Shown here one piece after another: positions 1 through 64,000 of a DNA stretch of 64,000 nt (positions are counted from its first letter, which is position 1; every line of letters starts with the position of its first letter). Position numbers and translations under genes: made by a program. Source of the DNA: Methylotenera oryzisoli. GTDB lineage: Bacteria > Pseudomonadota > Gammaproteobacteria > Burkholderiales > Methylophilaceae. The stretch covers positions 1-64,000 of the forward strand of contig CAMDTL010000002.1 in NCBI GenBank assembly GCA_945907735.1, given 5' to 3'. The notes below the pieces were generated by a model. The model was not told the origin of the DNA. It saw nothing but the letters and a program-made list of their open reading frames with translations, and ran no database searches.

Positions 1-663
1 TACAATATCGAAAAAGAAATTGAACGTGCTTTGTCGCGTAAGGTAGAGTTAATTTCTGGCGGCTATTTGATTTTCGACCAAACTGAGGCTTTAACCACCG
101 TGGACGTGAATACGGGCAGTTTTGTTGGCGGTAAAAATTTATCTGACACCATTTTTAAAACTAACGTAGAAGCGGCGCAGTGCATTGCGCGACAATTGCG
201 ACTTAGAAATTTGGGCGGCATTATCATCATCGATTTTATCGATATGGATGAAGATGTGCAGCGCGAAACCGTGTTAGCAGAGCTGAAAAAGGCGGTGGAT
301 GTTGACCGTGCACGCACTGGCATTAACGGCTTTACGTCATTAGGTTTGGTGGAAATGACGCGTAAACGCACGCGCGAAAGCCTTGCGCACTTGCTGTGTG
401 AGCCCTGTGGAGTGTGTAATGGACGCGGTGAACATAAAACCGCGCAGACGATTTGCTACGAGATTATGCGGGAGCTATTGCGTGAATCGAAACAATTTAA
501 TGCCAAAGAATTCAAAGTCATTGCATCAACTGGCGTGATTGATTTACTGCTGGATGAAGAATCGCAAAGTTTGGCGAATTTATCTGACTTTATCAACAAG
601 CGCGTGACATTGCAGGCGGATAGCCAGTATGCTCGCGAGACGTTTGACATCGTTTGGATTTAG
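1..663 (+). CDS. rng: Ribonuclease G, C-terminal part (5' end outside window)
   Basis: The reading frame is open from base 1, so the gene is cut by the window edge and about 220 C-terminal residues are seen. RNase G is the endoribonuclease of the RNase E/G family that matures the 5' end of 16S rRNA and degrades mRNA. Visible hallmarks are the DNase I-like subdomain (FDQTEALTTVDVNTG, with the catalytic aspartate in VDVN, and later IIIDFIDM) and the zinc-link motif CEPCGVCNGRG. The protein ends soon after the small domain, as in RNase G, without the long disordered tail of RNase E. It converges on fdx with a 36-bp gap that holds no clear terminator. Confidence 0.93.
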   Translation, partial: YNIEKEIERALSRKVELISGGYLIFDQTEALTTVDVNTGSFVGGKNLSDTIFKTNVEAAQCIARQLRLRNLGGIIIIDFIDMDEDVQRETVLAELKKAVDVDRARTGINGFTSLGLVEMTRKRTRESLAHLLCEPCGVCNGRGEHKTAQTICYEIMRELLRESKQFNAKEFKVIASTGVIDLLLDEESQSLANLSDFINKRVTLQADSQYARETFDIVWI

Positions 664-699
664 GCGGGTGCAGTAGCCTCAGTCACATTTAAAAACGGA

Positions 700-1041
700 T
701 TAACGATGACCTTCTTTGGCCATGTTAATGCTGTATTTGGGAATCTCAATCACTAAATCGGTGGTGCCTACAATGGCTTGGCAAGATAAGCGTGATTGTG
801 GCTCTAGCCCCCACGCTTTATCTAGTAAATCGTCTTCTTTTTCTTCTGATGGGTTTAGCGTTTTAAAACCTTCACGAATAATCACATGGCAGGTGGTGCA
901 AGCGCAGGCTTGATCGCAAGCGTGGTCGATATCAATTTCATTATCTAACAACGTTTGGCAAATCGATTCGCCCGTGTTGGCTTCAATCGCTGCACCATCG
1001 GGACACAGCTCTACGTGTGGCAATACAATAATTTGTGGCAT
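700..1041 (-). CDS. fdx: ISC-type [2Fe-2S] ferredoxin
   Basis: The 113-residue adrenodoxin-type ferredoxin supplies electrons to Fe-S cluster assembly. Cys42, Cys48, Cys51 and Cys87 sit exactly where the cluster ligands of E. coli Fdx are, and Cys46 is an extra cysteine as in that family. It is the last gene of the leftward isc operon, 11 bp after hscA. No iscX gene follows it; the next gene is the convergent rng. Confidence 0.95.
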   Translation of the reverse strand: MPQIIVLPHVELCPDGAAIEANTGESICQTLLDNEIDIDHACDQACACTTCHVIIREGFKTLNPSEEKEDDLLDKAWGLEPQSRLSCQAIVGTTDLVIEIPKYSINMAKEGHR

Positions 1042-1052
1042 AAGTTTATTCT

Positions 1053-2942
1053 TTATATCTCGAGTGAATCTAAATTTTTACCTGCCAGTGCGCGGCTCAC
1101 GCCAGCATCCATACGCCTTGCAGCAAAGTCTTCGGTGGCAGCATTTAATACTTCAGTGGCTTTAATAATAGCATCGGAAGTAGTGTCGACAGCACCCGCA
1201 TGGCCATTGGTTTGGATTATTGCGGCCTCCAGAGCATCTATTTTGGCTTTAATTTGTTGCTTTTCATGCTTATTTAACAAGTCTCCATCTTTCTCTAGCG
1301 CATTTTTAATCGCTTCCAGCAAACTTTCCGCATCTACTTTTGCTTCTGCTAAAGCACGCGCTTGTTTGTCGGCATCCGCAGAGCTAAAGCCGCTTGTTAG
1401 CATGGCTAAAATTTGCTCTTCATTTAATCCGTAACTTGGTTTTACCACAATATTCGCTTCAACATTGCTGGCAATTTCACGCGCTGAAACGCTCAGCAAA
1501 CCATCCGCATCTACAGTAAATGTCACGCGAATGCGCGCCGCGCCCGCCACCATGGGTGGAATGCCACGCAATTCAAACTGGGCGAGTGAGCGGCAATCAC
1601 TCACTAGCTCACGTTCTCCTTGTAGCACATGAATGCTCATGGCGGTTTGGCCATCTTTAAAGGTGGTGAACTCCTGCGCGCGCGCAATCGGTAAAGTAGC
1701 GTTGCGTGGAATAATTTTTTCGACCAAGCCGCCCATGGTTTCCAAGCCCAGTGACAAGGGGATCACATCCAGTAGCAATAAATCGGCACCACTTTTGTTA
1801 CCTGCCAAGGTGTTGGCTTGAATGGCGGCACCTAAAGCCACGATTTTATCGGGATCTAAATTGGTTAGCGGCGATTGCTTAAAAAAATCAGCGACCGCTA
1901 GACGTATTTGTGGCATGCGCGTTGCGCCACCCACCAGTACGATGCCTTTAATGTCTTCAATATTTAAGTTGGCATCCCGTAACGCTTTTTTGGTCGGGTT
2001 GAGGGTTTTAGCCACTAAAGTTTGCGTCAGCGCATTAAATTGTTTGGTACTTAAATTGACATCAATGACTTCGCCCGTACTTAACATGCTGGTGATTTGT
2101 GCATTGGTGTGGTCAGTCAACCATTCCTTGGCTTCGCGCGCCTTGGTCAGTAACAGGCGTGTATCCTGTGCATTCACTGGGTTGCATTTACTTTGCTCAA
2201 GTATCCAGCAGAAGATACGGCGATCAAAATCGTCACCCCCCAAAGCGCTATCGCCATTGGTGGCGAGTACTGCAAATACGCCTTTTGATAGTTTCAAAAT
2301 ACTAATGTCAAAAGTCCCGCCGCCTAAATCGTAAATGACATAAGTGCCTTCGGCCGCATTGTTCAAGCCATAAGCCACCGCAGCGGCGGTGGGCTCATTT
2401 AATAAGCGCAATACGTTTAAACCTGCTAGGCGCGCAGCATCTTTAGTGGCTTGACGTTGCGCGTCATCAAAGTAAGCCGGCACGGTAATCACTGCACCTA
2501 CCAATTCGCCACCTAGTGATTTTTCTGCACGACTTTTGAGCACTTTTAAAATTTCAGCTGAGATTTCAACTGGACTTTTAATGCCACCACGGGTTTCGAT
2601 TTGCAGCATTTCGCTCGTATCGATAAAGTGATAGGGTTGTTGTGAAACGTCTATATCTTTTAGGCCGCGACCCATAAAACGTTTGGCAGAGATGATGGTG
2701 TTCGCTGGGTCTTGGCTTTGTGCGGCTTGTGCACTATAACCCACGTCGATATTACCATCTGGCAGGTAACGCACGACGCTAGGTAACAGTGCGTGACCGT
2801 CATCATCTACTAAAATGCTGCTTAAACCGCTACGCACGGTGGCGACAAGTGAGTTAGTGGTACCTAAATCAATGCCCACCGCTAATTTGTGTTGATGTGG
2901 TGCGGCCGATTGACCAGGTTCGGATATTTGTAGCAGTGCCAT
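1053..2942 (-). CDS. hscA: Fe-S assembly chaperone HscA (Hsp70 family)
   Basis: This 629-residue Hsp70 binds the LPPVK motif of IscU and, driven by ATP and HscB, helps release the cluster to target proteins. The N-terminal nucleotide-binding domain shows the phosphate-1 motif GIDLGTTNS (about residue 24), the adenosine-region LLNEPTAAA and the phosphate-2 motif DLGGGTFD; the substrate-binding domain follows from about residue 400. The length is close to E. coli HscA (616). It lies 17 bp downstream of hscB in the isc operon. DnaK is an unlikely alternative given the operon position and the absence of its usual acidic C-terminal tail. Confidence 0.96.
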
Positions 2943-2959
2943 CTATTGAGCTTTTTTAA

Positions 2960-3469
2960 TTAGTCTAGTTTTTCAATTGATTTAACAATATCTGCACGCA
3001 CTTTATCCATAAAAATCAGCTTGCGCGTGCTGGTGGTGGCTTCACTTAAATGATGATGTTGAAATTGGCTTTTTAAGCTTTCTTGTAAATTTTTGCCAGC
3101 ACCGCCAATTTCGTCCAGCAGACTTTCTAGCGTTGATACATCGCGCGCGTTTTCGGCATCTTCAATCGCTTCACGCCACTCCATTTGCTGCATTAAAAAA
3201 TCGGCTGGCATTTGGTTATTTTTTTCATCTATTGCTGCAACACCTTGCAAGCTCAATAGATATGCGGCACGCAGGCCAGGTGATTTAAGTGTTTGGTAGG
3301 CTTCGTTTGCCATGGTTGCAGTTTGCATAGAAGCTAATTTTTCTGCAGATGAAGCAGTGACAAAGCGGTCTGGATGCGACTCAGATTGTATTTTGCGGTA
3401 ATTGCTTTCTAAAGTTGCTACATCCAGACCAAACGTTGGGGGTAGTTTAAATAGCTCGAAATAATTCAT
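2960..3469 (-). CDS. hscB: Fe-S assembly J-domain co-chaperone HscB
   Basis: HscB stimulates the HscA ATPase and delivers IscU to it. I start it at the methionine of MNYFELFKLPPTF, which is the conserved family N-terminus, giving 169 residues; an upstream in-frame extension of 15 residues would run into the end of iscA and is not conserved-looking. The J domain fills residues 1 to about 75 with the HPD tripeptide (ESHPDRF), and the three-helix IscU-binding domain follows. It sits between iscA (14 bp gap) and hscA. Confidence 0.94.
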   Translation of the reverse strand: MNYFELFKLPPTFGLDVATLESNYRKIQSESHPDRFVTASSAEKLASMQTATMANEAYQTLKSPGLRAAYLLSLQGVAAIDEKNNQMPADFLMQQMEWREAIEDAENARDVSTLESLLDEIGGAGKNLQESLKSQFQHHHLSEATTSTRKLIFMDKVRADIVKSIEKLD

Positions 3470-3483
3470 CGTGTGCAAATAAA

Positions 3484-3807
3484 TTAAACAGTGAAACTTT
3501 CTCCACAGCCACACTCATCTTTCACATTCGGGTTATTGAACTTAAAGCCTTCGTTCAAACCTTCCTTGGTGAAATCGAGTTCTGTGCCATCTATGTAGGC
3601 CAGGCTTTTTGGGTCAACAATTACTTTTACGCCGTGGCTTTCAAACGCCATGTCTTCTGGGTTTAAATCATCCACAAACTCAAGCGTGTAAGCCATGCCA
3701 GAGCAGCCTGTGGTTTTAACGCCCAAGCGCAACCCAATGCCTTTGCCTCTATGGCTAAGGAATTTTTCCACACGATTTGCCGCAGTTTCAGTCAAGGTGA
3801 TAGCCAT
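3484..3807 (-). CDS. iscA: A-type Fe-S carrier IscA
   Basis: This 107-residue A-type carrier holds Fe or an Fe-S cluster and passes it to apo-proteins, notably [4Fe-4S] enzymes. The three invariant cysteines are present: Cys35 in TTGCSGMA, and Cys99 and Cys101 in ECGCGESF near the C terminus. It starts 3 bp after the iscU stop in the isc operon, which supports IscA rather than ErpA or SufA. Confidence 0.95.
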
Positions 3808-3810
3808 GCT

Positions 3811-4206
3811 TTAAATGGTTGCCTTGGCAGATTGCTTCGCTTTAATATCCGCTACCGCCGCTTTAATTGCATCTTCCGCCAATACTGAACAATGAATTTT
3901 TACCGGTGGCAGAGCCAATTCCTCGGCAATTGCTGTGTTCTTAATTGCGTAGGCTTCTTCAATTGTTCTGCCTTTCAGCCATTCGGTGACCAATGAGCTA
4001 GAGGCAATCGCTGAGCCGCAGCCGTAAGTTTTGAACTTAGCATCTTCAATAATGCCGTTCTCATTGACCTTAATCATCAGCTTCATCACGTCGCCACAAG
4101 CTGGTGCGCCTACCATGCCAGTGCCCACGGTTGGGTCGTTTTTATCTAATGAGCCGACGTTTCTCGGGTTTTCGTAGTGATCTAAAACTTTATCGCTATA
4201 AGCCAT
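3811..4206 (-). CDS. iscU: Fe-S cluster scaffold IscU
   Basis: IscU is the scaffold on which [2Fe-2S] clusters are built from sulfur supplied by IscS. All functional residues are seen: Cys37 and Asp39 (ACGD), Cys63 (YGCGSA), His105 and Cys106 (KIHC), and the HscA recognition motif LPPVK at 99-103. The 131-residue length is typical. It follows iscS after 41 bp, a gap containing the ribosome site GGAG-like AGGAG just before the start. Confidence 0.97.
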   Translation of the reverse strand: MAYSDKVLDHYENPRNVGSLDKNDPTVGTGMVGAPACGDVMKLMIKVNENGIIEDAKFKTYGCGSAIASSSLVTEWLKGRTIEEAYAIKNTAIAEELALPPVKIHCSVLAEDAIKAAVADIKAKQSAKATI

Positions 4207-4247
4207 GGTATTTCTCCTTTACCTAGTTCAATAACCAGTCATGTAAT

Positions 4248-5477
4248 CTAATGGGCTGCCCACTGTACTTTACTAATATCAATTCCATCTTTGAACATCT
4301 CCCAAAGTGGAGATAGCTCTCTTAATTTCTCAATTTTGTCTTTTAGCAATCGAATCGTGTAATCCACATCGGCTTCGGTAGTAAATCGGCCGATAGAAAA
4401 ACGAATCGAGCTGTGCGCAAGCTCATCACTGCGGCCAAGTGCGCGCAGCACATAGCTTGGCTCTAAGCTGGCAGATGTACAGGCAGAACCGCTAGAAACT
4501 GCTATACCTTTGATCGCCATGATGAGCGATTCACCTTCTACATAATTAAAACTAATGTTTAAGTTATGCGGGATGCGATGTGCTAAATCACCATTCACAT
4601 AAGTTTCTTCAATGTCCTGCAAGCCAGCAAGTAATCGGTCTCTGAGCATGCGGATGCGCTCATTTTCACTGGCCATTTCTTCGCGTGCGATGCGAAATGC
4701 CTCGCCCATGCCCACGATTTGATGCGTCGCCAATGTGCCGCTACGCATGCCGCGCTCGTGGCCACCACCATGCATTTGTGCTTCTATTCTAATTCTAGGT
4801 TTACGGCACACATACAGTGCACCAACGCCTTTTGGACCATAGGTTTTATGCGCGCTAAAACTCATCAAATCTACTGCTAGGCTGGCTAGATCAATCTTCA
4901 CCTTGCCCGTGGCCTGTGCAGCATCCACATGAAAAATCACGCCAGCTTCACGGCAGATATCGCCGATGGCTTCAATATCCTGAATCACGCCGATTTCATT
5001 ATTTACCAGCATGACCGAAGCCAATACCGTATCTGGCTGAATGGCTGCTTTGAATTTAACCAAATCTACCAAGCCATCTGGTTCTGGCTCTAAATAGGTG
5101 GCGGTAAAGCCTTGGCGTTCAAGTTCGCGCACAGGGTCAATTACCGCTTTGTGTTCGGTGGCGATGGTAATAATGTGTTTGCCTTTTGTACTCGCGTAAA
5201 AATTAGCCGCACCCTTAATCGCTAGGTTGTTCGATTCTGTCGCACCTGATGTCCACACAATTTCGCGTGGGTCTGCATTCACCAGTTTGGCGACTTCTTC
5301 ACGTGCGTTTTCAACCGCCTTCTCTGCTGTCCAGCCGTAGGGGTGGCTACGGGACGCAGGATTGCCGTAATGTTCCGTCAGATACGGAATCATTTTTTCG
5401 GCTACTCTAATATCCACAGGCGTGGTAGCGGAGTAATCTAAGTAAATTGGTGGTCTTTCCATATTCGTACTATCCAT
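4248..5477 (-). CDS. iscS: Cysteine desulfurase IscS
   Basis: This PLP enzyme converts cysteine to alanine and an enzyme persulfide that feeds IscU and tRNA thiolation. Lys211 in [10 protein letters not shown] binds PLP and Cys333 in [13 protein letters not shown] carries the persulfide; the LEPS-containing mobile loop and the C-terminal IscU-docking region ending in KVQWAAH-like sequence are typical of IscS. The start used gives 409 residues; the Met at residue 6 is an equally good start. It lies 18 bp after a second, shorter desulfurase gene, so the operon carries two copies of this activity. Confidence 0.96.
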
Positions 5478-5495
5478 ATTGCTACTATTTACTTT

Positions 5496-6641
5496 CTAGG
5501 CAGCTATTGCCGTTAAATTGCTTAATCTGGTTAATTCTTGTTTAAGGGTCAATAAAAAATGCTCAACTTCTTCAATGGTGTTGCTTAGCCCAAAACTTAC
5601 TCTGACCGCTCCGCGGGCTAAATATTCAGGCACGCCCATTGCAAGTAGCACATGGCTGGGCTCGGTGCTGTCAGATGAGCAGGCCGAGCCGCTAGCAACA
5701 GCAAAGCCCGCCTTATCTAGTGCGGTAACCAATGTTTCACCTTCAATATTATTAAAGGCAAAAAAGCTGGTGTTTGCCACACGCAAGCCGTTATACCCAA
5801 AAACCACTGCTTTTAATTTAGCAAGCCCCACTTCTAGATGGTGGCGCAAATTAGCCGTGTGCGCATCGAAGGCGCTGAGGTTTTTAACAGCTAACTCACA
5901 AGCCGCACCAAAACCGACAATGGCAGACACATTTTCAGTGCCACTACGCAAGCCTTTTTCTTGCCCGCCGCCATAAAGCAACGGTTGAATATCAATACGT
6001 TTATCTAACACCAAAGCGCCAGCACCCAGTGGGCCGCCAATTTTATGGCTAGAAACCGTCATGGCATGGACGCCCAGTGCAAAAAAATCGACGGGAATCT
6101 TACCCAGCGCTTGCACCGCATCGGTGTGCACATAAGCTTTGTGTTGCCTTGCTATTGCAGCCGCAGCTGCGATGTCTTGAATCGCACCTGTTTCATTATT
6201 CACCAGCATTGCAGATATTAAGTGAGTGGGGGTTTGTAGCAGTTTTTGCAAGTGTGCCATGTCGATATTACAATCCCCATTCACCTGAATGCTGCTTGCT
6301 TGCCAACCATGTGCTTGCATTGTTAAAGCGGGGCGTGAGACACAGGGATGTTCGATGGCGCTGGTGAGTATCTGCGCAGGCGCTAAATTATTACAAATGC
6401 CGCGCACTGCAAAATTATTAGCTTCTGTGCCGCTAGCAGTAAACACGATTTGATTGGCATATGCACCCACCGCATTGGCCACTTGTTCACGTGCATGTTC
6501 CACAGCAGCGCGCGCCGTGCGACCATAAACATGGCGACTTGTGGCATTGCCATGCTGTTTCACCATAAATGGCAACATCGCTTCCAGAACCTCAGTTTTG
6601 AGCGCAGTGGTGCTGTTATGGTCAAAGTACGCGGTAGTCAT
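5496..6641 (-). CDS. Second cysteine desulfurase, NifS/IscS-like
   Basis: A 381-residue class V aminotransferase-fold desulfurase inserted between iscR and iscS. The PLP lysine (VSSHKIGGPLG) and persulfide cysteine (SGSACSSDSTEPS) are both kept, so it should be active. The start is the ATG of [12 protein letters not shown], whose A is the last base of the iscR stop (TAATG), implying translational coupling; an in-frame extension of 12 residues would overlap iscR and has no support. It clearly differs from IscS in sequence and lacks the long IscS C-terminus. Its specific sulfur acceptor is unknown; NifS-like housekeeping, tRNA thiolation or stress-time Fe-S assembly are possible. Confidence 0.9.
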   Translation of the reverse strand: MTTAYFDHNSTTALKTEVLEAMLPFMVKQHGNATSRHVYGRTARAAVEHAREQVANAVGAYANQIVFTASGTEANNFAVRGICNNLAPAQILTSAIEHPCVSRPALTMQAHGWQASSIQVNGDCNIDMAHLQKLLQTPTHLISAMLVNNETGAIQDIAAAAAIARQHKAYVHTDAVQALGKIPVDFFALGVHAMTVSSHKIGGPLGAGALVLDKRIDIQPLLYGGGQEKGLRSGTENVSAIVGFGAACELAVKNLSAFDAHTANLRHHLEVGLAKLKAVVFGYNGLRVANTSFFAFNNIEGETLVTALDKAGFAVASGSACSSDSTEPSHVLLAMGVPEYLARGAVRVSFGLSNTIEEVEHFLLTLKQELTRLSNLTAIAA

Positions 6642-7129
6642 TAGGCGGTCGCCTCCGCAGATGAGGGCGTCGCGCATGCTCTGCGCGGCGTAAATACCAA
6701 TTGACTGGTGTTGCTAGCATCGTTTTGGCGTTTATTTTCAACCATATCTGCCAGCGTCACCCCCGATAGATAATCTAAAATTTTAGTGTTAAGCGATGCC
6801 CATAAATCATGCGTCATGCAACGACCTTCGTCGTGGCAGTTCTCTTGCCCGCCGCACTGGGTAGCATCAATTAACTCATCCACCGCGGTGATAATGTGAG
6901 AAACAGAAATTTCGTGGTGCGCCTTGGCTACACGGTAACCACCGCCTGGGCCACGTACACTCGTCACCAAACCTTGACGACGTAAACGGCTAAATAATTG
7001 CTCTAGATATGAAAGCGAAATGGCTTGGCGTTCACTAATGCCAGCAAGCGTGACAGGTTTATCGGCCTCGTTTAAAGCGAGGTCTAGCATTGCGGTCACA
7101 GCAAAACGGCCTTTGGTGGTTAGTCTCAT
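6641..7129 (-). CDS. iscR: Fe-S-responsive Rrf2-family regulator IscR
   Basis: IscR is a [2Fe-2S] transcription factor that represses the isc operon when the cluster is present. The winged helix fills residues 1-70, and the ligands Cys92, Cys98, Cys104 and His107 are at exactly the E. coli positions. The 162-residue protein ends with a low-complexity tail. There is no Shine-Dalgarno sequence before the ATG, and a good -10 box ends only 9 bases upstream, so the mRNA may be leaderless. Its stop overlaps the start of the next gene by one base. cysE ends 93 bp upstream in the same direction. Confidence 0.96.
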
Positions 7130-7138
7130 AAGGGGTGC

Positions 7139-7171
7139 ATTCTATAATAACCTACTAATTTAGTCAATTAC
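7139..7171 (-). promoter_or_regulatory. iscR promoter with IscR type-1-like box
   Basis: On the minus strand TAATTGACTAAATTAGTAGG (7170-7151) matches the known type-1 IscR consensus core GACT-RWWWY-AGT. The -35 TTGACT (7167-7162) lies inside the box and a -10 TAGAAT (7144-7139) follows with a 17-bp spacer. Binding of cluster-loaded IscR would block polymerase, the classical autorepression. The predicted start point falls within about 3 bases of the iscR ATG. Confidence 0.75.
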
Positions 7172-7222
7172 TAGCCAAGCTTGGTTCAAGTTATTTTTTA
7201 GTTTTTGTGCGAGATTTGGATG

Positions 7223-7939
7223 CTATTTTTTTGCGCCAAAAGCGGTGGCAACTTGATCGTCACTTTCCGCCAATTGTGCCAATTGCGTTTTCAGTGTTTG
7301 TAAATCTACATCTTGATTGGAGACATGCTCCAGCAAGCCCTGTAAGGCTTTGGCTAGCGGATCCTCGTCATCGCTACCCACCGCATAAGCGCTAAATTTG
7401 GCAATTTGTGCGGCGGCTTTGGCTTTTTCTTCTTCCAAAATACGAGCAGGAATGCCCACCGCAGTGGCGTTTTCGGGTACGTCTTTTACCACCACTGCAT
7501 TTGAGCCAATTTTTGCATTTTTACCAATGGTAATCGGCCCCAGCACTTTTGCCCCCGCGCCAATCACCACGCCTTGTTCTAACGTTGGGTGGCGTTTGCC
7601 TTTGTTCCAAGATGTTCCACCTAAAGTAACACCATGATACAGCGTGCAATCGTCGCCAATCACTGCGGTTTCGCCAATCACCACGCCCATGCCATGGTCG
7701 ATAAACACGCGGTGACCAATAGTCGCACCAGGGTGAATTTCGATGCCAGTAAAAAAGCGCCCAATGTGCGATAAAAATCGTCCAAGCCAATAGAGTCTGG
7801 CTTTCCACAGCCAATGCGAAAAGCGATGCATAATGAGCGCATGCACGCCAGGATAAGTGGTGAGAATTTCGAAATGCGTACGCGCCGCGGGGTCGCGGTC
7901 GAAAACGACAGAAATATCTTCTTTTAAATGATCGAACAT
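7223..7939 (-). CDS. cysE: Serine O-acetyltransferase CysE
   Basis: CysE makes O-acetylserine, the committed step to cysteine. The 238-residue protein has a helical N-terminal part and a left-handed beta-helix of hexapeptide repeats ([16 protein letters not shown]... region) with the catalytic His in IDHGMG and the conserved [14 protein letters not shown] loop. It is encoded just upstream of iscR in the same direction, so cysteine supply and Fe-S assembly are physically linked. No Shine-Dalgarno is evident before the ATG. The C-terminal about 60 residues after the helix are longer than in the E. coli-type minimal core and of unclear role. Confidence 0.94.
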
Positions 7940-7987
7940 GAGTATAATTTTAAGTAAATAAAAGCGTTATTATGCCACAAAAATTAA

Positions 7988-8011
7988 TAGTTGACTAATT
8001 TAGTAGGATTA
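7988..8011 (-). promoter_or_regulatory. IscR type-1-like box upstream of cysE
   Basis: TTGACTAATTTAGTAGG (plus strand, 7991-8007) is nearly identical to the iscR box 840 bp away: both fit TARTTGACTAAWTTAGTAGG. It lies about 50 bp upstream of the cysE ATG, in the inverse orientation relative to the gene compared with the iscR copy; the core is quasi-palindromic. A -10-like CATAAT lies downstream toward cysE. IscR control of cysE is an inference from the motif. Confidence 0.65.
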
Positions 8012-8117
8012 ATTTATTTGATGGTAGTTGCGTTAGAAAATGCCTAAATATATGCCATATAGGCCAATATCCATGCGGTTTTAGCACACTATCTAGCCTC
8101 CTGCGGGGCAGTTTAAT

Positions 8118-8882
8118 TTAATATTTCGTGTGTTTTCTTGGCTCAAGTGTGAGTGTCAACACACCACGCAGCAAGTTTACTTCTTCTTTCTCTAATCGTG
8201 CGCGGCTGTACAAACGGCGCATGCGCTCAAACAATTTTTTTGGCGCATTTGGGTTGAGGTAACCGATGTGCAGTAGCGTTGCCTCCAAGTGCGCGTAAAA
8301 GCGTTCCAGTTCGTCATTTGTGGCAAGCACCTCGCCAGCAGACTCGCCAATATTTCCTTGCAGGCTTGCACTGGAATGTTTTAGTCCAATGGCATCCATT
8401 CTCAGCTCGTAACACATTAATTGCACCGCCATGGCCAAATTGAGCGACGAATATTCTGGATTTGCAGGAATCATTGCCAGCAGTTGGCAACAATCCAGCT
8501 CGGCATTGGTTAAACCGCTCATTTCGGTGCCAAATACAAAAGCTACAGGCTGCCTGGTCGCGTATCTATTGGCTTGCAGGGCAGCTTCTCGCACGTTGAC
8601 GGTTTCGTGTGATAAATAACGTTTGCGTGCACTCATGCCAATTGCAAACGCGCAGCCCACCAGCGCATCCGACAAAGTTTGCGTCACAATCGCGTTGTCT
8701 AAGATGTCATCTGCGCCAGCCGCCATGGCAGTGGCTTGCGCATTGGGAAATTTATCGGGATTCACCAAGTATAAATGTTGAAACCCCATGGTTTTCATGG
8801 CGCGTGCAGTCGAGCCGATGTTGCCTGGATGCGAAGTTGCACAAAGTACAATGCGAATATTGTTAAAAATGGTTTGCGACAA
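8118..8882 (-). CDS. trmJ: tRNA (cytidine/uridine-2'-O-)-methyltransferase TrmJ
   Basis: A SpoU-type SPOUT methyltransferase expected to methylate the 2'-O of nucleotide 32 in tRNAs. Motif 1 is seen in CATSHPGNIGSTARAMKTMG, motif 2 around FGTEMSGLTNAEL, and motif 3 in IPANPEYSSLNLAMAVQ; a helical extension follows as in TrmJ. The start is uncertain: conserved sequence begins at FNNIRIVL, and TTG at 8882 gives 254 residues, close to E. coli TrmJ. A longer in-frame form from 9002 would cover the suhB leader and looks non-conserved. It is divergent from suhB, as in enterobacteria. Confidence 0.88.
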   Translation of the reverse strand: MSQTIFNNIRIVLCATSHPGNIGSTARAMKTMGFQHLYLVNPDKFPNAQATAMAAGADDILDNAIVTQTLSDALVGCAFAIGMSARKRYLSHETVNVREAALQANRYATRQPVAFVFGTEMSGLTNAELDCCQLLAMIPANPEYSSLNLAMAVQLMCYELRMDAIGLKHSSASLQGNIGESAGEVLATNDELERFYAHLEATLLHIGYLNPNAPKKLFERMRRLYSRARLEKEEVNLLRGVLTLTLEPRKHTKY

Positions 8883-8934
8883 TTTGGGGAAGCGCCTATT
8901 AATGCTAAAATAGCATTTTAACAGCTCTTTAACA
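8874..8934 (+). promoter_or_regulatory. suhB promoter and boxA-like antitermination element
   Basis: A candidate promoter TTGCGA (8874-8879), 17-bp spacer, TATTAA (8897-8902) points to suhB. About 15 bases after the predicted start point is AGCTCTTTAACA (8923-8934), 11 of 12 bases identical to the rrn boxA TGCTCTTTAACA. The element lies some 200 bases upstream of the suhB ATG. BoxA binds NusB/NusE, and SuhB is a partner of that complex; a boxA in the suhB leader with autorepression is known from enterobacteria. Confidence 0.6.
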
Positions 8935-9136
8935 TTGTTTTGTTTTCCATCACACATATGGCCATGAGTCAGTGAGTGCGATGGATAAAGCGCAAGGCGC
9001 AAAATATAACAATACTGATGATTAGTACGCTTAATATTTTTATTACTGGGTACAGCGCAGTGTTTTTGTGTTTTGCAACACCGCGATTTGCCATCGCAAT
9101 TATTGAATCATAGACTTTTAGTAAAGACCATAAAAA

Positions 9137-9949
9137 ATGCATCCAATGCTAAGTATTGCAGTAAAAGCCGCGCGCGAAGCGGGTCGAATTATTAATCGGG
9201 CATCGCAAGACGTAAACGCGCTTAACGTGCAAAGCAAAACCTTTAACGATTTTGTGAGCGAGGTGGATCACACCGCTGAGCGGGCGATTATCGATACGAT
9301 TCGCTATGCCTACCCGGATCACGGGTTTTTGGGCGAAGAGAGCGGCGAAAGCAATTCGGAATCTGAAAATACTTGGATTATTGATCCGTTGGATGGCACG
9401 ACGAATTTCTTACATAACTTCCCACAATACTGCATTTCCATTGCCTTGCAGCAAAAAGGCGTGCTCACGCAAGCGGTGATTTACGACCCAGTGCGTAACG
9501 ATTTATTTACCGCCACCAAAGGCCGCGGTGCGTTTTTGAACGATAAGCGTATTCGCGGCGCTAATCGAACAAAATTACAGGATTCGCTGATTGGTACAGG
9601 TTTCCCATTTCGCGATTTTACGCACTTAGATACGTACTTGGCGATGCTGAAAGACATGATTAAAAAAACCACGGGCATTCGTCGCCCAGGCTCGGCCGCT
9701 CTAGACCTAGCTTATGTGGCGGCAGGCTATACTGATGGCTTTTTTGAGATTAATTTATCCACATGGGACATTGCTGCTGGCGGCCTGTTGGTGCAAGAGG
9801 CGGGTGGCATGGTGGGCGATTTTGAAGGCAACGAAAGCTGGCTGACGACAGGTAATATTGTGGCTGCCAACCCAAAAGTGTTTGCGCAAATGTTGCAAGT
9901 GTTGGCGCCGCATTTGACGGAAAAACTTAAAACGCCAACGAAATCTTAG
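9137..9949 (+). CDS. suhB: Inositol-1-monophosphatase family protein SuhB
   Basis: A 270-residue Mg-dependent phosphatase that in proteobacteria also acts as a Nus-complex factor for rRNA antitermination. Metal ligands are visible in GEES (67-68) and DPLDGTTNF (Asp83, Asp86), and the second signature [15 protein letters not shown] is intact. It is preceded by a long leader with a boxA-like element. A weak ribosome-binding site precedes the ATG. Catalytic inositol phosphatase activity is likely retained, but the regulatory role is probably the important one. Confidence 0.93.
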
Positions 9950-9989
9950 CGCGTGCTCAGTATTTCTTCATTCAGTTGACAATCTACAA

Positions 9990-10172
9990 CCGCAGCCTAT
10001 TGAAATAATTGGCTGTCGATGCCACTGTACCGTCAGCGCCTACCATCGGCTCGATAATTGGCAGTAGATTGCTGGCAAGGCGGGGTTGCAGCGTGAGAAT
10101 TTAAAATTCGGTTTCGGCAGACATTATTTTTGTAAACATAGTGAAACTGACCAGCAGACACATAAAGAACAT
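9990..10172 (-). pseudogene. Decayed small secretin_N (NolW-like) periplasmic protein gene
   Basis: On the minus strand an ATG at 10172 with a GGTGAG ribosome site opens a signal-peptide-like stretch (MFFMCLLVSFTMF...MSAETEF), interrupted by TAA at 10103-10101. The same frame continues as ILTLQPRLASNLLPIIEP and MVGADGTV, then a shift near 10025 leads to SGIDSQLF before a stop. This matches the pattern of secretin N0/N1-type domains (F.I..LQ.R.A..LLP.IEPMVG.DG.VSG.D.QL). At least one nonsense and one frameshift mutation are needed, so the gene is dead. Identification rests on motif memory only. Confidence 0.55.
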
Positions 10173-10182
10173 TTTCTCACCG

Positions 10183-10677
10183 CTATAGCCCCAATTTCGT
10201 CACTGAAAGCGCTTCGGTGGTTTCTTCTAAAAGCTCATCAAAACGCATGCTCAAATTGGCGCATTCATCCAAGTCATTCAGCGCATATTTAAAACGCGCC
10301 TGCTCAATATGAAAGCGCCGCACATAATGCTGTTTATCGACAATCACAAAACAATCCTTGGCCACCTTTGCGCTGTCGTTAGTCCCAAACACCACCATTT
10401 GGTGACTGTAAAGTTTCAGTAATTCAAAAAGTCGCGGGCAATGTTGAATAAAGTGTTGCGTGCTTTGCAAAATAATTGTCAGTTTGCTTAAACTATTTTT
10501 GCTTAGAAACTCAGATAACAGTTCAAAACGCTTCAGGCTGGCGTAATCGCCAGGTTCAAAACCTTGGTCAAAAATCAGCAGTTCATTTTCGGCATGCGCA
10601 ATGACAATATCCAGCGCCGCCTGGTAATTACGTTCGCCCAAAATAATGGTATTTGGTGTTAATTCGATCTCGTTCAT
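10183..10677 (-). CDS. Uncharacterised protein coupled to roxA (DUF7931-like)
   Basis: A 164-residue cytosolic protein without signal peptide or membrane segment. The pattern of alternating hydrophobic strands (ELLIFDQGF, LTIILQSTQHF, MVVFGT, CFVIVDKQHYVRRFHIEQARF) resembles a degenerate phospholipase D-like half domain as in DUF7931 proteins, but HKD catalytic residues are not seen. The roxA stop codon overlaps the upstream GTG of this frame (GTGA), and GGTGA is placed 5 bases before the second ATG at 10677, which I take as the start. The tight coupling suggests a role tied to the ribosomal oxygenase; no function can be assigned. Confidence 0.7.
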   Translation of the reverse strand: MNEIELTPNTIILGERNYQAALDIVIAHAENELLIFDQGFEPGDYASLKRFELLSEFLSKNSLSKLTIILQSTQHFIQHCPRLFELLKLYSHQMVVFGTNDSAKVAKDCFVIVDKQHYVRRFHIEQARFKYALNDLDECANLSMRFDELLEETTEALSVTKLGL

Positions 10678-10682
10678 CATGA

Positions 10683-11825
10683 TCACCCATGTTTAAAACA
10701 TACATAACCCGCCAAATAAGCCTCAAACAAAGAATCGCTGCAGAGCGTATGGATATTTGCTTGCAGGGCAGTGATATTTAAATATCTTTTATCAGCCAAG
10801 TGCTTTATTGCTTCAATTATTTCAGCGGGTACCACTAACTTCTCGCCATTCAAATAAAAACCGTTATGCGTAAATAATAATTGAGACTTTAAACTGAGCA
10901 ACAAAGTTTTTGCAGCCAGCCGTTTGGTAAATTCAGCTTTAGATATTTTTGGCGCTGGCGTAAACACCACGTCCAGTTTTGGTTCGGTTAAATATTGGCC
11001 TAAAAAATCCGCCACATTGTTTGTATCCCAAGTAAGGCTTTGCAACATTAAGCTTACTTTTTTCACCATATTGTCACAGATTTCAGCAGGATGTTTTTGT
11101 AATGCTAAATCTGCGTCAGCGTATAAACCATCTGCACGAACATTATCTTGTTCAAGATGATCTTGTAGGTAATTTAAAAATTCATGCGTAAGCTCTTGCC
11201 TTTTTGCTGCGCGAAAGCCGATTGAATAGGTCATGCAGTCGTCAGAGGCTGAAACACCCCAATGCGCCACCTGTGGCGGTAAATAAAGCATATCGCCCGC
11301 TTGCAAAGTCCACTCTTGCTCGGTTTCAAAATTTTGTAGAATTTTTAACGGCGCGCCTTCAACCAAATTCAAGTCATTTTGTGCGCTGATTTTCCAATTG
11401 CGCTTGCCCGCACCTTGCAGCAAAAATACATCGTACGAATCTACATGCGCACCTATGCCGCTACCCGCTGGTGCGTAGCTCACCATCAAATCATCTAAAC
11501 GCGCATGCGGAATAAAACTGAACAACGCCAATAAATCCGCGGCTTCTGGCAAATAATGGTTTACATTTTGCACTAACAGCGTCCAATCTCGTTTCGGCAG
11601 TTTTGCAAAATCAGCTTCATCAAACGGACCATATTTTACAGTCCACTGGTCTTTTTTTTGCTGAATGATTCTGGCTGGTACGTTATCTTCACACGCCAAG
11701 CCAGCCAGCTCGTTTGGGTTTAACAAGCCCTTAAAATTAGGAATCGCTTGTCGAATTAATAGCGGTTTTTTTTGCCAATAGTCAGCTAAAAATTGCGCGG
11801 GGGTTAAGTTGTTTAAAAGTTGCAT
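10683..11825 (-). CDS. roxA: Ribosomal protein uL16 arginine 3-hydroxylase (JmjC/cupin oxygenase)
   Basis: A 380-residue Fe(II)/2-oxoglutarate oxygenase of the YcfD/ROX family, which hydroxylates an arginine of ribosomal protein L16. The metal triad is His127, Asp129 (GAHVDSYDVFLLQ) and His188 (PPQVAHWGVSA), within a few residues of E. coli YcfD numbering. The JmjC domain covers roughly 85-210, followed by a dimerisation and winged-helix C-terminal part. It is transcribed leftward with the small downstream gene; its stop overlaps that gene's start region. Confidence 0.92.
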   Translation of the reverse strand: MQLLNNLTPAQFLADYWQKKPLLIRQAIPNFKGLLNPNELAGLACEDNVPARIIQQKKDQWTVKYGPFDEADFAKLPKRDWTLLVQNVNHYLPEAADLLALFSFIPHARLDDLMVSYAPAGSGIGAHVDSYDVFLLQGAGKRNWKISAQNDLNLVEGAPLKILQNFETEQEWTLQAGDMLYLPPQVAHWGVSASDDCMTYSIGFRAAKRQELTHEFLNYLQDHLEQDNVRADGLYADADLALQKHPAEICDNMVKKVSLMLQSLTWDTNNVADFLGQYLTEPKLDVVFTPAPKISKAEFTKRLAAKTLLLSLKSQLLFTHNGFYLNGEKLVVPAEIIEAIKHLADKRYLNITALQANIHTLCSDSLFEAYLAGYVCFKHG

Positions 11826-11910
11826 GTGCTTATTCTAAACGCGTTTTGAAATTTATTAAAAATTGCGCTAATTATTGCGTCACTATACAAGCAGGTCTAT
11901 AGTTAAAGCT

Positions 11911-12015
<105 letters not shown>

Positions 12016-12044
12016 TTAGTTTTAAACATTTGAGGAGCTTTTTC

Positions 12045-14192
12045 ATGAATAAGCCTGTCGATTTAGACCAAGTAAACAATAACACGCAAACATTCCACGG
12101 CGGTTGCCCGCACGATTGTCCAGATACTTGCAGCATGCAGTATCACGTTAAGGACGGAATTTTATTAAAGGTGACAGGCAATACTGAACACCCGATGACG
12201 CGCGGCGGTTTGTGCGTCAAGCTTAAAGATTATGAAAAACGTCACTACCACCCAGATCGTTTGCTTTATCCGTTAAAACGCACAGGCAAAAAAGGCAGCA
12301 AGCAATTTAAGCGTATTAGCTGGGATGAAGCTTTAAGCGAAATTACCACTCAATGGAAAAAAATCATTGCTAGGGATGGCCCGCACGCCATCATGCCCAA
12401 CAGCTATTTGGGCAACCAAGGCTTGGTGCATGGTTTAAATGGAGGCGATGCGTTTTTTAACCGCATGGGCGCTACCGTGTGTGAGCGAACTTTTTGTGGT
12501 GAAGGCTCATGTACCGCATGGTTGCTCACTGTGGGGCCAACTGCTGGTGTCGATCCAGAAAGCTTTTCGCATTCTAAATACATTGTGATTTGGGCATGTA
12601 ATTCTGTTAGTACCAATTTACACCACTGGCACATTATTCACGAGGCGCAAAAAAAAGGCGCCAAAGTGGTGGTGGTCGATTCATATGCATCCAAAACCGC
12701 AAAAGAAGCCGATTGGCATATTGCACCAAAACCTGGTACCGATGGCGCATTGGCGATGGCGATGATGCACGTGATTATTGAAGAAAATTTAGTTGACCAA
12801 GACTATATAGATAATTACACCGTAGGTTACGCAGAGCTGGCAGAGCGTGCCAAAACTCGCACCCCAGAATGGGCGGAGGAAATCACGGGCATTCCAGCGG
12901 CTGACATTCGTAAATTTTCCCGCGAATACGCGACTACTTCTCCTGCCGCCATCAGGCTTGGTGTTGCACTAGAGAGAAGTTATGGCGGCAGCCAAGCCAT
13001 CCGCGCCGTGACTTGCTTACCTGCGCTGATTGGTGCATGGCGGCATGTCGGCGGTGGTGCGTTGCAATTCCCAGTGTGGGAGCACCCGTATAAGTTTGAT
13101 GTGATTTCGCGCCCAGATTTAATCCCCGAAGGCACGCCGGTGGTGAATAATTTGCAGCTAGGTCGTGTGCTCACGGGTGAAACCAAGTTAGACGTGCCGA
13201 TTAAATCGATGATGGTATGGAACACCAACCCCATCACCCAAGCGCCAGAGACCGATAAAATTATTAGAGGCTTGGAGCGCGAAGATTTATTTTTAGTGGT
13301 GGCCGAGCACTTTATGTCTGACACCGCCGCCTATGCCGATATTGTGCTGCCAGCCGCCATGGGCGCAGAGATGGAAGATATGATTTTGTCATGGGGTCAC
13401 CTCTACCTCACCTATAACGCCAAATGTATCGAGCCACCGGGCGAGGCCATGCCCAATAACGAAATTTTCAGGCAATTGGCCAAACGCATGGGTTATGAGG
13501 ATGAAAACTTTACATGGAATGATACGGAGTGCCTAGAAAACTATGTGGATTGGAACTCGTCCACCTGCGAAGGCATAGGCTTAGATTACTTGCGTGAGCA
13601 TGGTTTTGCGCGCCTTAAAGCCTTTGGCGATAAAGATACCCGTGCACGTCATGCCAAAGGTGAGTTTCCTACGCCGACAGGTAAATGCCACTTTTTGGTA
13701 GAAGGCGCTAAAAACTTTGTGGCTGGGCCGTTCCGCCAAATGTACGAAGGCTTTCAGCCAGGTGAAGATATTGACCATTTGCCAGATTATTTGGCCTCGC
13801 GTGAAACACCAGCCACCAATCCAGAGCTGGCGGCCAAGTATCCGCTCAATATTATCTCGCCAAAAAGTCATGGCTTTTTAAACTCTTGCTATGCCAATGT
13901 GGCAGAAAAAATCAAAGGCCAAGGTGAACAATTTGTGATGATTAACCAGCTAGATGCCACAGCACGCGGCATTAAAGAAGGTGATAAAGTACGCGTGTTT
14001 AATGCGCGTGGTGCGTTTGTGGGCGTTAGCAAAATCTCCGAGGATGTGAATGCCGGCATTGTAGTGGCAACGCTAGGTTATTGGCGGCAATTGAATGATG
14101 GTACGGTAAACTGTATTAGCTCAGCGGAATTTGGGGATATGGGGCATTCGACGACTTTCTCTGATAATTTGGTGGAAGTGGCATTAGGGTAA
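12045..14192 (+). CDS. Molybdopterin oxidoreductase (DMSO reductase superfamily)
   Basis: A 715-residue soluble member of COG0243. The [4Fe-4S] motif C-x3-C-x3-C with a later cysteine (HGGCPHDCPDTCSM ... GGLCVKLK) is at the N terminus, followed by the MGD-binding domains and the C-terminal MopB_CT domain (LNIISPKSHGFLNS...). ERTFCGEGSCTAW probably supplies the metal ligand (Cys or Ser). There is no twin-arginine signal, so it should be cytoplasmic. The start at 12045 has GAGGAG 8 bases upstream; the frame extends further upstream into repeat DNA. No partner subunits are adjacent. It resembles YoaE-like orphan oxidoreductases; the substrate is unknown. Confidence 0.8.
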   Translation: MNKPVDLDQVNNNTQTFHGGCPHDCPDTCSMQYHVKDGILLKVTGNTEHPMTRGGLCVKLKDYEKRHYHPDRLLYPLKRTGKKGSKQFKRISWDEALSEITTQWKKIIARDGPHAIMPNSYLGNQGLVHGLNGGDAFFNRMGATVCERTFCGEGSCTAWLLTVGPTAGVDPESFSHSKYIVIWACNSVSTNLHHWHIIHEAQKKGAKVVVVDSYASKTAKEADWHIAPKPGTDGALAMAMMHVIIEENLVDQDYIDNYTVGYAELAERAKTRTPEWAEEITGIPAADIRKFSREYATTSPAAIRLGVALERSYGGSQAIRAVTCLPALIGAWRHVGGGALQFPVWEHPYKFDVISRPDLIPEGTPVVNNLQLGRVLTGETKLDVPIKSMMVWNTNPITQAPETDKIIRGLEREDLFLVVAEHFMSDTAAYADIVLPAAMGAEMEDMILSWGHLYLTYNAKCIEPPGEAMPNNEIFRQLAKRMGYEDENFTWNDTECLENYVDWNSSTCEGIGLDYLREHGFARLKAFGDKDTRARHAKGEFPTPTGKCHFLVEGAKNFVAGPFRQMYEGFQPGEDIDHLPDYLASRETPATNPELAAKYPLNIISPKSHGFLNSCYANVAEKIKGQGEQFVMINQLDATARGIKEGDKVRVFNARGAFVGVSKISEDVNAGIVVATLGYWRQLNDGTVNCISSAEFGDMGHSTTFSDNLVEVALG

Positions 14193-14278
14193 TTAGCAAT
14201 GAGTGAAAGAGCAAGAGTATCTGTGGACTTCACTCGCTTTGATAGACATATCATATGTCACAATTGAAACGGAGGAAG

Positions 14279-14992
14279 TTAAAACGGTAAAAATACCATT
14301 GTTGCAATACTTTGCATGACACGCGAAATGAGGCGTTGTGATTTTTCTGCCAATGCAATCGCGTATAAATCGGTGCGACCTATCATTTTGCCAAATTCAC
14401 GTTCAAAACTTAGATTGCGGTCTTTGTCATTTATTTCATTGCTGAGCAAATACAAATTACCCTCAGCATCGCGCGCGGTAGAAAGTTTCCACGCGGCAAT
14501 TTCAATATTGCGCGCGACGTTGTAAATATGTTGTGGGTCGATGGTGTCGGTTAAATAAAACTCTTTTTTATTGCCATGTGCCTTAAGTAGCATGGTGTGC
14601 AGGCCGACAATATAAGGCAGTACGCGGTCGCCCTGATAATCAGCGTTAAACGCTAAAAAAATCGCTGCGGTATCTTGTTTGTTGTCGATTTCTTTAAATT
14701 GCCAATGATGTTGTAGTTCGCCTTCAAATACCCATTCCACCCTTTTTCCTACTGGGTCAGTGGTGCTTTTGGCAAGCTGATTTGGGTTACGTTTATAAAG
14801 TTTAAGCATTAAATTGCGCAAACTTTGCGTGTTTTCTGCCAGTTCCACATCGGCCATGCGGTCCATATCATTTTTTACGAGTTGGTTGACAGAGCTTCTG
14901 TCGCCGCGCTCAGGGATGGGTTTGCCTGCTATAGGCGTGTTTATAGCGCACGCGCAGAGTAGGCTGCAGGTCAATATCCACGTGAATCTCAT
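14279..14992 (-). CDS. Predicted lipoprotein downstream of phoR
   Basis: A 237-residue protein with a lipoprotein signal: a short basic N terminus, hydrophobic core and lipobox LCAC with Cys15 as the lipidated residue. The mature part is mainly helical and soluble, with FLAFNADYQGDRVLPYIVGLHTM-type strands but no domain I recognise. Its ATG overlaps the phoR stop (ATGA), so it is translated with the sensor kinase. A role in phosphate sensing or envelope response can be proposed only from this coupling. The last residues MVFLPF follow two helices. Confidence 0.75.
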   Translation of the reverse strand: MRFTWILTCSLLCACAINTPIAGKPIPERGDRSSVNQLVKNDMDRMADVELAENTQSLRNLMLKLYKRNPNQLAKSTTDPVGKRVEWVFEGELQHHWQFKEIDNKQDTAAIFLAFNADYQGDRVLPYIVGLHTMLLKAHGNKKEFYLTDTIDPQHIYNVARNIEIAAWKLSTARDAEGNLYLLSNEINDKDRNLSFEREFGKMIGRTDLYAIALAEKSQRLISRVMQSIATMVFLPF

Positions 14993-16317
14993 GCTGGCAT
15001 GTTCACTTTTTTGTGAATAATTCTACTTTTTGGAAACACTATGCTAAATGTGCTGCCCACCCCAATTTTGCTGGCGATTTCCAGCTTGGCTTGATGACGA
15101 ATTAAAATATGTTTAACGATGGAAAGCCCAAGCCCTGTGCCACCCGTTTCGCGGCTGCGGCTACGATCGACGCGGTAAAAACGCTCGGTGAGCCTGTCGA
15201 TATGCTGCTGTTCGATACCAATGCCAGTGTCGCGTACCGAGAAGATGGCTTGTTTATGGTGTATGTGCCAATCGATAAATATTTCGCCGCCTTTGGGTGT
15301 GTAGCGAATGGCGTTGCTGACTAAGTTGCTAAATGCGCTTAAAAGCTCGTCGCGTGAGCCGCTTAGATTAAGCGTTGGATCGACCTCTAAATGGATTTTA
15401 TGTTCGGCTTTTTTTAATCCTTGGCTTAACCCCAATGCATCTTTTTGCACCGTTTTGAGTAGGCCGGCCATGTCAATTTTGCTATCATCAGGTGCTTCGG
15501 TATTGCTTTCTATGCTTGATAATGTAAGCAAATCTTCGATAATGCGGCGCATGCGATCAGTTTGCTCTTCCATCATGGTGAAATAAGTTTTTAGTGCCTT
15601 TGGCACAGCGCCTTCCATATCGCTCAGTGTTTCTAAAAAACCGCCTACCACAGTCAGCGGCGTACGCAGCTCGTGCGAGACATTGGCGATAAAATCACGC
15701 CGCATGGCATCGACTTTTTCTAGTTGCGTCATATCGCGGCAAATGAGCAATTTTTGGCGATTGGCGAATGGAATGATCTGAATCTCGAAAATAATGTCTG
15801 GATCACGCCAAGATTTAAGTTTGAACGGTTCGCCAAACGCGTTGCTGTACAAGTAGGCGATAAAATGGCTATCGCGCAGCAAATTGACGATAGGCAGGTT
15901 TTTATCGGTGCTTAAATTAAAGCCAAGCTGGCTTTCAGCACGCGGTGTGCACCACTCAATCTCGTTGCCTGGGCTAAGTATCACCAAGCCATCTGGAATA
16001 GCATCGGCGGTGAGATTAAAGCGCTCTAGCGCGGCGCTTAATTGCATTTCTTTAGAGAGATTATTGCGTTCGTATTGCAACAGTGAGGTGAGTACGTCTT
16101 CCCATACGCCAGAACCTTCCGGCATTTCTTTTAATACAGGATTTTTAAACCAAAGATGTAATTTGTGTAGGTAAGAAATGTGGCTGACGAGATAAAGTAA
16201 CAGGCCAATTGAAAATACAAGTAACGCAACAGTGGCGCTGCTAATCAGCCATAAAAACAAGCAGATTGCGCTGAGGGTGCAACCAAATGAAGCAGCTTTT
16301 AAACGGATATCGGGCAC
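14989..16317 (-). CDS. phoR: Phosphate-regulon sensor histidine kinase PhoR
   Basis: A 442-residue membrane histidine kinase. Two N-terminal membrane segments (about 12-30 and 32-47) lie close together without a large periplasmic domain, then a PAS domain (about 100-195), the HisKA domain with His215 in NVSHELRTPLT, and the HATPase domain with the N box (LVSNAIRYTPKG) and G boxes (DTGIGI, GGTGLGLSIV). This is the PhoR architecture, in which PstSCAB-PhoU conveys the signal; those genes are not in the window. It follows phoB after 85 bp and overlaps the next gene by 4 bases. Confidence 0.92.
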   Translation of the reverse strand: MPDIRLKAASFGCTLSAICLFLWLISSATVALLVFSIGLLLYLVSHISYLHKLHLWFKNPVLKEMPEGSGVWEDVLTSLLQYERNNLSKEMQLSAALERFNLTADAIPDGLVILSPGNEIEWCTPRAESQLGFNLSTDKNLPIVNLLRDSHFIAYLYSNAFGEPFKLKSWRDPDIIFEIQIIPFANRQKLLICRDMTQLEKVDAMRRDFIANVSHELRTPLTVVGGFLETLSDMEGAVPKALKTYFTMMEEQTDRMRRIIEDLLTLSSIESNTEAPDDSKIDMAGLLKTVQKDALGLSQGLKKAEHKIHLEVDPTLNLSGSRDELLSAFSNLVSNAIRYTPKGGEIFIDWHIHHKQAIFSVRDTGIGIEQQHIDRLTERFYRVDRSRSRETGGTGLGLSIVKHILIRHQAKLEIASKIGVGSTFSIVFPKSRIIHKKVNMPA

Positions 16318-16402
16318 GAATTAAGCTTTAAATTAGACCAAAGTTAAATTGGCTTAATTATAGCGAGCTTTGACGTGGATAGAGTCAATTTAATTGTGCT
16401 TG

Positions 16403-17095
16403 TTAATTACTCTTGGCAGACAGCCGATAACCAGAACCGCGCACGGTTTGAATTAAATCTTGATGACCAGATACCGTAAGCGCATTACGCAAGCGGCGGA
16501 TATGTACATCGACCGTGCGGTCTTCTACGAATACGCGATCACCCCACACTTTGTCGAGCAGCTGGCTACGGGTATGTACGCGTTCAGAATTGCTCATAAA
16601 AAAATGTAGTAGTCTGAATTCCGTTGGCCCCAAGTCAATGTTGGTGCTGTTGCCAGTGACGCGGTGGGTGGAGGGGTCTAGCAATAAACCTTGTATTTTA
16701 ATCGGGTCATCGGTCATTTGCGGCGCGCGGCGACGCAACACAGCTTTGATGCGCGCATTCAACTCACGCGGGCTAAATGGTTTGGTCACGTAATCATCGG
16801 CGCCTACTTCTAAGCCGCGTACCTTGTCGTATTCGTCACCGCGCGCGGTGAGCATAATAATAGGAATGGCTTTGGTGAGCGTGTCAGATTTTAAGCGCCG
16901 CGCATACTCAATGCCACTCATGCCTGGTAACATCCAATCGAGCAAAATCAAGTCTGGCAGTGTGTTGCGCAACAGTTCTTGCGCATGCTCTACGCTAAGT
17001 GCGCGCATGGCGTTGTGACCCGCTTGCGTAATGTTAAGCGCAAGCAGCTCCTGAATTGCAGGTTCGTCTTCGATGACTAAAATGTTTGCTGGCAT
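16403..17095 (-). CDS. phoB: Phosphate-regulon response regulator PhoB
   Basis: An OmpR-family regulator of 230 residues. The receiver domain has the acidic pocket (ED at 9-10), Asp53 in LLDWMLPG and Lys in TKPFSPREL; the C-terminal winged helix ends RRLRNAL...IQTVRGSGYRL. The ATG at 17095 is chosen because GAGAGAAC lies just before it; the frame can be extended 4 codons to a GTG. Three Pho-box half-sites lie immediately upstream, so phosphorylated PhoB should activate its own gene. Confidence 0.95.
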   Translation of the reverse strand: MPANILVIEDEPAIQELLALNITQAGHNAMRALSVEHAQELLRNTLPDLILLDWMLPGMSGIEYARRLKSDTLTKAIPIIMLTARGDEYDKVRGLEVGADDYVTKPFSPRELNARIKAVLRRRAPQMTDDPIKIQGLLLDPSTHRVTGNSTNIDLGPTEFRLLHFFMSNSERVHTRSQLLDKVWGDRVFVEDRTVDVHIRRLRNALTVSGHQDLIQTVRGSGYRLSAKSN

Positions 17096-17130
17096 TTGTT
17101 CTCTCACTTTATTTAATAATGCGCCATTTT

Positions 17131-17159
17131 GTGACTTTAATATGACATATTGATGACAA
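17131..17159 (-). promoter_or_regulatory. Pho box upstream of phoB
   Basis: On the minus strand three 7-base half-sites follow each other at exactly 11-base spacing: TTGTCAT (17159-17153), ATGTCAT (17148-17142) and AAGTCAC (17137-17131), separated by 4-base A/T linkers. This is the established PhoB recognition geometry. A -10-like TATTAA lies 10-15 bases downstream toward phoB. The region also serves as the upstream region of the divergent transporter gene. Confidence 0.85.
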
Positions 17160-17275
17160 AATTCAAGTGTTTTTTTGAGATAAAATTTAATGTGTAATTG
17201 CCATTTGCGGTATTTTGTAAGACTATGTAGTTTGTTCAGTTAATAATGACATAACGAATTTTTTTGGGGATTTGC

Positions 17276-18946
17276 ATGGCCAGTTTTTTATCTAAAGAAT
17301 ACATTACCGCAAATGCAAATTTTAACCGTTGGCTGGTGCCGCCAGCCGCGTTGGCGATACATTTATCTATTGGTATGGCGTATGGATTTAGCGTGTTTTG
17401 GAAGCCGCTTGGCAATGCGCTCATGGGGGCAGATGGCAAGCCCTTAGCGGCCTGTGCGGCAGGTGCAACGACGGTTGCTGAGAAATTATCGGGCACAGCG
17501 CGCGCACTAACTGCCACCGATTGCAACTGGACGCAGTTTGATTTGGGCTGGATGTATACCTTGTTTTTTGTGTTGCTCGGTTGCTCGGCAGCGCTGTGGG
17601 GCGGCTGGTTAGAACGCGAAGGCCCACGTAAAGCAGGTCTAGTTTCCCTGCTGTGCTGGTGCGGCGGCTTGCTGATTTCGGCTTACGGCGTTTACGCGCA
17701 CCAATTATGGATGATGTGGCTGGGTAGCGGCGTTATCGGCGGCATTGGGCTTGGGCTAGGTTATATTTCGCCAGTTTCTACGTTGATTAAATGGTTCCCC
17801 GATAGGCGCGGCATGGCCACTGGCATGGCGATTATGGGCTTTGGTGGCGGCGCGATGATAGGCTCGCCACTCGCCACAAAATTGATGACATATTTTACTA
17901 GTCCTGGCAATGTGGGTGTTTGGCAAACTTTTGTCACCTTAGCAGCGATTTACTCAGTGTTTATGCTGTGCGGCGCGCTAGGATACAGAGTTCCGCCAGT
18001 TGGTTGGAAGCCCGCCAATTGGACACCGCCAGCGACTGCAAAAAATACCATGATTGCAACCCGCCATGTGCATTTAAAAAACGCGCACAAAACGCCACAG
18101 TTTTGGTTGCTTTGGATAGTGTTGTGCATGAATGTTTCTGCGGGCATAGGCATTATTGGCGCGGCTGCGCCTATGTTGCAAGAAACCTTTGGTGGCGCGC
18201 TTATCGGCCAACCTGAGCTTGGATTTGCCGATATAAAAAAAGATGAAGCCTTGACTGCCGCCGCTGCAGCGGTAGGTGCTGGGTTTGTTGGACTGATTTC
18301 CTTATTTAATATTTTTGGTCGCATTGGCTGGGCAAGCTCGTCAGACAAACTTGGGCGCAAACGTACCTATTTTATTTTCTTCACTTTAGGAGCCATTTTA
18401 TATTGCACTGCCACCTATATGGCAGGTATGAAATCGTTGGCATTGTTTGTGGCGTGTTTTTGCGTCATCGCCTCGATGTATGGTGGTGGTTTCGCAACCA
18501 TTCCCGCTTACTTGGCCGATATGTTTGGTACCCAATTTGTGGGGGCAATTCATGGGCGCTTGCTTACGGCGTGGTCAACCGCAGGTATTTTAGGCCCTGT
18601 GGTGGTGAATTATATGCACGATACTCGGCTAGAGCAGGGTGTTCCATTTGACCAGGTTTATGCACCAATTTTTGTGGTGTTGGCGGGTTTAATGGTAGTA
18701 GGCTTTATTGCCAATATGCTGGTGAAGCCTGTAGCTGATCAGTATTTTATGACAGATGCAGAGTTAGCCGAGGTGCATAAAATCAGCCACGAAAAAACGA
18801 TGCAAAATCAGACCAAGGTTAGCGCAGTGGTTAATGCGGCGCAACAGCATCTGGTTTTGGTAAAATTGGCTTGGGCGACGGTATTAATTCCAATTGGCTA
18901 TGGGGTGTGGAGTACAGTACAAAAAGCAGGGGGCTTGTTTTCTTAA
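17276..18946 (+). CDS. OFA-family major facilitator transporter
   Basis: A 556-residue membrane carrier with about 12 helices plus a last hydrophobic segment near the C terminus. MFS signatures are seen in the loop after helix 2 (WLEREGPRKAG) and helix 8-9 loop (GRIGWASSSDKLGRKRTYF), and KWFPDRRGMATGMAIMGFGGG is typical of the oxalate/formate antiporter (OFA) family. A loop of about 45 residues between helices 1 and 2 (MGADGKPL...DCNWTQFD) is longer than in OxlT. The ATG at 17276 has GGGGA upstream. Substrate is unknown; small carboxylates are the family norm. Confidence 0.85.
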   Translation: MASFLSKEYITANANFNRWLVPPAALAIHLSIGMAYGFSVFWKPLGNALMGADGKPLAACAAGATTVAEKLSGTARALTATDCNWTQFDLGWMYTLFFVLLGCSAALWGGWLEREGPRKAGLVSLLCWCGGLLISAYGVYAHQLWMMWLGSGVIGGIGLGLGYISPVSTLIKWFPDRRGMATGMAIMGFGGGAMIGSPLATKLMTYFTSPGNVGVWQTFVTLAAIYSVFMLCGALGYRVPPVGWKPANWTPPATAKNTMIATRHVHLKNAHKTPQFWLLWIVLCMNVSAGIGIIGAAAPMLQETFGGALIGQPELGFADIKKDEALTAAAAAVGAGFVGLISLFNIFGRIGWASSSDKLGRKRTYFIFFTLGAILYCTATYMAGMKSLALFVACFCVIASMYGGGFATIPAYLADMFGTQFVGAIHGRLLTAWSTAGILGPVVVNYMHDTRLEQGVPFDQVYAPIFVVLAGLMVVGFIANMLVKPVADQYFMTDAELAEVHKISHEKTMQNQTKVSAVVNAAQQHLVLVKLAWATVLIPIGYGVWSTVQKAGGLFS

Positions 18947-19009
18947 GCTGACTGTTTGTGTCAGTTAAATAGCGTAAAATAGCCACTTTTAGCACTTTAA
19001 GAGAAACCA

Positions 19010-19459
19010 TTGAATATAATAGATATTAACTTAGACGGTTCAGGTAAAAAAATCGGCATTGTGCAATCGCGTTTTAATAGCGATATTGGTGATGGTTTAT
19101 TGGCCGCCTGCCATGCGGAATTGTTGAAACTGGGTGTAAAGCCAGCGCATATTCGTATTGCTACCGTGCCAGGCGCACTAGAAACACCGCTTATTTTGCA
19201 ACATATGGCGTTGAGCGAGCAATATGATGCACTGATTGCGCTAGGGGCGATTGTTCGTGGTGAAACCTATCACTTTGAAGTGGTTGCCAATGAGTCGGCG
19301 CGAGGCATTTCAGAGGTTCAGCTCAATACGGGCGTGCCAGTGGCGAATGCGGTGTTAACGACGGAAGATGATGAGCAAGCGCTAGCGCGCATGTCAATTA
19401 AAGGCACTGAAGCGGCACAAGTGGCGATAGAAATGGCAAATTTGGTGCGCGCGCTATGA
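19010..19459 (+). CDS. ribH: 6,7-dimethyl-8-ribityllumazine synthase
   Basis: RibH catalyses the penultimate step of riboflavin synthesis. The 149-residue sequence has the substrate motifs SRFNSDI, PGALETP and [12 protein letters not shown] with catalytic His88. Translation must start at TTG (19010), since [10 protein letters not shown] is the conserved N-terminus and no ATG is near; AAGAG lies upstream. The last four bases overlap nusB (ATGA), the usual ribH-nusB pairing. A -10-like TAAAAT stands about 30 bases upstream of the start; no FMN riboswitch is seen. Confidence 0.94.
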
Positions 19460-19935
19460 CTACTTCTTTAACTGGCGCTAATACTGCAATTAAAACAGTC
19501 AAAAAACCAAAAGTGAGTCAAAATCGCCGTAAATCTAGAGAGCTGGTGTTAAAAGCGGTATATCGCAACATGATGAATACTGGGGATATGAAACAAATTA
19601 TTTTGGACGCGCAAGAAGACCCAGACTATCACAAAGCGGATGAGGCATATTTTAAGCGCTTGTTGGAAGGGGTCGCGGGTAAAGTAAGTGAGCTAGACCA
19701 ACAAATTTCAATTTTTATCGATAGAAAGTTAGAAGAATTGAGTCCCGTGGAGCACGCGATTTTGCGTATTTCATCGTTTGAACTCATGTTTGATTCGAGC
19801 ATTCCATACCGCGTCGCGATCAACGAAGGTGTGGAATTGGCCAAGCTTTATGGTGGAATAGACGGGCACAAATATATTAATGGCGTGCTGGATAAAGTGG
19901 CAGCAACTGCAAGACCGCAAGAGTTTAGAAAGTAA
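19456..19935 (+). CDS. nusB: Transcription antitermination factor NusB
   Basis: NusB binds boxA RNA together with NusE (S10) in rRNA antitermination. The 159-residue all-helical protein shows the typical ends: [13 protein letters not shown] at the N terminus after an unusual 28-residue basic extension, and [19 protein letters not shown]...[10 protein letters not shown] at the C terminus. It overlaps ribH by 4 bases. The window also contains suhB, whose product acts in the same Nus complex. Confidence 0.94.
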
Positions 19936-19984
19936 CAACTTACCCTCCACAAAATCGGGTCTAGCTCAGTAAAATTAAGTCGCT

Positions 19985-20467
19985 TTAGTGGTGATGCCCG
20001 CCCTCGCCATGCACATGTTGATGCGAGATTTCCTCTTGTATTGCTGCGCGCACCGCCGTCACCGTGGCTTTAAATATCACGCGTTCGCCTGCCCACGGGT
20101 GATTGCCATCCACCACCACTTTACCATCGGCAATCTCGGTCACCGTGTATAAAATCACTTCGCCCGATGTTTCATCCTCACCTTCAAACTGCATGCCAAT
20201 TTTTAAATCAGCCGCTGGAAAGGCGCTTGCTGGCTCTATTTGCACCAATTCTTCGTCCATCTCACCAAACGCATCTGCTGGCAGCAAATCTACGGTAATA
20301 ACGTCACCCACGTTTTTGCCATGCATCGCCTCTTCCACTTTTGGGAAGATATTATCGTAGCCGCCGTGTAAATATGACACAGGTTCGGCGCTGGATTCCA
20401 GCACCTCGCCATCGCTATTTTTAAGTTCGTAAGTCATCGTTACAACAGTGTTCATTGCGATTTTCAT
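19985..20467 (-). CDS. slyD: FKBP-type peptidyl-prolyl isomerase, SlyD-like
   Basis: A 160-residue isomerase and chaperone with the split FKBP domain (NTVVTMTYEL..., PVSYLHGGYDNIFPKVEEAM) and the insert-in-flap domain (about 70-130). The tail HQHVHGEGGHHH is a short metal-binding histidine cluster like that of SlyD, though shorter than in E. coli. It converges on nusB. The upstream 800 bp is non-coding. Confidence 0.88.
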   Translation of the reverse strand: MKIAMNTVVTMTYELKNSDGEVLESSAEPVSYLHGGYDNIFPKVEEAMHGKNVGDVITVDLLPADAFGEMDEELVQIEPASAFPAADLKIGMQFEGEDETSGEVILYTVTEIADGKVVVDGNHPWAGERVIFKATVTAVRAAIQEEISHQHVHGEGGHHH

Positions 20468-21280
20468 GGGGTACAGTCCTAAGCTGGCTAGTGAGTAAAA
20501 TTGAGTGATAAAAGTCTAGACTATAATTTTAATCTATTTTTGCAATTTGGTTAAATACAGAAAGTATTGATGGCATCTATATATCACTTTACACAATAGT
20601 TAAAAACTAGCTGCGCTAGTGCAAAAAAAAACACCACATTTTTGTGTGGTGTTTAAAAGGGGAGATAATATACAAAAAATGAATATTGGAGCGCATTATA
20701 GTAGCCACTTGTTATTTAATTATTTCTACATTATTACCAATTGTTAATTATTGTTTCTAATTTTTGACAAAACCTGATTGTTTTCCTGTATTGCTTGCTG
20801 TGGGGTCGGTGGTTTAGTTGTAAATTCGTAAAAGCGCACACGAGTATTTATGTGGTGGGTTTGGAGGAAGTTGTTTTGAAACGATTTTCCGGGAAGCGTT
20901 GCGTAATCAATTCACTGGCAATCCATAACATAATTGTAGTTATTAGAATGCTTATATGAACGAATATAAAGCAGGCAAGCTAACGGCTAACAGGCTTAAG
21001 CAAAAACGGAATGGATGAAAAGAGCTTTACGGGCTAGCCCTTATTAAATATATTTACTGTTATACTTGCAGCAGCTGATTAAGGATGATTAAAATTCATG
21101 CCTTAGCTAGATTTAAAACGTACAAAAATAATAATAATGTTGTCTACACATAGAAAACACCTTGGTGATAAGGCAATATTCGAGTCTCTCCGTCAGCTAA
21201 AAAATAAAAGTGATAGTTAATGTGTTGCCGAAAGCCTACGTGCAAGCCGTTTGCTAAGGTAATTGTTTAGGAATATATAA
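20468..21280 (+). other. Non-coding gap between slyD and nuoA
   Basis: This 0.8-kb stretch has no convincing gene on either strand. It contains a leftward terminator-like hairpin near 20.63 kb with a TATAAT box about 45 bases upstream of it on the same strand, and a candidate extended -10 promoter toward nuo, TGTTATACT (21058-21066). A palindrome GGGCTAGCCC lies at 21031-21040. The nuoA ribosome site AGGA is at 21268-21271. A possible small leftward RNA is the only positive candidate. Confidence 0.5.
20620..20654 (-). terminator. Rho-independent terminator, leftward
   Basis: Read on the minus strand, an 8-bp stem ACACCACA/TGTGGTGT (20652-20645 with 20638-20631), extended by A-T pairs, is followed by nine T residues. 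On the plus strand the T tract is short, so the terminator points left, away from nuo. It lies upstream of slyD, so it would end a transcript begun between 20.66 and 21.3 kb. Confidence 0.7.
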
Positions 21281-21646
21281 GTGCTGGAAAATTACTTTCC
21301 AATTTTGTTGTTCATATTAGTAGGCCTTGTTGTTGGGTTGGGGCCACTTATCCTCGGTAAAATTTTATCGCCACATAAGCCAGACTCTGAAAAAAACTCG
21401 CCCTATGAATGCGGTTTTGAAGCGTTTGAAGACGCGCGTATGAAGTTTGATGTGCGTTATTATTTGGTTGCTATTCTGTTTATTCTGTTCGATTTAGAAA
21501 TCGCATTCTTATTCCCGTGGGCAGTCACGCTACGCGAAGCCAGTGAAAAAGGTGCTTTCGTGTTTTGGGCGATGATGTTATTTTTGCTCGTTCTCGTGGT
21601 CGGCTTTATTTACGAATGGGTGAAAGGCGCTCTCGAATGGGATTAG
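21281..21646 (+). CDS. nuoA: NADH-quinone oxidoreductase subunit A
   Basis: First gene of the complex I operon; 121 residues with three membrane helices. The second-loop signature [24 protein letters not shown] contains the conserved cysteine of the quinone-site loop. The start is GTG with AGGA 9 bases upstream. It overlaps nuoB by 10 bases. Confidence 0.95.
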
Positions 21647-22113
21647 AAGGCGTTCTTGAAAAAGGCTTCGTCACTACCACGCTGGATACGGTCATCAACT
21701 ACACGCGCACAGGCTCAATGTGGCCAATGACATTTGGCTTGGCTTGCTGCGCGGTAGAGATGATGCATGCAGGTGCTTCACGCTACGACCTTGACCGCTT
21801 TGGTATTGTGTTTCGTGCTAGCCCACGTCAATCTGATGTGATGATTGTGGCGGGTACGTTGGTTAATAAAATGGCACCTGCACTGCGCAAGGTGTATGAC
21901 CAAATGGCTGAGCCGCGCTGGGTAATTTCGATGGGAAGTTGCGCCAATGGTGGTGGTTATTATCACTATTCTTACGCCGTAGTGCGTGGTTGCGACCGTA
22001 TTGTGCCCGTGGATGTGTATGTGCCTGGTTGCCCGCCCACGGCGGAGGCGTTGCTGTACGGCATTATTCAGTTGCAGAAAAAAATTAGAAGAACCAATAC
22101 GATTGCTAGATAG
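21637..22113 (+). CDS. nuoB: NADH-quinone oxidoreductase subunit B
   Basis: The 158-residue subunit carries cluster N2, which reduces quinone. Its four ligands are seen as the adjacent pair Cys37-Cys38 (GLACCAVE), Cys102 ([10 protein letters not shown]) and Cys132 ([11 protein letters not shown]). The ATG at 21637 fits the conserved N-terminus [10 protein letters not shown]; a longer frame upstream is the nuoA coding region read out of frame. Start overlaps nuoA by 10 bases. Confidence 0.96.
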
Positions 22114-22141
22114 CGCGATTAATAGATAAAAAATAAAAAAC

Positions 22142-22735
22142 ATGTCAGCGAAACTAGATCATTTATCAGCGCAATTAAAGTTAGCTTTGGGCGAACAGCT
22201 TGTTAATTCATCTGTGGCTTTAGACGAAATTAGCATTGAATGCAAAGCGGAAAATTTGGCTGCGGTTTGCACCCATTTGCGCGATCACGCCGAGCTTAAG
22301 TTTGAACAACTCATCGATTTGTGCGGTGTGGATTATAGCGATTATAAGGATGGCCAATATGAAGGCGCGCGCTATGCCGTAGTGTTGCATTTACTTTCCG
22401 TGAGTTTAAATCAACGCATACGCCTGCGTGTGTTCGCACCAGCGGACGATTTCCCAGTCTTGCCAACACTGGTAGACGTATGGCCAGTGGCGAATTGGTT
22501 TGAACGAGAAGCCTTTGATTTATTTGGTATTATGTTTGAAAGCCATCCCGATTTACGCAGAATTTTGACGGATTATGGTTTTGTCGGACATCCGTTCCGC
22601 AAAGATTTCCCCATGATAGGCAACGTCGAGATGCGTTACGACCCCGAGCAGCAACGCGTCATCTATCAGCCAGTTTCCATCGATATGCGCAACAACGTGC
22701 CGCGAGTGATTCGCGACGAAGGCAGTCATGGCTGA
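22142..22735 (+). CDS. nuoC: NADH-quinone oxidoreductase subunit C
   Basis: A 197-residue peripheral-arm subunit of complex I that packs against NuoD. The 30-kDa subunit signature ERExxDxFGIxFxxHPxLRRILxDYGF is visible as [20 protein letters not shown] and the following residues. NuoC and NuoD are separate, unlike the fused E. coli NuoCD. The end overlaps nuoD by 8 bases. Confidence 0.96.
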
Positions 22736-23981
22736 AATTAGAAATTACACCATGAACTTTGGCCCGCAGCATCCTGCTGCGCATGGCGTGTTACGCTTGG
22801 TGCTGGAGCTGGATGGTGAGGTGATTCAACGTGCCGATCCGCACATTGGCTTGTTGCATCGAGCCACCGAAAAGCTGGCCGAAAACCGCACTTATCTGCA
22901 AAGTATCCCGTATATGGATCGTCTTGATTACGTATCGATGATGGCGAACGAACATGCTTACGTGATGTGTATTGAAAAGATGCTGGGGCTAGAAGTGCCG
23001 ATTCGCGCGCAGTATATTCGCGTCATGTTCGACGAAATTACCCGAATTTTGAATCACTTGCTCTGGCTGGGCGCACACGCGCTGGATGTGGGCGCGATGA
23101 CGGTGTTTTTGTATGCGTTTCGCGAACGTGAAGATTTGTTCGATTGTTACGAAGCAGTTTCTGGTGCGCGTATGCATGCTGCGTATTATCGGCCTGGTGG
23201 CGTATATCGCGATTTGCCAAACCGTATGCCACAACACGAAACCACCAAATTTCGCAGTGCAAAAGAAATTAGTAGGCTTAATGAAAATCGCCAAGGTTCA
23301 TTGCTCGATTTTATCGAAGATTTTACCAATCGCTTTCCCACTTATGTGGATGAATACGAAACCTTGCTCACCGACAATCGCATCTGGAAGCAACGCACGG
23401 TGGGCATAGGCGTGGTTTCGCCAGAACGTGCATTGGCGCTGGGCTTCACTGGGCCGATGTTGCGCGGCAGCGGTGTGGAATGGGATTTGCGCAGAAAGCA
23501 ACCTTACGAGGTTTATAGCGATTTGAAATTTGATATTCCTGTCGGTGTGAACGGTGATTGTTACGATCGTTATTTGGTGCGCATGGAGGAGTTTCGGCAA
23601 TCCAATAACATTATTAAACAATGCATCACTTGGCTACGCGCGAATCCTGGCACTGTTATTACCAAGGACAATAAAGTGGCGCCGCCTGACCGCGAGAGCA
23701 TGAAAACCAATATGGAAGACATGATTCACCATTTTAAATTATTTACTGAGGGCTTTCATGTGCCAGCAGGCGAGGCCTACGCGGCGGTGGAGCACCCTAA
23801 AGGCGAGTTTGGTATTTATATGGTTTCAGATGGCGCGAATAAGCCGTATCGCTTAAAAATCCGAGCACCAGGCTTTGCGCACTTGGCGGCGTTAGATGAA
23901 ATGGTGCAAGGGCATATGATTGCGGATTTGGTCGCAATCATTGGAACTCAGGATATCGTATTCGGAGAAATTGATAGGTAG
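22728..23981 (+). CDS. nuoD: NADH-quinone oxidoreductase subunit D
   Basis: The 417-residue 49-kDa-type subunit forms the quinone pocket with NuoB. It opens with [20 protein letters not shown] (the quinone-head histidine loop), has [12 protein letters not shown] and ends with the DIVFGEIDR motif. It overlaps nuoC by 8 bases and is 2 bp from nuoE. Confidence 0.97.
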
Positions 23982-23983
23982 TT

Positions 23984-24457
23984 ATGTTAAGTGCTGAATC
24001 CATCAAAAGAATCGACTACGAAATCACCAAATACCCAGCCGACCAACGGCGTGCGGCGGTGATGAGTGCGCTGCGCATCGTGCAAACGGAGCGCGGCTGG
24101 TTGTCAAAAGAGAGTATTTCAGAAGTCGCGGCTTACTTGCGTATGCCGGATATTGCAGCGATGGAAGTGGCAACTTTTTACAATATGTACGATTTGGCTC
24201 CGGCAGGCAAATACAAAATCACCATTTGCACTAATATTTCGTGCATGTTACGCGATTCAGATGCGATTGTACTTCATCTGCAAACTAGGTTGGGCGTGGG
24301 TTTTAATCAGGTAACTGCAGATGGTAAATTTTGCCTGAAAGAGGGGGAGTGTATGGGCGCTTGCGGTGGCGCACCCTTGATGATGGTTAATAACCACACC
24401 ATGCACGAGTTTTTGACGACAGAAAAAGTAGATGTTGTTTTAGAGGCGTTGAAATAA
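23984..24457 (+). CDS. nuoE: NADH-quinone oxidoreductase subunit E
   Basis: A thioredoxin-fold subunit of 157 residues binding the [2Fe-2S] cluster N1a through Cys82, Cys87, Cys123 and Cys127 (CTNISC and [11 protein letters not shown]). The stop TAA shares its last A with the nuoF ATG (TAATG). Confidence 0.96.
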
Positions 24458-25797
24458 TGACCACTAGAGTAGCAAAAGCTAAGGACGTTAAAGTCAAAGC
24501 GCCAGTAATGAGCGATCTTAAAGGCCAAACCTTGCTTTGCTTGCGCACGATGAAAGAGAAAAATCCAGCCTCGTTAGCGACTTACGAAAAACTGGGTGGT
24601 TATGTACAACTTAAAAGAATCGTCGCCGAAAAAGTAAAAGCAATAGACATTATTAACCAAGTGAAGGTTTCTAATTTACGTGGGCGTGGGGGTGCGGGTT
24701 TTCCAACTGGGCTCAAATGGAGCTTTATGCCGCGTTATTTCGACGGCATTAAATATCTCGTTTGTAATAGCGACGAGGGCGAGCCAGGCACATTTAAAGA
24801 CCGCGATATTTTGCGCTATAACCCGCATCAACTGATTGAAGGTATGGCGATTGCCGCTTATACATTGGGGGCACGCGTAGGTTACAACTATATTCATGGT
24901 GAAATTTGGCAGGATTACGAAATTTTTGAAAACGCCTTACACGAGGCGCGGGCCGCTGGTTACATCGGCGAGAATTTGTTTGGCACAAACTTTAGTGTCG
25001 ATTTATACGCCGTGCATGGCTACGGCGCTTATATTTGCGGTGAAGAAACGGCACTGATTGAATCGATTGAAGGTAAAAAAGGTCAGCCACGCTTTAAGCC
25101 GCCTTTCCCCGCCAGCTATGGCGTGTTTGGCAAACCAACTAATGTGAATAACACCGAAAGTTTCGCGTCGATTCCATGGATATTGCAACATGGTGGCGAA
25201 GCCTTTGCGGCATTGGGTGTGCCCAACTCCGGCGGTACTAAATTGTTTTCCGTGTCTGGTCATGTGGAAAAGCCAGGCAACTATGAAGTTAAAATGGGTA
25301 CGCCATTTTCTGAGTTATTAGGCATGGCAGGTGGCGTGTGGAAAGGCGGTAAGCTTAAAGCGGTCATTCCGGGCGGACCATCTACGCCGGTAATGACCGC
25401 GGAAATGATACAGAACGCCACTATGGATTATGATGGACTCAGTAAGGCAGGCTCTAGTTTGGGCGCGGGCTCGATGATAGTGATGGACGAAACCACCTGT
25501 ATGGTAAAAACGCTTAAACGTTTAAGTTACTTTTTTTACGAGGAAAGTTGTGGCCAATGCACGCCTTGCCGTGAAGGCACTGGTTGGGTATATCGCGTCA
25601 TCAATCGTATCGCCAGCGGCCACGGCAAAATGGAAGATTTAGAGTTATTGACCAGCGTGAGTAGCAACATTTCTGGGCGCACTATTTGCGCGCTGGGCGA
25701 TGCTGCTGCAACGCCAGTATTAAGCTTTATTAAGCATTTTAGGTCAGAATTCGAGTATTACATTCAGCACGGTAAAAGCATGGTGGACGGCAAGTAA
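24457..25797 (+). CDS. nuoF: NADH-quinone oxidoreductase subunit F
   Basis: The NADH dehydrogenase subunit, 446 residues, with FMN and cluster N3. Signatures are the NADH-binding [15 protein letters not shown], the FMN-site [12 protein letters not shown] and the [4Fe-4S] motif [12 protein letters not shown] with the fourth cysteine in RTICALGD. An unusual basic N-terminal stretch of about 20 residues ([12 protein letters not shown]) precedes the core. It is coupled to nuoE and nuoG by one-base overlaps. Confidence 0.96.
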
Positions 25798-28205
25798 TGG
25801 TACAAATTGAAATAGACGGCAAACTGCTCGAAGTTGAATATGGTAGTACCATCATTGATGCGGCTGACAAGATTGGTATTGCCATTCCGCGTTTTTGTTA
25901 CCACAAAAAATTGTCTGTTGCTGCCAACTGCCGCATGTGCTTGGTGCAAGTAGAAAAAATTGCCAAACCATTACCTGCTTGCGCCACGCCAGTGGCGGAG
26001 GGTATGAAGATTTTTACCCGTAGCAAACAAGCGGTTGAAGCGCAAAAAAGTGTGATGGAGTTTTTGCTGATTAATCATCCGCTAGATTGCCCGATTTGCG
26101 ATCAGGGCGGCGAGTGCGATTTGCAAGATATTGCCGTAGCTTATGGCGCCAGTGGCTCGCGTTATACGGAAGAAAAACGTGTCGTGCTGAACAAAAATAT
26201 TGGTCCACTAATTAGCACGGATATGACGCGTTGTATTCAATGTACACGCTGCGTGCGTTTCTTGAAAGAAGTTGGTGGTGTGCAGGAGCTTGGCTTGGTT
26301 GGTCGCGGTGAACATGCGGAAATTACTGCTTATGTAGATAAATCGGTCAATTCAGAATTAAGCGGCAATATTATTGATTTATGCCCAGTCGGAGCGCTCA
26401 CTAGCAAACCATTTCGCTATTCTGCGCGTGGCTGGGAGCTCACGCGCCGTCCCAGTATCGCACCGCACGATGGCTTGGGCTCGCACATTGAAGTGCATGT
26501 AAAAGACAATAAAGTGATGCGCGTGCTGCCGCGTGAAAAAGAGAGCATCAACGAATGTTGGTTGTCAGACCGTGACCGTTACTCTTACGAAGGTTTGAAT
26601 AGCTCAGACCGCTTAAAAGTGCCGATGATTAAGCACAACGGGGCATGGGTGGAAACGGATTGGAAAACCGCGCTGGAATTTGCCGCTGGGCAAATTAAAG
26701 ATATTACCAAGCAACATGGTGGCGCTGCGCTGGGTGTGCTGGTGTCCCCTAACAGTACCATGGAAGAAGGTTATTTAATTAAGGAATTGGCGCATGGGTT
26801 GGGCTGCGATAATGTGGATTATCGTTTGCGTCAAACTGATTTTAGGTTAGATGGCAAACGTGCTGGCACACCGTGGATGGGTTGCAATATTCAAGAAATT
26901 GAAACACTGGACCGTATTTTACTGATTGGCTCTAACTTGCGCAATGAGCATCCATTGCTTGCACAGCGTTTCCGCAAGGCGGTCAATAATGGTGCAGAGC
27001 TTTCTATCGTCAGCCCTCTGGATAATAATCCGTTGATGGATATTGCGCATAAAGTGATTGTACGCCCGAACGACATGGTGAACGTGCTGGGACAAATCTT
27101 AAAGGCGATGTCTAAATTGCAGCGTTTATCATTATGCTTGCCGCCATCTTTAGAACTTTTGTTGAGCAATATTAAAGTGCGTGATAACACGCAAGCCATG
27201 GCAGAAAGCTTGGCGGGTTTAGGTGGCGAGGTTGATTTGGTCGCGCCAAAAGTGGGAATTTTCTTGGGCAATATGGCGCTGAGCGATCCGCGATTTACTG
27301 AGATGTATAGTTTGGCGGAGGCGATTGGCGGTATTTGTGGTGCGAAAGGCGGTATATTACCAGCAGCGGCCAACAGCACAGGCATGCATCTCATGGGGGT
27401 GATGCCATCTCCTTTGGGTATGCACGCGCGAGCCATGCTGGAGGTGCCTCGTAGGGCATATTTATTATTAAATATTGAGCCAGAACTCGATTGTCAACAT
27501 GCGGCTCTAGCCAAGGCCGCGATGGCGCAAGCTGAGTGTGTGGTGGCGTTGACCGCGTATAAATCAGCAGCCCTAGAAAATGCCGATGTGTTATTACCAA
27601 TCGCACCGTTTAGCGAGACTTCGGGCACATTTATGAGCATGGAAGGGCGCGTGCAAAGCTTTGCTGCCGTCACCAAACCGCTTGGTAAATGCCGCCCCGC
27701 TTGGAAAGTGTTGCGCGTATTAGCGAATACACTTGGTTTGAAAGGGTTCGAGTTTGATAGCAGCGAGCAAGTAAAAGATAAAATTTTTAACGGCGAAAAA
27801 CCTTCCGCAGTGGTGTGGCGCAGTATGAATAACAACTTAAAAGAGTTGGTCGAGATTGAAGTTAACGTGAAGCAAGATGGTTTGCAGCGCATTGGTGAAG
27901 TGCCGCAATACGAGTCTGACCCGATTGTGCGTCGTTCTGCGCCGCTGCAAAAAACTAAATACAACACACAGCCGATGGCGCGCATGCGTGCTGAACAAAT
28001 CGTCGCCTTGGGCTTAGTGGAAGGCGATACCGTGCTTGCACGCCAAGATAAAGGCAGCGCCGTGTTGCAGGTTAAATTGGATAACCACGTGGCCATGGGT
28101 TGCGTGCGCGTGACTGCATCGCATGCAGGTTCAGTTGGTTTAGGTGATTTGATGGGAGATATTACGATTGAAAAATATGAGCAACAAGCAGTGGTGCGTG
28201 CCTAA
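25797..28205 (+). CDS. nuoG: NADH-quinone oxidoreductase subunit G
   Basis: The 802-residue 75-kDa-type subunit. The N-terminal part holds the [2Fe-2S] N1b motif (CYHK ... CRMC), the His-ligated cluster N5 ([18 protein letters not shown]) and N4 ([10 protein letters not shown] plus DLCPVGAL). The molybdopterin-oxidoreductase-like domain follows. The cysteines of the extra cluster N7, present in E. coli and Thermus, are absent: that position reads [14 protein letters not shown]. Joined to neighbours by TAATG overlaps. Confidence 0.95.
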
Positions 28206-29233
28206 TGGAAATGCTCGCCAACTTCTTCGGCAGCTATTGGCCAGCGGTGCAGTTGACTTCGTGGACGCTGCTGAAAATTATCGCCATTGTATTGCCGTTG
28301 ATGATTGCTATTGCCTACTTAACGCTGGCAGAGCGCAAAGTGATAGGCTATATGCAAGTGCGTATTGGGCCAAATCGTGTCGGTTATTTTGGCTTGCTGC
28401 AACCAATTGCGGATGGCTTAAAGTTACTATTTAAAGAAATTATTGTTCCTACTGCATCCAGCAAGGCATTGTTTTTGATAGGGCCTGTGTTGGCTATTGC
28501 GCCTGCCTTTGCGGCTTGGGCAGTGATTCCGTTTGATGCAACGTTGGTGCTCGCCAATATCGACGCAGGCTTATTGTATATTCTGGCCATGACCTCTGTT
28601 GCAGTTTATGGTGTGATTATTGCAGGCTGGGCGAGTAACTCTAAATACGCCTTTTTAGGCAGCATGCGTTCTGCCGCACAAATTGTCAGTTACGAAATCG
28701 CCATGGGCTTTGCGCTAGTGGGTGTACTGATGTGCGCTAACTCGCTTAACCTTGGTAAAATTGTCATGGGGCAAAGCGGTGGATTTTGGCATTGGTATTT
28801 TATTCCGCTATTTCCGCTATTTATTGTGTATTTTATCAGTGCGGTGGCAGAGACCAATCGTGCGCCATTTGATGTAGCCGAGGGCGAATCTGAAATCGTC
28901 GCGGGCTTTCATGTCGAATATTCTGGCATGGCATTTGCCATTTTCTTCTTGGCAGAATATGCCAATATTTGGCTGGTGTGCGCGCTGGCGGCCACCATGT
29001 TTTTGGGTGGCTGGTTATCACCAGTGCCATTTTTGCCAGATAGTATTTTTTGGTTCTTGGCTAAAATGTGTTTTTTGGTGTTCTTCTTTTTATGGTTTAG
29101 AGCAACTTTCCCAAGATACAGGTATGACCAAATTATGCGCCTAGGCTGGAAAGTATTTATTCCAATTACGCTGGTGTGGATTATATTTGTTGGCGCGATG
29201 ATGCAAACCCGTTGGGAATATTTGTTTCATTAA
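28205..29233 (+). CDS. nuoH: NADH-quinone oxidoreductase subunit H
   Basis: The 342-residue membrane subunit at the quinone entrance, with eight or so helices. Signatures are [18 protein letters not shown] in the first loop and [20 protein letters not shown], the acidic loop that contacts the peripheral arm. Start and stop overlap nuoG and nuoI by one base each. Confidence 0.96.
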
Positions 29234-29727
29234 TGATGATAAAAGTGATAAAAAATACGTTATCAAGTTTGATGCTGTGGGAGCTTCTCAAGGGAATGGC
29301 GCTCACGGGTCGCTACTTTTTTGCGCGCAAAATTACCATACAATACCCTGAGGAGCGCACGCCGCAGTCACCACGTTTTCGCGGTCTGCATGCATTGCGC
29401 CGCTATCCGAATGGTGAAGAACGCTGCATTGCTTGTAAGCTGTGCGAGGCGGTTTGTCCAGCCTTGGCGATTAGCATTGAATCGGAACAGCGTGAAGACA
29501 ATACGCGCAGAACGACTCGATATGACATAGATTTAACCAAGTGCATATTCTGTGGGCTGTGCGAGGAATCTTGCCCTGTGGATAGTATTGTAGAAACGCG
29601 CGTGTTTGATTATCACGGCGAGCAGCGCGGTGATTTAATTTACACCAAAGAGATGTTACTGGCAGTGGGTGATAAACATGAGAAACAAATTGCGGCTGAC
29701 CGCGAGCAAGATAGACAATTTAGATGA
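29233..29727 (+). CDS. nuoI: NADH-quinone oxidoreductase subunit I
   Basis: The 164-residue ferredoxin-like subunit carrying clusters N6a and N6b, with two classical motifs [16 protein letters not shown] and [16 protein letters not shown]. The ATG at 29233 shares its A with the nuoH stop; the next codon is also ATG. The frame is open further upstream inside nuoH but that part is not NuoI-like. Confidence 0.96.
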
Positions 29728-30359
29728 TATTTACTGATTTTGTTTTTTATACTTTAGCCGCTATTTTGCTGTTCGCAGCCTTGCGTGTCATTACTACGCG
29801 CAACCCTGTAGTGGCGGCTTTGCACTTGGTGTTGGCGTTTTTTACGGCAGCGGGTATTTGGTTATTATTACAGGCAGAATTTTTGGCGATTACGCTGGTG
29901 TTGGTGTATGTCGGCGCGGTGATGGTGTTGTTTTTATTCGTGGTGATGATGCTCGACATCAACATCGACAAGCTGCGCGAAGGCTTTTGGGATTATCTGC
30001 CGATGGCTGGCATCATTGGTTTATTGATGGCGGTGGAAATGGTGATGGTATTAGGCGGAAAGTATTTTGGCGGCCCGAAATTAGCCATCAGCAAACCTGC
30101 GGATTACAGCAACACGGCCGAGCTGGGTCGTGTGCTATATAGCGATTATTTATTGTCGTTCGAATTGGCTGCGGTGGTGCTGTTGGCGGCGATTGTGGCG
30201 GCGATTGTGCTCACACTTAGAGACCGCAAAGACAGCAAATCGATGAATGTGGCAGATCAAGTATTAGTTAAAAAAGCAGATCGTTTGCGCATTGTAAGCA
30301 TGCCATCAGAGTCAACATCCACACGGCCTGCAGAGCATATAAATGAGGAAAAATCATGA
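29724..30359 (+). CDS. nuoJ: NADH-quinone oxidoreductase subunit J
   Basis: A 211-residue membrane subunit with five helices (about 3-20, 28-50, 55-75, 92-110, 145-168). The conserved [19 protein letters not shown] of helix 3 includes the pi-bulge region. It has a longer hydrophilic C-terminal tail (after RDRKDSK) than short NuoJ forms. It overlaps nuoI and nuoK by ATGA junctions. Confidence 0.94.
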
Positions 30360-30664
30360 CTGTTGGTTTGTCGCATTACCTTATTTTGGGCGCACTGCTG
30401 TTTGCCATCAGCGTGATTGGTATTTTCCTCAATCGTAAGAATGTGATTATTTTATTAATGTGCATTGAGCTGATGTTGCTGGCGGTAAATTTGAATTTCA
30501 TTGCTTTCTCACATTATTTAAACGACATCGCTGGTCAAGTGTTCGTGTTTTTTATCCTCACGGTGGCGGCAGCAGAATCCGCCATCGGCTTGGCGATTTT
30601 GGTGGTGCTGTTCCGCAATTTACGTACCATTAACGTGGACGATTTGGATAGTCTTAAAGGTTAA
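30356..30664 (+). CDS. nuoK: NADH-quinone oxidoreductase subunit K
   Basis: A 102-residue MrpC-like subunit of three helices. The conserved glutamates are present in the second and third helices ([12 protein letters not shown] and [13 protein letters not shown]), which take part in proton transfer. GAGG precedes the ATG, which overlaps the nuoJ stop. Confidence 0.96.
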
Positions 30665-30673
30665 AATAATTAC

Positions 30674-32674
30674 ATGACCTTACCCAATATTTGTTTACTC
30701 ATCGTCTTATTGCCGCTCATTGTAGCGGCAATTGTCGGTTTATCTGGCAAGCAATTACCACGTGCGGCTGCGCATTGGCTGACGATAGGCGCGGTGGGCA
30801 CGGCGTTTGTGTTGTCGGCAATCGTACTAAATGCTACTCAAGATGGCTACACGTTTAATGGCAATTTATATACATGGTTAACCTCGGGCGATCTGCAATT
30901 TAGCATCGGTTTTTTAATCGATAATTTATCCGCCATGATGATGGTGGTCGTCACCTTCGTCTCGCTCATGGTGCATATTTACACCATCGGCTATATGGCC
31001 GAAGATCCAGGTTATTCGCGCTTTTTCAGCTATATTTCGCTGTTTACGTTTGCCATGCTGATGTTGGTGATGTCGAATAATTTTATGCAGTTATTTTTCG
31101 GCTGGGAGGCGGTTGGCCTAGTTTCGTATTTGCTAATCGGATTTTGGTACACGCGACCGACTGCAATATACGCAAACTTGAAGGCGTTTTTGGTGAATCG
31201 CGTCGGCGACTTTGGCTTTCTGCTCGGCATTGGCATGGTGCTGTTTTACACGGGCAGTTTGGATTACGCTACTGTGTTTCAAGCCGCACCTAAGCTTGCG
31301 CATGTGCAAGTGCATATTCTACCAAATGTGCCTTGGTCGCTGATGACCGTGACCTGTATTTTGTTATTTATTGGCGCGATGGGAAAATCGGCGCAAGTGC
31401 CGTTACACGTATGGCTACCAGATTCGATGGAAGGCCCGACGCCCATCTCTGCACTGATTCACGCCGCTACCATGGTGACTGCTGGCATCTTTATGGTGGC
31501 ACGCATGTCGCCCTTGTTTGAGCTTTCAACTACCGCCTTATCGTTTGTCATGATTATTGGCGCCATTACTGCGCTATTTATGGGCTTTCTCGGTATTGTT
31601 CAAAACGACATTAAACGCATCGTGGCATATTCAACGTTATCTCAACTTGGCTACATGACGGTCGCGCTGGGCGCGTCGGCGTATTCGGTGGCGATTTTTC
31701 ACTTAATGACGCATGCGTTCTTTAAAGCGCTGTTGTTCTTAGCGGCGGGTTCGGTGATTATGGGCATGCACCACGATCAGGATATTCGCCACATGGGCAA
31801 TTTGAAAAAATATATGCCAGTGACTTGGGTAACCGCGCTAATCGGCTCGTTGGCTTTAATCGGCACGCCATTTTTTGCAGGCTTTTACTCTAAAGACAGC
31901 ATTATTGAGGCAGTAAAATTCTCACACATCACAGGCAGTCACTTTGCTTATTTTGCTGTGCTGGCAGGCGTATTTGTCACAGCGTTTTATTCGTTTAGAT
32001 TGTATTTTATGGTGTTCCACGGTAAAGAAAAATGGCGCGATTTGAAACACCATGATCATCAGCATGGATTAAGCGCAAAAGATAACCCGCACGAGCCAGG
32101 CTGGGTCATCAAATTGCCATTGATTTTATTGGCGATCCCTTCCATTTTTATTGGCTACATGACGATAGAGCCAATGTTATTTGGTCATTTTTTCAGCGGC
32201 GCAATTGCAGTAGATAGCGCGAGTCATCCCGCCATTACTGAACTTGCACATCATTATGCTGAGTTTTTACATTCGCCGGCAGGCATGGCGCTACATGGCT
32301 TTAGGACGCTACCCTTTATTTTAGCGGCTTCTGGCGTGGTTTTGGCGTGGATTTTTTACATCAAACGGCCAGACATTCCTGCCAAAATTCAGAAAAAATT
32401 TAGCATCATTTACCAAATTCTAGAACATAAATATGGCTTCGATAGCGCATATGAGCGCGTGTTTGCTGGCGGTGCGCGTTTAATTGGGAATCAGTTATGG
32501 CAAATTGGCGACGTGCAACTCATTGATGGCGCAATCGTCAATGGCACAGCCAATTTAATCGGTCGCTTTGCAAGCAAAGTGCGCCATTTGCAATCTGGAC
32601 TGATTTACCACTACGCGTTCGCCATGATTATTGGTGTGTTTTTGTTCCTCACTTTCTATATAAAAATAAACTAA
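30674..32674 (+). CDS. nuoL: NADH-quinone oxidoreductase subunit L
   Basis: The largest antiporter-like proton pump subunit, 666 residues with about 16 helices. The key lysine and glutamate surroundings are seen in FGWEAVGLVSYLLIGFW and MGKSAQVPLHVWLPDSMEGP, and HAFFKALLFLAAGSVIMG is intact. The lateral amphipathic helix occupies the C-terminal part. It ends directly against the nuoM start (0 bp gap). Confidence 0.96.
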   Translation: MTLPNICLLIVLLPLIVAAIVGLSGKQLPRAAAHWLTIGAVGTAFVLSAIVLNATQDGYTFNGNLYTWLTSGDLQFSIGFLIDNLSAMMMVVVTFVSLMVHIYTIGYMAEDPGYSRFFSYISLFTFAMLMLVMSNNFMQLFFGWEAVGLVSYLLIGFWYTRPTAIYANLKAFLVNRVGDFGFLLGIGMVLFYTGSLDYATVFQAAPKLAHVQVHILPNVPWSLMTVTCILLFIGAMGKSAQVPLHVWLPDSMEGPTPISALIHAATMVTAGIFMVARMSPLFELSTTALSFVMIIGAITALFMGFLGIVQNDIKRIVAYSTLSQLGYMTVALGASAYSVAIFHLMTHAFFKALLFLAAGSVIMGMHHDQDIRHMGNLKKYMPVTWVTALIGSLALIGTPFFAGFYSKDSIIEAVKFSHITGSHFAYFAVLAGVFVTAFYSFRLYFMVFHGKEKWRDLKHHDHQHGLSAKDNPHEPGWVIKLPLILLAIPSIFIGYMTIEPMLFGHFFSGAIAVDSASHPAITELAHHYAEFLHSPAGMALHGFRTLPFILAASGVVLAWIFYIKRPDIPAKIQKKFSIIYQILEHKYGFDSAYERVFAGGARLIGNQLWQIGDVQLIDGAIVNGTANLIGRFASKVRHLQSGLIYHYAFAMIIGVFLFLTFYIKIN

Positions 32675-34168
32675 ATGTTACACACACATATGCTTAGTGT
32701 TGCCATCTGGCTGCCAATTTTGGCAGGCATCGTTGTATTGGTGCTTGGTAGCGATAAGAAGGCAGATTTCACACGCTGGCTGGCTTTAGCGGGAGGTTTG
32801 GCAGCGTTTTTCGCCACACTACCGCTTTATACAAAATATGACTTTTCTCGCGGCGCTTTTCAGTTTCAAGAAATGGCGCAATGGATACCCGCCTTTAATA
32901 TCAATTACCACTTAGGCGTGGATGGGATTTCTGTGCCACTGATACTGTTGACCAGCTTTACCACACTGCTTGTGGTCATCGCTTCGTGGCAAGTAATCAC
33001 TAAAAATATCGCGCAATATATGGCGGCATTTTTGATGATGAGCGGTCTGATGATAGGCGTGTTTAGTGCCTTGGACGGCATTTTATATTATGTGTTTTGG
33101 GAGGCGATGCTGATTCCTATGTTTCTCGTCATCGGTATTTGGGGCGGCGAAAATCGCGTGTACGCAACGATTAAATTTTTCTTATACACGCTGCTTGGCT
33201 CGCTGCTTATGTTGGTCGCGTTCATTTATCTTTATCACCGGACCAACAGCTTCGCAATTACTGATTTCTACTTATTGCCGCTGACTTTAAAACAACAAGT
33301 GCTTATTTTTATGGCATTTTTTATGGCATTCGCGGTAAAAATCCCCATGTGGCCAGTGCACACCTGGTTGCCAGATGCTCACGTAGAAGCACCGACTGGT
33401 GGCTCTGTAGTATTGGCAGCGATTATGTTGAAGCTTGGCGGCTATAGCTTTTTACGCTTCGCCATGCCGATTGCGCCAGATGCCGCACACTACTTAGCGG
33501 GCTTTATGATTACGCTGTCGTTAATCGCCATTGTTTATATTGCATTGGTGGCGCTGGTACAAGAAGACATGAAAAAGCTCATTGCTTATTCCTCCATTTC
33601 GCACATGGGTTTTGTCACACTAGGCTTTTTTATTTTCAGCCAATTGGGGTTGGAAGGTGCGATTATACAAATGATTTCACATGGCTTTATTTCGGCCGCC
33701 ATGTTCTTGTGCGTCGGCGTGTTATACGAGCGCATGCACAGCAGAAACATTGCCGATTACGGTGGTGTTGCGAACAGCATGCCAATATTTAGCGCATTTG
33801 CGGTGTTGTTTGCCATGGCTAATAGTGGCTTACCCGGCACATCGGGCTTCGTGGGCGAATTTATGGTGATTTTGGCGGCAGTAAAATATAATTTCTGGGT
33901 GGCATTTTTAGCCGCAACAACACTAATTTTTGGCGCAGCTTATACGCTGTGGATGGTGAAGCGTGTGTTTTATGGAGAAGTGGTCAACAAACATGTTGCG
34001 AAATTGCAAGACTTAAGCCGCCGCGAATTTTTAATGTTAGCGGTGTTGGCTGTCATGGTGATTGGCTTGGGGGTGTACCCCAAACTCATCACCGATTTCA
34101 CCCATGTGAGCGCCGCCCAATGGTTGGATCATATGGCTACTAGCAAATTACCAGTTGCAGGATTGTAG
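32675..34168 (+). CDS. nuoM: NADH-quinone oxidoreductase subunit M
   Basis: The second antiporter-like pump, 497 residues and about 14 helices. Conserved stretches are FWEAMLIPMFLVIGIWGG with the key glutamate, KIPMWPVHTWLPDAHVEAPT with the key lysine, and SHGFISAAMFLCVGVLYER. It is followed by nuoN after 2 bp. Confidence 0.96.
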   Translation: MLHTHMLSVAIWLPILAGIVVLVLGSDKKADFTRWLALAGGLAAFFATLPLYTKYDFSRGAFQFQEMAQWIPAFNINYHLGVDGISVPLILLTSFTTLLVVIASWQVITKNIAQYMAAFLMMSGLMIGVFSALDGILYYVFWEAMLIPMFLVIGIWGGENRVYATIKFFLYTLLGSLLMLVAFIYLYHRTNSFAITDFYLLPLTLKQQVLIFMAFFMAFAVKIPMWPVHTWLPDAHVEAPTGGSVVLAAIMLKLGGYSFLRFAMPIAPDAAHYLAGFMITLSLIAIVYIALVALVQEDMKKLIAYSSISHMGFVTLGFFIFSQLGLEGAIIQMISHGFISAAMFLCVGVLYERMHSRNIADYGGVANSMPIFSAFAVLFAMANSGLPGTSGFVGEFMVILAAVKYNFWVAFLAATTLIFGAAYTLWMVKRVFYGEVVNKHVAKLQDLSRREFLMLAVLAVMVIGLGVYPKLITDFTHVSAAQWLDHMATSKLPVAGL

Positions 34169-34170
34169 GG

Positions 34171-35619
34171 ATGGAAAATATTCAAATTGACATGATGACC
34201 GCGTTGCCAGAACTGATTGTACTTATGTTGGCGATGACGATTTTGGTGGCGGATTTATTTTTAAAACCCAAAAATAAAATCATCATTTATGGTTTGGCAC
34301 AATTTACGCTATTTGCCGCCGCCTATTTTACAGTGAGCAGTTTTACGTCCAGCGTTGGCTTTGCATTCACCAATATGTTTGTCGATGACTCGCTGGCGCA
34401 TGTGCTTAAATTGATGATTTTGCTTGGAGCTGCGGTGATGTTTGTCTATACGCGGCACTATATGCAGCTGCGTAATATGTTTCGTGGCGAATATTATGCG
34501 CTAGTGCTGTTTGCCGTGTTGGGCATGATGATCATGGTGTCTGGTCAAAGTATGCTCACTATTTATATGGGCTTGGAGCTGCTATCGCTGTGTTTGTATT
34601 CATTGGTTGCGTTCGATCGCGATAACGCAAAATCATCCGAAGCGGCGATGAAGTATTTTGTGCTGGGGGCTTTGGCGTCAGGCATGTTGTTGTACGGTAT
34701 GAGCATGATTTATGGCATGACAGGTAGTCTGAACTTGTCTGATATTAGTGGTCTTTTACAAGACACTGATCCGAAAAACCCGGTGTTAATTTTAGGTTTG
34801 GTGTTTATTGTGGCGGGCTTGGCGTTCAAGTTTGGCGCGGTGCCGTTTCAAATGTGGGTGCCCGATGTGTATCAAGGCGCGCCAACCTCGATTACACTGT
34901 TAATCGGCTCGATGCCAAAATTTGCCGCATTTGCCATCACCATCCGCTTGTTGGCACAAGGTCTGCAGCCACTCACGGCCGATTGGCGAGATATGTTGCT
35001 GATGATGGCAGTGCTTTCAATTGCCATTGGTAACATTACTGCCATCGCACAAACCAATCTAAAACGCATGTTGGCGTATTCTACAATCTCACACATTGGC
35101 TTTGTATTATTTGGGCTAATGAGTGGCAGTTTAAATGGATACGCTTCCAGTATGTTTTATATCAGCGCTTATGTGCTGATGACCCTCGCTGGTTTCGGCA
35201 TGATTTTATTACTGTCACGTAAGGATTTTGAGGCGGAAAATTTAGACGACTTAAAAGGCCTACATCAGCGCAGCCCTTGGGCAGCGCTGCTCATGTTGAT
35301 TACCATGTTTAGCATGGCTGGTGTGCCGCCTACCATTGGTTTTTATGCAAAATTTACCGTGTTGCAAGCGGCTTTGCAGGCAGGTTATATTTGGGCTGTG
35401 GTGTTCGCGGTGCTCATGGCCGTGGTAGGTGCATTTTATTATTTGCGCATCGTTAAATTGATGTACTTTGATGCGACGCTGGAGAGTGCAAGCATTAGCG
35501 CGCCAATTGACATGAAATTTATACTAACTATCAATGCGGTTGCGTTATTGGCGCTTGGTTTAATGCCGCAAACTTTGATGAGCGTTTGTGGTGCCGCGAT
35601 TGCTAGAAGTTTGCAATAA
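34171..35619 (+). CDS. nuoN: NADH-quinone oxidoreductase subunit N
   Basis: The third antiporter-like pump, 482 residues, last gene of the operon. Motifs are MGLELLSLCLYSLVAF with the helix-5 glutamate, FKFGAVPFQMWVPDVYQGAP with the helix-7 lysine, and LKRMLAYSTISHIGFVL. A 9-bp hairpin 40 bp downstream may end the operon transcript. Confidence 0.96.
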   Translation: MENIQIDMMTALPELIVLMLAMTILVADLFLKPKNKIIIYGLAQFTLFAAAYFTVSSFTSSVGFAFTNMFVDDSLAHVLKLMILLGAAVMFVYTRHYMQLRNMFRGEYYALVLFAVLGMMIMVSGQSMLTIYMGLELLSLCLYSLVAFDRDNAKSSEAAMKYFVLGALASGMLLYGMSMIYGMTGSLNLSDISGLLQDTDPKNPVLILGLVFIVAGLAFKFGAVPFQMWVPDVYQGAPTSITLLIGSMPKFAAFAITIRLLAQGLQPLTADWRDMLLMMAVLSIAIGNITAIAQTNLKRMLAYSTISHIGFVLFGLMSGSLNGYASSMFYISAYVLMTLAGFGMILLLSRKDFEAENLDDLKGLHQRSPWAALLMLITMFSMAGVPPTIGFYAKFTVLQAALQAGYIWAVVFAVLMAVVGAFYYLRIVKLMYFDATLESASISAPIDMKFILTINAVALLALGLMPQTLMSVCGAAIARSLQ

Positions 35620-35659
35620 TAGATGCTGAGAGTTTTAACGTTTGTACATAACTCAGCTT

Positions 35660-35680
35660 GCGACAACTTTTAGTTGTCGC
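35660..35680 (+). terminator. Hairpin after nuoN, possible terminator
   Basis: A perfect 9-bp stem GCGACAACT/AGTTGTCGC with a TTT loop lies 41 bp after nuoN. No T tract follows on either strand, so it may protect the 3' end or act with Rho rather than terminate by itself. Confidence 0.45.
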
Positions 35681-35726
35681 GCAAATTTAGTAAGGACATT
35701 TTCATTTGTGTGGTGCTTTGTAAATA

Positions 35727-36563
35727 GTGGCAAAAATTCTCGTTGTAGGCTGTGGCGATTTAGGCGCGGCGACTGCAAAAAAAATATATAAAAAACACGA
35801 GGTCATCGGCCTGCGGCGCAATATGCATGCGCTTTCTGACAGCATTAAAACCATTTATGCTGATGTCACATTGCCAACTTCACTTTCTCAACTAGAATTA
35901 CTCAAGCCTAATATCATCATTTACTGCGTGTCTGCGGGCGGCCAAACTGATGAACAATATCAAGCGGCATATGTGACAGGTTTAAAAAACATCCTTGCCA
36001 CGCAAGCCAATAACCAAGGGCTTAGTCACGTGTTGTTTGTTTCCAGTACCAGAGTTTATGGACAAAATTCAGGCGAGATTTTAGATGAAAACTCACCCAC
36101 GCTTGCTGTAGATTTTGGAGGAGAACGACTTTTAGAAGCCGAGAGCGTATTAAAGCAGCAGGCCTGTCAGACAATATCTATGCGCCTTTCAGGCATATAT
36201 GGAAATGAGCGTTTGCGCTTGCTCAATATGGCAAAAGATCTTTCGAGATGGCCGCAAGATAACCACTGGAGTAATCGTATTTACCGTGATGACGCGGCAG
36301 GATTTATTGCCTTTGTGGTGGAGAAAGCTACGAAAAATCGATCGCTTGAAGATTGTTATATTGTTACGGATGACATGCCCACGCAGCAATACGAAGTGCT
36401 GACTTGGCTTGCAGAACAGCAGCAGGTAGATGTTTCTAATGTCAAGATTCCCGCCACGCAGGGTGGAAAACGCTTAAGTAACCAACGGATGCGTGACACG
36501 GGATTTCAATTGCAATACCCTAACTACCAAGTGGGCTACGGTCGTATTTTAAAAGCACGCTGA
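35727..36563 (+). CDS. NAD-dependent epimerase/dehydratase-like SDR
   Basis: A 278-residue Rossmann-fold protein with the nucleotide motif VVGCGDLGAATAKK (residues 6-19) and a GLRR arginine pair favouring NADP. The short G-x-G-x2-G loop, VSSTRVYGQNSGE with the catalytic tyrosine region and LSGIYGNERL fit the YeeZ-like atypical extended SDRs. Start is GTG at 35727 with no strong ribosome site. The substrate is not known. It stands alone between nuoN and tRNA-Val. Confidence 0.8.
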   Translation: MAKILVVGCGDLGAATAKKIYKKHEVIGLRRNMHALSDSIKTIYADVTLPTSLSQLELLKPNIIIYCVSAGGQTDEQYQAAYVTGLKNILATQANNQGLSHVLFVSSTRVYGQNSGEILDENSPTLAVDFGGERLLEAESVLKQQACQTISMRLSGIYGNERLRLLNMAKDLSRWPQDNHWSNRIYRDDAAGFIAFVVEKATKNRSLEDCYIVTDDMPTQQYEVLTWLAEQQQVDVSNVKIPATQGGKRLSNQRMRDTGFQLQYPNYQVGYGRILKAR

Positions 36564-36621
36564 GAAAATAATTAGTCAACTGCCAGCTCAAGCTTGTATC
36601 AGCAGTTATTACTCGCTTAGT

Positions 36622-36650
36622 TTGCGCGCAAGGCGTGAATACGCTAAAAT
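36622..36650 (+). promoter_or_regulatory. Promoter of tRNA-Val (and possibly thrS)
   Basis: TTGCGC (36622-36627), a 17-bp spacer and TAAAAT (36645-36650) are followed by a G/C-rich discriminator TCGGCC, the feature of stringently controlled stable-RNA promoters. The predicted start is about 23 bases before the mature tRNA. Confidence 0.6.
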
Positions 36651-36679
36651 TCGGCCTCGCTTCAAGCATTATAAAATAC

Positions 36680-36756
36680 AGGCGGTTAGCTCAGTTGGTT
36701 AGAGCGCTTGGTCGACATCCAAGAGGTCACCAGTTCGAATCTGGTACTGCCTACCA
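36680..36756 (+). tRNA. tRNA-Val(GAC)
   Basis: A complete 77-nt cloverleaf: 7-bp acceptor stem AGGCGGT/ACTGCCT with one G-U pair, D arm TAGCTCAGTTGGTTAGAGC, anticodon stem CTTGG/CCAAG enclosing TCGACAT (anticodon GAC), T arm with TTCGAAT, and an encoded CCA end. It lies 23 bp before thrS and may be cotranscribed with it. Confidence 0.96.
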
Positions 36757-36779
36757 AATAACTCATTTAATGGAATCGC

Positions 36780-38687
36780 ATGCCAGTAATTCGTTTGCCA
36801 GACGGCTCACAACGCAGCTTTGATGCACCTGTTAGCGTGGCCGATGTCGCCATGAATATTGGCGCGGGTCTCGCAAAAGCAGCGCTGGCTGGCAAGGTCA
36901 ACGGCAAAATCGTTGATACGAGTTTTATCATTGAGTCTGATAGTGAGTTGGCAATTATCACCGACAAGAATCCAGAAGGTTTGGAGATTATTCGTCATTC
37001 GACTGCTCACTTGCTTGCTTATGCGGTGAAAGAGCTGTTCCCCGAATGCCAGGTAACGATTGGCCCTGTGATTGAAAATGGCTTTTACTACGATTTCAGT
37101 TATAAACGCGCATTTACACCCGAAGATTTAGAAGCTATCGAGAAAAAAATGGCCGAACTGGCTAAAAAAGATGAGGTTGTCACGCGCAAGGTATTGCCGC
37201 GCGACGAAGCGGTAGCTTATTTCAAAAGTATCAACGAGCATTACAAAGCGGAAATTATTGCGTCGATTCCTGCTAATGAAGATGTTTCATTGTATTCCGA
37301 AGGTGCATTTACCGACCTGTGCCGCGGCCCACACGTGCCGAATACTGGCAAACTCAAAGCGTTTAAACTTATGAAGCTGGCAGGCGCTTATTGGCGCGGC
37401 GATAGCAATAATGAGATGCTGCAGCGTGTGTACGGCACCGCTTGGCGCAATAAAGAGGAGTTGGATGCGTATTTATTCCAGTTAGAAGAAGCCGAAAAAC
37501 GCGACCACCGCAAACTCGGCAAACAGTTGGATTATTTTCACATGCAAGACGATGCGCCAGGCATGGTGTTCTGGCATCCGCGTGGCTGGAGCATTTGGCA
37601 AGAGATTGAACAATACATGCGCCAAATGTTTATCGATTATGGCTACCAAGAAGTGCGCACGCCGACAATTTTGGATAGAAGTTTGTGGGAGAAATCTGGC
37701 CACTGGCAAAATTATCGCGACAATATGTTTACCACCAAATCAGAAAATCGTGATTACGCGGTAAAGCCGATGAATTGCCCAGGTCATGTACAGATTTTTA
37801 ACAGCAGTTTACATAGTTACCGCGATTTGCCGCTGCGCTTAGCCGAGTTCGGCTCCTGCCACCGTAATGAGCCATCAGGCGCGCTACACGGTTTGATGCG
37901 CGTGCGTGGCTTTACCCAAGATGATGCGCATATCTTCTGTACTGAAGAGCAGGTGGAAGCTGAAGTTGCAGACTTCATCAAAATGCTCTACAAGGCTTAT
38001 GGCGATTTTGGTTTTAACGATGTATTGGTTAAGTTGTCCACTCGCCCAGAGAAACGCATAGGCACTGATGTAGATTGGGATAGGGCTGAAACATCACTTG
38101 CAAATGCGCTTAAATTAAATGGCTTAGCCTTTGACTATCAGCCAGGCGAAGGTGCGTTTTATGGCCCCAAAATTGAATTTACGCTAAAAGACTCACTTGG
38201 TCGTTTATGGCAATGCGGCACCATTCAGCTAGATCCAAATTTGCCAGAGCGTTTAGGCGCAGAGTACGTTGCTGAGGATAACAGTCGTAAAAGCCCCGTC
38301 ATGTTGCACCGCGCCATTGTGGGTTCGATGGAGCGCTTTATTGGTATTTTGATCGAAAACTATGCAGGTGCAATGCCACTATGGTTGGCGCCAGTACAAG
38401 TTATGGTGTTGAATATCTCTGAAAATCAATCGGATTATGTGTTGCAAGTTGTTGAAACATTGAAGAAAAATGGCATCAGATGCGAATATGACTTGAGAAA
38501 TGAGAAGATTACCTATAAAATACGCGAACATTCGATGCAAAAAATGCCTTACTTACTAGTTGCAGGTGAGCGTGAAATGCAAGCAGGATATGTGGCCGTG
38601 CGTACCAGAAAAGGTGAAGACCTAGGTTCTATGCCGATTGCAGAGCTAATTGCTCGCTTAAAAGCAGAAGTTGAAGCTAGAGCTTAA
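36780..38687 (+). CDS. thrS: Threonyl-tRNA synthetase
   Basis: A 635-residue class II synthetase with the TGS domain (1-60), the editing domain with [16 protein letters not shown], the catalytic core with zinc-binding cysteine in [10 protein letters not shown], motif 2 in [13 protein letters not shown], motif 3 in [17 protein letters not shown], and the anticodon domain. The start matches the conserved [10 protein letters not shown]. It heads the thrS-infC-rpmI-rplT-pheST-ihfA cluster found in E. coli too. Confidence 0.97.
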
Positions 38688-38737
38688 GCCTGTTTTGGTG
38701 GTGCGGTTATTTTATTTTTAGAGATTAGGAGTCAGCA

Positions 38738-39331
38738 ATAGCACAGGATAAAGATACGCGAATCAACGGCGATATTACCGCGCCTGAAGTTCGTTTGGTG
38801 GGCATAGACGGCGCGCCGTTAGGCGTTGTGAGTTTACGTGAAGCATTTGCCAAGGCAGAGGAAGCTGATATTGATTTGGTAGAAATTGCGCCAAATGCGG
38901 TGCCACCAGTGTGCAGGTTGATGGATTATGGTAAGTTTAAGTATGCTGAAAGTAAACGTCAGCACGAGCAAAAACTTAAACAAAAACAAGTGGTTATTAA
39001 AGAAATTAAGTTTCGTCCGGGTACGGATGACGGTGATTACAATATTAAAGTACGCAACATCATCCGATTTTTGGGTGAGGGCGATAAAGCTAAGATTACG
39101 TTACGTTTTAGAGGCCGCGAGATTACGCACCAAGAGTTTGGTTTGGCTTTATTAAGACGTGTAGAAGCTGATTTGCAAGAGCATGCAGTGGTTGAGCAGT
39201 TTCCTAAAATGGAAGGCCGGCAAATGGTGATGGTGTTAGCGCCTAAAAAAGTAGAGAAAGTAGTTGCTAAGGCGCCAAAAGTAGCAAAACCTGTTGAGAA
39301 AACAGAAGAAAAAGCAGTAGCAACGGAATAA
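38738..39331 (+). CDS. infC: Translation initiation factor IF-3, AUA start
   Basis: IF-3 proofreads start codons and keeps ribosomal subunits apart. No ATG, GTG or TTG fits the conserved N-terminus; ATA at 38738 does, giving (M)[21 protein letters not shown], with AGGAG five bases upstream. The first GTG (38795) would remove 19 conserved residues. Non-AUG starts such as AUU allow IF-3 to repress its own translation in E. coli, so AUA here probably serves the same control. The 197-residue protein carries a lysine-rich C-terminal tail of about 25 residues ([17 protein letters not shown]...), longer than usual. Confidence 0.9.
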
Positions 39332-39344
39332 GAGTGAAATTAGC

Positions 39345-39480
39345 TACAAAACTGTAGCGAGCGCATTTTAGGCAAGGCGCACGGAGCGCAAAAACACCGG
39401 AATGTAGTAGTCTTACATGAGGATTTTGAGCGCCGCGTAACGCAGCATTAAATGTGCGCAGTAAGTTTTCGAGTGATACG
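39345..39480 (+). repeat. Long imperfect inverted repeat in the infC-rpmI gap
   Basis: The 198-bp gap between infC and rpmI is largely an imperfect palindrome: outer arms GCGCATTTTA and TTAAATGTGCGC, inner arms GGAGCGCAAAAACACC and GGATTTTGAGCGCC, and centre ATGTA...TACAT. This looks like an interspersed REP/BIME-type element. As RNA it would form a large hairpin between infC and rpmI, in the place where E. coli carries the L20-binding leader. Confidence 0.65.
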
Positions 39481-39529
39481 GCGAAATGGCATGCCTAGGC
39501 ACTCTTAATTAACCTCCAAGGAGAAAAAA

Positions 39530-39727
39530 ATGCCAAAAATGAAAACAAAGAGCAGCGCTAAAAAGCGTTTTAAGTTCTTAGGGAATGGCAAGGTGAAGCG
39601 TACGCATTCACATTTGCGTCACATTCTTACCAAAAAAACCACCAAGCAAAAACGTAAATTGCGCGGTACATCGATCATCTCACCAACTGACGTCAAACGC
39701 GTTCGCGCTATGATGCCAACCCGCTAA
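39530..39727 (+). CDS. rpmI: 50S ribosomal protein L35
   Basis: A 65-residue basic protein with the L35 pattern [15 protein letters not shown]...[17 protein letters not shown] strong ribosome site AAGGAG lies 7 bases before the ATG. It is 10 bp from rplT, and L20-mediated feedback in this operon is known in E. coli. Confidence 0.97.
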
Positions 39728-39737
39728 GGAGACCGAT

Positions 39738-40097
39738 ATGCCTAGAGTAAAACGTGGTGTCATTGCTCGTGCGAGACACAAAAAAGTATTAAATGCCGCT
39801 AAAGGTTACCGCGGTCGTCGTAAAAACGTTTATCGCGTTGCCAAACAGGCGGTAATGAAGGCTGGTCAATACCAGTACCGTGACCGTCGTCAGAAAAAAC
39901 GTCAATTCCGTACCTTGTGGATTGCGCGGATTAACGCTGGCGCACGTGAGTGTGGTTTAACCTATAGCCGCTTCATGAATGGCTTGAAGAAATCAGCTGT
40001 GGATGTAGATCGCAAAGTATTAGCGGATCTGGCTGTATTTGATAAAGCGGCCTTTGTTAAGTTTGTAGAAATTGCAAAGACAGGTTTAGCTGCTTAA
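39738..40097 (+). CDS. rplT: 50S ribosomal protein L20
   Basis: A 119-residue assembly-initiating ribosomal protein with the typical [20 protein letters not shown] start and the [14 protein letters not shown]-like segment. A Rho-independent terminator follows after about 25 bp, separating the ribosomal genes from pheS. Confidence 0.98.
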
Positions 40098-40120
40098 GTG
40101 CGCTTGAATTAGAAGCAATT

Positions 40121-40147
40121 AAAAAAGAGGCTGCGGCCTCTTTTTTT
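40121..40147 (+). terminator. Rho-independent terminator after rplT
   Basis: The stem GAGGC-TGCG-GCCTC (40127-40140) is flanked by six A before and seven T after, so the A/T flanks extend the pairing and the hairpin can work in both directions. It separates rplT from pheS. Confidence 0.92.
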
Positions 40148-40220
40148 ACGACATAAACAAATATTTATTCATAATCAAGTAGTTAAATGCCAACAAATCC
40201 ATTACTTTAAGTTAAAATAA

Positions 40221-41210
<990 letters not shown>

Positions 41211-41220
41211 TTAAAATCCT

Positions 41221-43587
41221 ATGCAATTTTCAGAAAACTGGCTACGACAATTCGTTAATCCAAGTCTTGATGCGCAAGCTTTAAGTCACGCTTTGACCAT
41301 GGCGGGGCTTGAGGTGGAAGATTTGCAAGCTGCGGGCGCAGTGTTTGACCGCGTGGTCATCGGCGAGATTGTCGAAGCGAATAAACACCCAGATGCTGAC
41401 CGTTTGCAAGTGTGCAAAGTGAATGTGGGCAAAGCAATACTGCAAATTGTGTGCGGCGCAAGCAACGCTAGAGTTGGCTTGAAAGCTCCGTGCGCCTTGG
41501 TCGGAGCGGCTTTACCAGGGATTGAGATTAAGCAAGCTAAAGTGCGCGGTGTCGAGTCCTTCGGCATGATGTGTTCGGCCAAAGAATTGGGCTTGGCGGC
41601 TGAGGCGACTGGCTTGCTGGAACTTCCTCTAGACGCGCCTGCTGGCCAAGATATTCGCGAATTTTTAAGTTTGAATGACAATTTACTCACGCTCAAACTG
41701 ACGCCAAATCGTGCGGATTGTCTGAGCATCTTGGGCATTGCGCGCGATGTGGCGGCGATTACGGGCGCGCCTTTAAACAGCACTGCTGTACCCAGCGTGA
41801 ATATTGGCTCACTGGCCAGTGTCTTAGTAAATGTGCATACACCAGAAGCTTGCCCAGCCTATTTTGGTCGTGTGATTGAAGGCGTGAATGCCAAAGCTCA
41901 AACGCCCGCTTGGATGTTGCGTAACTTGGAACGCAGCGGCACGCGCAGCATTAGCGCTATTGTGGATATTAGCAATTACGTGCTGCTAGAGCTTGGACAA
42001 CCCATGCATGCCTTTGATTTAAATAAGATTAATGGTGGTATGCAAGTGCGTTTTGCGCAAGCTAACGAAAAAATTAAGTTGCTGAACGACACGGAAGTAC
42101 AATTGGCAAATGATGATTTGGTGATTGCCGATAACAGCGGCGCGATTGCGCTGGCGGGCGTGATGGGCGGCGAACCGACTTCGGTGACGGATGCTACCAC
42201 CTCAATATTCTTAGAAAGTGCGTTTTTTACGCCCGCTGCCATTGCTGGAAAAGCGCGTCGACTGGGCTTAAGCACCGATTCATCTTATCGGTTTGAACGT
42301 GGCGTAGATTTTGGTAACACTAAAAACGCACTGGAGCGCGCAACGGCGTTGATACTCGACATTTGCGGTGGTCAAGCGGGCGAAATGACGGAAGTTGTGG
42401 GCCAATTGCCTGTGCGTCCAACTGTTAATTTACGTTATGCGCGCTTGCTTTCGGTATTGGGCATAGAAATTCCACAAAACACAGTGGGTGTTTTACTGAA
42501 ACAATTGGGGTTTGAATTTACTGAAATTGCAGCAGGCTTTGCAGTAAAAGCGCCAACTTACCGCTTCGATATTGCATGCGAGGAAGATTTAATCGAGGAA
42601 ATCGCGCGTTTGCATGGTTACGATAAGATTCCAGCCATTAAACTGATTGCTAATTTATCAATATTAGATGCTCCAGAATCCGCATGGAATCAGGCTTGCA
42701 TGGCAGACGTTTTAAAAAATTCAGGCTATCAGGAAGTAGTCACTTACAGCTTTGTGGATGAAAGCTGGGAACGCGATTTGATGGGCAACGCACATCCAAT
42801 CAAGCTAAAAAATCCTATTGCCAGTAATTTAAGTGTGATGCGGGGCGGTTTATGGGGCGGGCTTTTGGATGCGCTGACTTATAATTTGAACCGCAAACAA
42901 GAACGCGCCATGTTATTTGAAATCGGTGCCAGTTATTTTGCAGATAAGAACAATTATAAAGAAGGCTTTTACAACGAGCAAGCACAAGTGGCGGGCTTAT
43001 GCTACGGTGATTTTCAGCCAGAACAGTGGGGCGAAAAAGTGCGCGACGTAGATTTTTACGACGTAAAAGCGACGGTGGATGTGTTGACAAAAAATCAAGC
43101 AGAGTATCGCCAGGAGTCTCATCCCGCATTGCATCCAGGCCAGTCTGCGCGCGTTTATTTGCAGGATAAACCAATCGGCTGGCTGGGTAAATTGCACCCA
43201 AAATGGCAGCAGCAATATAGTCTGCCAAAAAATGCGGTATTGTTTGAATTGCAAGTTGCAAGTTTATTGCAAACCAAAGTAACCAAATATCAAGAAGTGT
43301 CTAAATTTTTGCCGGTGCGGCGCGATATTGCCATTGTAGTAGATGTCGATTTGCCTGTTCAGGCGATTGTCAATGCCGTCAATTCTGCTAAGATTCCTTT
43401 GCTGAAACAAATACAACTCTTCGATATATATCAAGGCAAAGGTATCGCGGATAACAAAAAAAGCCTTGCATTTCTTGTACTTATGCAAGATACTCATAAG
43501 AGTATGTTGGATATTGAAGCAGAGACTGCAATGGTCGAACTGCTAAAATTATTAGAAAAAAAATTCGGCGCAGCGTTACGCAGTTAA
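41221..43587 (+). CDS. pheT: Phenylalanyl-tRNA synthetase beta subunit
   Basis: A 788-residue subunit with a tRNA-binding EMAP-like domain (about 40-150: VVIGEIVEANKHPDADRLQVCKVN), the B3/B4 editing domain, B5 domain and a C-terminal ferredoxin-fold anticodon-binding domain (KFLPVRRDIAIVVD). It follows pheS by 10 bp and precedes ihfA by 38 bp. Confidence 0.97.
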   Translation: MQFSENWLRQFVNPSLDAQALSHALTMAGLEVEDLQAAGAVFDRVVIGEIVEANKHPDADRLQVCKVNVGKAILQIVCGASNARVGLKAPCALVGAALPGIEIKQAKVRGVESFGMMCSAKELGLAAEATGLLELPLDAPAGQDIREFLSLNDNLLTLKLTPNRADCLSILGIARDVAAITGAPLNSTAVPSVNIGSLASVLVNVHTPEACPAYFGRVIEGVNAKAQTPAWMLRNLERSGTRSISAIVDISNYVLLELGQPMHAFDLNKINGGMQVRFAQANEKIKLLNDTEVQLANDDLVIADNSGAIALAGVMGGEPTSVTDATTSIFLESAFFTPAAIAGKARRLGLSTDSSYRFERGVDFGNTKNALERATALILDICGGQAGEMTEVVGQLPVRPTVNLRYARLLSVLGIEIPQNTVGVLLKQLGFEFTEIAAGFAVKAPTYRFDIACEEDLIEEIARLHGYDKIPAIKLIANLSILDAPESAWNQACMADVLKNSGYQEVVTYSFVDESWERDLMGNAHPIKLKNPIASNLSVMRGGLWGGLLDALTYNLNRKQERAMLFEIGASYFADKNNYKEGFYNEQAQVAGLCYGDFQPEQWGEKVRDVDFYDVKATVDVLTKNQAEYRQESHPALHPGQSARVYLQDKPIGWLGKLHPKWQQQYSLPKNAVLFELQVASLLQTKVTKYQEVSKFLPVRRDIAIVVDVDLPVQAIVNAVNSAKIPLLKQIQLFDIYQGKGIADNKKSLAFLVLMQDTHKSMLDIEAETAMVELLKLLEKKFGAALRS

Positions 43588-43625
43588 TATAATTTAGAAT
43601 AAGTATAAAAGCTCAGGGGATATGC

Positions 43626-43919
43626 ATGACACTAACAAAGGCTGATTTTGCTGATTTATTATTTGAGCAAGTGGGCTTGAATAAACGTGAAGCAAAAGAT
43701 ATGGTAGAAGCGTTTTTTGAGGAAGTGCGCAGCGCCTTGGAAACAGGCGATAGCGTGAAACTCTCGGGTTTTGGCAATTTTGAATTACGCAAAAAATCTG
43801 AGCGACCAGGCCGTAACCCCAAAACAGGCGAAGAAATACCAATTACAGCGCGTCGCGTGGTCACTTTTCACGCCAGTCAAAAATTAAAAAGCAAAGTGGA
43901 AGAGCATTACGCTCAATAG
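43626..43919 (+). CDS. ihfA: Integration host factor alpha subunit
   Basis: A 97-residue DNA-bending protein. The DNA-binding arm motif [24 protein letters not shown] contains the intercalating proline region (GRNPKTGE). It follows pheT as in most proteobacteria and is 10 bp from the MerR-like gene. Confidence 0.96.
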
Positions 43920-43929
43920 GCATTAATTG

Positions 43930-44334
43930 ATGCTAGATCCAAATGCAAAAATGCAATTGCCGCCCATCCCCGCCAAGCGCTACTTTACCATTGGCGAGGT
44001 CAGCGAGCTGTGCGGCGTAAAGCCGCATGTATTGCGCTATTGGGAGCAAGAGTTTACCCAGCTTAAGCCAGTAAAACGTCGCGGCAATCGCCGTTATTAT
44101 CAGCATCACGAAGTGTTATTGATACGCAAAATTCGCGAACTACTTTATGAGCAAGGCTTTACCATTAGTGGTGCGCGTAACCGTTTGGACGGCGCGGCAG
44201 ATAGGGCTGAAACAGCCACTATGGCGCAAGCAAGTGCGCAAACTTCGCAGCTGGCAACAGAATCAGCTAGTGTTTTTGATTTCTTTAGGTTTAAACAACA
44301 AGTGCGCGAAGTGATACAACTACTACGCGCTTAA
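43930..44334 (+). CDS. MerR-family transcriptional regulator
   Basis: A 134-residue protein with an N-terminal MerR winged helix (KRYFTIGEVSELCGVKPHVLRYWEQEF...KRRGNRRYYQHHEVLLIRKIRELLYEQGFTI region, about residues 17-85), a linker of Ala/Gln/Thr and a short amphipathic end. No metal-binding cysteines follow, so the effector is unknown. ATG at 43930 is used; a TTG lies one codon earlier. This gene follows ihfA in many beta- and gammaproteobacteria. Confidence 0.88.
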   Translation: MLDPNAKMQLPPIPAKRYFTIGEVSELCGVKPHVLRYWEQEFTQLKPVKRRGNRRYYQHHEVLLIRKIRELLYEQGFTISGARNRLDGAADRAETATMAQASAQTSQLATESASVFDFFRFKQQVREVIQLLRA

Positions 44335-44360
44335 GCTTTTCAAGCTGTTTTATTTTTACT

Positions 44361-44390
44361 GCGCCAGGCTTTTGCTTGGCGCTTTTCATT
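44361..44390 (+). terminator. Rho-independent terminator after the MerR gene
   Basis: The 8-bp stem GCGCCAGG/CTTGGCGC (one G-T pair, loop CTTTTG) is followed by TTTTCATTTAT. It ends the pheST-ihfA-merR transcript just before tRNA-Pro; a TATAAT box for the tRNA lies at 44391-44396. Confidence 0.85.
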
Positions 44391-44429
44391 TATAATACGC
44401 ATTCGTTGCTCATTAGCAGTAGCGCGGTT

Positions 44430-44506
44430 CGGGGCATAGCGCAGCCTGGTAGCGTACATGCCTGGGGGGCATGGGGTCGCAAGTTCGAATCTTGCTGTCC
44501 CGACCA
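44430..44506 (+). tRNA. tRNA-Pro(GGG)
   Basis: A complete 77-nt tRNA with encoded CCA. The anticodon stem CATGC/GCATG encloses CTGGGGG, giving anticodon GGG; the T arm is CAAGTTCGAATCTTG; the acceptor CGGGGCA pairs with TGTCCCG. A TATAAT box stands 34 bases upstream. Its 3' half, terminator and flank are repeated 5.6 kb away, which marks it as an integration site. Confidence 0.95.
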
Positions 44507-44608
44507 ATTTAATCAATGGCTTACAGTTTAATTTCTGTGAGCCGTTTTTATTTTATACGGGCTATGGGTACACTCATGGGTACACCGTAAAATTGCTAGC
44601 CAACAAAA
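44462..44608 (+). repeat. 147-bp direct repeat, copy 1 (tRNA-Pro 3' half plus flank; att-like)
   Basis: From the anticodon arm of tRNA-Pro through its terminator to CCAACAAAA this segment recurs at 50094-50240 without gaps and with 9 differences (about 94% identity). It includes a terminator (stem GGCTTACAG/CTGTGAGCC at 44518-44543 plus T tract) and two short tandem sites GGGTACAC spaced 11 bp apart (44576-44585 region). Tandem sites of this kind are typical of tyrosine-integrase arm sites next to tRNA genes. The layout is that of a relic attachment site. Confidence 0.85.
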
Positions 44609-44641
44609 AAGCCTAATTATCTTTGTCTTACTCAACCAAAA

Positions 44642-44691
44642 TTTATGAAAAATAACCGAAATTAGTTGATAACTAGTTTCGGCTTCATAAA
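44642..44691 (-). repeat. Two-tier inverted repeat, possible leftward terminator
   Basis: Inner stem CCGAAATTAGTT/AACTAGTTTCGG (12 bp with one G-T pair, loop GAT; 44656-44682) is enclosed by outer arms TTTATGAA/TTCATAAA (44642-44649, 44684-44691). On the minus strand it is followed by TTATTTTT, so it could terminate leftward transcription, although no leftward gene is seen to its right before ppk. The next 140 bp toward ppk contain a short coding-like stretch (LLRWLRLQHVRDRAIWLDGG) without a start codon. Confidence 0.6.
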
Positions 44692-44835
44692 TTGCTGGCA
44701 AAAGTACGCAATTTGTTGCGCTGGTTACGGCTCCAGCATGTGCGTGACCGCGCCATTTGGCTTGATGGTGGCTGGCTTGGCAATACAGCAATTACTGCGC
44801 AAATAGTGTGCAAATAAATTATATTTCTCATAAAA

Positions 44836-44864
44836 CCGTCATAATAAAGTCACAAACATGTCAT
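44836..44864 (+). promoter_or_regulatory. Pho box upstream of ppk
   Basis: Three half-sites CCGTCAT (44836-44842), AAGTCAC (44847-44853) and ATGTCAT (44858-44864) are spaced at exactly 11 bases, the same geometry as the box before phoB. A -10-like TAAGAT (44864-44869) adjoins the last half-site and ends 7 bases before the ppk ATG, so PhoB activation of a nearly leaderless ppk mRNA is predicted. Confidence 0.82.
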
Positions 44865-44876
44865 AAGATATTGTCT

Positions 44877-46910
44877 ATGACAACCCTCAAACTAGAACTT
44901 TTAGACCGTGATTTAAGCATTCTCAATTTTAATTCGCGCGTACTTTCGCTCGCCCAGCGCCAAGATTATCCACTGCTAGAACGTTTGAAGTTTTTGTGTA
45001 TTGTGGCTTCCAATTTAGATGAGTTTTTTGAAGTACGCATGAATGCGCAGCTAGAAGCGATGCGCGCTGGCATCAAAAAAGGCGCAGTGACGGAGTGGAG
45101 TTTTAATGAAGTTTCGGCACAAGCGTATGCCTTGGTTGCTCGTCAATACGATATTTTTGATGATGAGTTGATGCCCGCTTTAAAAGCGGCTGGCGTTGAT
45201 ATTGTTGGCAGAAGTCATCGTAGTAACAATCAAAAAAACTGGGTCAAAAAATATTTTCAGGCGAATGTAAAACCGCTACTGTTGCCTATTGCCTTGGATA
45301 TGGCACATCCATTTCCGCAAGTGGCTAGCAAGGCTTTGCATTTTATTGTAGAGCTGGCAGCGGTTGAAAAAAGCGTTCAACCTACAATCATTATTATTCG
45401 CGTGCCGCGTGCGCTACCAAGAGTTCTCCAGCTCCCAAAAAATGGGCATCCCAGCCAAGAGTTTGTCACACTCACCAGTATTATTGGCGCGCATTTGCCA
45501 GATTTGTTTGGCTCTAGAAAAATACTGAGCTTTTCGCAATTTAGGGTCACTCGCCACTCTGATTTGGATTTAGACGAAGATAGTATGGATGATTTGCCCA
45601 GCGCATTGCGCCAAGAGCTAGCGCAGAGGCCGTTTGCAGAGGCAGTGCGGCTTGAGGTTTCTCAGGGTTGTGCAGAGCGATTATCTGCATTTTTATTGGC
45701 AGAATTTAAGTTGCCGCCCGCTGCAATGTATCAAGTGCAGGGGCCAGTTAATTTGGGGCGTTTAATTCAATTGCTTAGTTTGACGAAGGGTGAGAACTTA
45801 AAATTTACGCCTTATAGCCCTGCTTGGCCCAAGCAACTAAATAAACAAGAATCGATTTTTGCTCGCTTAAAGCAAGGCGATGTAATGATACATCGCCCCT
45901 ATGAAAGTTTTGATGCGGTGATTCAGTTTTTGCATGAAGCGGTTTACGACCCTAAAGTGTTGGCGATTCACCAAACCATTTATCGCACTGGCAGCGATAT
46001 ACGCATACTGAATTTGTTGCAAGAGGCGGTAAAACGCGGCAAAGAGGTGGTAGTGGTGGTGGAAATTAAAGCGCGCTTTGATGAGGAAACCAATATCAAC
46101 TGGGCAGAAAAATTAGAAGCGATAGGCGCGCAGGTTATGTATGGCATGATAGGGCTAAAAACGCATGCCAAAATGCTATTGGTATTGCGGCAAGAAGGAA
46201 ACCGCATTAAGCGTTACGCACATGTTTCCACAGGCAATTACAATGCCAATACGGCAAAGCTATATACGGATATTTGCATGCTCACCAGCGATTTAACTTT
46301 GACACGTGAGATTGGGTATATTTTTAGGCATCTTACCAGCCAAATTGCATTGCCTACTATCCGTAAATTATTGGTGGCGCCATTTAATTTACAGCGCGCA
46401 ATGTTGCGGCAAATTTCGTTAGTAAAAGCTGCAAGTTTGGCGGGTAAAAAAGCTAAGATTATTGCAAAAATGAACTCGCTAACAGACGAAGTGCTGGTGA
46501 AAGCCTTAATTGGTGCGGCTCAGCAAGGTGTTGAAATTGATTTAATTATACGCGGCGCTTGTATTTTGCCAGTGGATGCACCTGCTGTAGAAGGTAGAAT
46601 TCGCGTTAGGTCAATCGTGGGACGCTTTTTGGAGCATTCTCGCATATTTTATTTTGAAGCGGGTGAAGCTAAGCGCATGTGGCTTTCCAGCGCAGATTGG
46701 ATGAGCCGTAATATGATACGACGTATTGAAATTGCCTGGCCGATTTTAGATGCACAAATGCAAACACGCATTTTTCAAGAATGTATCGAGCCTTATTTGA
46801 AAGACACCGAAGATGCTTGGGCGCTAACAGTGGCTGATTATATGCAGGTGAGCAGTAACAAAACCAATACACACAGCGCGCAAAAGCTATTGATAGCTCG
46901 TTACTCTTAA
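44877..46910 (+). CDS. ppk: Polyphosphate kinase 1
   Basis: PPK1 makes inorganic polyphosphate from ATP at the membrane. The 677-residue protein shows the N domain (DRDLSILNFNSRVL), head domain and the two C domains with the autophosphorylated histidine region (LKTHAKMLLVL) and the second histidine in YAHVSTGNYN. The ATG at 44877 fits the family N-terminus; upstream in-frame sequence covers the Pho box. There is no Shine-Dalgarno. It is followed by a sixA-like gene after 6 bp. Confidence 0.95.
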   Translation: MTTLKLELLDRDLSILNFNSRVLSLAQRQDYPLLERLKFLCIVASNLDEFFEVRMNAQLEAMRAGIKKGAVTEWSFNEVSAQAYALVARQYDIFDDELMPALKAAGVDIVGRSHRSNNQKNWVKKYFQANVKPLLLPIALDMAHPFPQVASKALHFIVELAAVEKSVQPTIIIIRVPRALPRVLQLPKNGHPSQEFVTLTSIIGAHLPDLFGSRKILSFSQFRVTRHSDLDLDEDSMDDLPSALRQELAQRPFAEAVRLEVSQGCAERLSAFLLAEFKLPPAAMYQVQGPVNLGRLIQLLSLTKGENLKFTPYSPAWPKQLNKQESIFARLKQGDVMIHRPYESFDAVIQFLHEAVYDPKVLAIHQTIYRTGSDIRILNLLQEAVKRGKEVVVVVEIKARFDEETNINWAEKLEAIGAQVMYGMIGLKTHAKMLLVLRQEGNRIKRYAHVSTGNYNANTAKLYTDICMLTSDLTLTREIGYIFRHLTSQIALPTIRKLLVAPFNLQRAMLRQISLVKAASLAGKKAKIIAKMNSLTDEVLVKALIGAAQQGVEIDLIIRGACILPVDAPAVEGRIRVRSIVGRFLEHSRIFYFEAGEAKRMWLSSADWMSRNMIRRIEIAWPILDAQMQTRIFQECIEPYLKDTEDAWALTVADYMQVSSNKTNTHSAQKLLIARYS

Positions 46911-46916
46911 ATATGC

Positions 46917-47435
46917 ATGCGCCTTACATTTAAACAAATCATTTTATGGCGACATGCTGATGCAGCACCTGCTGATATTGAGCAGGGCGAAACTGATATG
47001 CGGCGTAATTTAACTACCAAAGGGCTTAGCCAAGCTAAAAAAATGGCAGCTTGGCTCCATCTGCAATTATCAGAACCTTCAATATTGGTGAGCAGTCCAG
47101 CGTTGCGCACCATACAAACAGCCGAGACGCTAAAGCAAAAAATTACTGAAGCACATGCGCTAAGACCAGACGCAAATTTGCAAGAAGTGCTAAAGTTTTT
47201 GTCTGACTTGGAAACTAAAAATAAAGACCAAATTAAACTTGGAAATAGTTTAATTATAGTGGGTCACCAGCCTTGGTTGGGGCAGTTGGTGATGCATCTA
47301 ACAGGGGTTTCTGGCGCGGAAGTTAGCATTAAAAAAGGCGCAATATGGTGGTTGCGCCCTTCGTTAAACACGTCACACAAATATAAAGTTTTTACTGTGC
47401 AAACGCCCAGCTTGCTAAAAGAGCCTACTTACTAA
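46917..47435 (+). CDS. sixA: SixA-type phosphohistidine phosphatase
   Basis: A 172-residue histidine-phosphatase-superfamily protein. The catalytic motif is reduced to LWRHADA (Arg12-His13), as in SixA, with the second histidine in VGHQPWLGQ. SixA removes phosphate from phosphohistidine of phosphorelay or PTS-Ntr proteins. It follows ppk by 6 bp, so it should be cotranscribed under PhoB control. A link to the phosphohistidine intermediate of Ppk is conceivable but untested. Confidence 0.85.
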   Translation: MRLTFKQIILWRHADAAPADIEQGETDMRRNLTTKGLSQAKKMAAWLHLQLSEPSILVSSPALRTIQTAETLKQKITEAHALRPDANLQEVLKFLSDLETKNKDQIKLGNSLIIVGHQPWLGQLVMHLTGVSGAEVSIKKGAIWWLRPSLNTSHKYKVFTVQTPSLLKEPTY

Positions 47436-47443
47436 AAAATAAC

Positions 47444-47872
47444 TTAAGCTTTTTTGTTTGGCCGGCCAGTTTTAATCACAGGGATTTTTGCCAGCGTTAT
47501 TTTAAGTGTGTCGTCACTCATCGCGACCAGCAGTTTAATGCCAGCGCGTAGCAATTCACTTTTCTTTGCAGGCTGTCCCATAGAGGTTAAACGGGCTTTC
47601 ATCAAAGCAATCTGCGCGTACTCATCTTTAGACATGGTAAAGCTGTCGCGCACCATTTTAACTTTTTCTGGTTTGGTTTTTTTAACTACTTTTTTAGCAG
47701 GGATTTTCGCCTTAGGTTTGATAGCCAGTTTTGCTGCTGACTTAGTCGCCACAGACTTAGCTAGCGCTGGTTTGGCCGCAGATTCAATCTGCATCGTTGC
47801 AACAGGCTTAACGGTTGGCTTAGCCACACCAGATTCAGGTGTTGCAGTCTTTTTGGCGGGGTTTTTTGACAT
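47444..47872 (-). CDS. Histone H1-like protein with ribbon-helix-helix-like C-terminus
   Basis: A 142-residue very basic protein. Residues 1-72 are low-complexity Lys/Ala/Pro (AAKPALAK, KIPAKKVVKKTKPEK), like bacterial H1 homologues and AlgP. Residues 73-142 (VRDSFTMSKDEYAQIALMK...KKSELLRAGIKLLVAMSDD) have a strand followed by two helices, as in ribbon-helix-helix DNA-binding domains, then a basic end GRPNKKA. AGGAG precedes the ATG, and a 27-bp palindrome lies directly upstream. It sits between sixA (convergent) and ppx (same strand). A DNA- or polyphosphate-binding role is inferred. Confidence 0.75.
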   Translation of the reverse strand: MSKNPAKKTATPESGVAKPTVKPVATMQIESAAKPALAKSVATKSAAKLAIKPKAKIPAKKVVKKTKPEKVKMVRDSFTMSKDEYAQIALMKARLTSMGQPAKKSELLRAGIKLLVAMSDDTLKITLAKIPVIKTGRPNKKA

Positions 47873-47886
47873 GACATTCTCCTAAT

Positions 47887-47913
47887 AAACGATATAAACA
47901 GTTTATATCGTTT
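47887..47913 (-). promoter_or_regulatory. Perfect 27-bp palindrome upstream of the H1-like gene
   Basis: AACGATATAAAC (47888-47899), a central A and GTTTATATCGTT (47901-47912), extended by one more A-T pair, form perfect 13-bp arms. It lies 14 bp upstream of the ATG, next to the AGGAG site. It could be an operator for the ribbon-helix-helix domain of the gene's own product, or an RNA hairpin hiding the ribosome site. Confidence 0.7.
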
Positions 47914-47971
47914 TTAAAAACTGTCAACAGCCATATTTCTGTAATAAATATAGCTAAATTAGTGCATTAAA

Positions 47972-49498
47972 CTAATCTTTAGTAGAAACAATTAATCTCC
48001 AATTGGTTTTTTGCCAGGCCAGAATTTCCTCTTCTAGTAAGTAAGAGGTTTGCGGGAAAGCCTGCCGCCAAGCGCTCGGCAGGCTAAGCATAAAAGTATT
48101 TTCAGTACGGTTAAAGGTGGTGTTTTTTAGCACAGGCGTGTTGCGCGAGTGACAAAAAATCACCGCTAATCTCAGTGAAATGAGTTGAAAAATAAAACTT
48201 TCATCGCTAAAGTCGGTATCTAGCTTTCTTAGCTTTCCACAGTGGCCTAGCACCAACAAACTTAGGCGATGCAGCTCGCTTTGTGCAAATCCCATTAGCT
48301 CTGTGTTGTCTAAAATGTAGGCGCCGTGCTTTTGCGATTCGCTATGCGAAATTATGGCGCCAATTTCATGGCTAGAGGCCGCCCAACCCAATATTTTCCT
48401 GAGTTTATCTAATTCGTACTGATTATTTTGATGTAGATTAAGTGTGGGTGTAAGCGCATCAAAAAACGCTAGCGCTACCTTAGTCACATTTTTAGCATGG
48501 GCTTTATTCACCGCAAAACGGTTTGTGAGGTGCATAATGGAGGCATCTCTTAAGTCCTCTACCATGTGCTCCTCTGTAATCATATCGTACAGCAAGCCAT
48601 GGCGTAGCGCGCCTTTGGCAACAATCAATGTATCAAGCTTAAGTAAATCAAATATGCCAATTAAAATACTCAAACCACCGGCGATGACTGACTTTCTATC
48701 TTCTTTTAAACCAGCCAAATCTAGCTTATCAACTGTTTTAGCTTTGATGAGCTGGGCGCGTAACCAGTCTAATCCTTGGCGCGTAATTTTGTTTTCTTCA
48801 AATCCGGCATTGGATAAAATATCGGCAATCGCGCCTACTGTTCCTGATGCGCCATAAGCTACATCCCAATATGGATGCTGATAAATATTGGCCACTGCAT
48901 CTAAAAATGATTCCGCAGCAATTTCGGCGCGCTGAAAATTTTTCTCGCTTAAGTTGCCATTAGCAAAATATTTGAGTGACCAAGTCACCGAGCCAACACG
49001 CAAGGAGTCTGTGGTTTCTGCGTTTAAATGCTGACCCAAAATAAATTCAGTGGAGCGTCCGCCTATGTCAATTACCAAGCGCTTTTCGTCTGACTGTGGC
49101 AGTAAGCGGCTCACACCTTGGTAAATTAGGCGCGCTTCTTCTACGCCAGAAATGACTTCTATTTCGTACCCCAAGGTTTTTTTGGCCAGTTTTATAAAGA
49201 CATCGCGGTTTCTGGCTTCGCGCAGTGTTTGTGTTGCTACCGCGCGTACATGGTGCTTGGGTAAACCTTTTATCGTTTCACCAAATCGCGCTAAACACTT
49301 AAGTCCGCGGTCTATGGCTTCGGGTCTTAAGTTGCGTTCTTCGTCTAAATCGCTGCCTTGGCGCACTGTTTCTTTAAGGTAATCTACGCGCTGGATTTGG
49401 CCGTTTTGATAGCGGCCAATTTCTAATCTGAAACTATTTGAACCTAAATCAACCGCAGCAAGTAAGGCTTCTGAGGAAGGAGAGTCGTTATTTAGCAT
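47972..49498 (-). CDS. ppx: Exopolyphosphatase
   Basis: A 508-residue Ppx/GppA phosphatase that degrades polyphosphate. The ASKHA nucleotide-fold motifs are VDLGSNSFRLEIG, AVATQTLREARN, the catalytic glutamate in SGVEEARLIYQGV and VIDIGGRSTEFILG. The C-terminal HD-like helical domain (SSHEIGAIISHSESQKHGAY) follows from about 310. A -35/-10 pair TTGTCA and TATGCT with 17-bp spacing lies upstream on the minus strand, but no Pho box. It is on the opposite strand to ppk, so synthesis and breakdown are separately controlled. Confidence 0.95.
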   Translation of the reverse strand: MLNNDSPSSEALLAAVDLGSNSFRLEIGRYQNGQIQRVDYLKETVRQGSDLDEERNLRPEAIDRGLKCLARFGETIKGLPKHHVRAVATQTLREARNRDVFIKLAKKTLGYEIEVISGVEEARLIYQGVSRLLPQSDEKRLVIDIGGRSTEFILGQHLNAETTDSLRVGSVTWSLKYFANGNLSEKNFQRAEIAAESFLDAVANIYQHPYWDVAYGASGTVGAIADILSNAGFEENKITRQGLDWLRAQLIKAKTVDKLDLAGLKEDRKSVIAGGLSILIGIFDLLKLDTLIVAKGALRHGLLYDMITEEHMVEDLRDASIMHLTNRFAVNKAHAKNVTKVALAFFDALTPTLNLHQNNQYELDKLRKILGWAASSHEIGAIISHSESQKHGAYILDNTELMGFAQSELHRLSLLVLGHCGKLRKLDTDFSDESFIFQLISLRLAVIFCHSRNTPVLKNTTFNRTENTFMLSLPSAWRQAFPQTSYLLEEEILAWQKTNWRLIVSTKD

Positions 49499-49840
49499 AA
49501 ATTGCTTTATAGCATATATTGATATTAACTGGATGACAAAACTAACTTTGCGCTACTATAATTTTCTCGTGCTCAGGAAAATGGCGCGCAATCACGCTTA
49601 AATCAAAGCTATGCAAAATACTGGTGTTGGATTCACGCTCCAACAGAAACTCAAAGGATTATTTAACTAATTGTTTGGATAGTAAACTTATTTAAAGCAG
49701 GTTTCCAATTGTGGCATCGTCCATTTCTTTCTGACAATTTCCCAGATAGAGCACTCAAATCCGAGGTTACAAAGCAAGGGACAATAGGCGGCTGGTTAAG
49801 ATTACATGAGAAATCTATTAGAGAGATTTAATCCATTTGG
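49499..49840 (+). pseudogene. Decayed accessory DNA with an unrecognised coding remnant
   Basis: No intact gene is present. From about 49664 to 49831 one plus-strand frame reads as protein-like sequence without a start codon (IVWIVNLFKAGFQLWHRPFL, then a stretch ending GGWLRLHEKSIREI before TAA). Just before it a 19-codon ATG frame ends in TAA. The composition suggests the C-terminal part of a lost gene; I do not recognise the family. It lies next to repeat copy 2, in keeping with a degraded mobile element. Confidence 0.4.
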
Positions 49841-50029
49841 CTAACAAATATTCCCCATCAAATAGCCCCCATTTGGTTTCGGGTTCTGTTTAACTATAGT
49901 CAATACCCGTTCAACAAACTCATCCTCTGTTTCGCTCTCAAGGCGCAGGTACTCATCTCCGCAATACGTTAGCGTAGTTAGCTCAATATATTTGCTAACA
50001 TTATGTATTATATAGAATATATTATACAT
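49841..50029 (-). CDS. Small uncharacterised ORF beside att-like repeat
   Basis: A 62-residue frame from the ATG at 50029 (MYNIFYIIHNVSKYIELTTL...) contains an acidic helix ESETEDEFVERVLTIVKQNP and ends GGYLMGNIC. The frame is open 25 codons further up to a start inside the tRNA-Pro remnant, which is unlikely to be used. The sequence upstream is A/T-rich with TATATAGAATATATTATAC. It may be a leftover gene of the island; no function can be given. Confidence 0.4.
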   Translation of the reverse strand: MYNIFYIIHNVSKYIELTTLTYCGDEYLRLESETEDEFVERVLTIVKQNPKPNGGYLMGNIC

Positions 50030-50093
50030 TCTATGTGTCAATATGTCCGATAATGTTTTTTTATGTCTAGCAGGATAAGGTGAAAATAACTGG

Positions 50094-50240
50094 CTGGGGG
50101 GCATGGGGTAGCAAGTTCGAATCTTGCTGTCCCGACCAATTCAATCAATGGCTTACAGTTTAACTTCTGTGAGCCGTTTTTATTTTATATGGGCTATGGG
50201 TAAACTTATGGGTAAACTATAAAATTGCTAGCCAACAAAA
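50094..50240 (+). repeat. 147-bp direct repeat, copy 2 (partial tRNA-Pro; att-like)
   Basis: This copy contains only the last 45 bases of tRNA-Pro (50094-50138), the terminator hairpin (50150-50175) and the flank up to CCAACAAAA. The 5' half of the tRNA is missing, so it is not a functional tRNA gene. Compared with copy 1, both tandem arm-like sites have changed together from GGGTACAC to GGGTAAAC. It lies between the decayed region and the outer-membrane protein gene. Confidence 0.85.
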
Positions 50241-50328
50241 TAGTAGTTTTTTCACTCTCAAACCTATTATCAATCATACAGTACAAATCTTAGGCAATTT
50301 TAGCCATTACAGCCACTATTTAGCCAAA

Positions 50329-50375
50329 TGCACACATTGGGTGCAAAATTAATCAAAATGCACCAAATAGTGGGC
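50329..50375 (+). promoter_or_regulatory. NtrC-like binding sites upstream of the outer-membrane protein gene
   Basis: TGCACACATTGGGTGCA (50329-50345) fits the NtrC consensus TGCACC-N5-GGTGCA with one mismatch. A second, weaker site TGCACCAAATAGTGGGC begins at 50359, 30 bp away, on the same helix face. They lie about 260 bp upstream of the start codon. I found no convincing sigma-54 promoter (GG-N10-GC) between them and the gene, so function is uncertain. The rest of the 50241-50604 gap shows no gene. Confidence 0.4.
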
Positions 50376-50604
50376 CTGTAAATTGTTGTATTTATGCTGA
50401 ATTTTCAGTTTTTTGTGAATCTATTGTTGCAAGGTGTTGATGTTTGGGTTCAATATAACTCCGTAGAACGTGTGTTTATGCTTCTTGGGCGGTTTTGTAA
50501 TGGTTTTAGTCGTCATTGTGACTTTAAACAAGCAAATTGGATGTGATAATAAACGCTGGAATAAAAGAATTTAATTTTACATTACTCATGGTTAAGGGAA
50601 ATTT

Positions 50605-51519
50605 ATGAAAAATATTGGTTGGTTATTAAATCGTCAGGTGTTAAGCACATTATGTGCAATACCACTATTACTAAGCAGCGCTAGCGTATTGGCTGATGAA
50701 GCCGCCGCAGTTGAGGCTGCGCCAGCAGCGGTTGCGGCCGCAGCTCCTGCTGAACCAGCATCACCACATACACTCACTTTTAATATTGGCTTGTACAGTG
50801 AATATATGTTCCGTGGTATTTCTTTAAGCGACGGCCCTGCTTTGCAAGGCGGCATTGACTATGGCCATAGCAGCGGCTTTTATGCAGGTACTTGGTGGTC
50901 TAACATGGATAAAGAGTTTGCAGGCCATGGCGACGGTTTTTCAGGCGGTAATCGGTTAGAAACTGACTGGTATTTTGGCTGGGCTAAAACGTTTGAAAAT
51001 GGCATTGGTGTTAACTTATTGGGTAACTACTATTACTATCCAGATAGAGAAAACTCATTTAGTGCTACTGACCAAGGTCACAAACTAGATACCTTTGAAA
51101 TGTCAGCTGCGCTATCTTACAAATGGTTTACTTATACATTTTATTATATCCCAACAGATTATTATGGGGCGAATGCGACAGATAGCAACTTAAATGTTAC
51201 GGATACCAATGGGGACACTGAAGGCGCTACCTATAATGAGTTGAAATTTAACTATGTATTGCCGATTGGCGATTTAAATTTCTTGGCTAAAGTGGGCTAT
51301 CAACATACACCAAATCTTGAAGGTAGTCAGGGCGACGTTGCAATTGGTTTAAGCAAAAATTTTAGCTTGCCTAGTGTCGGAAAGCCGATAGAAGGCTTTA
51401 GCGCTGGTGCTTACTACACCAATACCTTTGATGTTGCTAATGAAGTATTTTATGATACATTCACTGGCAGAGATACCAATGATGAAAAACTATGGTTCTT
51501 TATTAAACGTGCTTGGTAA
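50605..51519 (+). CDS. Outer-membrane beta-barrel protein, TIGR02001-like
   Basis: A 304-residue exported protein with a cleavable signal peptide (about 1-31, ending ASVLADE), an Ala/Pro/Glu linker (EAAAVEAAPAAVAAAAPAEP) and then alternating amphipathic strands rich in aromatic residues. The first strand LTFNIGLYSEYMFRGISLSDG is the signature of the TIGR02001 family, whose members often occur near nitrogen-regulation genes; the C-terminal FIKRAW ends in an aromatic residue as barrel proteins do. A role as a channel is inferred only. Confidence 0.78.
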   Translation: MKNIGWLLNRQVLSTLCAIPLLLSSASVLADEAAAVEAAPAAVAAAAPAEPASPHTLTFNIGLYSEYMFRGISLSDGPALQGGIDYGHSSGFYAGTWWSNMDKEFAGHGDGFSGGNRLETDWYFGWAKTFENGIGVNLLGNYYYYPDRENSFSATDQGHKLDTFEMSAALSYKWFTYTFYYIPTDYYGANATDSNLNVTDTNGDTEGATYNELKFNYVLPIGDLNFLAKVGYQHTPNLEGSQGDVAIGLSKNFSLPSVGKPIEGFSAGAYYTNTFDVANEVFYDTFTGRDTNDEKLWFFIKRAW

Positions 51520-51546
51520 TTATTTGGTTTGAAAAAACCAGCTTAA

Positions 51547-51576
51547 ATAAAAAAGGTGCTGTCAGCACCTTTTTTA
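51547..51576 (+). terminator. Rho-independent terminator, bidirectional
   Basis: Stem GGTGCT-GTC-AGCACC (51555-51569) flanked by seven A before and seven T after. It serves the rightward outer-membrane protein gene and can also serve the leftward mmsA transcript that ends at 51611. Confidence 0.92.
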
Positions 51577-51610
51577 TTGCCTCAAGTTTAATATTTTCTA
51601 TTGCTAAAAT

Positions 51611-53113
51611 TCATTTCATGATGGGCATCACAAATTCATAACCCGTACTTTTTGAGGCAGATAGCCAGCGCGAGGTGGTGGTTTTGAGGCGCGTGTAAAA
51701 GCGGATGCCTTCCTCGCCATAAATGTGGTGGTCGCCAAATAGCGAGCGTTTCCAGCCACCAAAGCTGTGGAAGGCAATTGGCACCGGGATGGCGACGTTG
51801 ACGCCGACCATGCCAACTTGCACGCGGCTTACGAATTCGCGCGCAGTTTCACCATCGCGCGTGAAAATGGCGGTGCCGTTGCCAAATTCGTGGTCGTTCA
51901 CCAATTGCAGCGCCTCGTCAAAAGTTTTGGCGCGCACGACGGATAACACAGGTCCGAAGATTTCCTCTTTATAAATACGCATGTCTTTGCTGACGTGGTC
52001 AAATAAACACGGTGCGAGAAAGAAGCCTTTTTCATAACCTTTATGCGAATAGCCGCGGCCGTCGATGACTAATTTCGCGCCTTCGGCGACGCCTAAATCT
52101 ACATAACTCTTCACTTTTTCAAAATGTTGTGGTGTCACTAGCGGCCCCATGTCAGCCTTTTCGTTCAAGCCTTGGTCTATGCTAATGGTTTTAACTTTTT
52201 CTGTGAGTTTTTCGATTAATTGATCTGCCCCATCGCCCACCGTGACGGCGACGGAGATCGCCATACAACGCTCGCCAGCCGAGCCGTAACCAGCGCCAAT
52301 CAAGGCGTCCGCGACTTGGTCTAAATCTGCGTCTGGCATCACTACTAAGTGATTTTTAGCGCCACCTAGCGCTTGCACGCGTTTACCATTTTTGCTGCCA
52401 GTGTTGTAAATGTATTCCGCAATAGGCGTGGAGCCCACAAAACTAATCGCTTGCACGCGCTTATCGGTGAGTAGCACATCCACGGCTGCTTTGTCGCCAT
52501 TGATTAAGTTAAACACGCCTGCAGGTAGCCCCGCTTGTGCCAATAAATCTGCAATCATTAAACTTGCCGATGGCGTTTTTTCTGATGGCTTGAGTACGAA
52601 GGTGTTGCCAGTCGCCAAGGCCATCGGAATCATCCACAGCGGCACCATGACAGGAAAGTTAAACGGTGTAATGCCAGCAACCACGCCCAGCGGCTGGTGC
52701 ATGCTGTAAGTGTCAATGCCGGTGCCGACTTGCTCGTTAAAGTCACCCTTGAGCAAATGTGGTGCGCCACAGGCGAACTCGACCACTTCGATGCCACGCG
52801 TCACTTCACCGCGTGCGTCAGAAATGGTTTTACCGTGTTCCAGTGAAATGGCTTTGGCCAAGTCGTTGGCATGCTCATCTAATAAGGCTTTAAATTTAAA
52901 CAGAATACGCGCGCGCCGCAATGCAGGCGTGGCCGACCAAGTGGGGAAAGCGGCTTGCGCCGCGCTAATTGCTGCGCTGGTTTCATCCGCGGTTGCCATG
53001 GTGATTTGCGCTTGCACTTCACCTGTGGCGGGGTTATAAACATCACCCAAGCGCTGGCCTGTGCCAGTGATATGCTTGCCGTTAATGTAGTGACCAATTG
53101 ATTTGATATTCAC
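51611..53113 (-). CDS. mmsA: CoA-acylating methylmalonate/malonate-semialdehyde dehydrogenase
   Basis: An aldehyde dehydrogenase of 500 residues that converts malonate semialdehyde (or methylmalonate semialdehyde) with NAD and CoA to acetyl-CoA (propionyl-CoA) and CO2. The catalytic cysteine is in [14 protein letters not shown], and the absence of the usual general-base glutamate motif (here QALGGAKNH instead of ELGGK) is the hallmark of this family. GTG at 53113 is chosen, 14 bp after the transaminase stop with GGAG upstream; an earlier start would overlap that gene. Together with the transaminase it makes a beta-alanine degradation pair. Confidence 0.9.
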
Positions 53114-53127
53114 TCTCAATACTCCAG

Positions 53128-54543
53128 TTAAATCGTGACTTGCTGATGCCAAGCCCATTGTTGTTCATTTTTAAGGTATTGGTTGGCATCTAAGCCTGTT
53201 TCACCTTGTGCAGCCACAGTTTTAATTGCATCAGCAAGCGTGTTAAAAATGCGGTCAATTTCGTGCTTCTCAATAGTCAGTGGTGGCGAAATGGCAATAA
53301 TGTCGCCAGTGTAGCGTACGTGCAAACCGAGTTCATAGCATTTCAAATACACAGCAAATGCAAATGCACCCACTTTACCCACCACTGACTCAAATTCAAT
53401 GCCCGCCACCAAGCCAATATTGCGTATATCTTTCACCATAGCCAAACCTTTTAAGCTGTGCGCTGCTTGCTCAAAATAGGCACTTAAGCCAGCGGCACGG
53501 TGTTCCAATTTTTCTTGTGCAAAAATATTCAGCGTGGTGATGGCTGCCGTGCAGGCAATGGGGATGGCGCTGTAAGTGTAGCCATGTGGCAACTCGATGG
53601 CGCCTGTGGGCGAATTCTCCATAAAGGCGTCGTAAATTTCGCGCTTTACCGCTACCGCGCCCATTGGTACTACGCCATTGGTTAAGCCTTTGGCACAGGT
53701 GAGCATATCAGGCATCACATCAAAGTAATCCCCCCCCCACTTGGTGCCTAGCCGCCCAAAGCCAGTGATTACTTCATCAAAAATCAGCAAAATGCCATGT
53801 TTATCGCAAATTTCACGGATGCGTTTTAGATAGCCTTGGGGTGGAATTAGTACGCCAGCCGAACCTTGCACAGGTTCAATCATTAAGGCAGCGATGGTCG
53901 ATGGGTCATGTAGCGTCACAATCCGTTGCTCAAACTCATTCGCCAGCGCGATACCACCATCTGCTGGCACTCCCTTGGTAAATGCGTTTTTTGCAATGTC
54001 GAGCGGGTGGCGAATATGGTCAACGCCACTAAGCGCATTGCCAAACGCTTTGCGGTTGCCCGCAATACCACCCACCGAAACGCCGCCAAAATTCACGCCG
54101 TGATAACCGCGCTCGCGACCAATGAGTTTATTGCGCAATGGGTTGCCGCACACACGATGGTAAGCAAGGGCGATTTTCAGCGCAGTATCGGCAGACTCTG
54201 AGCCAGAATCGGTGAAAAATATTCTATCTAAGCCAGCAGGCATGTATTCTGCCAAGCGCGTGGCGGCTTCAAAAGCAAGCGGGTGGCTGGTTTGAAACGC
54301 GGGTGCGTAATCCAGTGTGCGCAGTTGCTCACCAACGGCGATTGCAATTTCTTCGCGCGCATGCCCAGCAGGCACGCACCATAAGCCTGCGGTGCCGTCG
54401 AGTATTTGTCGGCCATCCATCGCCGTGTAGTAGTTGCCCTTGGCGGCTTTAAACAAGCGCGGCATGGCTTTAAACTGGCGATTGGCGGTAAAAGGCACCC
54501 AGTAATGCGACAGATCAGGCAACTTCACTTGAGACATGGTCAA
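53128..54543 (-). CDS. Omega-amino acid (beta-alanine):pyruvate aminotransferase
   Basis: A 471-residue class III PLP aminotransferase. Family features are [13 protein letters not shown] at the N terminus, [15 protein letters not shown], the aspartate motif [15 protein letters not shown] and the PLP lysine in [14 protein letters not shown]. It transfers the omega-amino group of beta-alanine or related amines to pyruvate, giving L-alanine and a semialdehyde. The gene is cotranscribed with mmsA and divergent from a PuuR-like regulator. A run of nine G on the coding strand (53738-53730) encodes the Trp-Gly-Gly before DYF. Confidence 0.9.
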
Positions 54544-54647
54544 TCCTTGTAGATTAAATTTTTATCAGTTTCAAGTGTTTAGCATTATGTGTCAATACTG
54601 GTTTTTTTAAAATTCAAGCTACTGATTTTATTAGTATTAATTTTATG

Positions 54648-54670
54648 AGTGTTATTGTATATTTAACACT
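54648..54670 (+). promoter_or_regulatory. Inverted repeat between the transaminase and the PuuR-like gene
   Basis: AGTGTTA (54648-54654) and TAACACT (54664-54670) form a perfect 7-bp dyad with a 9-bp A/T-rich centre, located 21 bp before the regulator ATG in the 148-bp divergent region. It is a good candidate operator for the regulator itself. A further AGTGTTTAG lies at 54573 near the transaminase side. Confidence 0.5.
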
Positions 54671-54691
54671 TTAAACAGTGAGGTGGGCGTG

Positions 54692-55246
54692 ATGGATATC
54701 GATGTGGGCACCAGGCTTAGAATTGTACGTTTGCGGCATCAGCTTTCTCAACGTGCGCTGGCAAAAAAATCAGGCGTTGCCAATGCCAGTATTTCACTCA
54801 TAGAATCTGGCAATACCAGCCCCTCAGTGAGTGCGCTTAAACGCATACTGGCGGGCATTCCCATGACGCTGGCGGAGTTTTTCTCGGATGAATTGCCAGG
54901 CATGAAAAGCGAGGTGTTTTATCGTGCCGAAACGCTCACCGAAATTAGCGGCGGTGCAGGCATTTCGTATCGCCAAATTGGCTCTGCCAAAGCAGGCCAT
55001 GCTTTGCAAATTTTGTATGAAAGCTATGCAGTGGGCGCTGATACGGGCATGGTCATGTTGGAGCACGAAGGCGAAGAGGGCGCGGTGATTTTATCGGGCA
55101 GATTAGAGGTGACCGTGGGAGAAGCCACGCGGGTACTTGGCACTGGCGATGCTTATTATTTTGATAGCCGCCAGCCACATCGATTTCGCAATGCTGGAAA
55201 CGAGGTTTGTACCTTGGTAAGTTCGTGCAGTCCGCCGACGTTTTAA
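54692..55246 (+). CDS. XRE-cupin transcriptional regulator, PuuR-like
   Basis: A 184-residue regulator: an N-terminal XRE helix-turn-helix (residues 4-60, RHQLSQRALAKKSGVANASISLIESG) and a C-terminal cupin (about 105-180, EGEEGAVILSGRLEVTVGE and DAYYFDSRQPHRF). This is the architecture of PuuR, the putrescine-responsive repressor. ATG at 54692 has GAGGTG upstream. Its position next to amine-catabolic genes supports control of them in response to an amine or aldehyde, with the ligand unknown. Confidence 0.86.
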   Translation: MDIDVGTRLRIVRLRHQLSQRALAKKSGVANASISLIESGNTSPSVSALKRILAGIPMTLAEFFSDELPGMKSEVFYRAETLTEISGGAGISYRQIGSAKAGHALQILYESYAVGADTGMVMLEHEGEEGAVILSGRLEVTVGEATRVLGTGDAYYFDSRQPHRFRNAGNEVCTLVSSCSPPTF

Positions 55247-55316
55247 GTGTTTTCATGTGAATTTTTTTGTTTAAAAATTAGTCGAAATTTGAGTGTTACA
55301 TAAATCAAATTTTTCT

Positions 55317-55384
55317 GTACTTACCAGTGGCAGTGGGATTGGTACTGTTGGTGGCGCGTCCATCGGCGGCATTATCGGCAATTA
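55317..55384 (+). pseudogene. Glycine-zipper remnant
   Basis: One plus-strand frame reads TSGSGIGTVGGASIGGIIGN before TAA (55382-55384), the typical C-terminal end of small glycine-zipper membrane proteins. No start codon or signal sequence precedes it; upstream the frame is A/T-rich non-coding DNA. It looks like the 3' scrap of a lost gene or of an inserted element. The whole gap 55247-55456 has no other gene. Confidence 0.4.
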
Positions 55385-55425
55385 AATCGGCAGATAAGCG
55401 GCAAGTACCTATCTGAAAAGCACGG

Positions 55426-55447
55426 GGTGAGTGGCAGGCCACTCACC
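55426..55447 (-). terminator. Hairpin after the aminobutyraldehyde dehydrogenase gene
   Basis: A perfect 9-bp stem GGTGAGTGG/CCACTCACC with a 4-base loop lies 10 bp after the leftward stop codon. The T tract is weak (GCTTTTC) so termination is only likely. Confidence 0.5.
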
Positions 55448-55456
55448 TTGGCATTT

Positions 55457-56890
55457 TTAGAGTTTCACCATCACATGCCGCACACAACTGTAATCTTCAA
55501 TCGCGTACATGGATAAATCTTTGCCGTAGCCCGATCTTTTCATACCGCCGTGCGGCATTTCCGAGGTCAACATAAAGTGTGTATTAATCCAGGTGCAACC
55601 ATATTGCAGCTCTGCCGCAACGCGCATGGCGCGCGAAACGTCGCTTGTCCAAACTGAACTGGCCAATCCATATTCTGACTCATTCGCCCAATTCACCACT
55701 TGTGCTTCGTCATCAAAGCGCGTCACAGAAACCACGGGCCCAAATACTTCCTTGCAGACGATTTCGTCAGATTGTTTTGCACCCGCGATGATGGTTGGCT
55801 CATAGAAAAAACCTTGACCCGTACGCGCTTTTCCGCCCGTAGTGATCTCGATGTGCTTTTGTGCCCTAGCTCTATCTACAAAGCCTGCGACGCGCTCGCG
55901 TTGCCGTGCCGAAATGAGCGGCCCCATTTCAACGCCTTTTTCTTTTTGCATCCCCACCTTAATGCTGGCGGTGGCGCTGGTTAATTCCGCTACCAATTTT
56001 TCGTATATTTTTTTGCCAGCGTAAATGCGGCACGCCGCCGTGCAATCTTGGCCAGCATTATAAAAGCCAAAAGTGCGCACGTCTGCAACCACCGCTTCCA
56101 AATCCGCGTCGTCAAACACGATAACGGGTGCTTTGCCACCTAATTCCAAATGCGTGCGTTTCACGCTTTTGGCGGCGACATCCATAATTTTCTGACCAGT
56201 TGAAATATCGCCAGTAATTGAAATCATTTTTACTTGCGGCTGCGAAATCATGGCTGCGCCAACTGATTCACCGCGTCCGTTAAGTACATTGACGACGCCT
56301 TTGGGAAAAATATCGCTAATAAGTTGCGCTAGTTTTAATGTGGTTAGTGGCGTCATTTCTGATGGCTTTAGTACCACTGTATTGCCTGCAGCCAAGGTCG
56401 GACCTAGTTTCCAGGCTGCCATCATCAGCGGGTAATTCCACGGTGCTATTGAGGCAACTACGCCAAGTGGATTGCGCCGAATCATAGAGGTGTGGCCTGG
56501 CAAATATTCACCAGCAAGTGAGCCTGTCATGGTGCGAATTGCACCTGCGAAAAAGCGAAAAACGTCTGCGACAGCTGGCATTTCGTCATTCAGTGCTGCT
56601 TGATAAGGTTTTCCACAATTCATGGATTCCAGCTCAGCCAGTTCTTTTGCATTGGTATCTATGGCATCCGCCAGTGCCAGCAACATCGTTGCACGCGCAC
56701 TAGGTGTGGTTTTTTTCCAAGTGCTAAACGCATCTGCCGCGGCTTTTACTGCCGCTTCAATTTGCGCCTGTGATGCCTCATTGACTTGTGTGATTTCTGC
56801 GCCAGTGGCGGGGTTTAGCACGCTCATTGGCGCGCCTTCGCCTTTTATAAATTTGCCGTTAATGAGTAATTGCGTTGGAATATTTTGCAT
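55457..56890 (-). CDS. patD: Gamma-aminobutyraldehyde dehydrogenase
   Basis: A 477-residue NAD(P)-dependent aldehyde dehydrogenase closely following the E. coli PatD (YdcW) pattern, including [38 protein letters not shown] and the C-terminal [20 protein letters not shown]. The general base is in HLELGGKAP and the nucleophile in [13 protein letters not shown]. It oxidises 4-aminobutyraldehyde, derived from putrescine, to GABA, and possibly 3-aminopropanal to beta-alanine. It is divergent from dadA across a 241-bp gap in which I see no further gene. Confidence 0.88.
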
Positions 56891-57131
56891 ATTTATCCGT
56901 GCCCCTTAAAAAATGATAAAACTCAAAAAATATTGAAACTGGAATGGTATGAAAATTAGAGCAGATTTACACTAAATACAATAGCATTGTTTTCTTTAAC
57001 TGGGCAGGTGGCAAGAGCCATTCGGATAGTTTATTTAGAGCCACTTTAACTGCATAAATTGCGCAAGTGGATTTGCATAATTGGTGCGATTCAGGTTCAA
57101 TGCACAGTATCCGTTTTATTCTTAGGCGATA

Positions 57132-58415
57132 ATGAAAGTACTTGTTTTAGGCGCTGGTGTCATTGGTGTAACGAGCGCGTATTACCTAGTAAAAAAAGGC
57201 TTTGAGGTGACAGTGATTGACCGTCAGCCAGCCGTGGGCTTAGAGACAAGCTTTGCCAATGCTGGGCAAATTTCGCCAGGTTATGCTGCGCCGTGGGCAG
57301 CACCTGGTGTGCCGCTGAAGGCGCTTAAATGGTTGTTTCAACGCCATTCACCACTCGCGTTGAAGACAGATTTCACGCTGTGGCAACTGCATTGGTCGCT
57401 CAAACTTTTAGGTAACTGCACCGCCAAGCATTACGACACCAACAAAGAGCGCATGGTGCGCTTAGCGGAATATAGTCGCGATTGCATAGGCGAGCTACGT
57501 AACGAGACTGGCATTGCCTACGAAGGTCGCACCAAGGGCACGTTGCAGGTGTTTCGTACACAAAAGCAGTTGGATGCCGAAGCCAAAGATATCAAAGTGT
57601 TAACGCGTCTTGGCGTTCCATTTGAGCATCTAGACCCCGATGGCTGCGCCCGCGCAGAACCAGCGTTGGCGCTGGTGAAAGATAATTTTTTAGGCGGTTT
57701 GCGTTTACCGCACGATGAAACGGGCGATTGCCAGCTTTTTACCAGCAATTTGGCTAAAAAAGCAAAAGTGCTCGGTGTGAAATTTCGTCAAGATGTGCAA
57801 ATTGAACGTTTGTTAATTGAAAATGGCAAATTGAGTGGTGTAGCAATCACTATAGCATCTGGCACAGAAAGTAACAGAGCAATGCTGCAAGCTGATCAAT
57901 ACGTGGTAGCGCTGGGCAGCTACACACGTAAGCTTATGCAGGCGCTGCATATACAAATTCCCGTCTATCCGGTCAAAGGTTATTCGCTCACCGTTCCGGT
58001 GATTAATGCCGCTATGGCGCCCGTTTCCACGGTGATGGATGAGACTTACAAAGTAGCCATTACGCGCTTTGACGATAGAATTAGAGTAGGTGGCATGGCC
58101 GAGCTGGCGGGATTTGATTTTAGCCTCAATCCGCACCGTCGCAAAACGTTAGAAATGGTGCTTAATGGCTTGTTTCCGAATGGCGGCGATGTGTCAAAAT
58201 CGCTGTTTTGGACAGGCTTGCGCCCGATGACGCCAGATGGCACGCCCATTATTGGTCGTGCATCAGCTAACTATAACAACGTTTGGCTCAATACTGGGCA
58301 CGGAACTTTAGGATGGACGATGGCATGCGGCTCGGCGCAAGTGCTAGCGGATTTGATTGCTGGCCAGAAACCTGCAATACAAAGTGACGATTTAAGTTTA
58401 AGTCGTTACAATTAA
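57132..58415 (+). CDS. dadA: D-amino acid dehydrogenase small subunit
   Basis: A 427-residue FAD enzyme of the inner membrane that oxidises D-alanine to pyruvate and ammonia, giving electrons to quinone. The FAD motif [13 protein letters not shown] is at residues 7-19 and the DadA hallmark [20 protein letters not shown] follows; the C-terminal FAD loop is [15 protein letters not shown]. It lies upstream of alanine racemase in the same direction, separated by a 175-bp gap that holds a palindromic repeat element. Confidence 0.93.
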
Positions 58416-58461
58416 CTATGTTTTATAGTGTTAAAACTTCCACATATATCATATTTTTTAG

Positions 58462-58571
58462 CGTCATTCCGTGCTTGACACGGAATCTGGTGACTTTAAA
58501 GATTCTGGATACCGACTTTGCGAGTGTTTGCTTTGCAAATTTCCTGCTTAAACCGTTTTGTCGGCATGACG
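58462..58571 (+). repeat. Interspersed palindromic repeat between dadA and alr
   Basis: The element runs from CGTCATTCC to ATGACG, giving short inverted ends. It begins with a perfect hairpin ATTCCGTG-CTTGA-CACGGAAT (58466-58486). This type of GTCATTCC repeat is common as dispersed non-autonomous elements in proteobacteria. Copies of related type occur near 11.95 kb and 60.2 kb. It separates dadA from the alr ribosome site AGGTG. Confidence 0.75.
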
Positions 58572-58590
58572 GCGTTTTTAGGTGTCAATA

Positions 58591-59658
58591 ATGTCTCGCC
58601 CAGCTATCGCCCACATCAGCTTAGACGCGTTCCGCCACAATTACCGTGTGGCAAAAACAATGCACGGCGGTAAATCGCTCGCGGTCATCAAAGCCAATGC
58701 TTATGGACACGGTGCTGTGCAATGTGCCAAAGCGATTGAAAATGAAGCCGATGGCTTTGCCGTGGCGTGTTTAGAAGAAGCGATTCAGTTGCGGCAAACG
58801 GGCATAAAAAAAGCTATCTTATTGTTAGATGGTTTTTTTGAAGCGGTTGAGCTAGCAGAAATTGTCGCCAATGATTTGTGGATTGTCGTGCACGCAGAGT
58901 GGCAAATTGACATGCTACTTGCGGCAGAACTTGCAAAACCGCTGCAAATTTGGCTAAAAATGGATAGCGGTATGCATCGCGTTGGTTTAAATCATGCTGC
59001 CTATCAACAAGCATACATGAGGCTTTTAGGGCATGTTAATGTAGAAAAAATTGTGCTCATGAGCCACTTTGCGAATGCCGATAATTTAGAAAGTGAACAT
59101 ACCAATCAGCAAATTGCGCTTTTTCAAAACGCCATACAAAATTTAGGTGTTGAAGATGTGAGCATGGCCAATTCGGCGGCGATTCTCGGCTGGCCGCAAG
59201 CCCGTGCCAACTGGTCGCGCCCTGGTATTATGCTCTACGGTGCAGATCCGCTTTATGACGCAAAAACGCCGCTGCGCGTGGTGATGCAGCTTACCTCGCG
59301 AATCATATCCATCCGCACCATTCAAACAGGCGAATCTATCGGCTACGGCAGTATATTTACGGCGGATAAAGAAAGCATAATCGGTGTGGTCGCGTGCGGC
59401 TATGCTGACGGTTACCCACGTAGCGCAAGCAATGCGCCTGCCGCGGTAGATGGAACCGTGACCAAAGTCATTGGTCGCGTTTCCATGGATATGTTGATGG
59501 TAGATTTGACCGATATTCCAACTGCAAAAATAGGTTCAACCGTTGAGTTGTGGGGAGACCAAGTATTGGCGAACGACGTTGCCAAAGCCGCTGGAACGAT
59601 TGCCTACGAATTGTTTTGCAACGTGAAGCGCATACAATTTACCTACTCAGATAATTAA
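58591..59658 (+). CDS. alr: Alanine racemase
   Basis: A 355-residue PLP enzyme that interconverts L- and D-alanine. PLP Lys34 lies in AVIKANAYGHG, and the catalytic tyrosine region is ESIGYGSIF with the C-terminal domain motif VACGYADGYPRSASN. The ATG at 58591 fits the conserved MSRPAIAHISLDAFRHN; a GTG three codons earlier also reads in frame. Its place between dadA and ridA indicates a catabolic (DadX-type) role, but it may also serve the cell wall. Confidence 0.93.
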   Translation: MSRPAIAHISLDAFRHNYRVAKTMHGGKSLAVIKANAYGHGAVQCAKAIENEADGFAVACLEEAIQLRQTGIKKAILLLDGFFEAVELAEIVANDLWIVVHAEWQIDMLLAAELAKPLQIWLKMDSGMHRVGLNHAAYQQAYMRLLGHVNVEKIVLMSHFANADNLESEHTNQQIALFQNAIQNLGVEDVSMANSAAILGWPQARANWSRPGIMLYGADPLYDAKTPLRVVMQLTSRIISIRTIQTGESIGYGSIFTADKESIIGVVACGYADGYPRSASNAPAAVDGTVTKVIGRVSMDMLMVDLTDIPTAKIGSTVELWGDQVLANDVAKAAGTIAYELFCNVKRIQFTYSDN

Positions 59659-59668
59659 GGTGCTTAAC

Positions 59669-60043
59669 ATGAAAATCATCCAAACCCCTAATGCCCCCGC
59701 CGCTATTGGCCCGTATTCGCAAGCCATGCAAGTGGGCGATTTTTTATTTACCTCAGGCCAAATTCCGCTGCGCGCAGACGGCACACTGAACGACGGTGAC
59801 ATTACCGTGCAAACCACACAGGTATTGGCGAACCTGCAAGCGGTAATTGAAGCCGCAGGTGCGCGCTTAAATAAGGTGGTTAAAACCACTGTGTTTATGA
59901 AAAACTTGGATGATTTTGTCGCCATGAATAAAGTGTATGGCGACACTTTTGGTAGCCACGCGCCCGCGCGCTCTACCGTGCAAGTGGTCAAACTGCCACG
60001 TGATGTGCTGGTGGAAATTGAAGCGATTGTTTCGTTGATTTGA
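59669..60043 (+). CDS. ridA: RidA family 2-iminoalkanoate deaminase
   Basis: A 124-residue trimeric enzyme that hydrolyses reactive enamine/imine intermediates such as 2-aminoacrylate. Family features are IGPYSQAMQVGDFLFTSGQI, VVKTTVFMKNLDDF and the catalytic arginine in PARSTVQVVKLP. It starts 10 bp after alr with AAGG upstream of the ATG. Aminoacrylate is known to inactivate alanine racemase, so the pairing is functionally sensible; a dadA-ridA-dadX order exists in pseudomonads. Confidence 0.93.
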   Translation: MKIIQTPNAPAAIGPYSQAMQVGDFLFTSGQIPLRADGTLNDGDITVQTTQVLANLQAVIEAAGARLNKVVKTTVFMKNLDDFVAMNKVYGDTFGSHAPARSTVQVVKLPRDVLVEIEAIVSLI

Positions 60044-60099
60044 TTGTGTAAACACTATAGACCTGGCGGTTTCAAGGTCGAAGTGCGAAAAAGTGCAGC

Positions 60100-60232
60100 A
60101 TGATGCTGCCTAAAATCAAATGCGTCTGGCGTAGGCCAGAATCTAGCCGAGGTGTTTGACAGCGAATCTAGCTCAAATGGATTAAAATTTAAACTTGCTT
60201 GGATTCCAGCCTTCGCTGGAATGACGAGTTGG
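60100..60232 (+). repeat. Interspersed palindromic repeat between ridA and the agmatinase-like gene
   Basis: Two hairpins make up the element: CTGGC-GTAG-GCCAG (60126-60139) and ATTCCAGC-CTTC-GCTGGAAT (60203-60222), the second ending in GACG. Its translated form WIPAFAGM is the familiar false peptide produced by this repeat class. It lies just upstream of the ribosome site of the next gene. Confidence 0.75.
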
Positions 60233-60250
60233 AACTTTTGGAGTTTTGTC

Positions 60251-61192
60251 ATGGATCACGCGTTTGCATTCCTTTCTACCAGTGGTTTTTTGGGGATTAC
60301 TATCGACAAAGCCACCAAAAAACCATATGCAATTGCTGGCATTAATTGGGATGGCAGCTGCACTAATCGGCCTGGTGCGCGTTTTGGGCCGAGTGCCATC
60401 CGCAAAGCCAGCCAAATGTTGTGTGATGCCACGCATCCATATTTTGATGTTTCGCCACTCGCGTTTATAAAAGACGTGGGCGATTTGGCTTTACCAAACA
60501 CCAGCATTGATACCATGCGCAGCGCGTTGATGCCGCAAGCGAGCGAGTTGATTAAAGCCCAGACGATGATTTGGCTGGGTGGTGATCACTCCATTACCTT
60601 GCCTTTATTGCGTGCTTACAAAGCCCATTACCAACAACCATTAGCCTGCATACATTTTGATGCGCATTGTGATACTTGGACTGACCATTTTGGTGAACCT
60701 TCTGGTCATGGTACCTGGGTGTATGAGGCCATTACTGAAGGCTTGGTTGACCCAAAATGTTTCGTGCAAATCGGCATACGTTCTGCAGGCGAGCGTGCCG
60801 CGCGTGAGTTTGTGAGTGACCAAGGCGGCAAAATTGTCACGGCGCGCGAGTTGCGTGGCAAAGATGGCGATGCCTTAAAAAACGTCATTGATGAAGTGCG
60901 TAGCCATATGGCGCAAGCTGGCAATCCGCCGCTTTATTTAACGTTTGATATTGATGCGCTTGACCCCGCGTTTGCGCCTGGCACTGGCACACCAGAAGTA
61001 GGCGGCTTGACTACCGCACAGGCCATGACATTGCTAGAAGCGTGGAGCGATTTGAATTGGGTGGGCATGGATTGCACCGAAGTTGCGCCGCCATATGACC
61101 ACGCCGAACTCACCTCAAATGCAGCGGCGGTGATTGTTTGGACTTGGCTGTGCGGGCGCATTTCAGCAAAAAATAATGTCAAAAAATATTGA
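60251..61192 (+). CDS. speB: Ureohydrolase, agmatinase family
   Basis: A 313-residue Mn-dependent enzyme. The metal motifs are GGDHSITLP, HFDAHCDTW and DIDALDPAFAPGTGTPE. Agmatinase splits agmatine to putrescine and urea; guanidinobutyrase or related guanidino-acid hydrolases are alternatives that cannot be excluded. ATG at 60251 has GGAG 8 bases upstream; upstream in-frame sequence belongs to the repeat element. The next gene overlaps its end by 17 bases. Putrescine production would feed PatD-type catabolism encoded nearby. Confidence 0.88.
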   Translation: MDHAFAFLSTSGFLGITIDKATKKPYAIAGINWDGSCTNRPGARFGPSAIRKASQMLCDATHPYFDVSPLAFIKDVGDLALPNTSIDTMRSALMPQASELIKAQTMIWLGGDHSITLPLLRAYKAHYQQPLACIHFDAHCDTWTDHFGEPSGHGTWVYEAITEGLVDPKCFVQIGIRSAGERAAREFVSDQGGKIVTARELRGKDGDALKNVIDEVRSHMAQAGNPPLYLTFDIDALDPAFAPGTGTPEVGGLTTAQAMTLLEAWSDLNWVGMDCTEVAPPYDHAELTSNAAAVIVWTWLCGRISAKNNVKKY

Positions 61193-62501
61193 GTTAAAAG
61201 CCACACAAAATTCTTATTACGCTGCCAGCGCGAATGAGCAGCCTGCGTATTCCAAATTGCAGGCTGATATTGAAACCGACGTGTGTGTGGTGGGAGGCGG
61301 TTTTGCAGGCTTGTCAGCGGCGGTTGAGTTGGCAGACCGTGGCTATCAAGTGGTGGTGTTAGAGGCGCATCACATTGGCTTTGGTGCAAGCGGTCGCAAT
61401 GGCGGGCAATTGATCGCGGGCTTGGCGTGCGAGCAAGCGGTGATTGAGAATGCGCTTGGTTTTGAAGCCGCTAAACAAGTGTGGGCCATGACGTTGGAAG
61501 CCTTGAGTTTAGTGCGCGAGCGTGTGAAACGCTTTGATATCAAGTGTGATTTGGCGGATGGATTTTTAGGTGTTGCGGTGGGCGAAGCTAAAGGCAAAAG
61601 CTTGCGTAAATGGTATGACAGCATGGCTAAAAAATATAATTACGATAGCAATGCAAAATGGATTGAGCCCGCGCATCTGCAGGATTGGATAGCCAGCCAG
61701 CGCTATTTTAATGGCTATTTCGACAAAAACTCTGGGCATTTGCATCCCCTCAATTATTGCCTTGGCTTGGCGCGTGGTGCGTTCAGTTTGGGTGTGCGGA
61801 TTTTTCAGTACTCACCTGTAAGTGGCATGCGGCATGGTGAGAAGGTGATTTTGAAAACCGAGAGTGGCTTAGTCACAGCCAAATTTGTGGTGTTGGCAGG
61901 CAATATCTTTTTACCTGAAATATCTCCACAATTAGCGCCTAGTTTAACCAAACGCATCATGCCAGTCGGCACCTATATTATAGGCACTGCGCCGATTGAT
62001 GCGGATTTGGCTACTAAGTTAATCCCAAGCAATGCTGCCGTATGCGATACCTGTGTGGCGCTCGATTATTTCCGTTTCTCTGCCAAAAAACTAAATGAAG
62101 GCCCTAGAATGATTTTTGGTGGTCGCGTCAGTTATAGCACGCTAACGCCAGCTTACCTGACAGAAAAAATGCAAGCGCGTATGGCGGCCGTTTTCCCGCA
62201 ATTAAAAGATACAAAAGTTGATTTTACTTGGGGTTGTTTTGTGGATATCACCATGAATCGCGCACCAGATTTTGGCCGAGTGGCACCGAATGTGTATTAT
62301 TTGCAAGGCTTTTCAGGCCATGGTGTGGCGCTCACGGGTTTATCTGGCAAGCTGGTGGCAGAGGCGATAAGCGGTCAAGCTGAACGTTTAGATGTTATTT
62401 CGCGCATTTCGCACCATCACTTCCCTGGTGGAAAATTATTGCGTACACCCACGTTGGTGCTGGGCATGGCGTGGTATCAGCTTAGAGAGAAATTCGGTTA
62501 A
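61176..62501 (+). CDS. puuB: FAD-dependent amine oxidase, PuuB-like
   Basis: A 441-residue DAO-family flavoprotein with N-terminal FAD motif VCVVGGGFAGLSAAVELADRG and GFGASGRNGGQL, and the C-terminal GFSGHGVALTGLSGKLVAEA. This pattern matches gamma-glutamylputrescine oxidase PuuB. The gamma-glutamylputrescine synthetase PuuA is not in the window, so the substrate may be another amine. ATG at 61176 overlaps the preceding gene by 17 bases. The 179 bp after it contain no gene. Confidence 0.82.
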   Translation: MSKNIELKATQNSYYAASANEQPAYSKLQADIETDVCVVGGGFAGLSAAVELADRGYQVVVLEAHHIGFGASGRNGGQLIAGLACEQAVIENALGFEAAKQVWAMTLEALSLVRERVKRFDIKCDLADGFLGVAVGEAKGKSLRKWYDSMAKKYNYDSNAKWIEPAHLQDWIASQRYFNGYFDKNSGHLHPLNYCLGLARGAFSLGVRIFQYSPVSGMRHGEKVILKTESGLVTAKFVVLAGNIFLPEISPQLAPSLTKRIMPVGTYIIGTAPIDADLATKLIPSNAAVCDTCVALDYFRFSAKKLNEGPRMIFGGRVSYSTLTPAYLTEKMQARMAAVFPQLKDTKVDFTWGCFVDITMNRAPDFGRVAPNVYYLQGFSGHGVALTGLSGKLVAEAISGQAERLDVISRISHHHFPGGKLLRTPTLVLGMAWYQLREKFG

Positions 62502-62680
62502 AGGGTTTATCTCGATACCACTGGACTAAGGCGTTCCAGTGCAAGTCTGTAAGGCGTATGGGTGTTGGCTCGCATGGCAGTTCATGCGTAGCCAGTCAGC
62601 ATTAAAGAGCGTCCTGCACTTGTTTTGCGCGCAGAAGCAAGCACGAATAAATCGTAAAGCATGCCAATAAAAATTCCAGC

Positions 62681-63256
62681 TTAGAAAGGTGATAAAAATT
62701 GTGCTTCTAAGGTTCTAATGACCGAAACGTTGATCATTTGCAGAAAAATCAGCGCCACAATAGGCGAAAAATCAATACCGCTGGCCATTGGTAGAAAGCG
62801 CTGAATTGGCGCTAATATCGGGCTAGTCAGGCTATTCAGCACGCCAGAAACGGGCGATTGCGGATTTACCCAGCTTAAAATAACTTGCAATAAAATGGCA
62901 TAAAAGAATACGTCTAAAGCGATGCGAGCAACGCCCAGAAAGCTCATGCCTATCAGACCCAGCCATGCCGATTCGCCCGCAACGCTGAGCGGAAAATCGC
63001 GCAACCATAGCAAGCTGAGTTGCAACAAAAGCTGTGTGATGAGCGCTAAAAATAGGGTGGATAAATCAGTCCCCCCCCAGCTTGGAATGATTTTACGTGC
63101 AGGTTTGACGACAAAATCGGTGAGTGACAGCACCATATAAGCTAGTGGATTATTAAAAGATACTCTAAATAATTGCATAAAAAAACGTAGCAAAAACAAT
63201 AGCGTCAGTAAGTTTAAAACGGTGGTGAGTAAAAATGTGAGCGCAGTAGTAAACAC
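62681..63256 (-). CDS. yggT: YggT family membrane protein
   Basis: A 191-residue integral membrane protein made of two YggT repeats, each with two or more helices and the motif P.....R..P..GG.D.SP (VVKPARKIIPSWGGTDLS at about 49-66 and ILAPIQRFLPMASGIDFSP at about 146-164). The family is linked to osmotic shock tolerance. It is encoded 13 bp after proC, a common arrangement. A run of eight G (coding strand, 63078-63071) encodes the first Trp-Gly-Gly. Confidence 0.9.
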   Translation of the reverse strand: MFTTALTFLLTTVLNLLTLLFLLRFFMQLFRVSFNNPLAYMVLSLTDFVVKPARKIIPSWGGTDLSTLFLALITQLLLQLSLLWLRDFPLSVAGESAWLGLIGMSFLGVARIALDVFFYAILLQVILSWVNPQSPVSGVLNSLTSPILAPIQRFLPMASGIDFSPIVALIFLQMINVSVIRTLEAQFLSPF

Positions 63257-63269
63257 TTAATTTTATCCT

Positions 63270-64000
63270 TTATGTTTGGCTTAGTTCATCACCTAAAGTC
63301 TTGGCGCGCGCGCAGGCTTTTTGCGCGGCTAACACAATGGCTTGTTTCACTTTTGAATCGCTCAAACTCAGCAAACCTTGCTCGGTGGTACCGCCTTTTG
63401 ACGTTACTTGTGCACGCAAGGTGGTAATCGGTGTGTCACTGGCGTCGGCTAATAAACTTGCGCCTTTAAAAGTGGCGATGCTAAGCTGCTTGGCCTGTGA
63501 TTCATTGAGCCCCAGCGTCAGCGCGGCCTCGTGCAGCGCTTCGATAAAATAAAATACATATGCAGGGCCGCTTCCAGAAATGGCGGTAATCGCGTCTAAT
63601 TTTTCTTCAGAATCCAGCCATAAAGTGGTGCCCGCGGCACTTAACACTTGGTCTGCTAGCGCAATTTGCATTTTGCTGACATTGGGCATGGCATATAAAC
63701 CAGTGACACCAGCTTGTATTTGCGCTGGCGTGTTGGGCATGGCGCGGATGATGGTGTTGTAGCCGCCCAACCAGCGCGATAAATCTGCCAAGCGAATGCC
63801 GGCCGCAATGGAGATGATGAGTTGGTTTTTTAGCTGTGGTGCGAGTGTTTTGGCGATTTGTGGCAATTGTTGTGGTTTTATTGCCAATACAATCACGTCG
63901 CAAGCTTGTATTTTTGCTAGCTCGGCAGAGGTATTTACGCCAAAGGCGTGCTCAAGTTCCGCGCGTTTATTAGCCTCTAGCTCGACAACTGTAATGTTTT
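63270..64000 (-). CDS. proC: Pyrroline-5-carboxylate reductase, 5' end outside window
   Basis: ProC makes proline from pyrroline-5-carboxylate. The frame stays open to the window edge (NITVVELEANKRAELEHAFG...), so the N-terminal start and dinucleotide-binding loop are missing. The seen part has VIVLAIKPQQL, IIRAMPNTPAQIQAGVTGLYA, the signature AITAISGSGPAYVFYFIEAL and the C-terminal LRAQVTSKGGTTEQGL, all typical. It precedes yggT by 13 bp. Confidence 0.95.
   Translation of the reverse strand, partial: NITVVELEANKRAELEHAFGVNTSAELAKIQACDVIVLAIKPQQLPQIAKTLAPQLKNQLIISIAAGIRLADLSRWLGGYNTIIRAMPNTPAQIQAGVTGLYAMPNVSKMQIALADQVLSAAGTTLWLDSEEKLDAITAISGSGPAYVFYFIEALHEAALTLGLNESQAKQLSIATFKGASLLADASDTPITTLRAQVTSKGGTTEQGLLSLSDSKVKQAIVLAAQKACARAKTLGDELSQT

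Follow-up and report, generated by a model that had tools for sequence, protein, structure and literature searches.

Our findings favour, at a probability of roughly 0.66, a history in which the ppk operon was duplicated within its own lineage into a tRNA-Pro element built of two tandem integrations, with the original being lost later. The evidence comes from a 64,000-nucleotide stretch of Methylotenera DNA, the window, and from comparison with related genomes. Under this model, two related tyrosine-integrase elements would have integrated successively at the 3' end of tRNA-Pro(GGG). In the resulting tandem, copy 1 of the repeat would be the later element's junction on the tRNA side, and copy 2 would be where that element's distal end meets the proximal arm of the earlier one. 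A 5-kb chromosomal segment (the end of tcdA, ppk, sixA, an H1-like ORF, ppx, and the end of an 87-aa gene) would have been copied into the element, the likeliest route being illegitimate or IS-associated insertion and not the integrase. The original stretch from ppk to glgP would have been deleted afterwards, making the copy in the tRNA-Pro island the only one found, and the element would have decayed down to its ends (table 1). What comparison shows directly is the attachment-site footprint, the ancestral order of the genes, the doubled tcdA, the gap from ppk to glgP at the native locus, and one match each for ppk and ppx in the genome; the two integrations, the sequence of events, the manner of copying, and the disappearance of the integrase are inferred.

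The two repeat copies are direct and gap-free, both start within tRNA-Pro(GGG), and they differ at 11 of 153 nt (92.8% identity). The repeat reported in the first-pass annotation is thus real and slightly longer than the 147 bp given there; its copies start 5632 nt apart, and their longest common exact run is 31 nt. Because the two copies probably derive from two elements, their divergence is unusable for dating. A 211-nt query against the window's own genome matched the pair and, besides it, three short and weaker places, of which two lie on contig C4 and one lies on C11; the repeat is therefore not a dispersed family there, an objection that the annotation had itself foreseen. The pair looks like tyrosine-integrase attachment sites, copy 1 reading as an attL-type junction, and the displaced tRNA-Pro 3' fragment stands as a direct repeat opposite the intact tRNA. 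In two congeners, G011 and G006, the site is uninterrupted: tRNA-Pro is followed by the window's downstream genes, a porin and then the next gene (86% identical to the window's in G006), with no ppk. Other congeners carry different genes after tRNA-Pro. As for the enclosed DNA, inspection by eye of ORFs of at least 90 aa at 44612-50090 found no integrase (the named ORFs, except H1, were confirmed by Pfam); this absence leads us to regard the element as a relic and not a working island, and agrees with the footprint lacking an integrase that was first described.

Table 1. Features of the tRNA-Pro(GGG) region, in window coordinates
Feature	Position	Strand	Basis or remark
tRNA-Pro(GGG), intact	44430..44506	+	ARAGORN
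Repeat copy 1: tRNA-Pro 3' part, terminator-like stem, arm-type sites	44459..44611	+	
Tandem arm-type repeat ATGGGTACAC-NN-ATGGGTACACC	44564..44591	+	pattern scan, 187 family genomes
DNA between copy 1 and native segment	44612..44686	.	no informative match in loci compared
tcdA 3' fragment (ThiF family, Pfam), internal deletion, duplicate	44687..44806	+	intact tcdA on contig C12
Native tcdA-ppk intergenic DNA	44807..44876	+	retained on C12 up to base matching 44856
ppk, polyphosphate kinase, 677 aa	44877..46910	+	Pfam PP_kinase domains; sole match in genome
sixA-like histidine phosphatase, 172 aa	46917..47435	+	Pfam His_Phos_1; name sixA from first-pass annotation
H1-like lysine/alanine-rich ORF, 142 aa	47444..47872	-	no Pfam match; relatives also have it between sixA and ppx
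ppx, exopolyphosphatase family, 508 aa	47972..49498	-	Pfam Ppx-GppA; sole match in genome
3' part of 87-aa gene, 5' part missing	49559..49674	-	adjoins ppx at native locus
Decayed 3'-end fragment of Mutator-family (IS256-type) transposase gene	49675..49739	-	abuts native segment
Probable element remnant	49740..50082	.	187 family genomes gave nothing beyond short, weak matches
Element-end sequence AAAATAACTGGCT	50083..50095	+	resembles AAAATTAACTGGCT before tRNA-Arg remnant, contig C4; by eye
Repeat copy 2: displaced tRNA-Pro 3' part, diverged arm sites	50091..50243	+	
Gcw_chp-family porin-like gene	50605..51519	+	relatives after tRNA-Pro in G011 (73% identity) and G006 (36%)

Signs of the two related integrations that had been proposed are found in the arm-type sites. 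The tandem repeat of copy 1 sits 57 bp past tRNA-Pro; the arm-like sites of copy 2 (50196-50223) keep the same 57-bp spacing and were missed by our 3-mismatch motif scan, having 4 mismatches. Within that limit the motif occurs at five places, spread over 4 of the 187 family genomes, and its two exact occurrences are both in the window's genome (contigs C2 and C4). In G214 and G019 it lies 57-58 bp after tRNA-Arg, with no integrase within the 3 kb examined; in C4 and G040 it lies 22-33 bp upstream of an integrase start, each with a tRNA-Arg remnant (by eye). A terminase gene occurs near the motif in G214. Viral contigs yielded one exact motif match, directly upstream of an integrase (L196), and none to the tRNA-Pro remnant string. 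At tRNA-Pro, congener G012 carries a 14.4-kb island whose integrase is 473 aa long (Arm-DNA-bind_3, Phage_integrase). Alignment of the island's displaced tRNA-Pro 3' half begins at the very tRNA base where the window repeat begins; G007 has the two genes downstream of that island after tRNA-Pro, the island being absent. Arm-type sites at equal spacing in both copies suggest two related integrations in tandem, a reading that rests on these sites since neither an integrase nor a third tRNA fragment is left.

By gene content and order, the enclosed block is the betaproteobacterial ppk-sixA-H1-ppx cluster. All four genes are open reading frames in the window, and all four occur in 56 of 80 named ppk loci, in the window's order in 56/56 (the other 24 are without at least one of them within the stretch examined). 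Congeners place the cluster elsewhere: it retains the neighbours of a tcdA-htpG locus in 12 of 14, of which 11 have them on both flanks and G003 on a single flank. In the window's genome (G000, an 18-contig draft of 87.9% completeness, contamination given as 0.1%), contig C12 preserves an intact tcdA at this old locus, then ppk-upstream DNA ending 20 bp short of ppk, about 60 bases, and a tRNA-Met flank that in G009 lies ~12 kb off; ppk through glgP is absent there. The window's tcdA fragment is identical to the C12 gene at 134 of 142 (44716-44856) and 35 of 35 bases, with an exact run of 55 bases at most, versus 69-81% identity to relatives over 48-169 aligned nt; short stretches reach 88% over 48 nt to relatives, which counts against the model. 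No second ppk or ppx was found in the genome. Protein searches, run without their own positive control on this 87.9%-complete draft, gave no match for htpG or glgP in G000, and a separate htpG search missed the gene in G000, G002, and G004 and found it in G006. Because tcdA is intact and ppk-glgP is missing at the old locus, we propose that the tRNA-Pro element received a duplicate of the operon, whose original then disappeared. A rearrangement, one of the options raised in the first-pass annotation, was right in kind; the doubled tcdA 3' end points more precisely to a duplication after which the original was lost.

The module might instead have been mobilised by an integrase element that once lay near ppk, carried off ppk-ppx by aberrant excision, in the manner of specialised transduction, and then entered the tRNA-Pro site, a conspecific cell being a potential donor. 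We consider this possible but unlikely. Transfer from a conspecific cell would account for the native tcdA staying intact, the element ends enclose native DNA on both sides, and in a second genome, congener G004, the module adjoins a tRNA-Met 3' remnant. Yet the segment's two edges fall within genes (tcdA and the 87-aa gene) and not at attachment sites, and one edge adjoins a transposase scrap; viral contigs, moreover, gave six ppk relatives, the best at 44% identity. The transposase scrap matches three places in G177 (up to 86% over 65 nt), and a full transposase ORF in L168 is Pfam Transposase_mut. An IS copy was also considered for the left edge and rejected, its 75 bp having no match in 14 loci that bear the IS256-type element; the block is therefore not a composite transposon with an IS on both sides, the scrap standing on the right only. 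Past copy 2, window positions 50240-50620 had no match in the loci compared.

Quite improbable, in comparison with duplication within the lineage, is a polyphosphate island acquired horizontally from another Methylotenera lineage and displacing the native copy. The trees are where it finds support, since ppk+ppx conflicts with the marker trees: it places G000 outside (G009, G011, G001, G010) with support of 100/99 and rejects both G000+G009 (p-AU 0.0009) and G000+G009+G011 (p-AU 0.007), whereas markers of the tRNA-Pro locus pair G000 with G009. The phylogenetic check suggested at the outset was thus mixed, ppx alone keeping the G000+G009 pair, weakly (49/85). Accelerated evolution of the relocated genes, recombination, or origin from another lineage could each produce this conflict. 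Against an outside source, the genome's own tcdA matches the fragment adjoining ppk at 94-100% identity, well above the values for the relatives aligned, and the nearest ppk among 60 other genomes searched is 77% identical. Slightly less credible still is an assembly or binning artefact, with C2 chimeric or C12 and C2 drawn from different strains. The draft state of the genome would allow it; however, exact identity between the duplicated sequences is as short as given above, both block junctions and the native-locus junction are internal to contigs, there is no second ppk/ppx, and contamination is low. Finally, that ppk-ppx is native beside tRNA-Pro and merely bracketed by two integrations, as the flanking att-like copies might imply, has almost nothing left to recommend it given the neighbours kept in congeners, the absence of ppk from all 13 congener tRNA-Pro stretches, and the absence of tRNA-Pro from all 99 ppk loci within the stretch examined. 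Judged by gene order, the enclosed genes did not originate at tRNA-Pro; the earlier option of core genes caught in place fails because the module sits elsewhere in relatives and because, in G011 and G006, tRNA-Pro leads into the porin with no ppk, and the counter-case then envisaged, the same ppk-ppx order beside tRNA-Pro in relatives, was not encountered.

Genomic islands targeted to tRNA genes by tyrosine integrases go under the label P4-like. In the part of the Islander database paper used here (PMC4383910), a regenerated tRNA and a displaced 3' fragment mark island ends; the window has both, but differs in the lack of an integrase and in a recognisable cargo that is a host core operon, its original copy not found. 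Flexible islands of Methylophilaceae are treated in PMC10872708, which, in the parts drawn on, covers Methylopumilus and OM43 with seven Methylotenera strains as outgroup, and describes an additive island marked by repeated copies of the final 20 bp of tRNA-Lys and a tRNA-Met tycheposon with xerD that partly holds core genes. The window resembles these in family, tRNA border, and enclosed core genes; it departs from them in its site, tRNA-Pro, and in core genes that are a duplicate outliving the original. By the tycheposon features given in those parts, the window has the tRNA border and is without a tyrosine recombinase, which leaves it outside the class. Neither "polyphosphate" nor "ppk" occurs in the main text of PMC10872708. 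Islands at tRNA genes are usually taken for foreign DNA that the host can spare. In the window, a relic element at tRNA-Pro carries a conserved operon of which no other copy was found, and both the duplicated fragment of its old neighbour and the vacated native site can still be read, a warning that "island" need not equal "acquired". In gene relocation by duplication and differential loss, a copy arises at a new place and the old one is then lost. The window likewise has a copy at a new site and the old one gone; unlike in the general concept, part of the neighbouring gene can still be recognised as a duplicate, and the copy has landed in an integration hotspot. Our literature searches with narrow term sets found no title or abstract start describing such a case. 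A conserved operon would have changed address through a mobile-DNA hotspot, a legible example of bacterial gene-order change.

Displaced polyphosphate modules occur in two congeners besides the window's genome: G004, with the tRNA-Met remnant noted above, and G002, where the native ppk site is closed without a scar. A clade of G000, G002, and G004 is not rejected (p-AU 0.433). A single relocation shared by the three was discarded, and the G000 event, at least, is taken as separate, because the sites differ and the tcdA duplicate of G000 appears younger than the G000/G002 split (85/89 vs 54/69). It is a tentative, rather doubtful idea that ppk-sixA-H1-ppx may be itinerant in this clade, repeatedly lifted from the native locus and dropped at tRNA hotspots; if true, tRNA-site elements would be relocation vehicles for a core stress-metabolism operon. 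For the gene after ppx in G002, the label msrB was considered and dropped, since an 84-aa piece of this gene has no Pfam family.

The window feature is what remains of a tRNA-Pro element. Its recognisable cargo, the core operon ppk-sixA-H1-ppx (the module), arose by duplication and is now the only copy found in the draft genome of the source organism, G000 (1.42 Mb, 18 contigs, 87.9% complete). Duplication was probably followed by loss of the native ppk region. The reading frames of ppk, sixA, the H1-like ORF and ppx, all open, lie inside a direct repeat pair, its tRNA-proximal copy 1 and distal copy 2; among ORFs of at least 90 aa between the repeats no integrase was found. A 211-nt query against G000 returned the repeat pair and three short matches.

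Coordinates of the tRNA and repeat pair in the window
Feature	Position	Remarks
tRNA-Pro(GGG)	44430-44506	
Direct repeat, copies 1 and 2	44459-44611 and 50091-50243	153 nt, gapless; 11 differences between copies

Searches of 61 genomes found ppk in 59 and ppx in 59; barring genes split over contigs, each occurs once per genome within the genus; two ppk are present in G064 and G066, outside the genus and of the same order only. In 11 of 14 congeners ppk-ppx is flanked on both sides by its native neighbours (tcdA on one, htpG or an 87-aa gene on the other); in G003 these remain on one side, the contig ending in ppk, and around the modules of G002 and G004 they are absent. None of 13 congener tRNA-Pro stretches contains ppk, and no tRNA-Pro was found within the examined stretch of any of the 99 ppk loci scanned, which include the 80 best among the matches listed. 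In G011 and G006 there is no ppk after tRNA-Pro: first comes a porin, which shares 73% and 36% identity, respectively, with that of the window, and then a counterpart of the gene that follows the porin in the window (88% and 86%); in the remaining congeners different genes or a contig end follow.

Traces of the native locus accompany the window module. Upstream of ppk lies a fragment of the tcdA 3' end that has lost an internal piece, and past ppx the end of the 87-aa gene is retained. Against the intact tcdA of G000, on contig C12, the fragment is identical at 134/142 and 35/35 positions, and its 89-nt coding part at 85/89; the coding part scores 54/69 in G002, 62/81 in G011, 62/80 in G009, 42/57 in G010 and 39/48 in G007, and isolated 48-nt stretches of the fragment reach up to 88% in relatives. 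Past tcdA, C12 keeps the ppk upstream region until 20 bp short of the ppk start, then has about 60 bases without assignment, followed by a tRNA-Met flank; in G009 the matching tRNA-Met is on the far side of glgP, about 12 kb away from tcdA. Between tcdA and tRNA-Met, C12 lacks the ppk-to-glgP stretch (L078, C12:1-1300). Protein queries with htpG and glgP, run without a positive control, gave no match in G000; an htpG DNA search found the gene in G006 and missed it in G000, G002 and G004.

Trees were built from 12-19 genomes, some rows partial. Markers at the tRNA-Pro locus paired G000 with G009 (SH-aLRT 99), native-locus genes placed it beside G009+G011 (86), and a wider marker tree grouped G000, G009 and G002+G004 (89/86). 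The ppk+ppx tree set G000 outside G009, G011, G001 and G010 (100/99), rejecting both G000+G009 (p-AU 0.0009) and G000+G009+G011 (p-AU 0.007); ppx alone retained G000+G009 (49/85).

The attachment site has a counterpart in the congener G012, where 14.4 kb separates a full tRNA-Pro from a 3' remnant whose alignment starts at the same tRNA base as copy 2. GGGGTAGC is present in both this remnant and copy 2, intact tRNAs having GGGGTCGC instead. A 473-aa integrase (Pfam Arm-DNA-bind_3 and Phage_integrase) adjoins the G012 remnant, and in G007 tRNA-Pro is followed by the same two downstream genes without the island. The G012 island cargo (L037:6355-20000) includes, by eye, autotransporter-like and GGDEF/EAL-like proteins.

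Copy 1 carries, 57 bp past the tRNA, ATGGGTACAC-NN-ATGGGTACACC, a 28-base tandem arm-type motif. A scan of 187 family genomes, allowing at most 3 mismatches, placed this motif at 5 places in 4 genomes: the matches on C2 (the window contig) and C4 of G000 are exact, and those in G019, G040 and G214 differ at 2-3 positions. It lies 57 bp past tRNA-Arg in G214 and 58 bp in G019; within the 3 kb examined no integrase was found in either, and G214 has a terminase gene there. In G040 and on C4 it stands just ahead of an integrase start, with a tRNA-Arg 3' remnant beyond (by eye); the C4 integrase is an N-terminal part only, its Arm-DNA-bind_3 slightly below the Pfam cut-off. In copy 2 a diverged version also lies at the 57-bp spacing; its 4 mismatches put it beyond the limit of the scan. 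Because one integration would leave chromosome where this version sits, we infer two related elements in tandem at the window tRNA-Pro site. The partial integrase and ATGGGTACAC repeat on C4 (L035, C4:1-660) mark another element end in G000; the tRNA-Arg remnant there, of the ACG type (by eye), lies at the contig start. The sole exact arm-repeat match in the viral collection lies closely upstream of a 395-aa integrase (Phage_integrase; L196:3784-5147), a tRNA-like fragment being nearby (by eye).

At the right edge of the block, 49675-49739 resembles the 3' terminus of a transposase gene, of which G177 has three copies. The intact ORF belongs to Pfam Transposase_mut (Mutator family), which we take to be IS256-type; the IS end, expected about 60 bp further on from comparison of IS copies, is missing here.

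Islands bordered by tRNAs, some with core genes, are described in Methylophilaceae (PMC10872708), the main text of which makes no mention of ppk or polyphosphate. The module is also displaced in two congeners. In G002 (L185:1130-2202) 2 bp separate the 87-aa gene from tcdA, the ppk-ppx block having gone without a scar; ppk-ppx lies on a separate contig, adjoining a gene without an assigned family. In G004 (L055:1-1047) the module is preceded by the 3' remnant of a tRNA-Met plus roughly 320 bp more, together 87% identical over 365 columns to the G009 tRNA-Met and its flank; no tRNA was found on the opposite side of the module. The end of G004 contig C154 is identical to the first 141 bases of L055. 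In G009 (L192:2983-17194) tRNA-Met is followed by three more tRNA-Met 3' remnants across 14 kb, which resemble a tandem array of integration scars.
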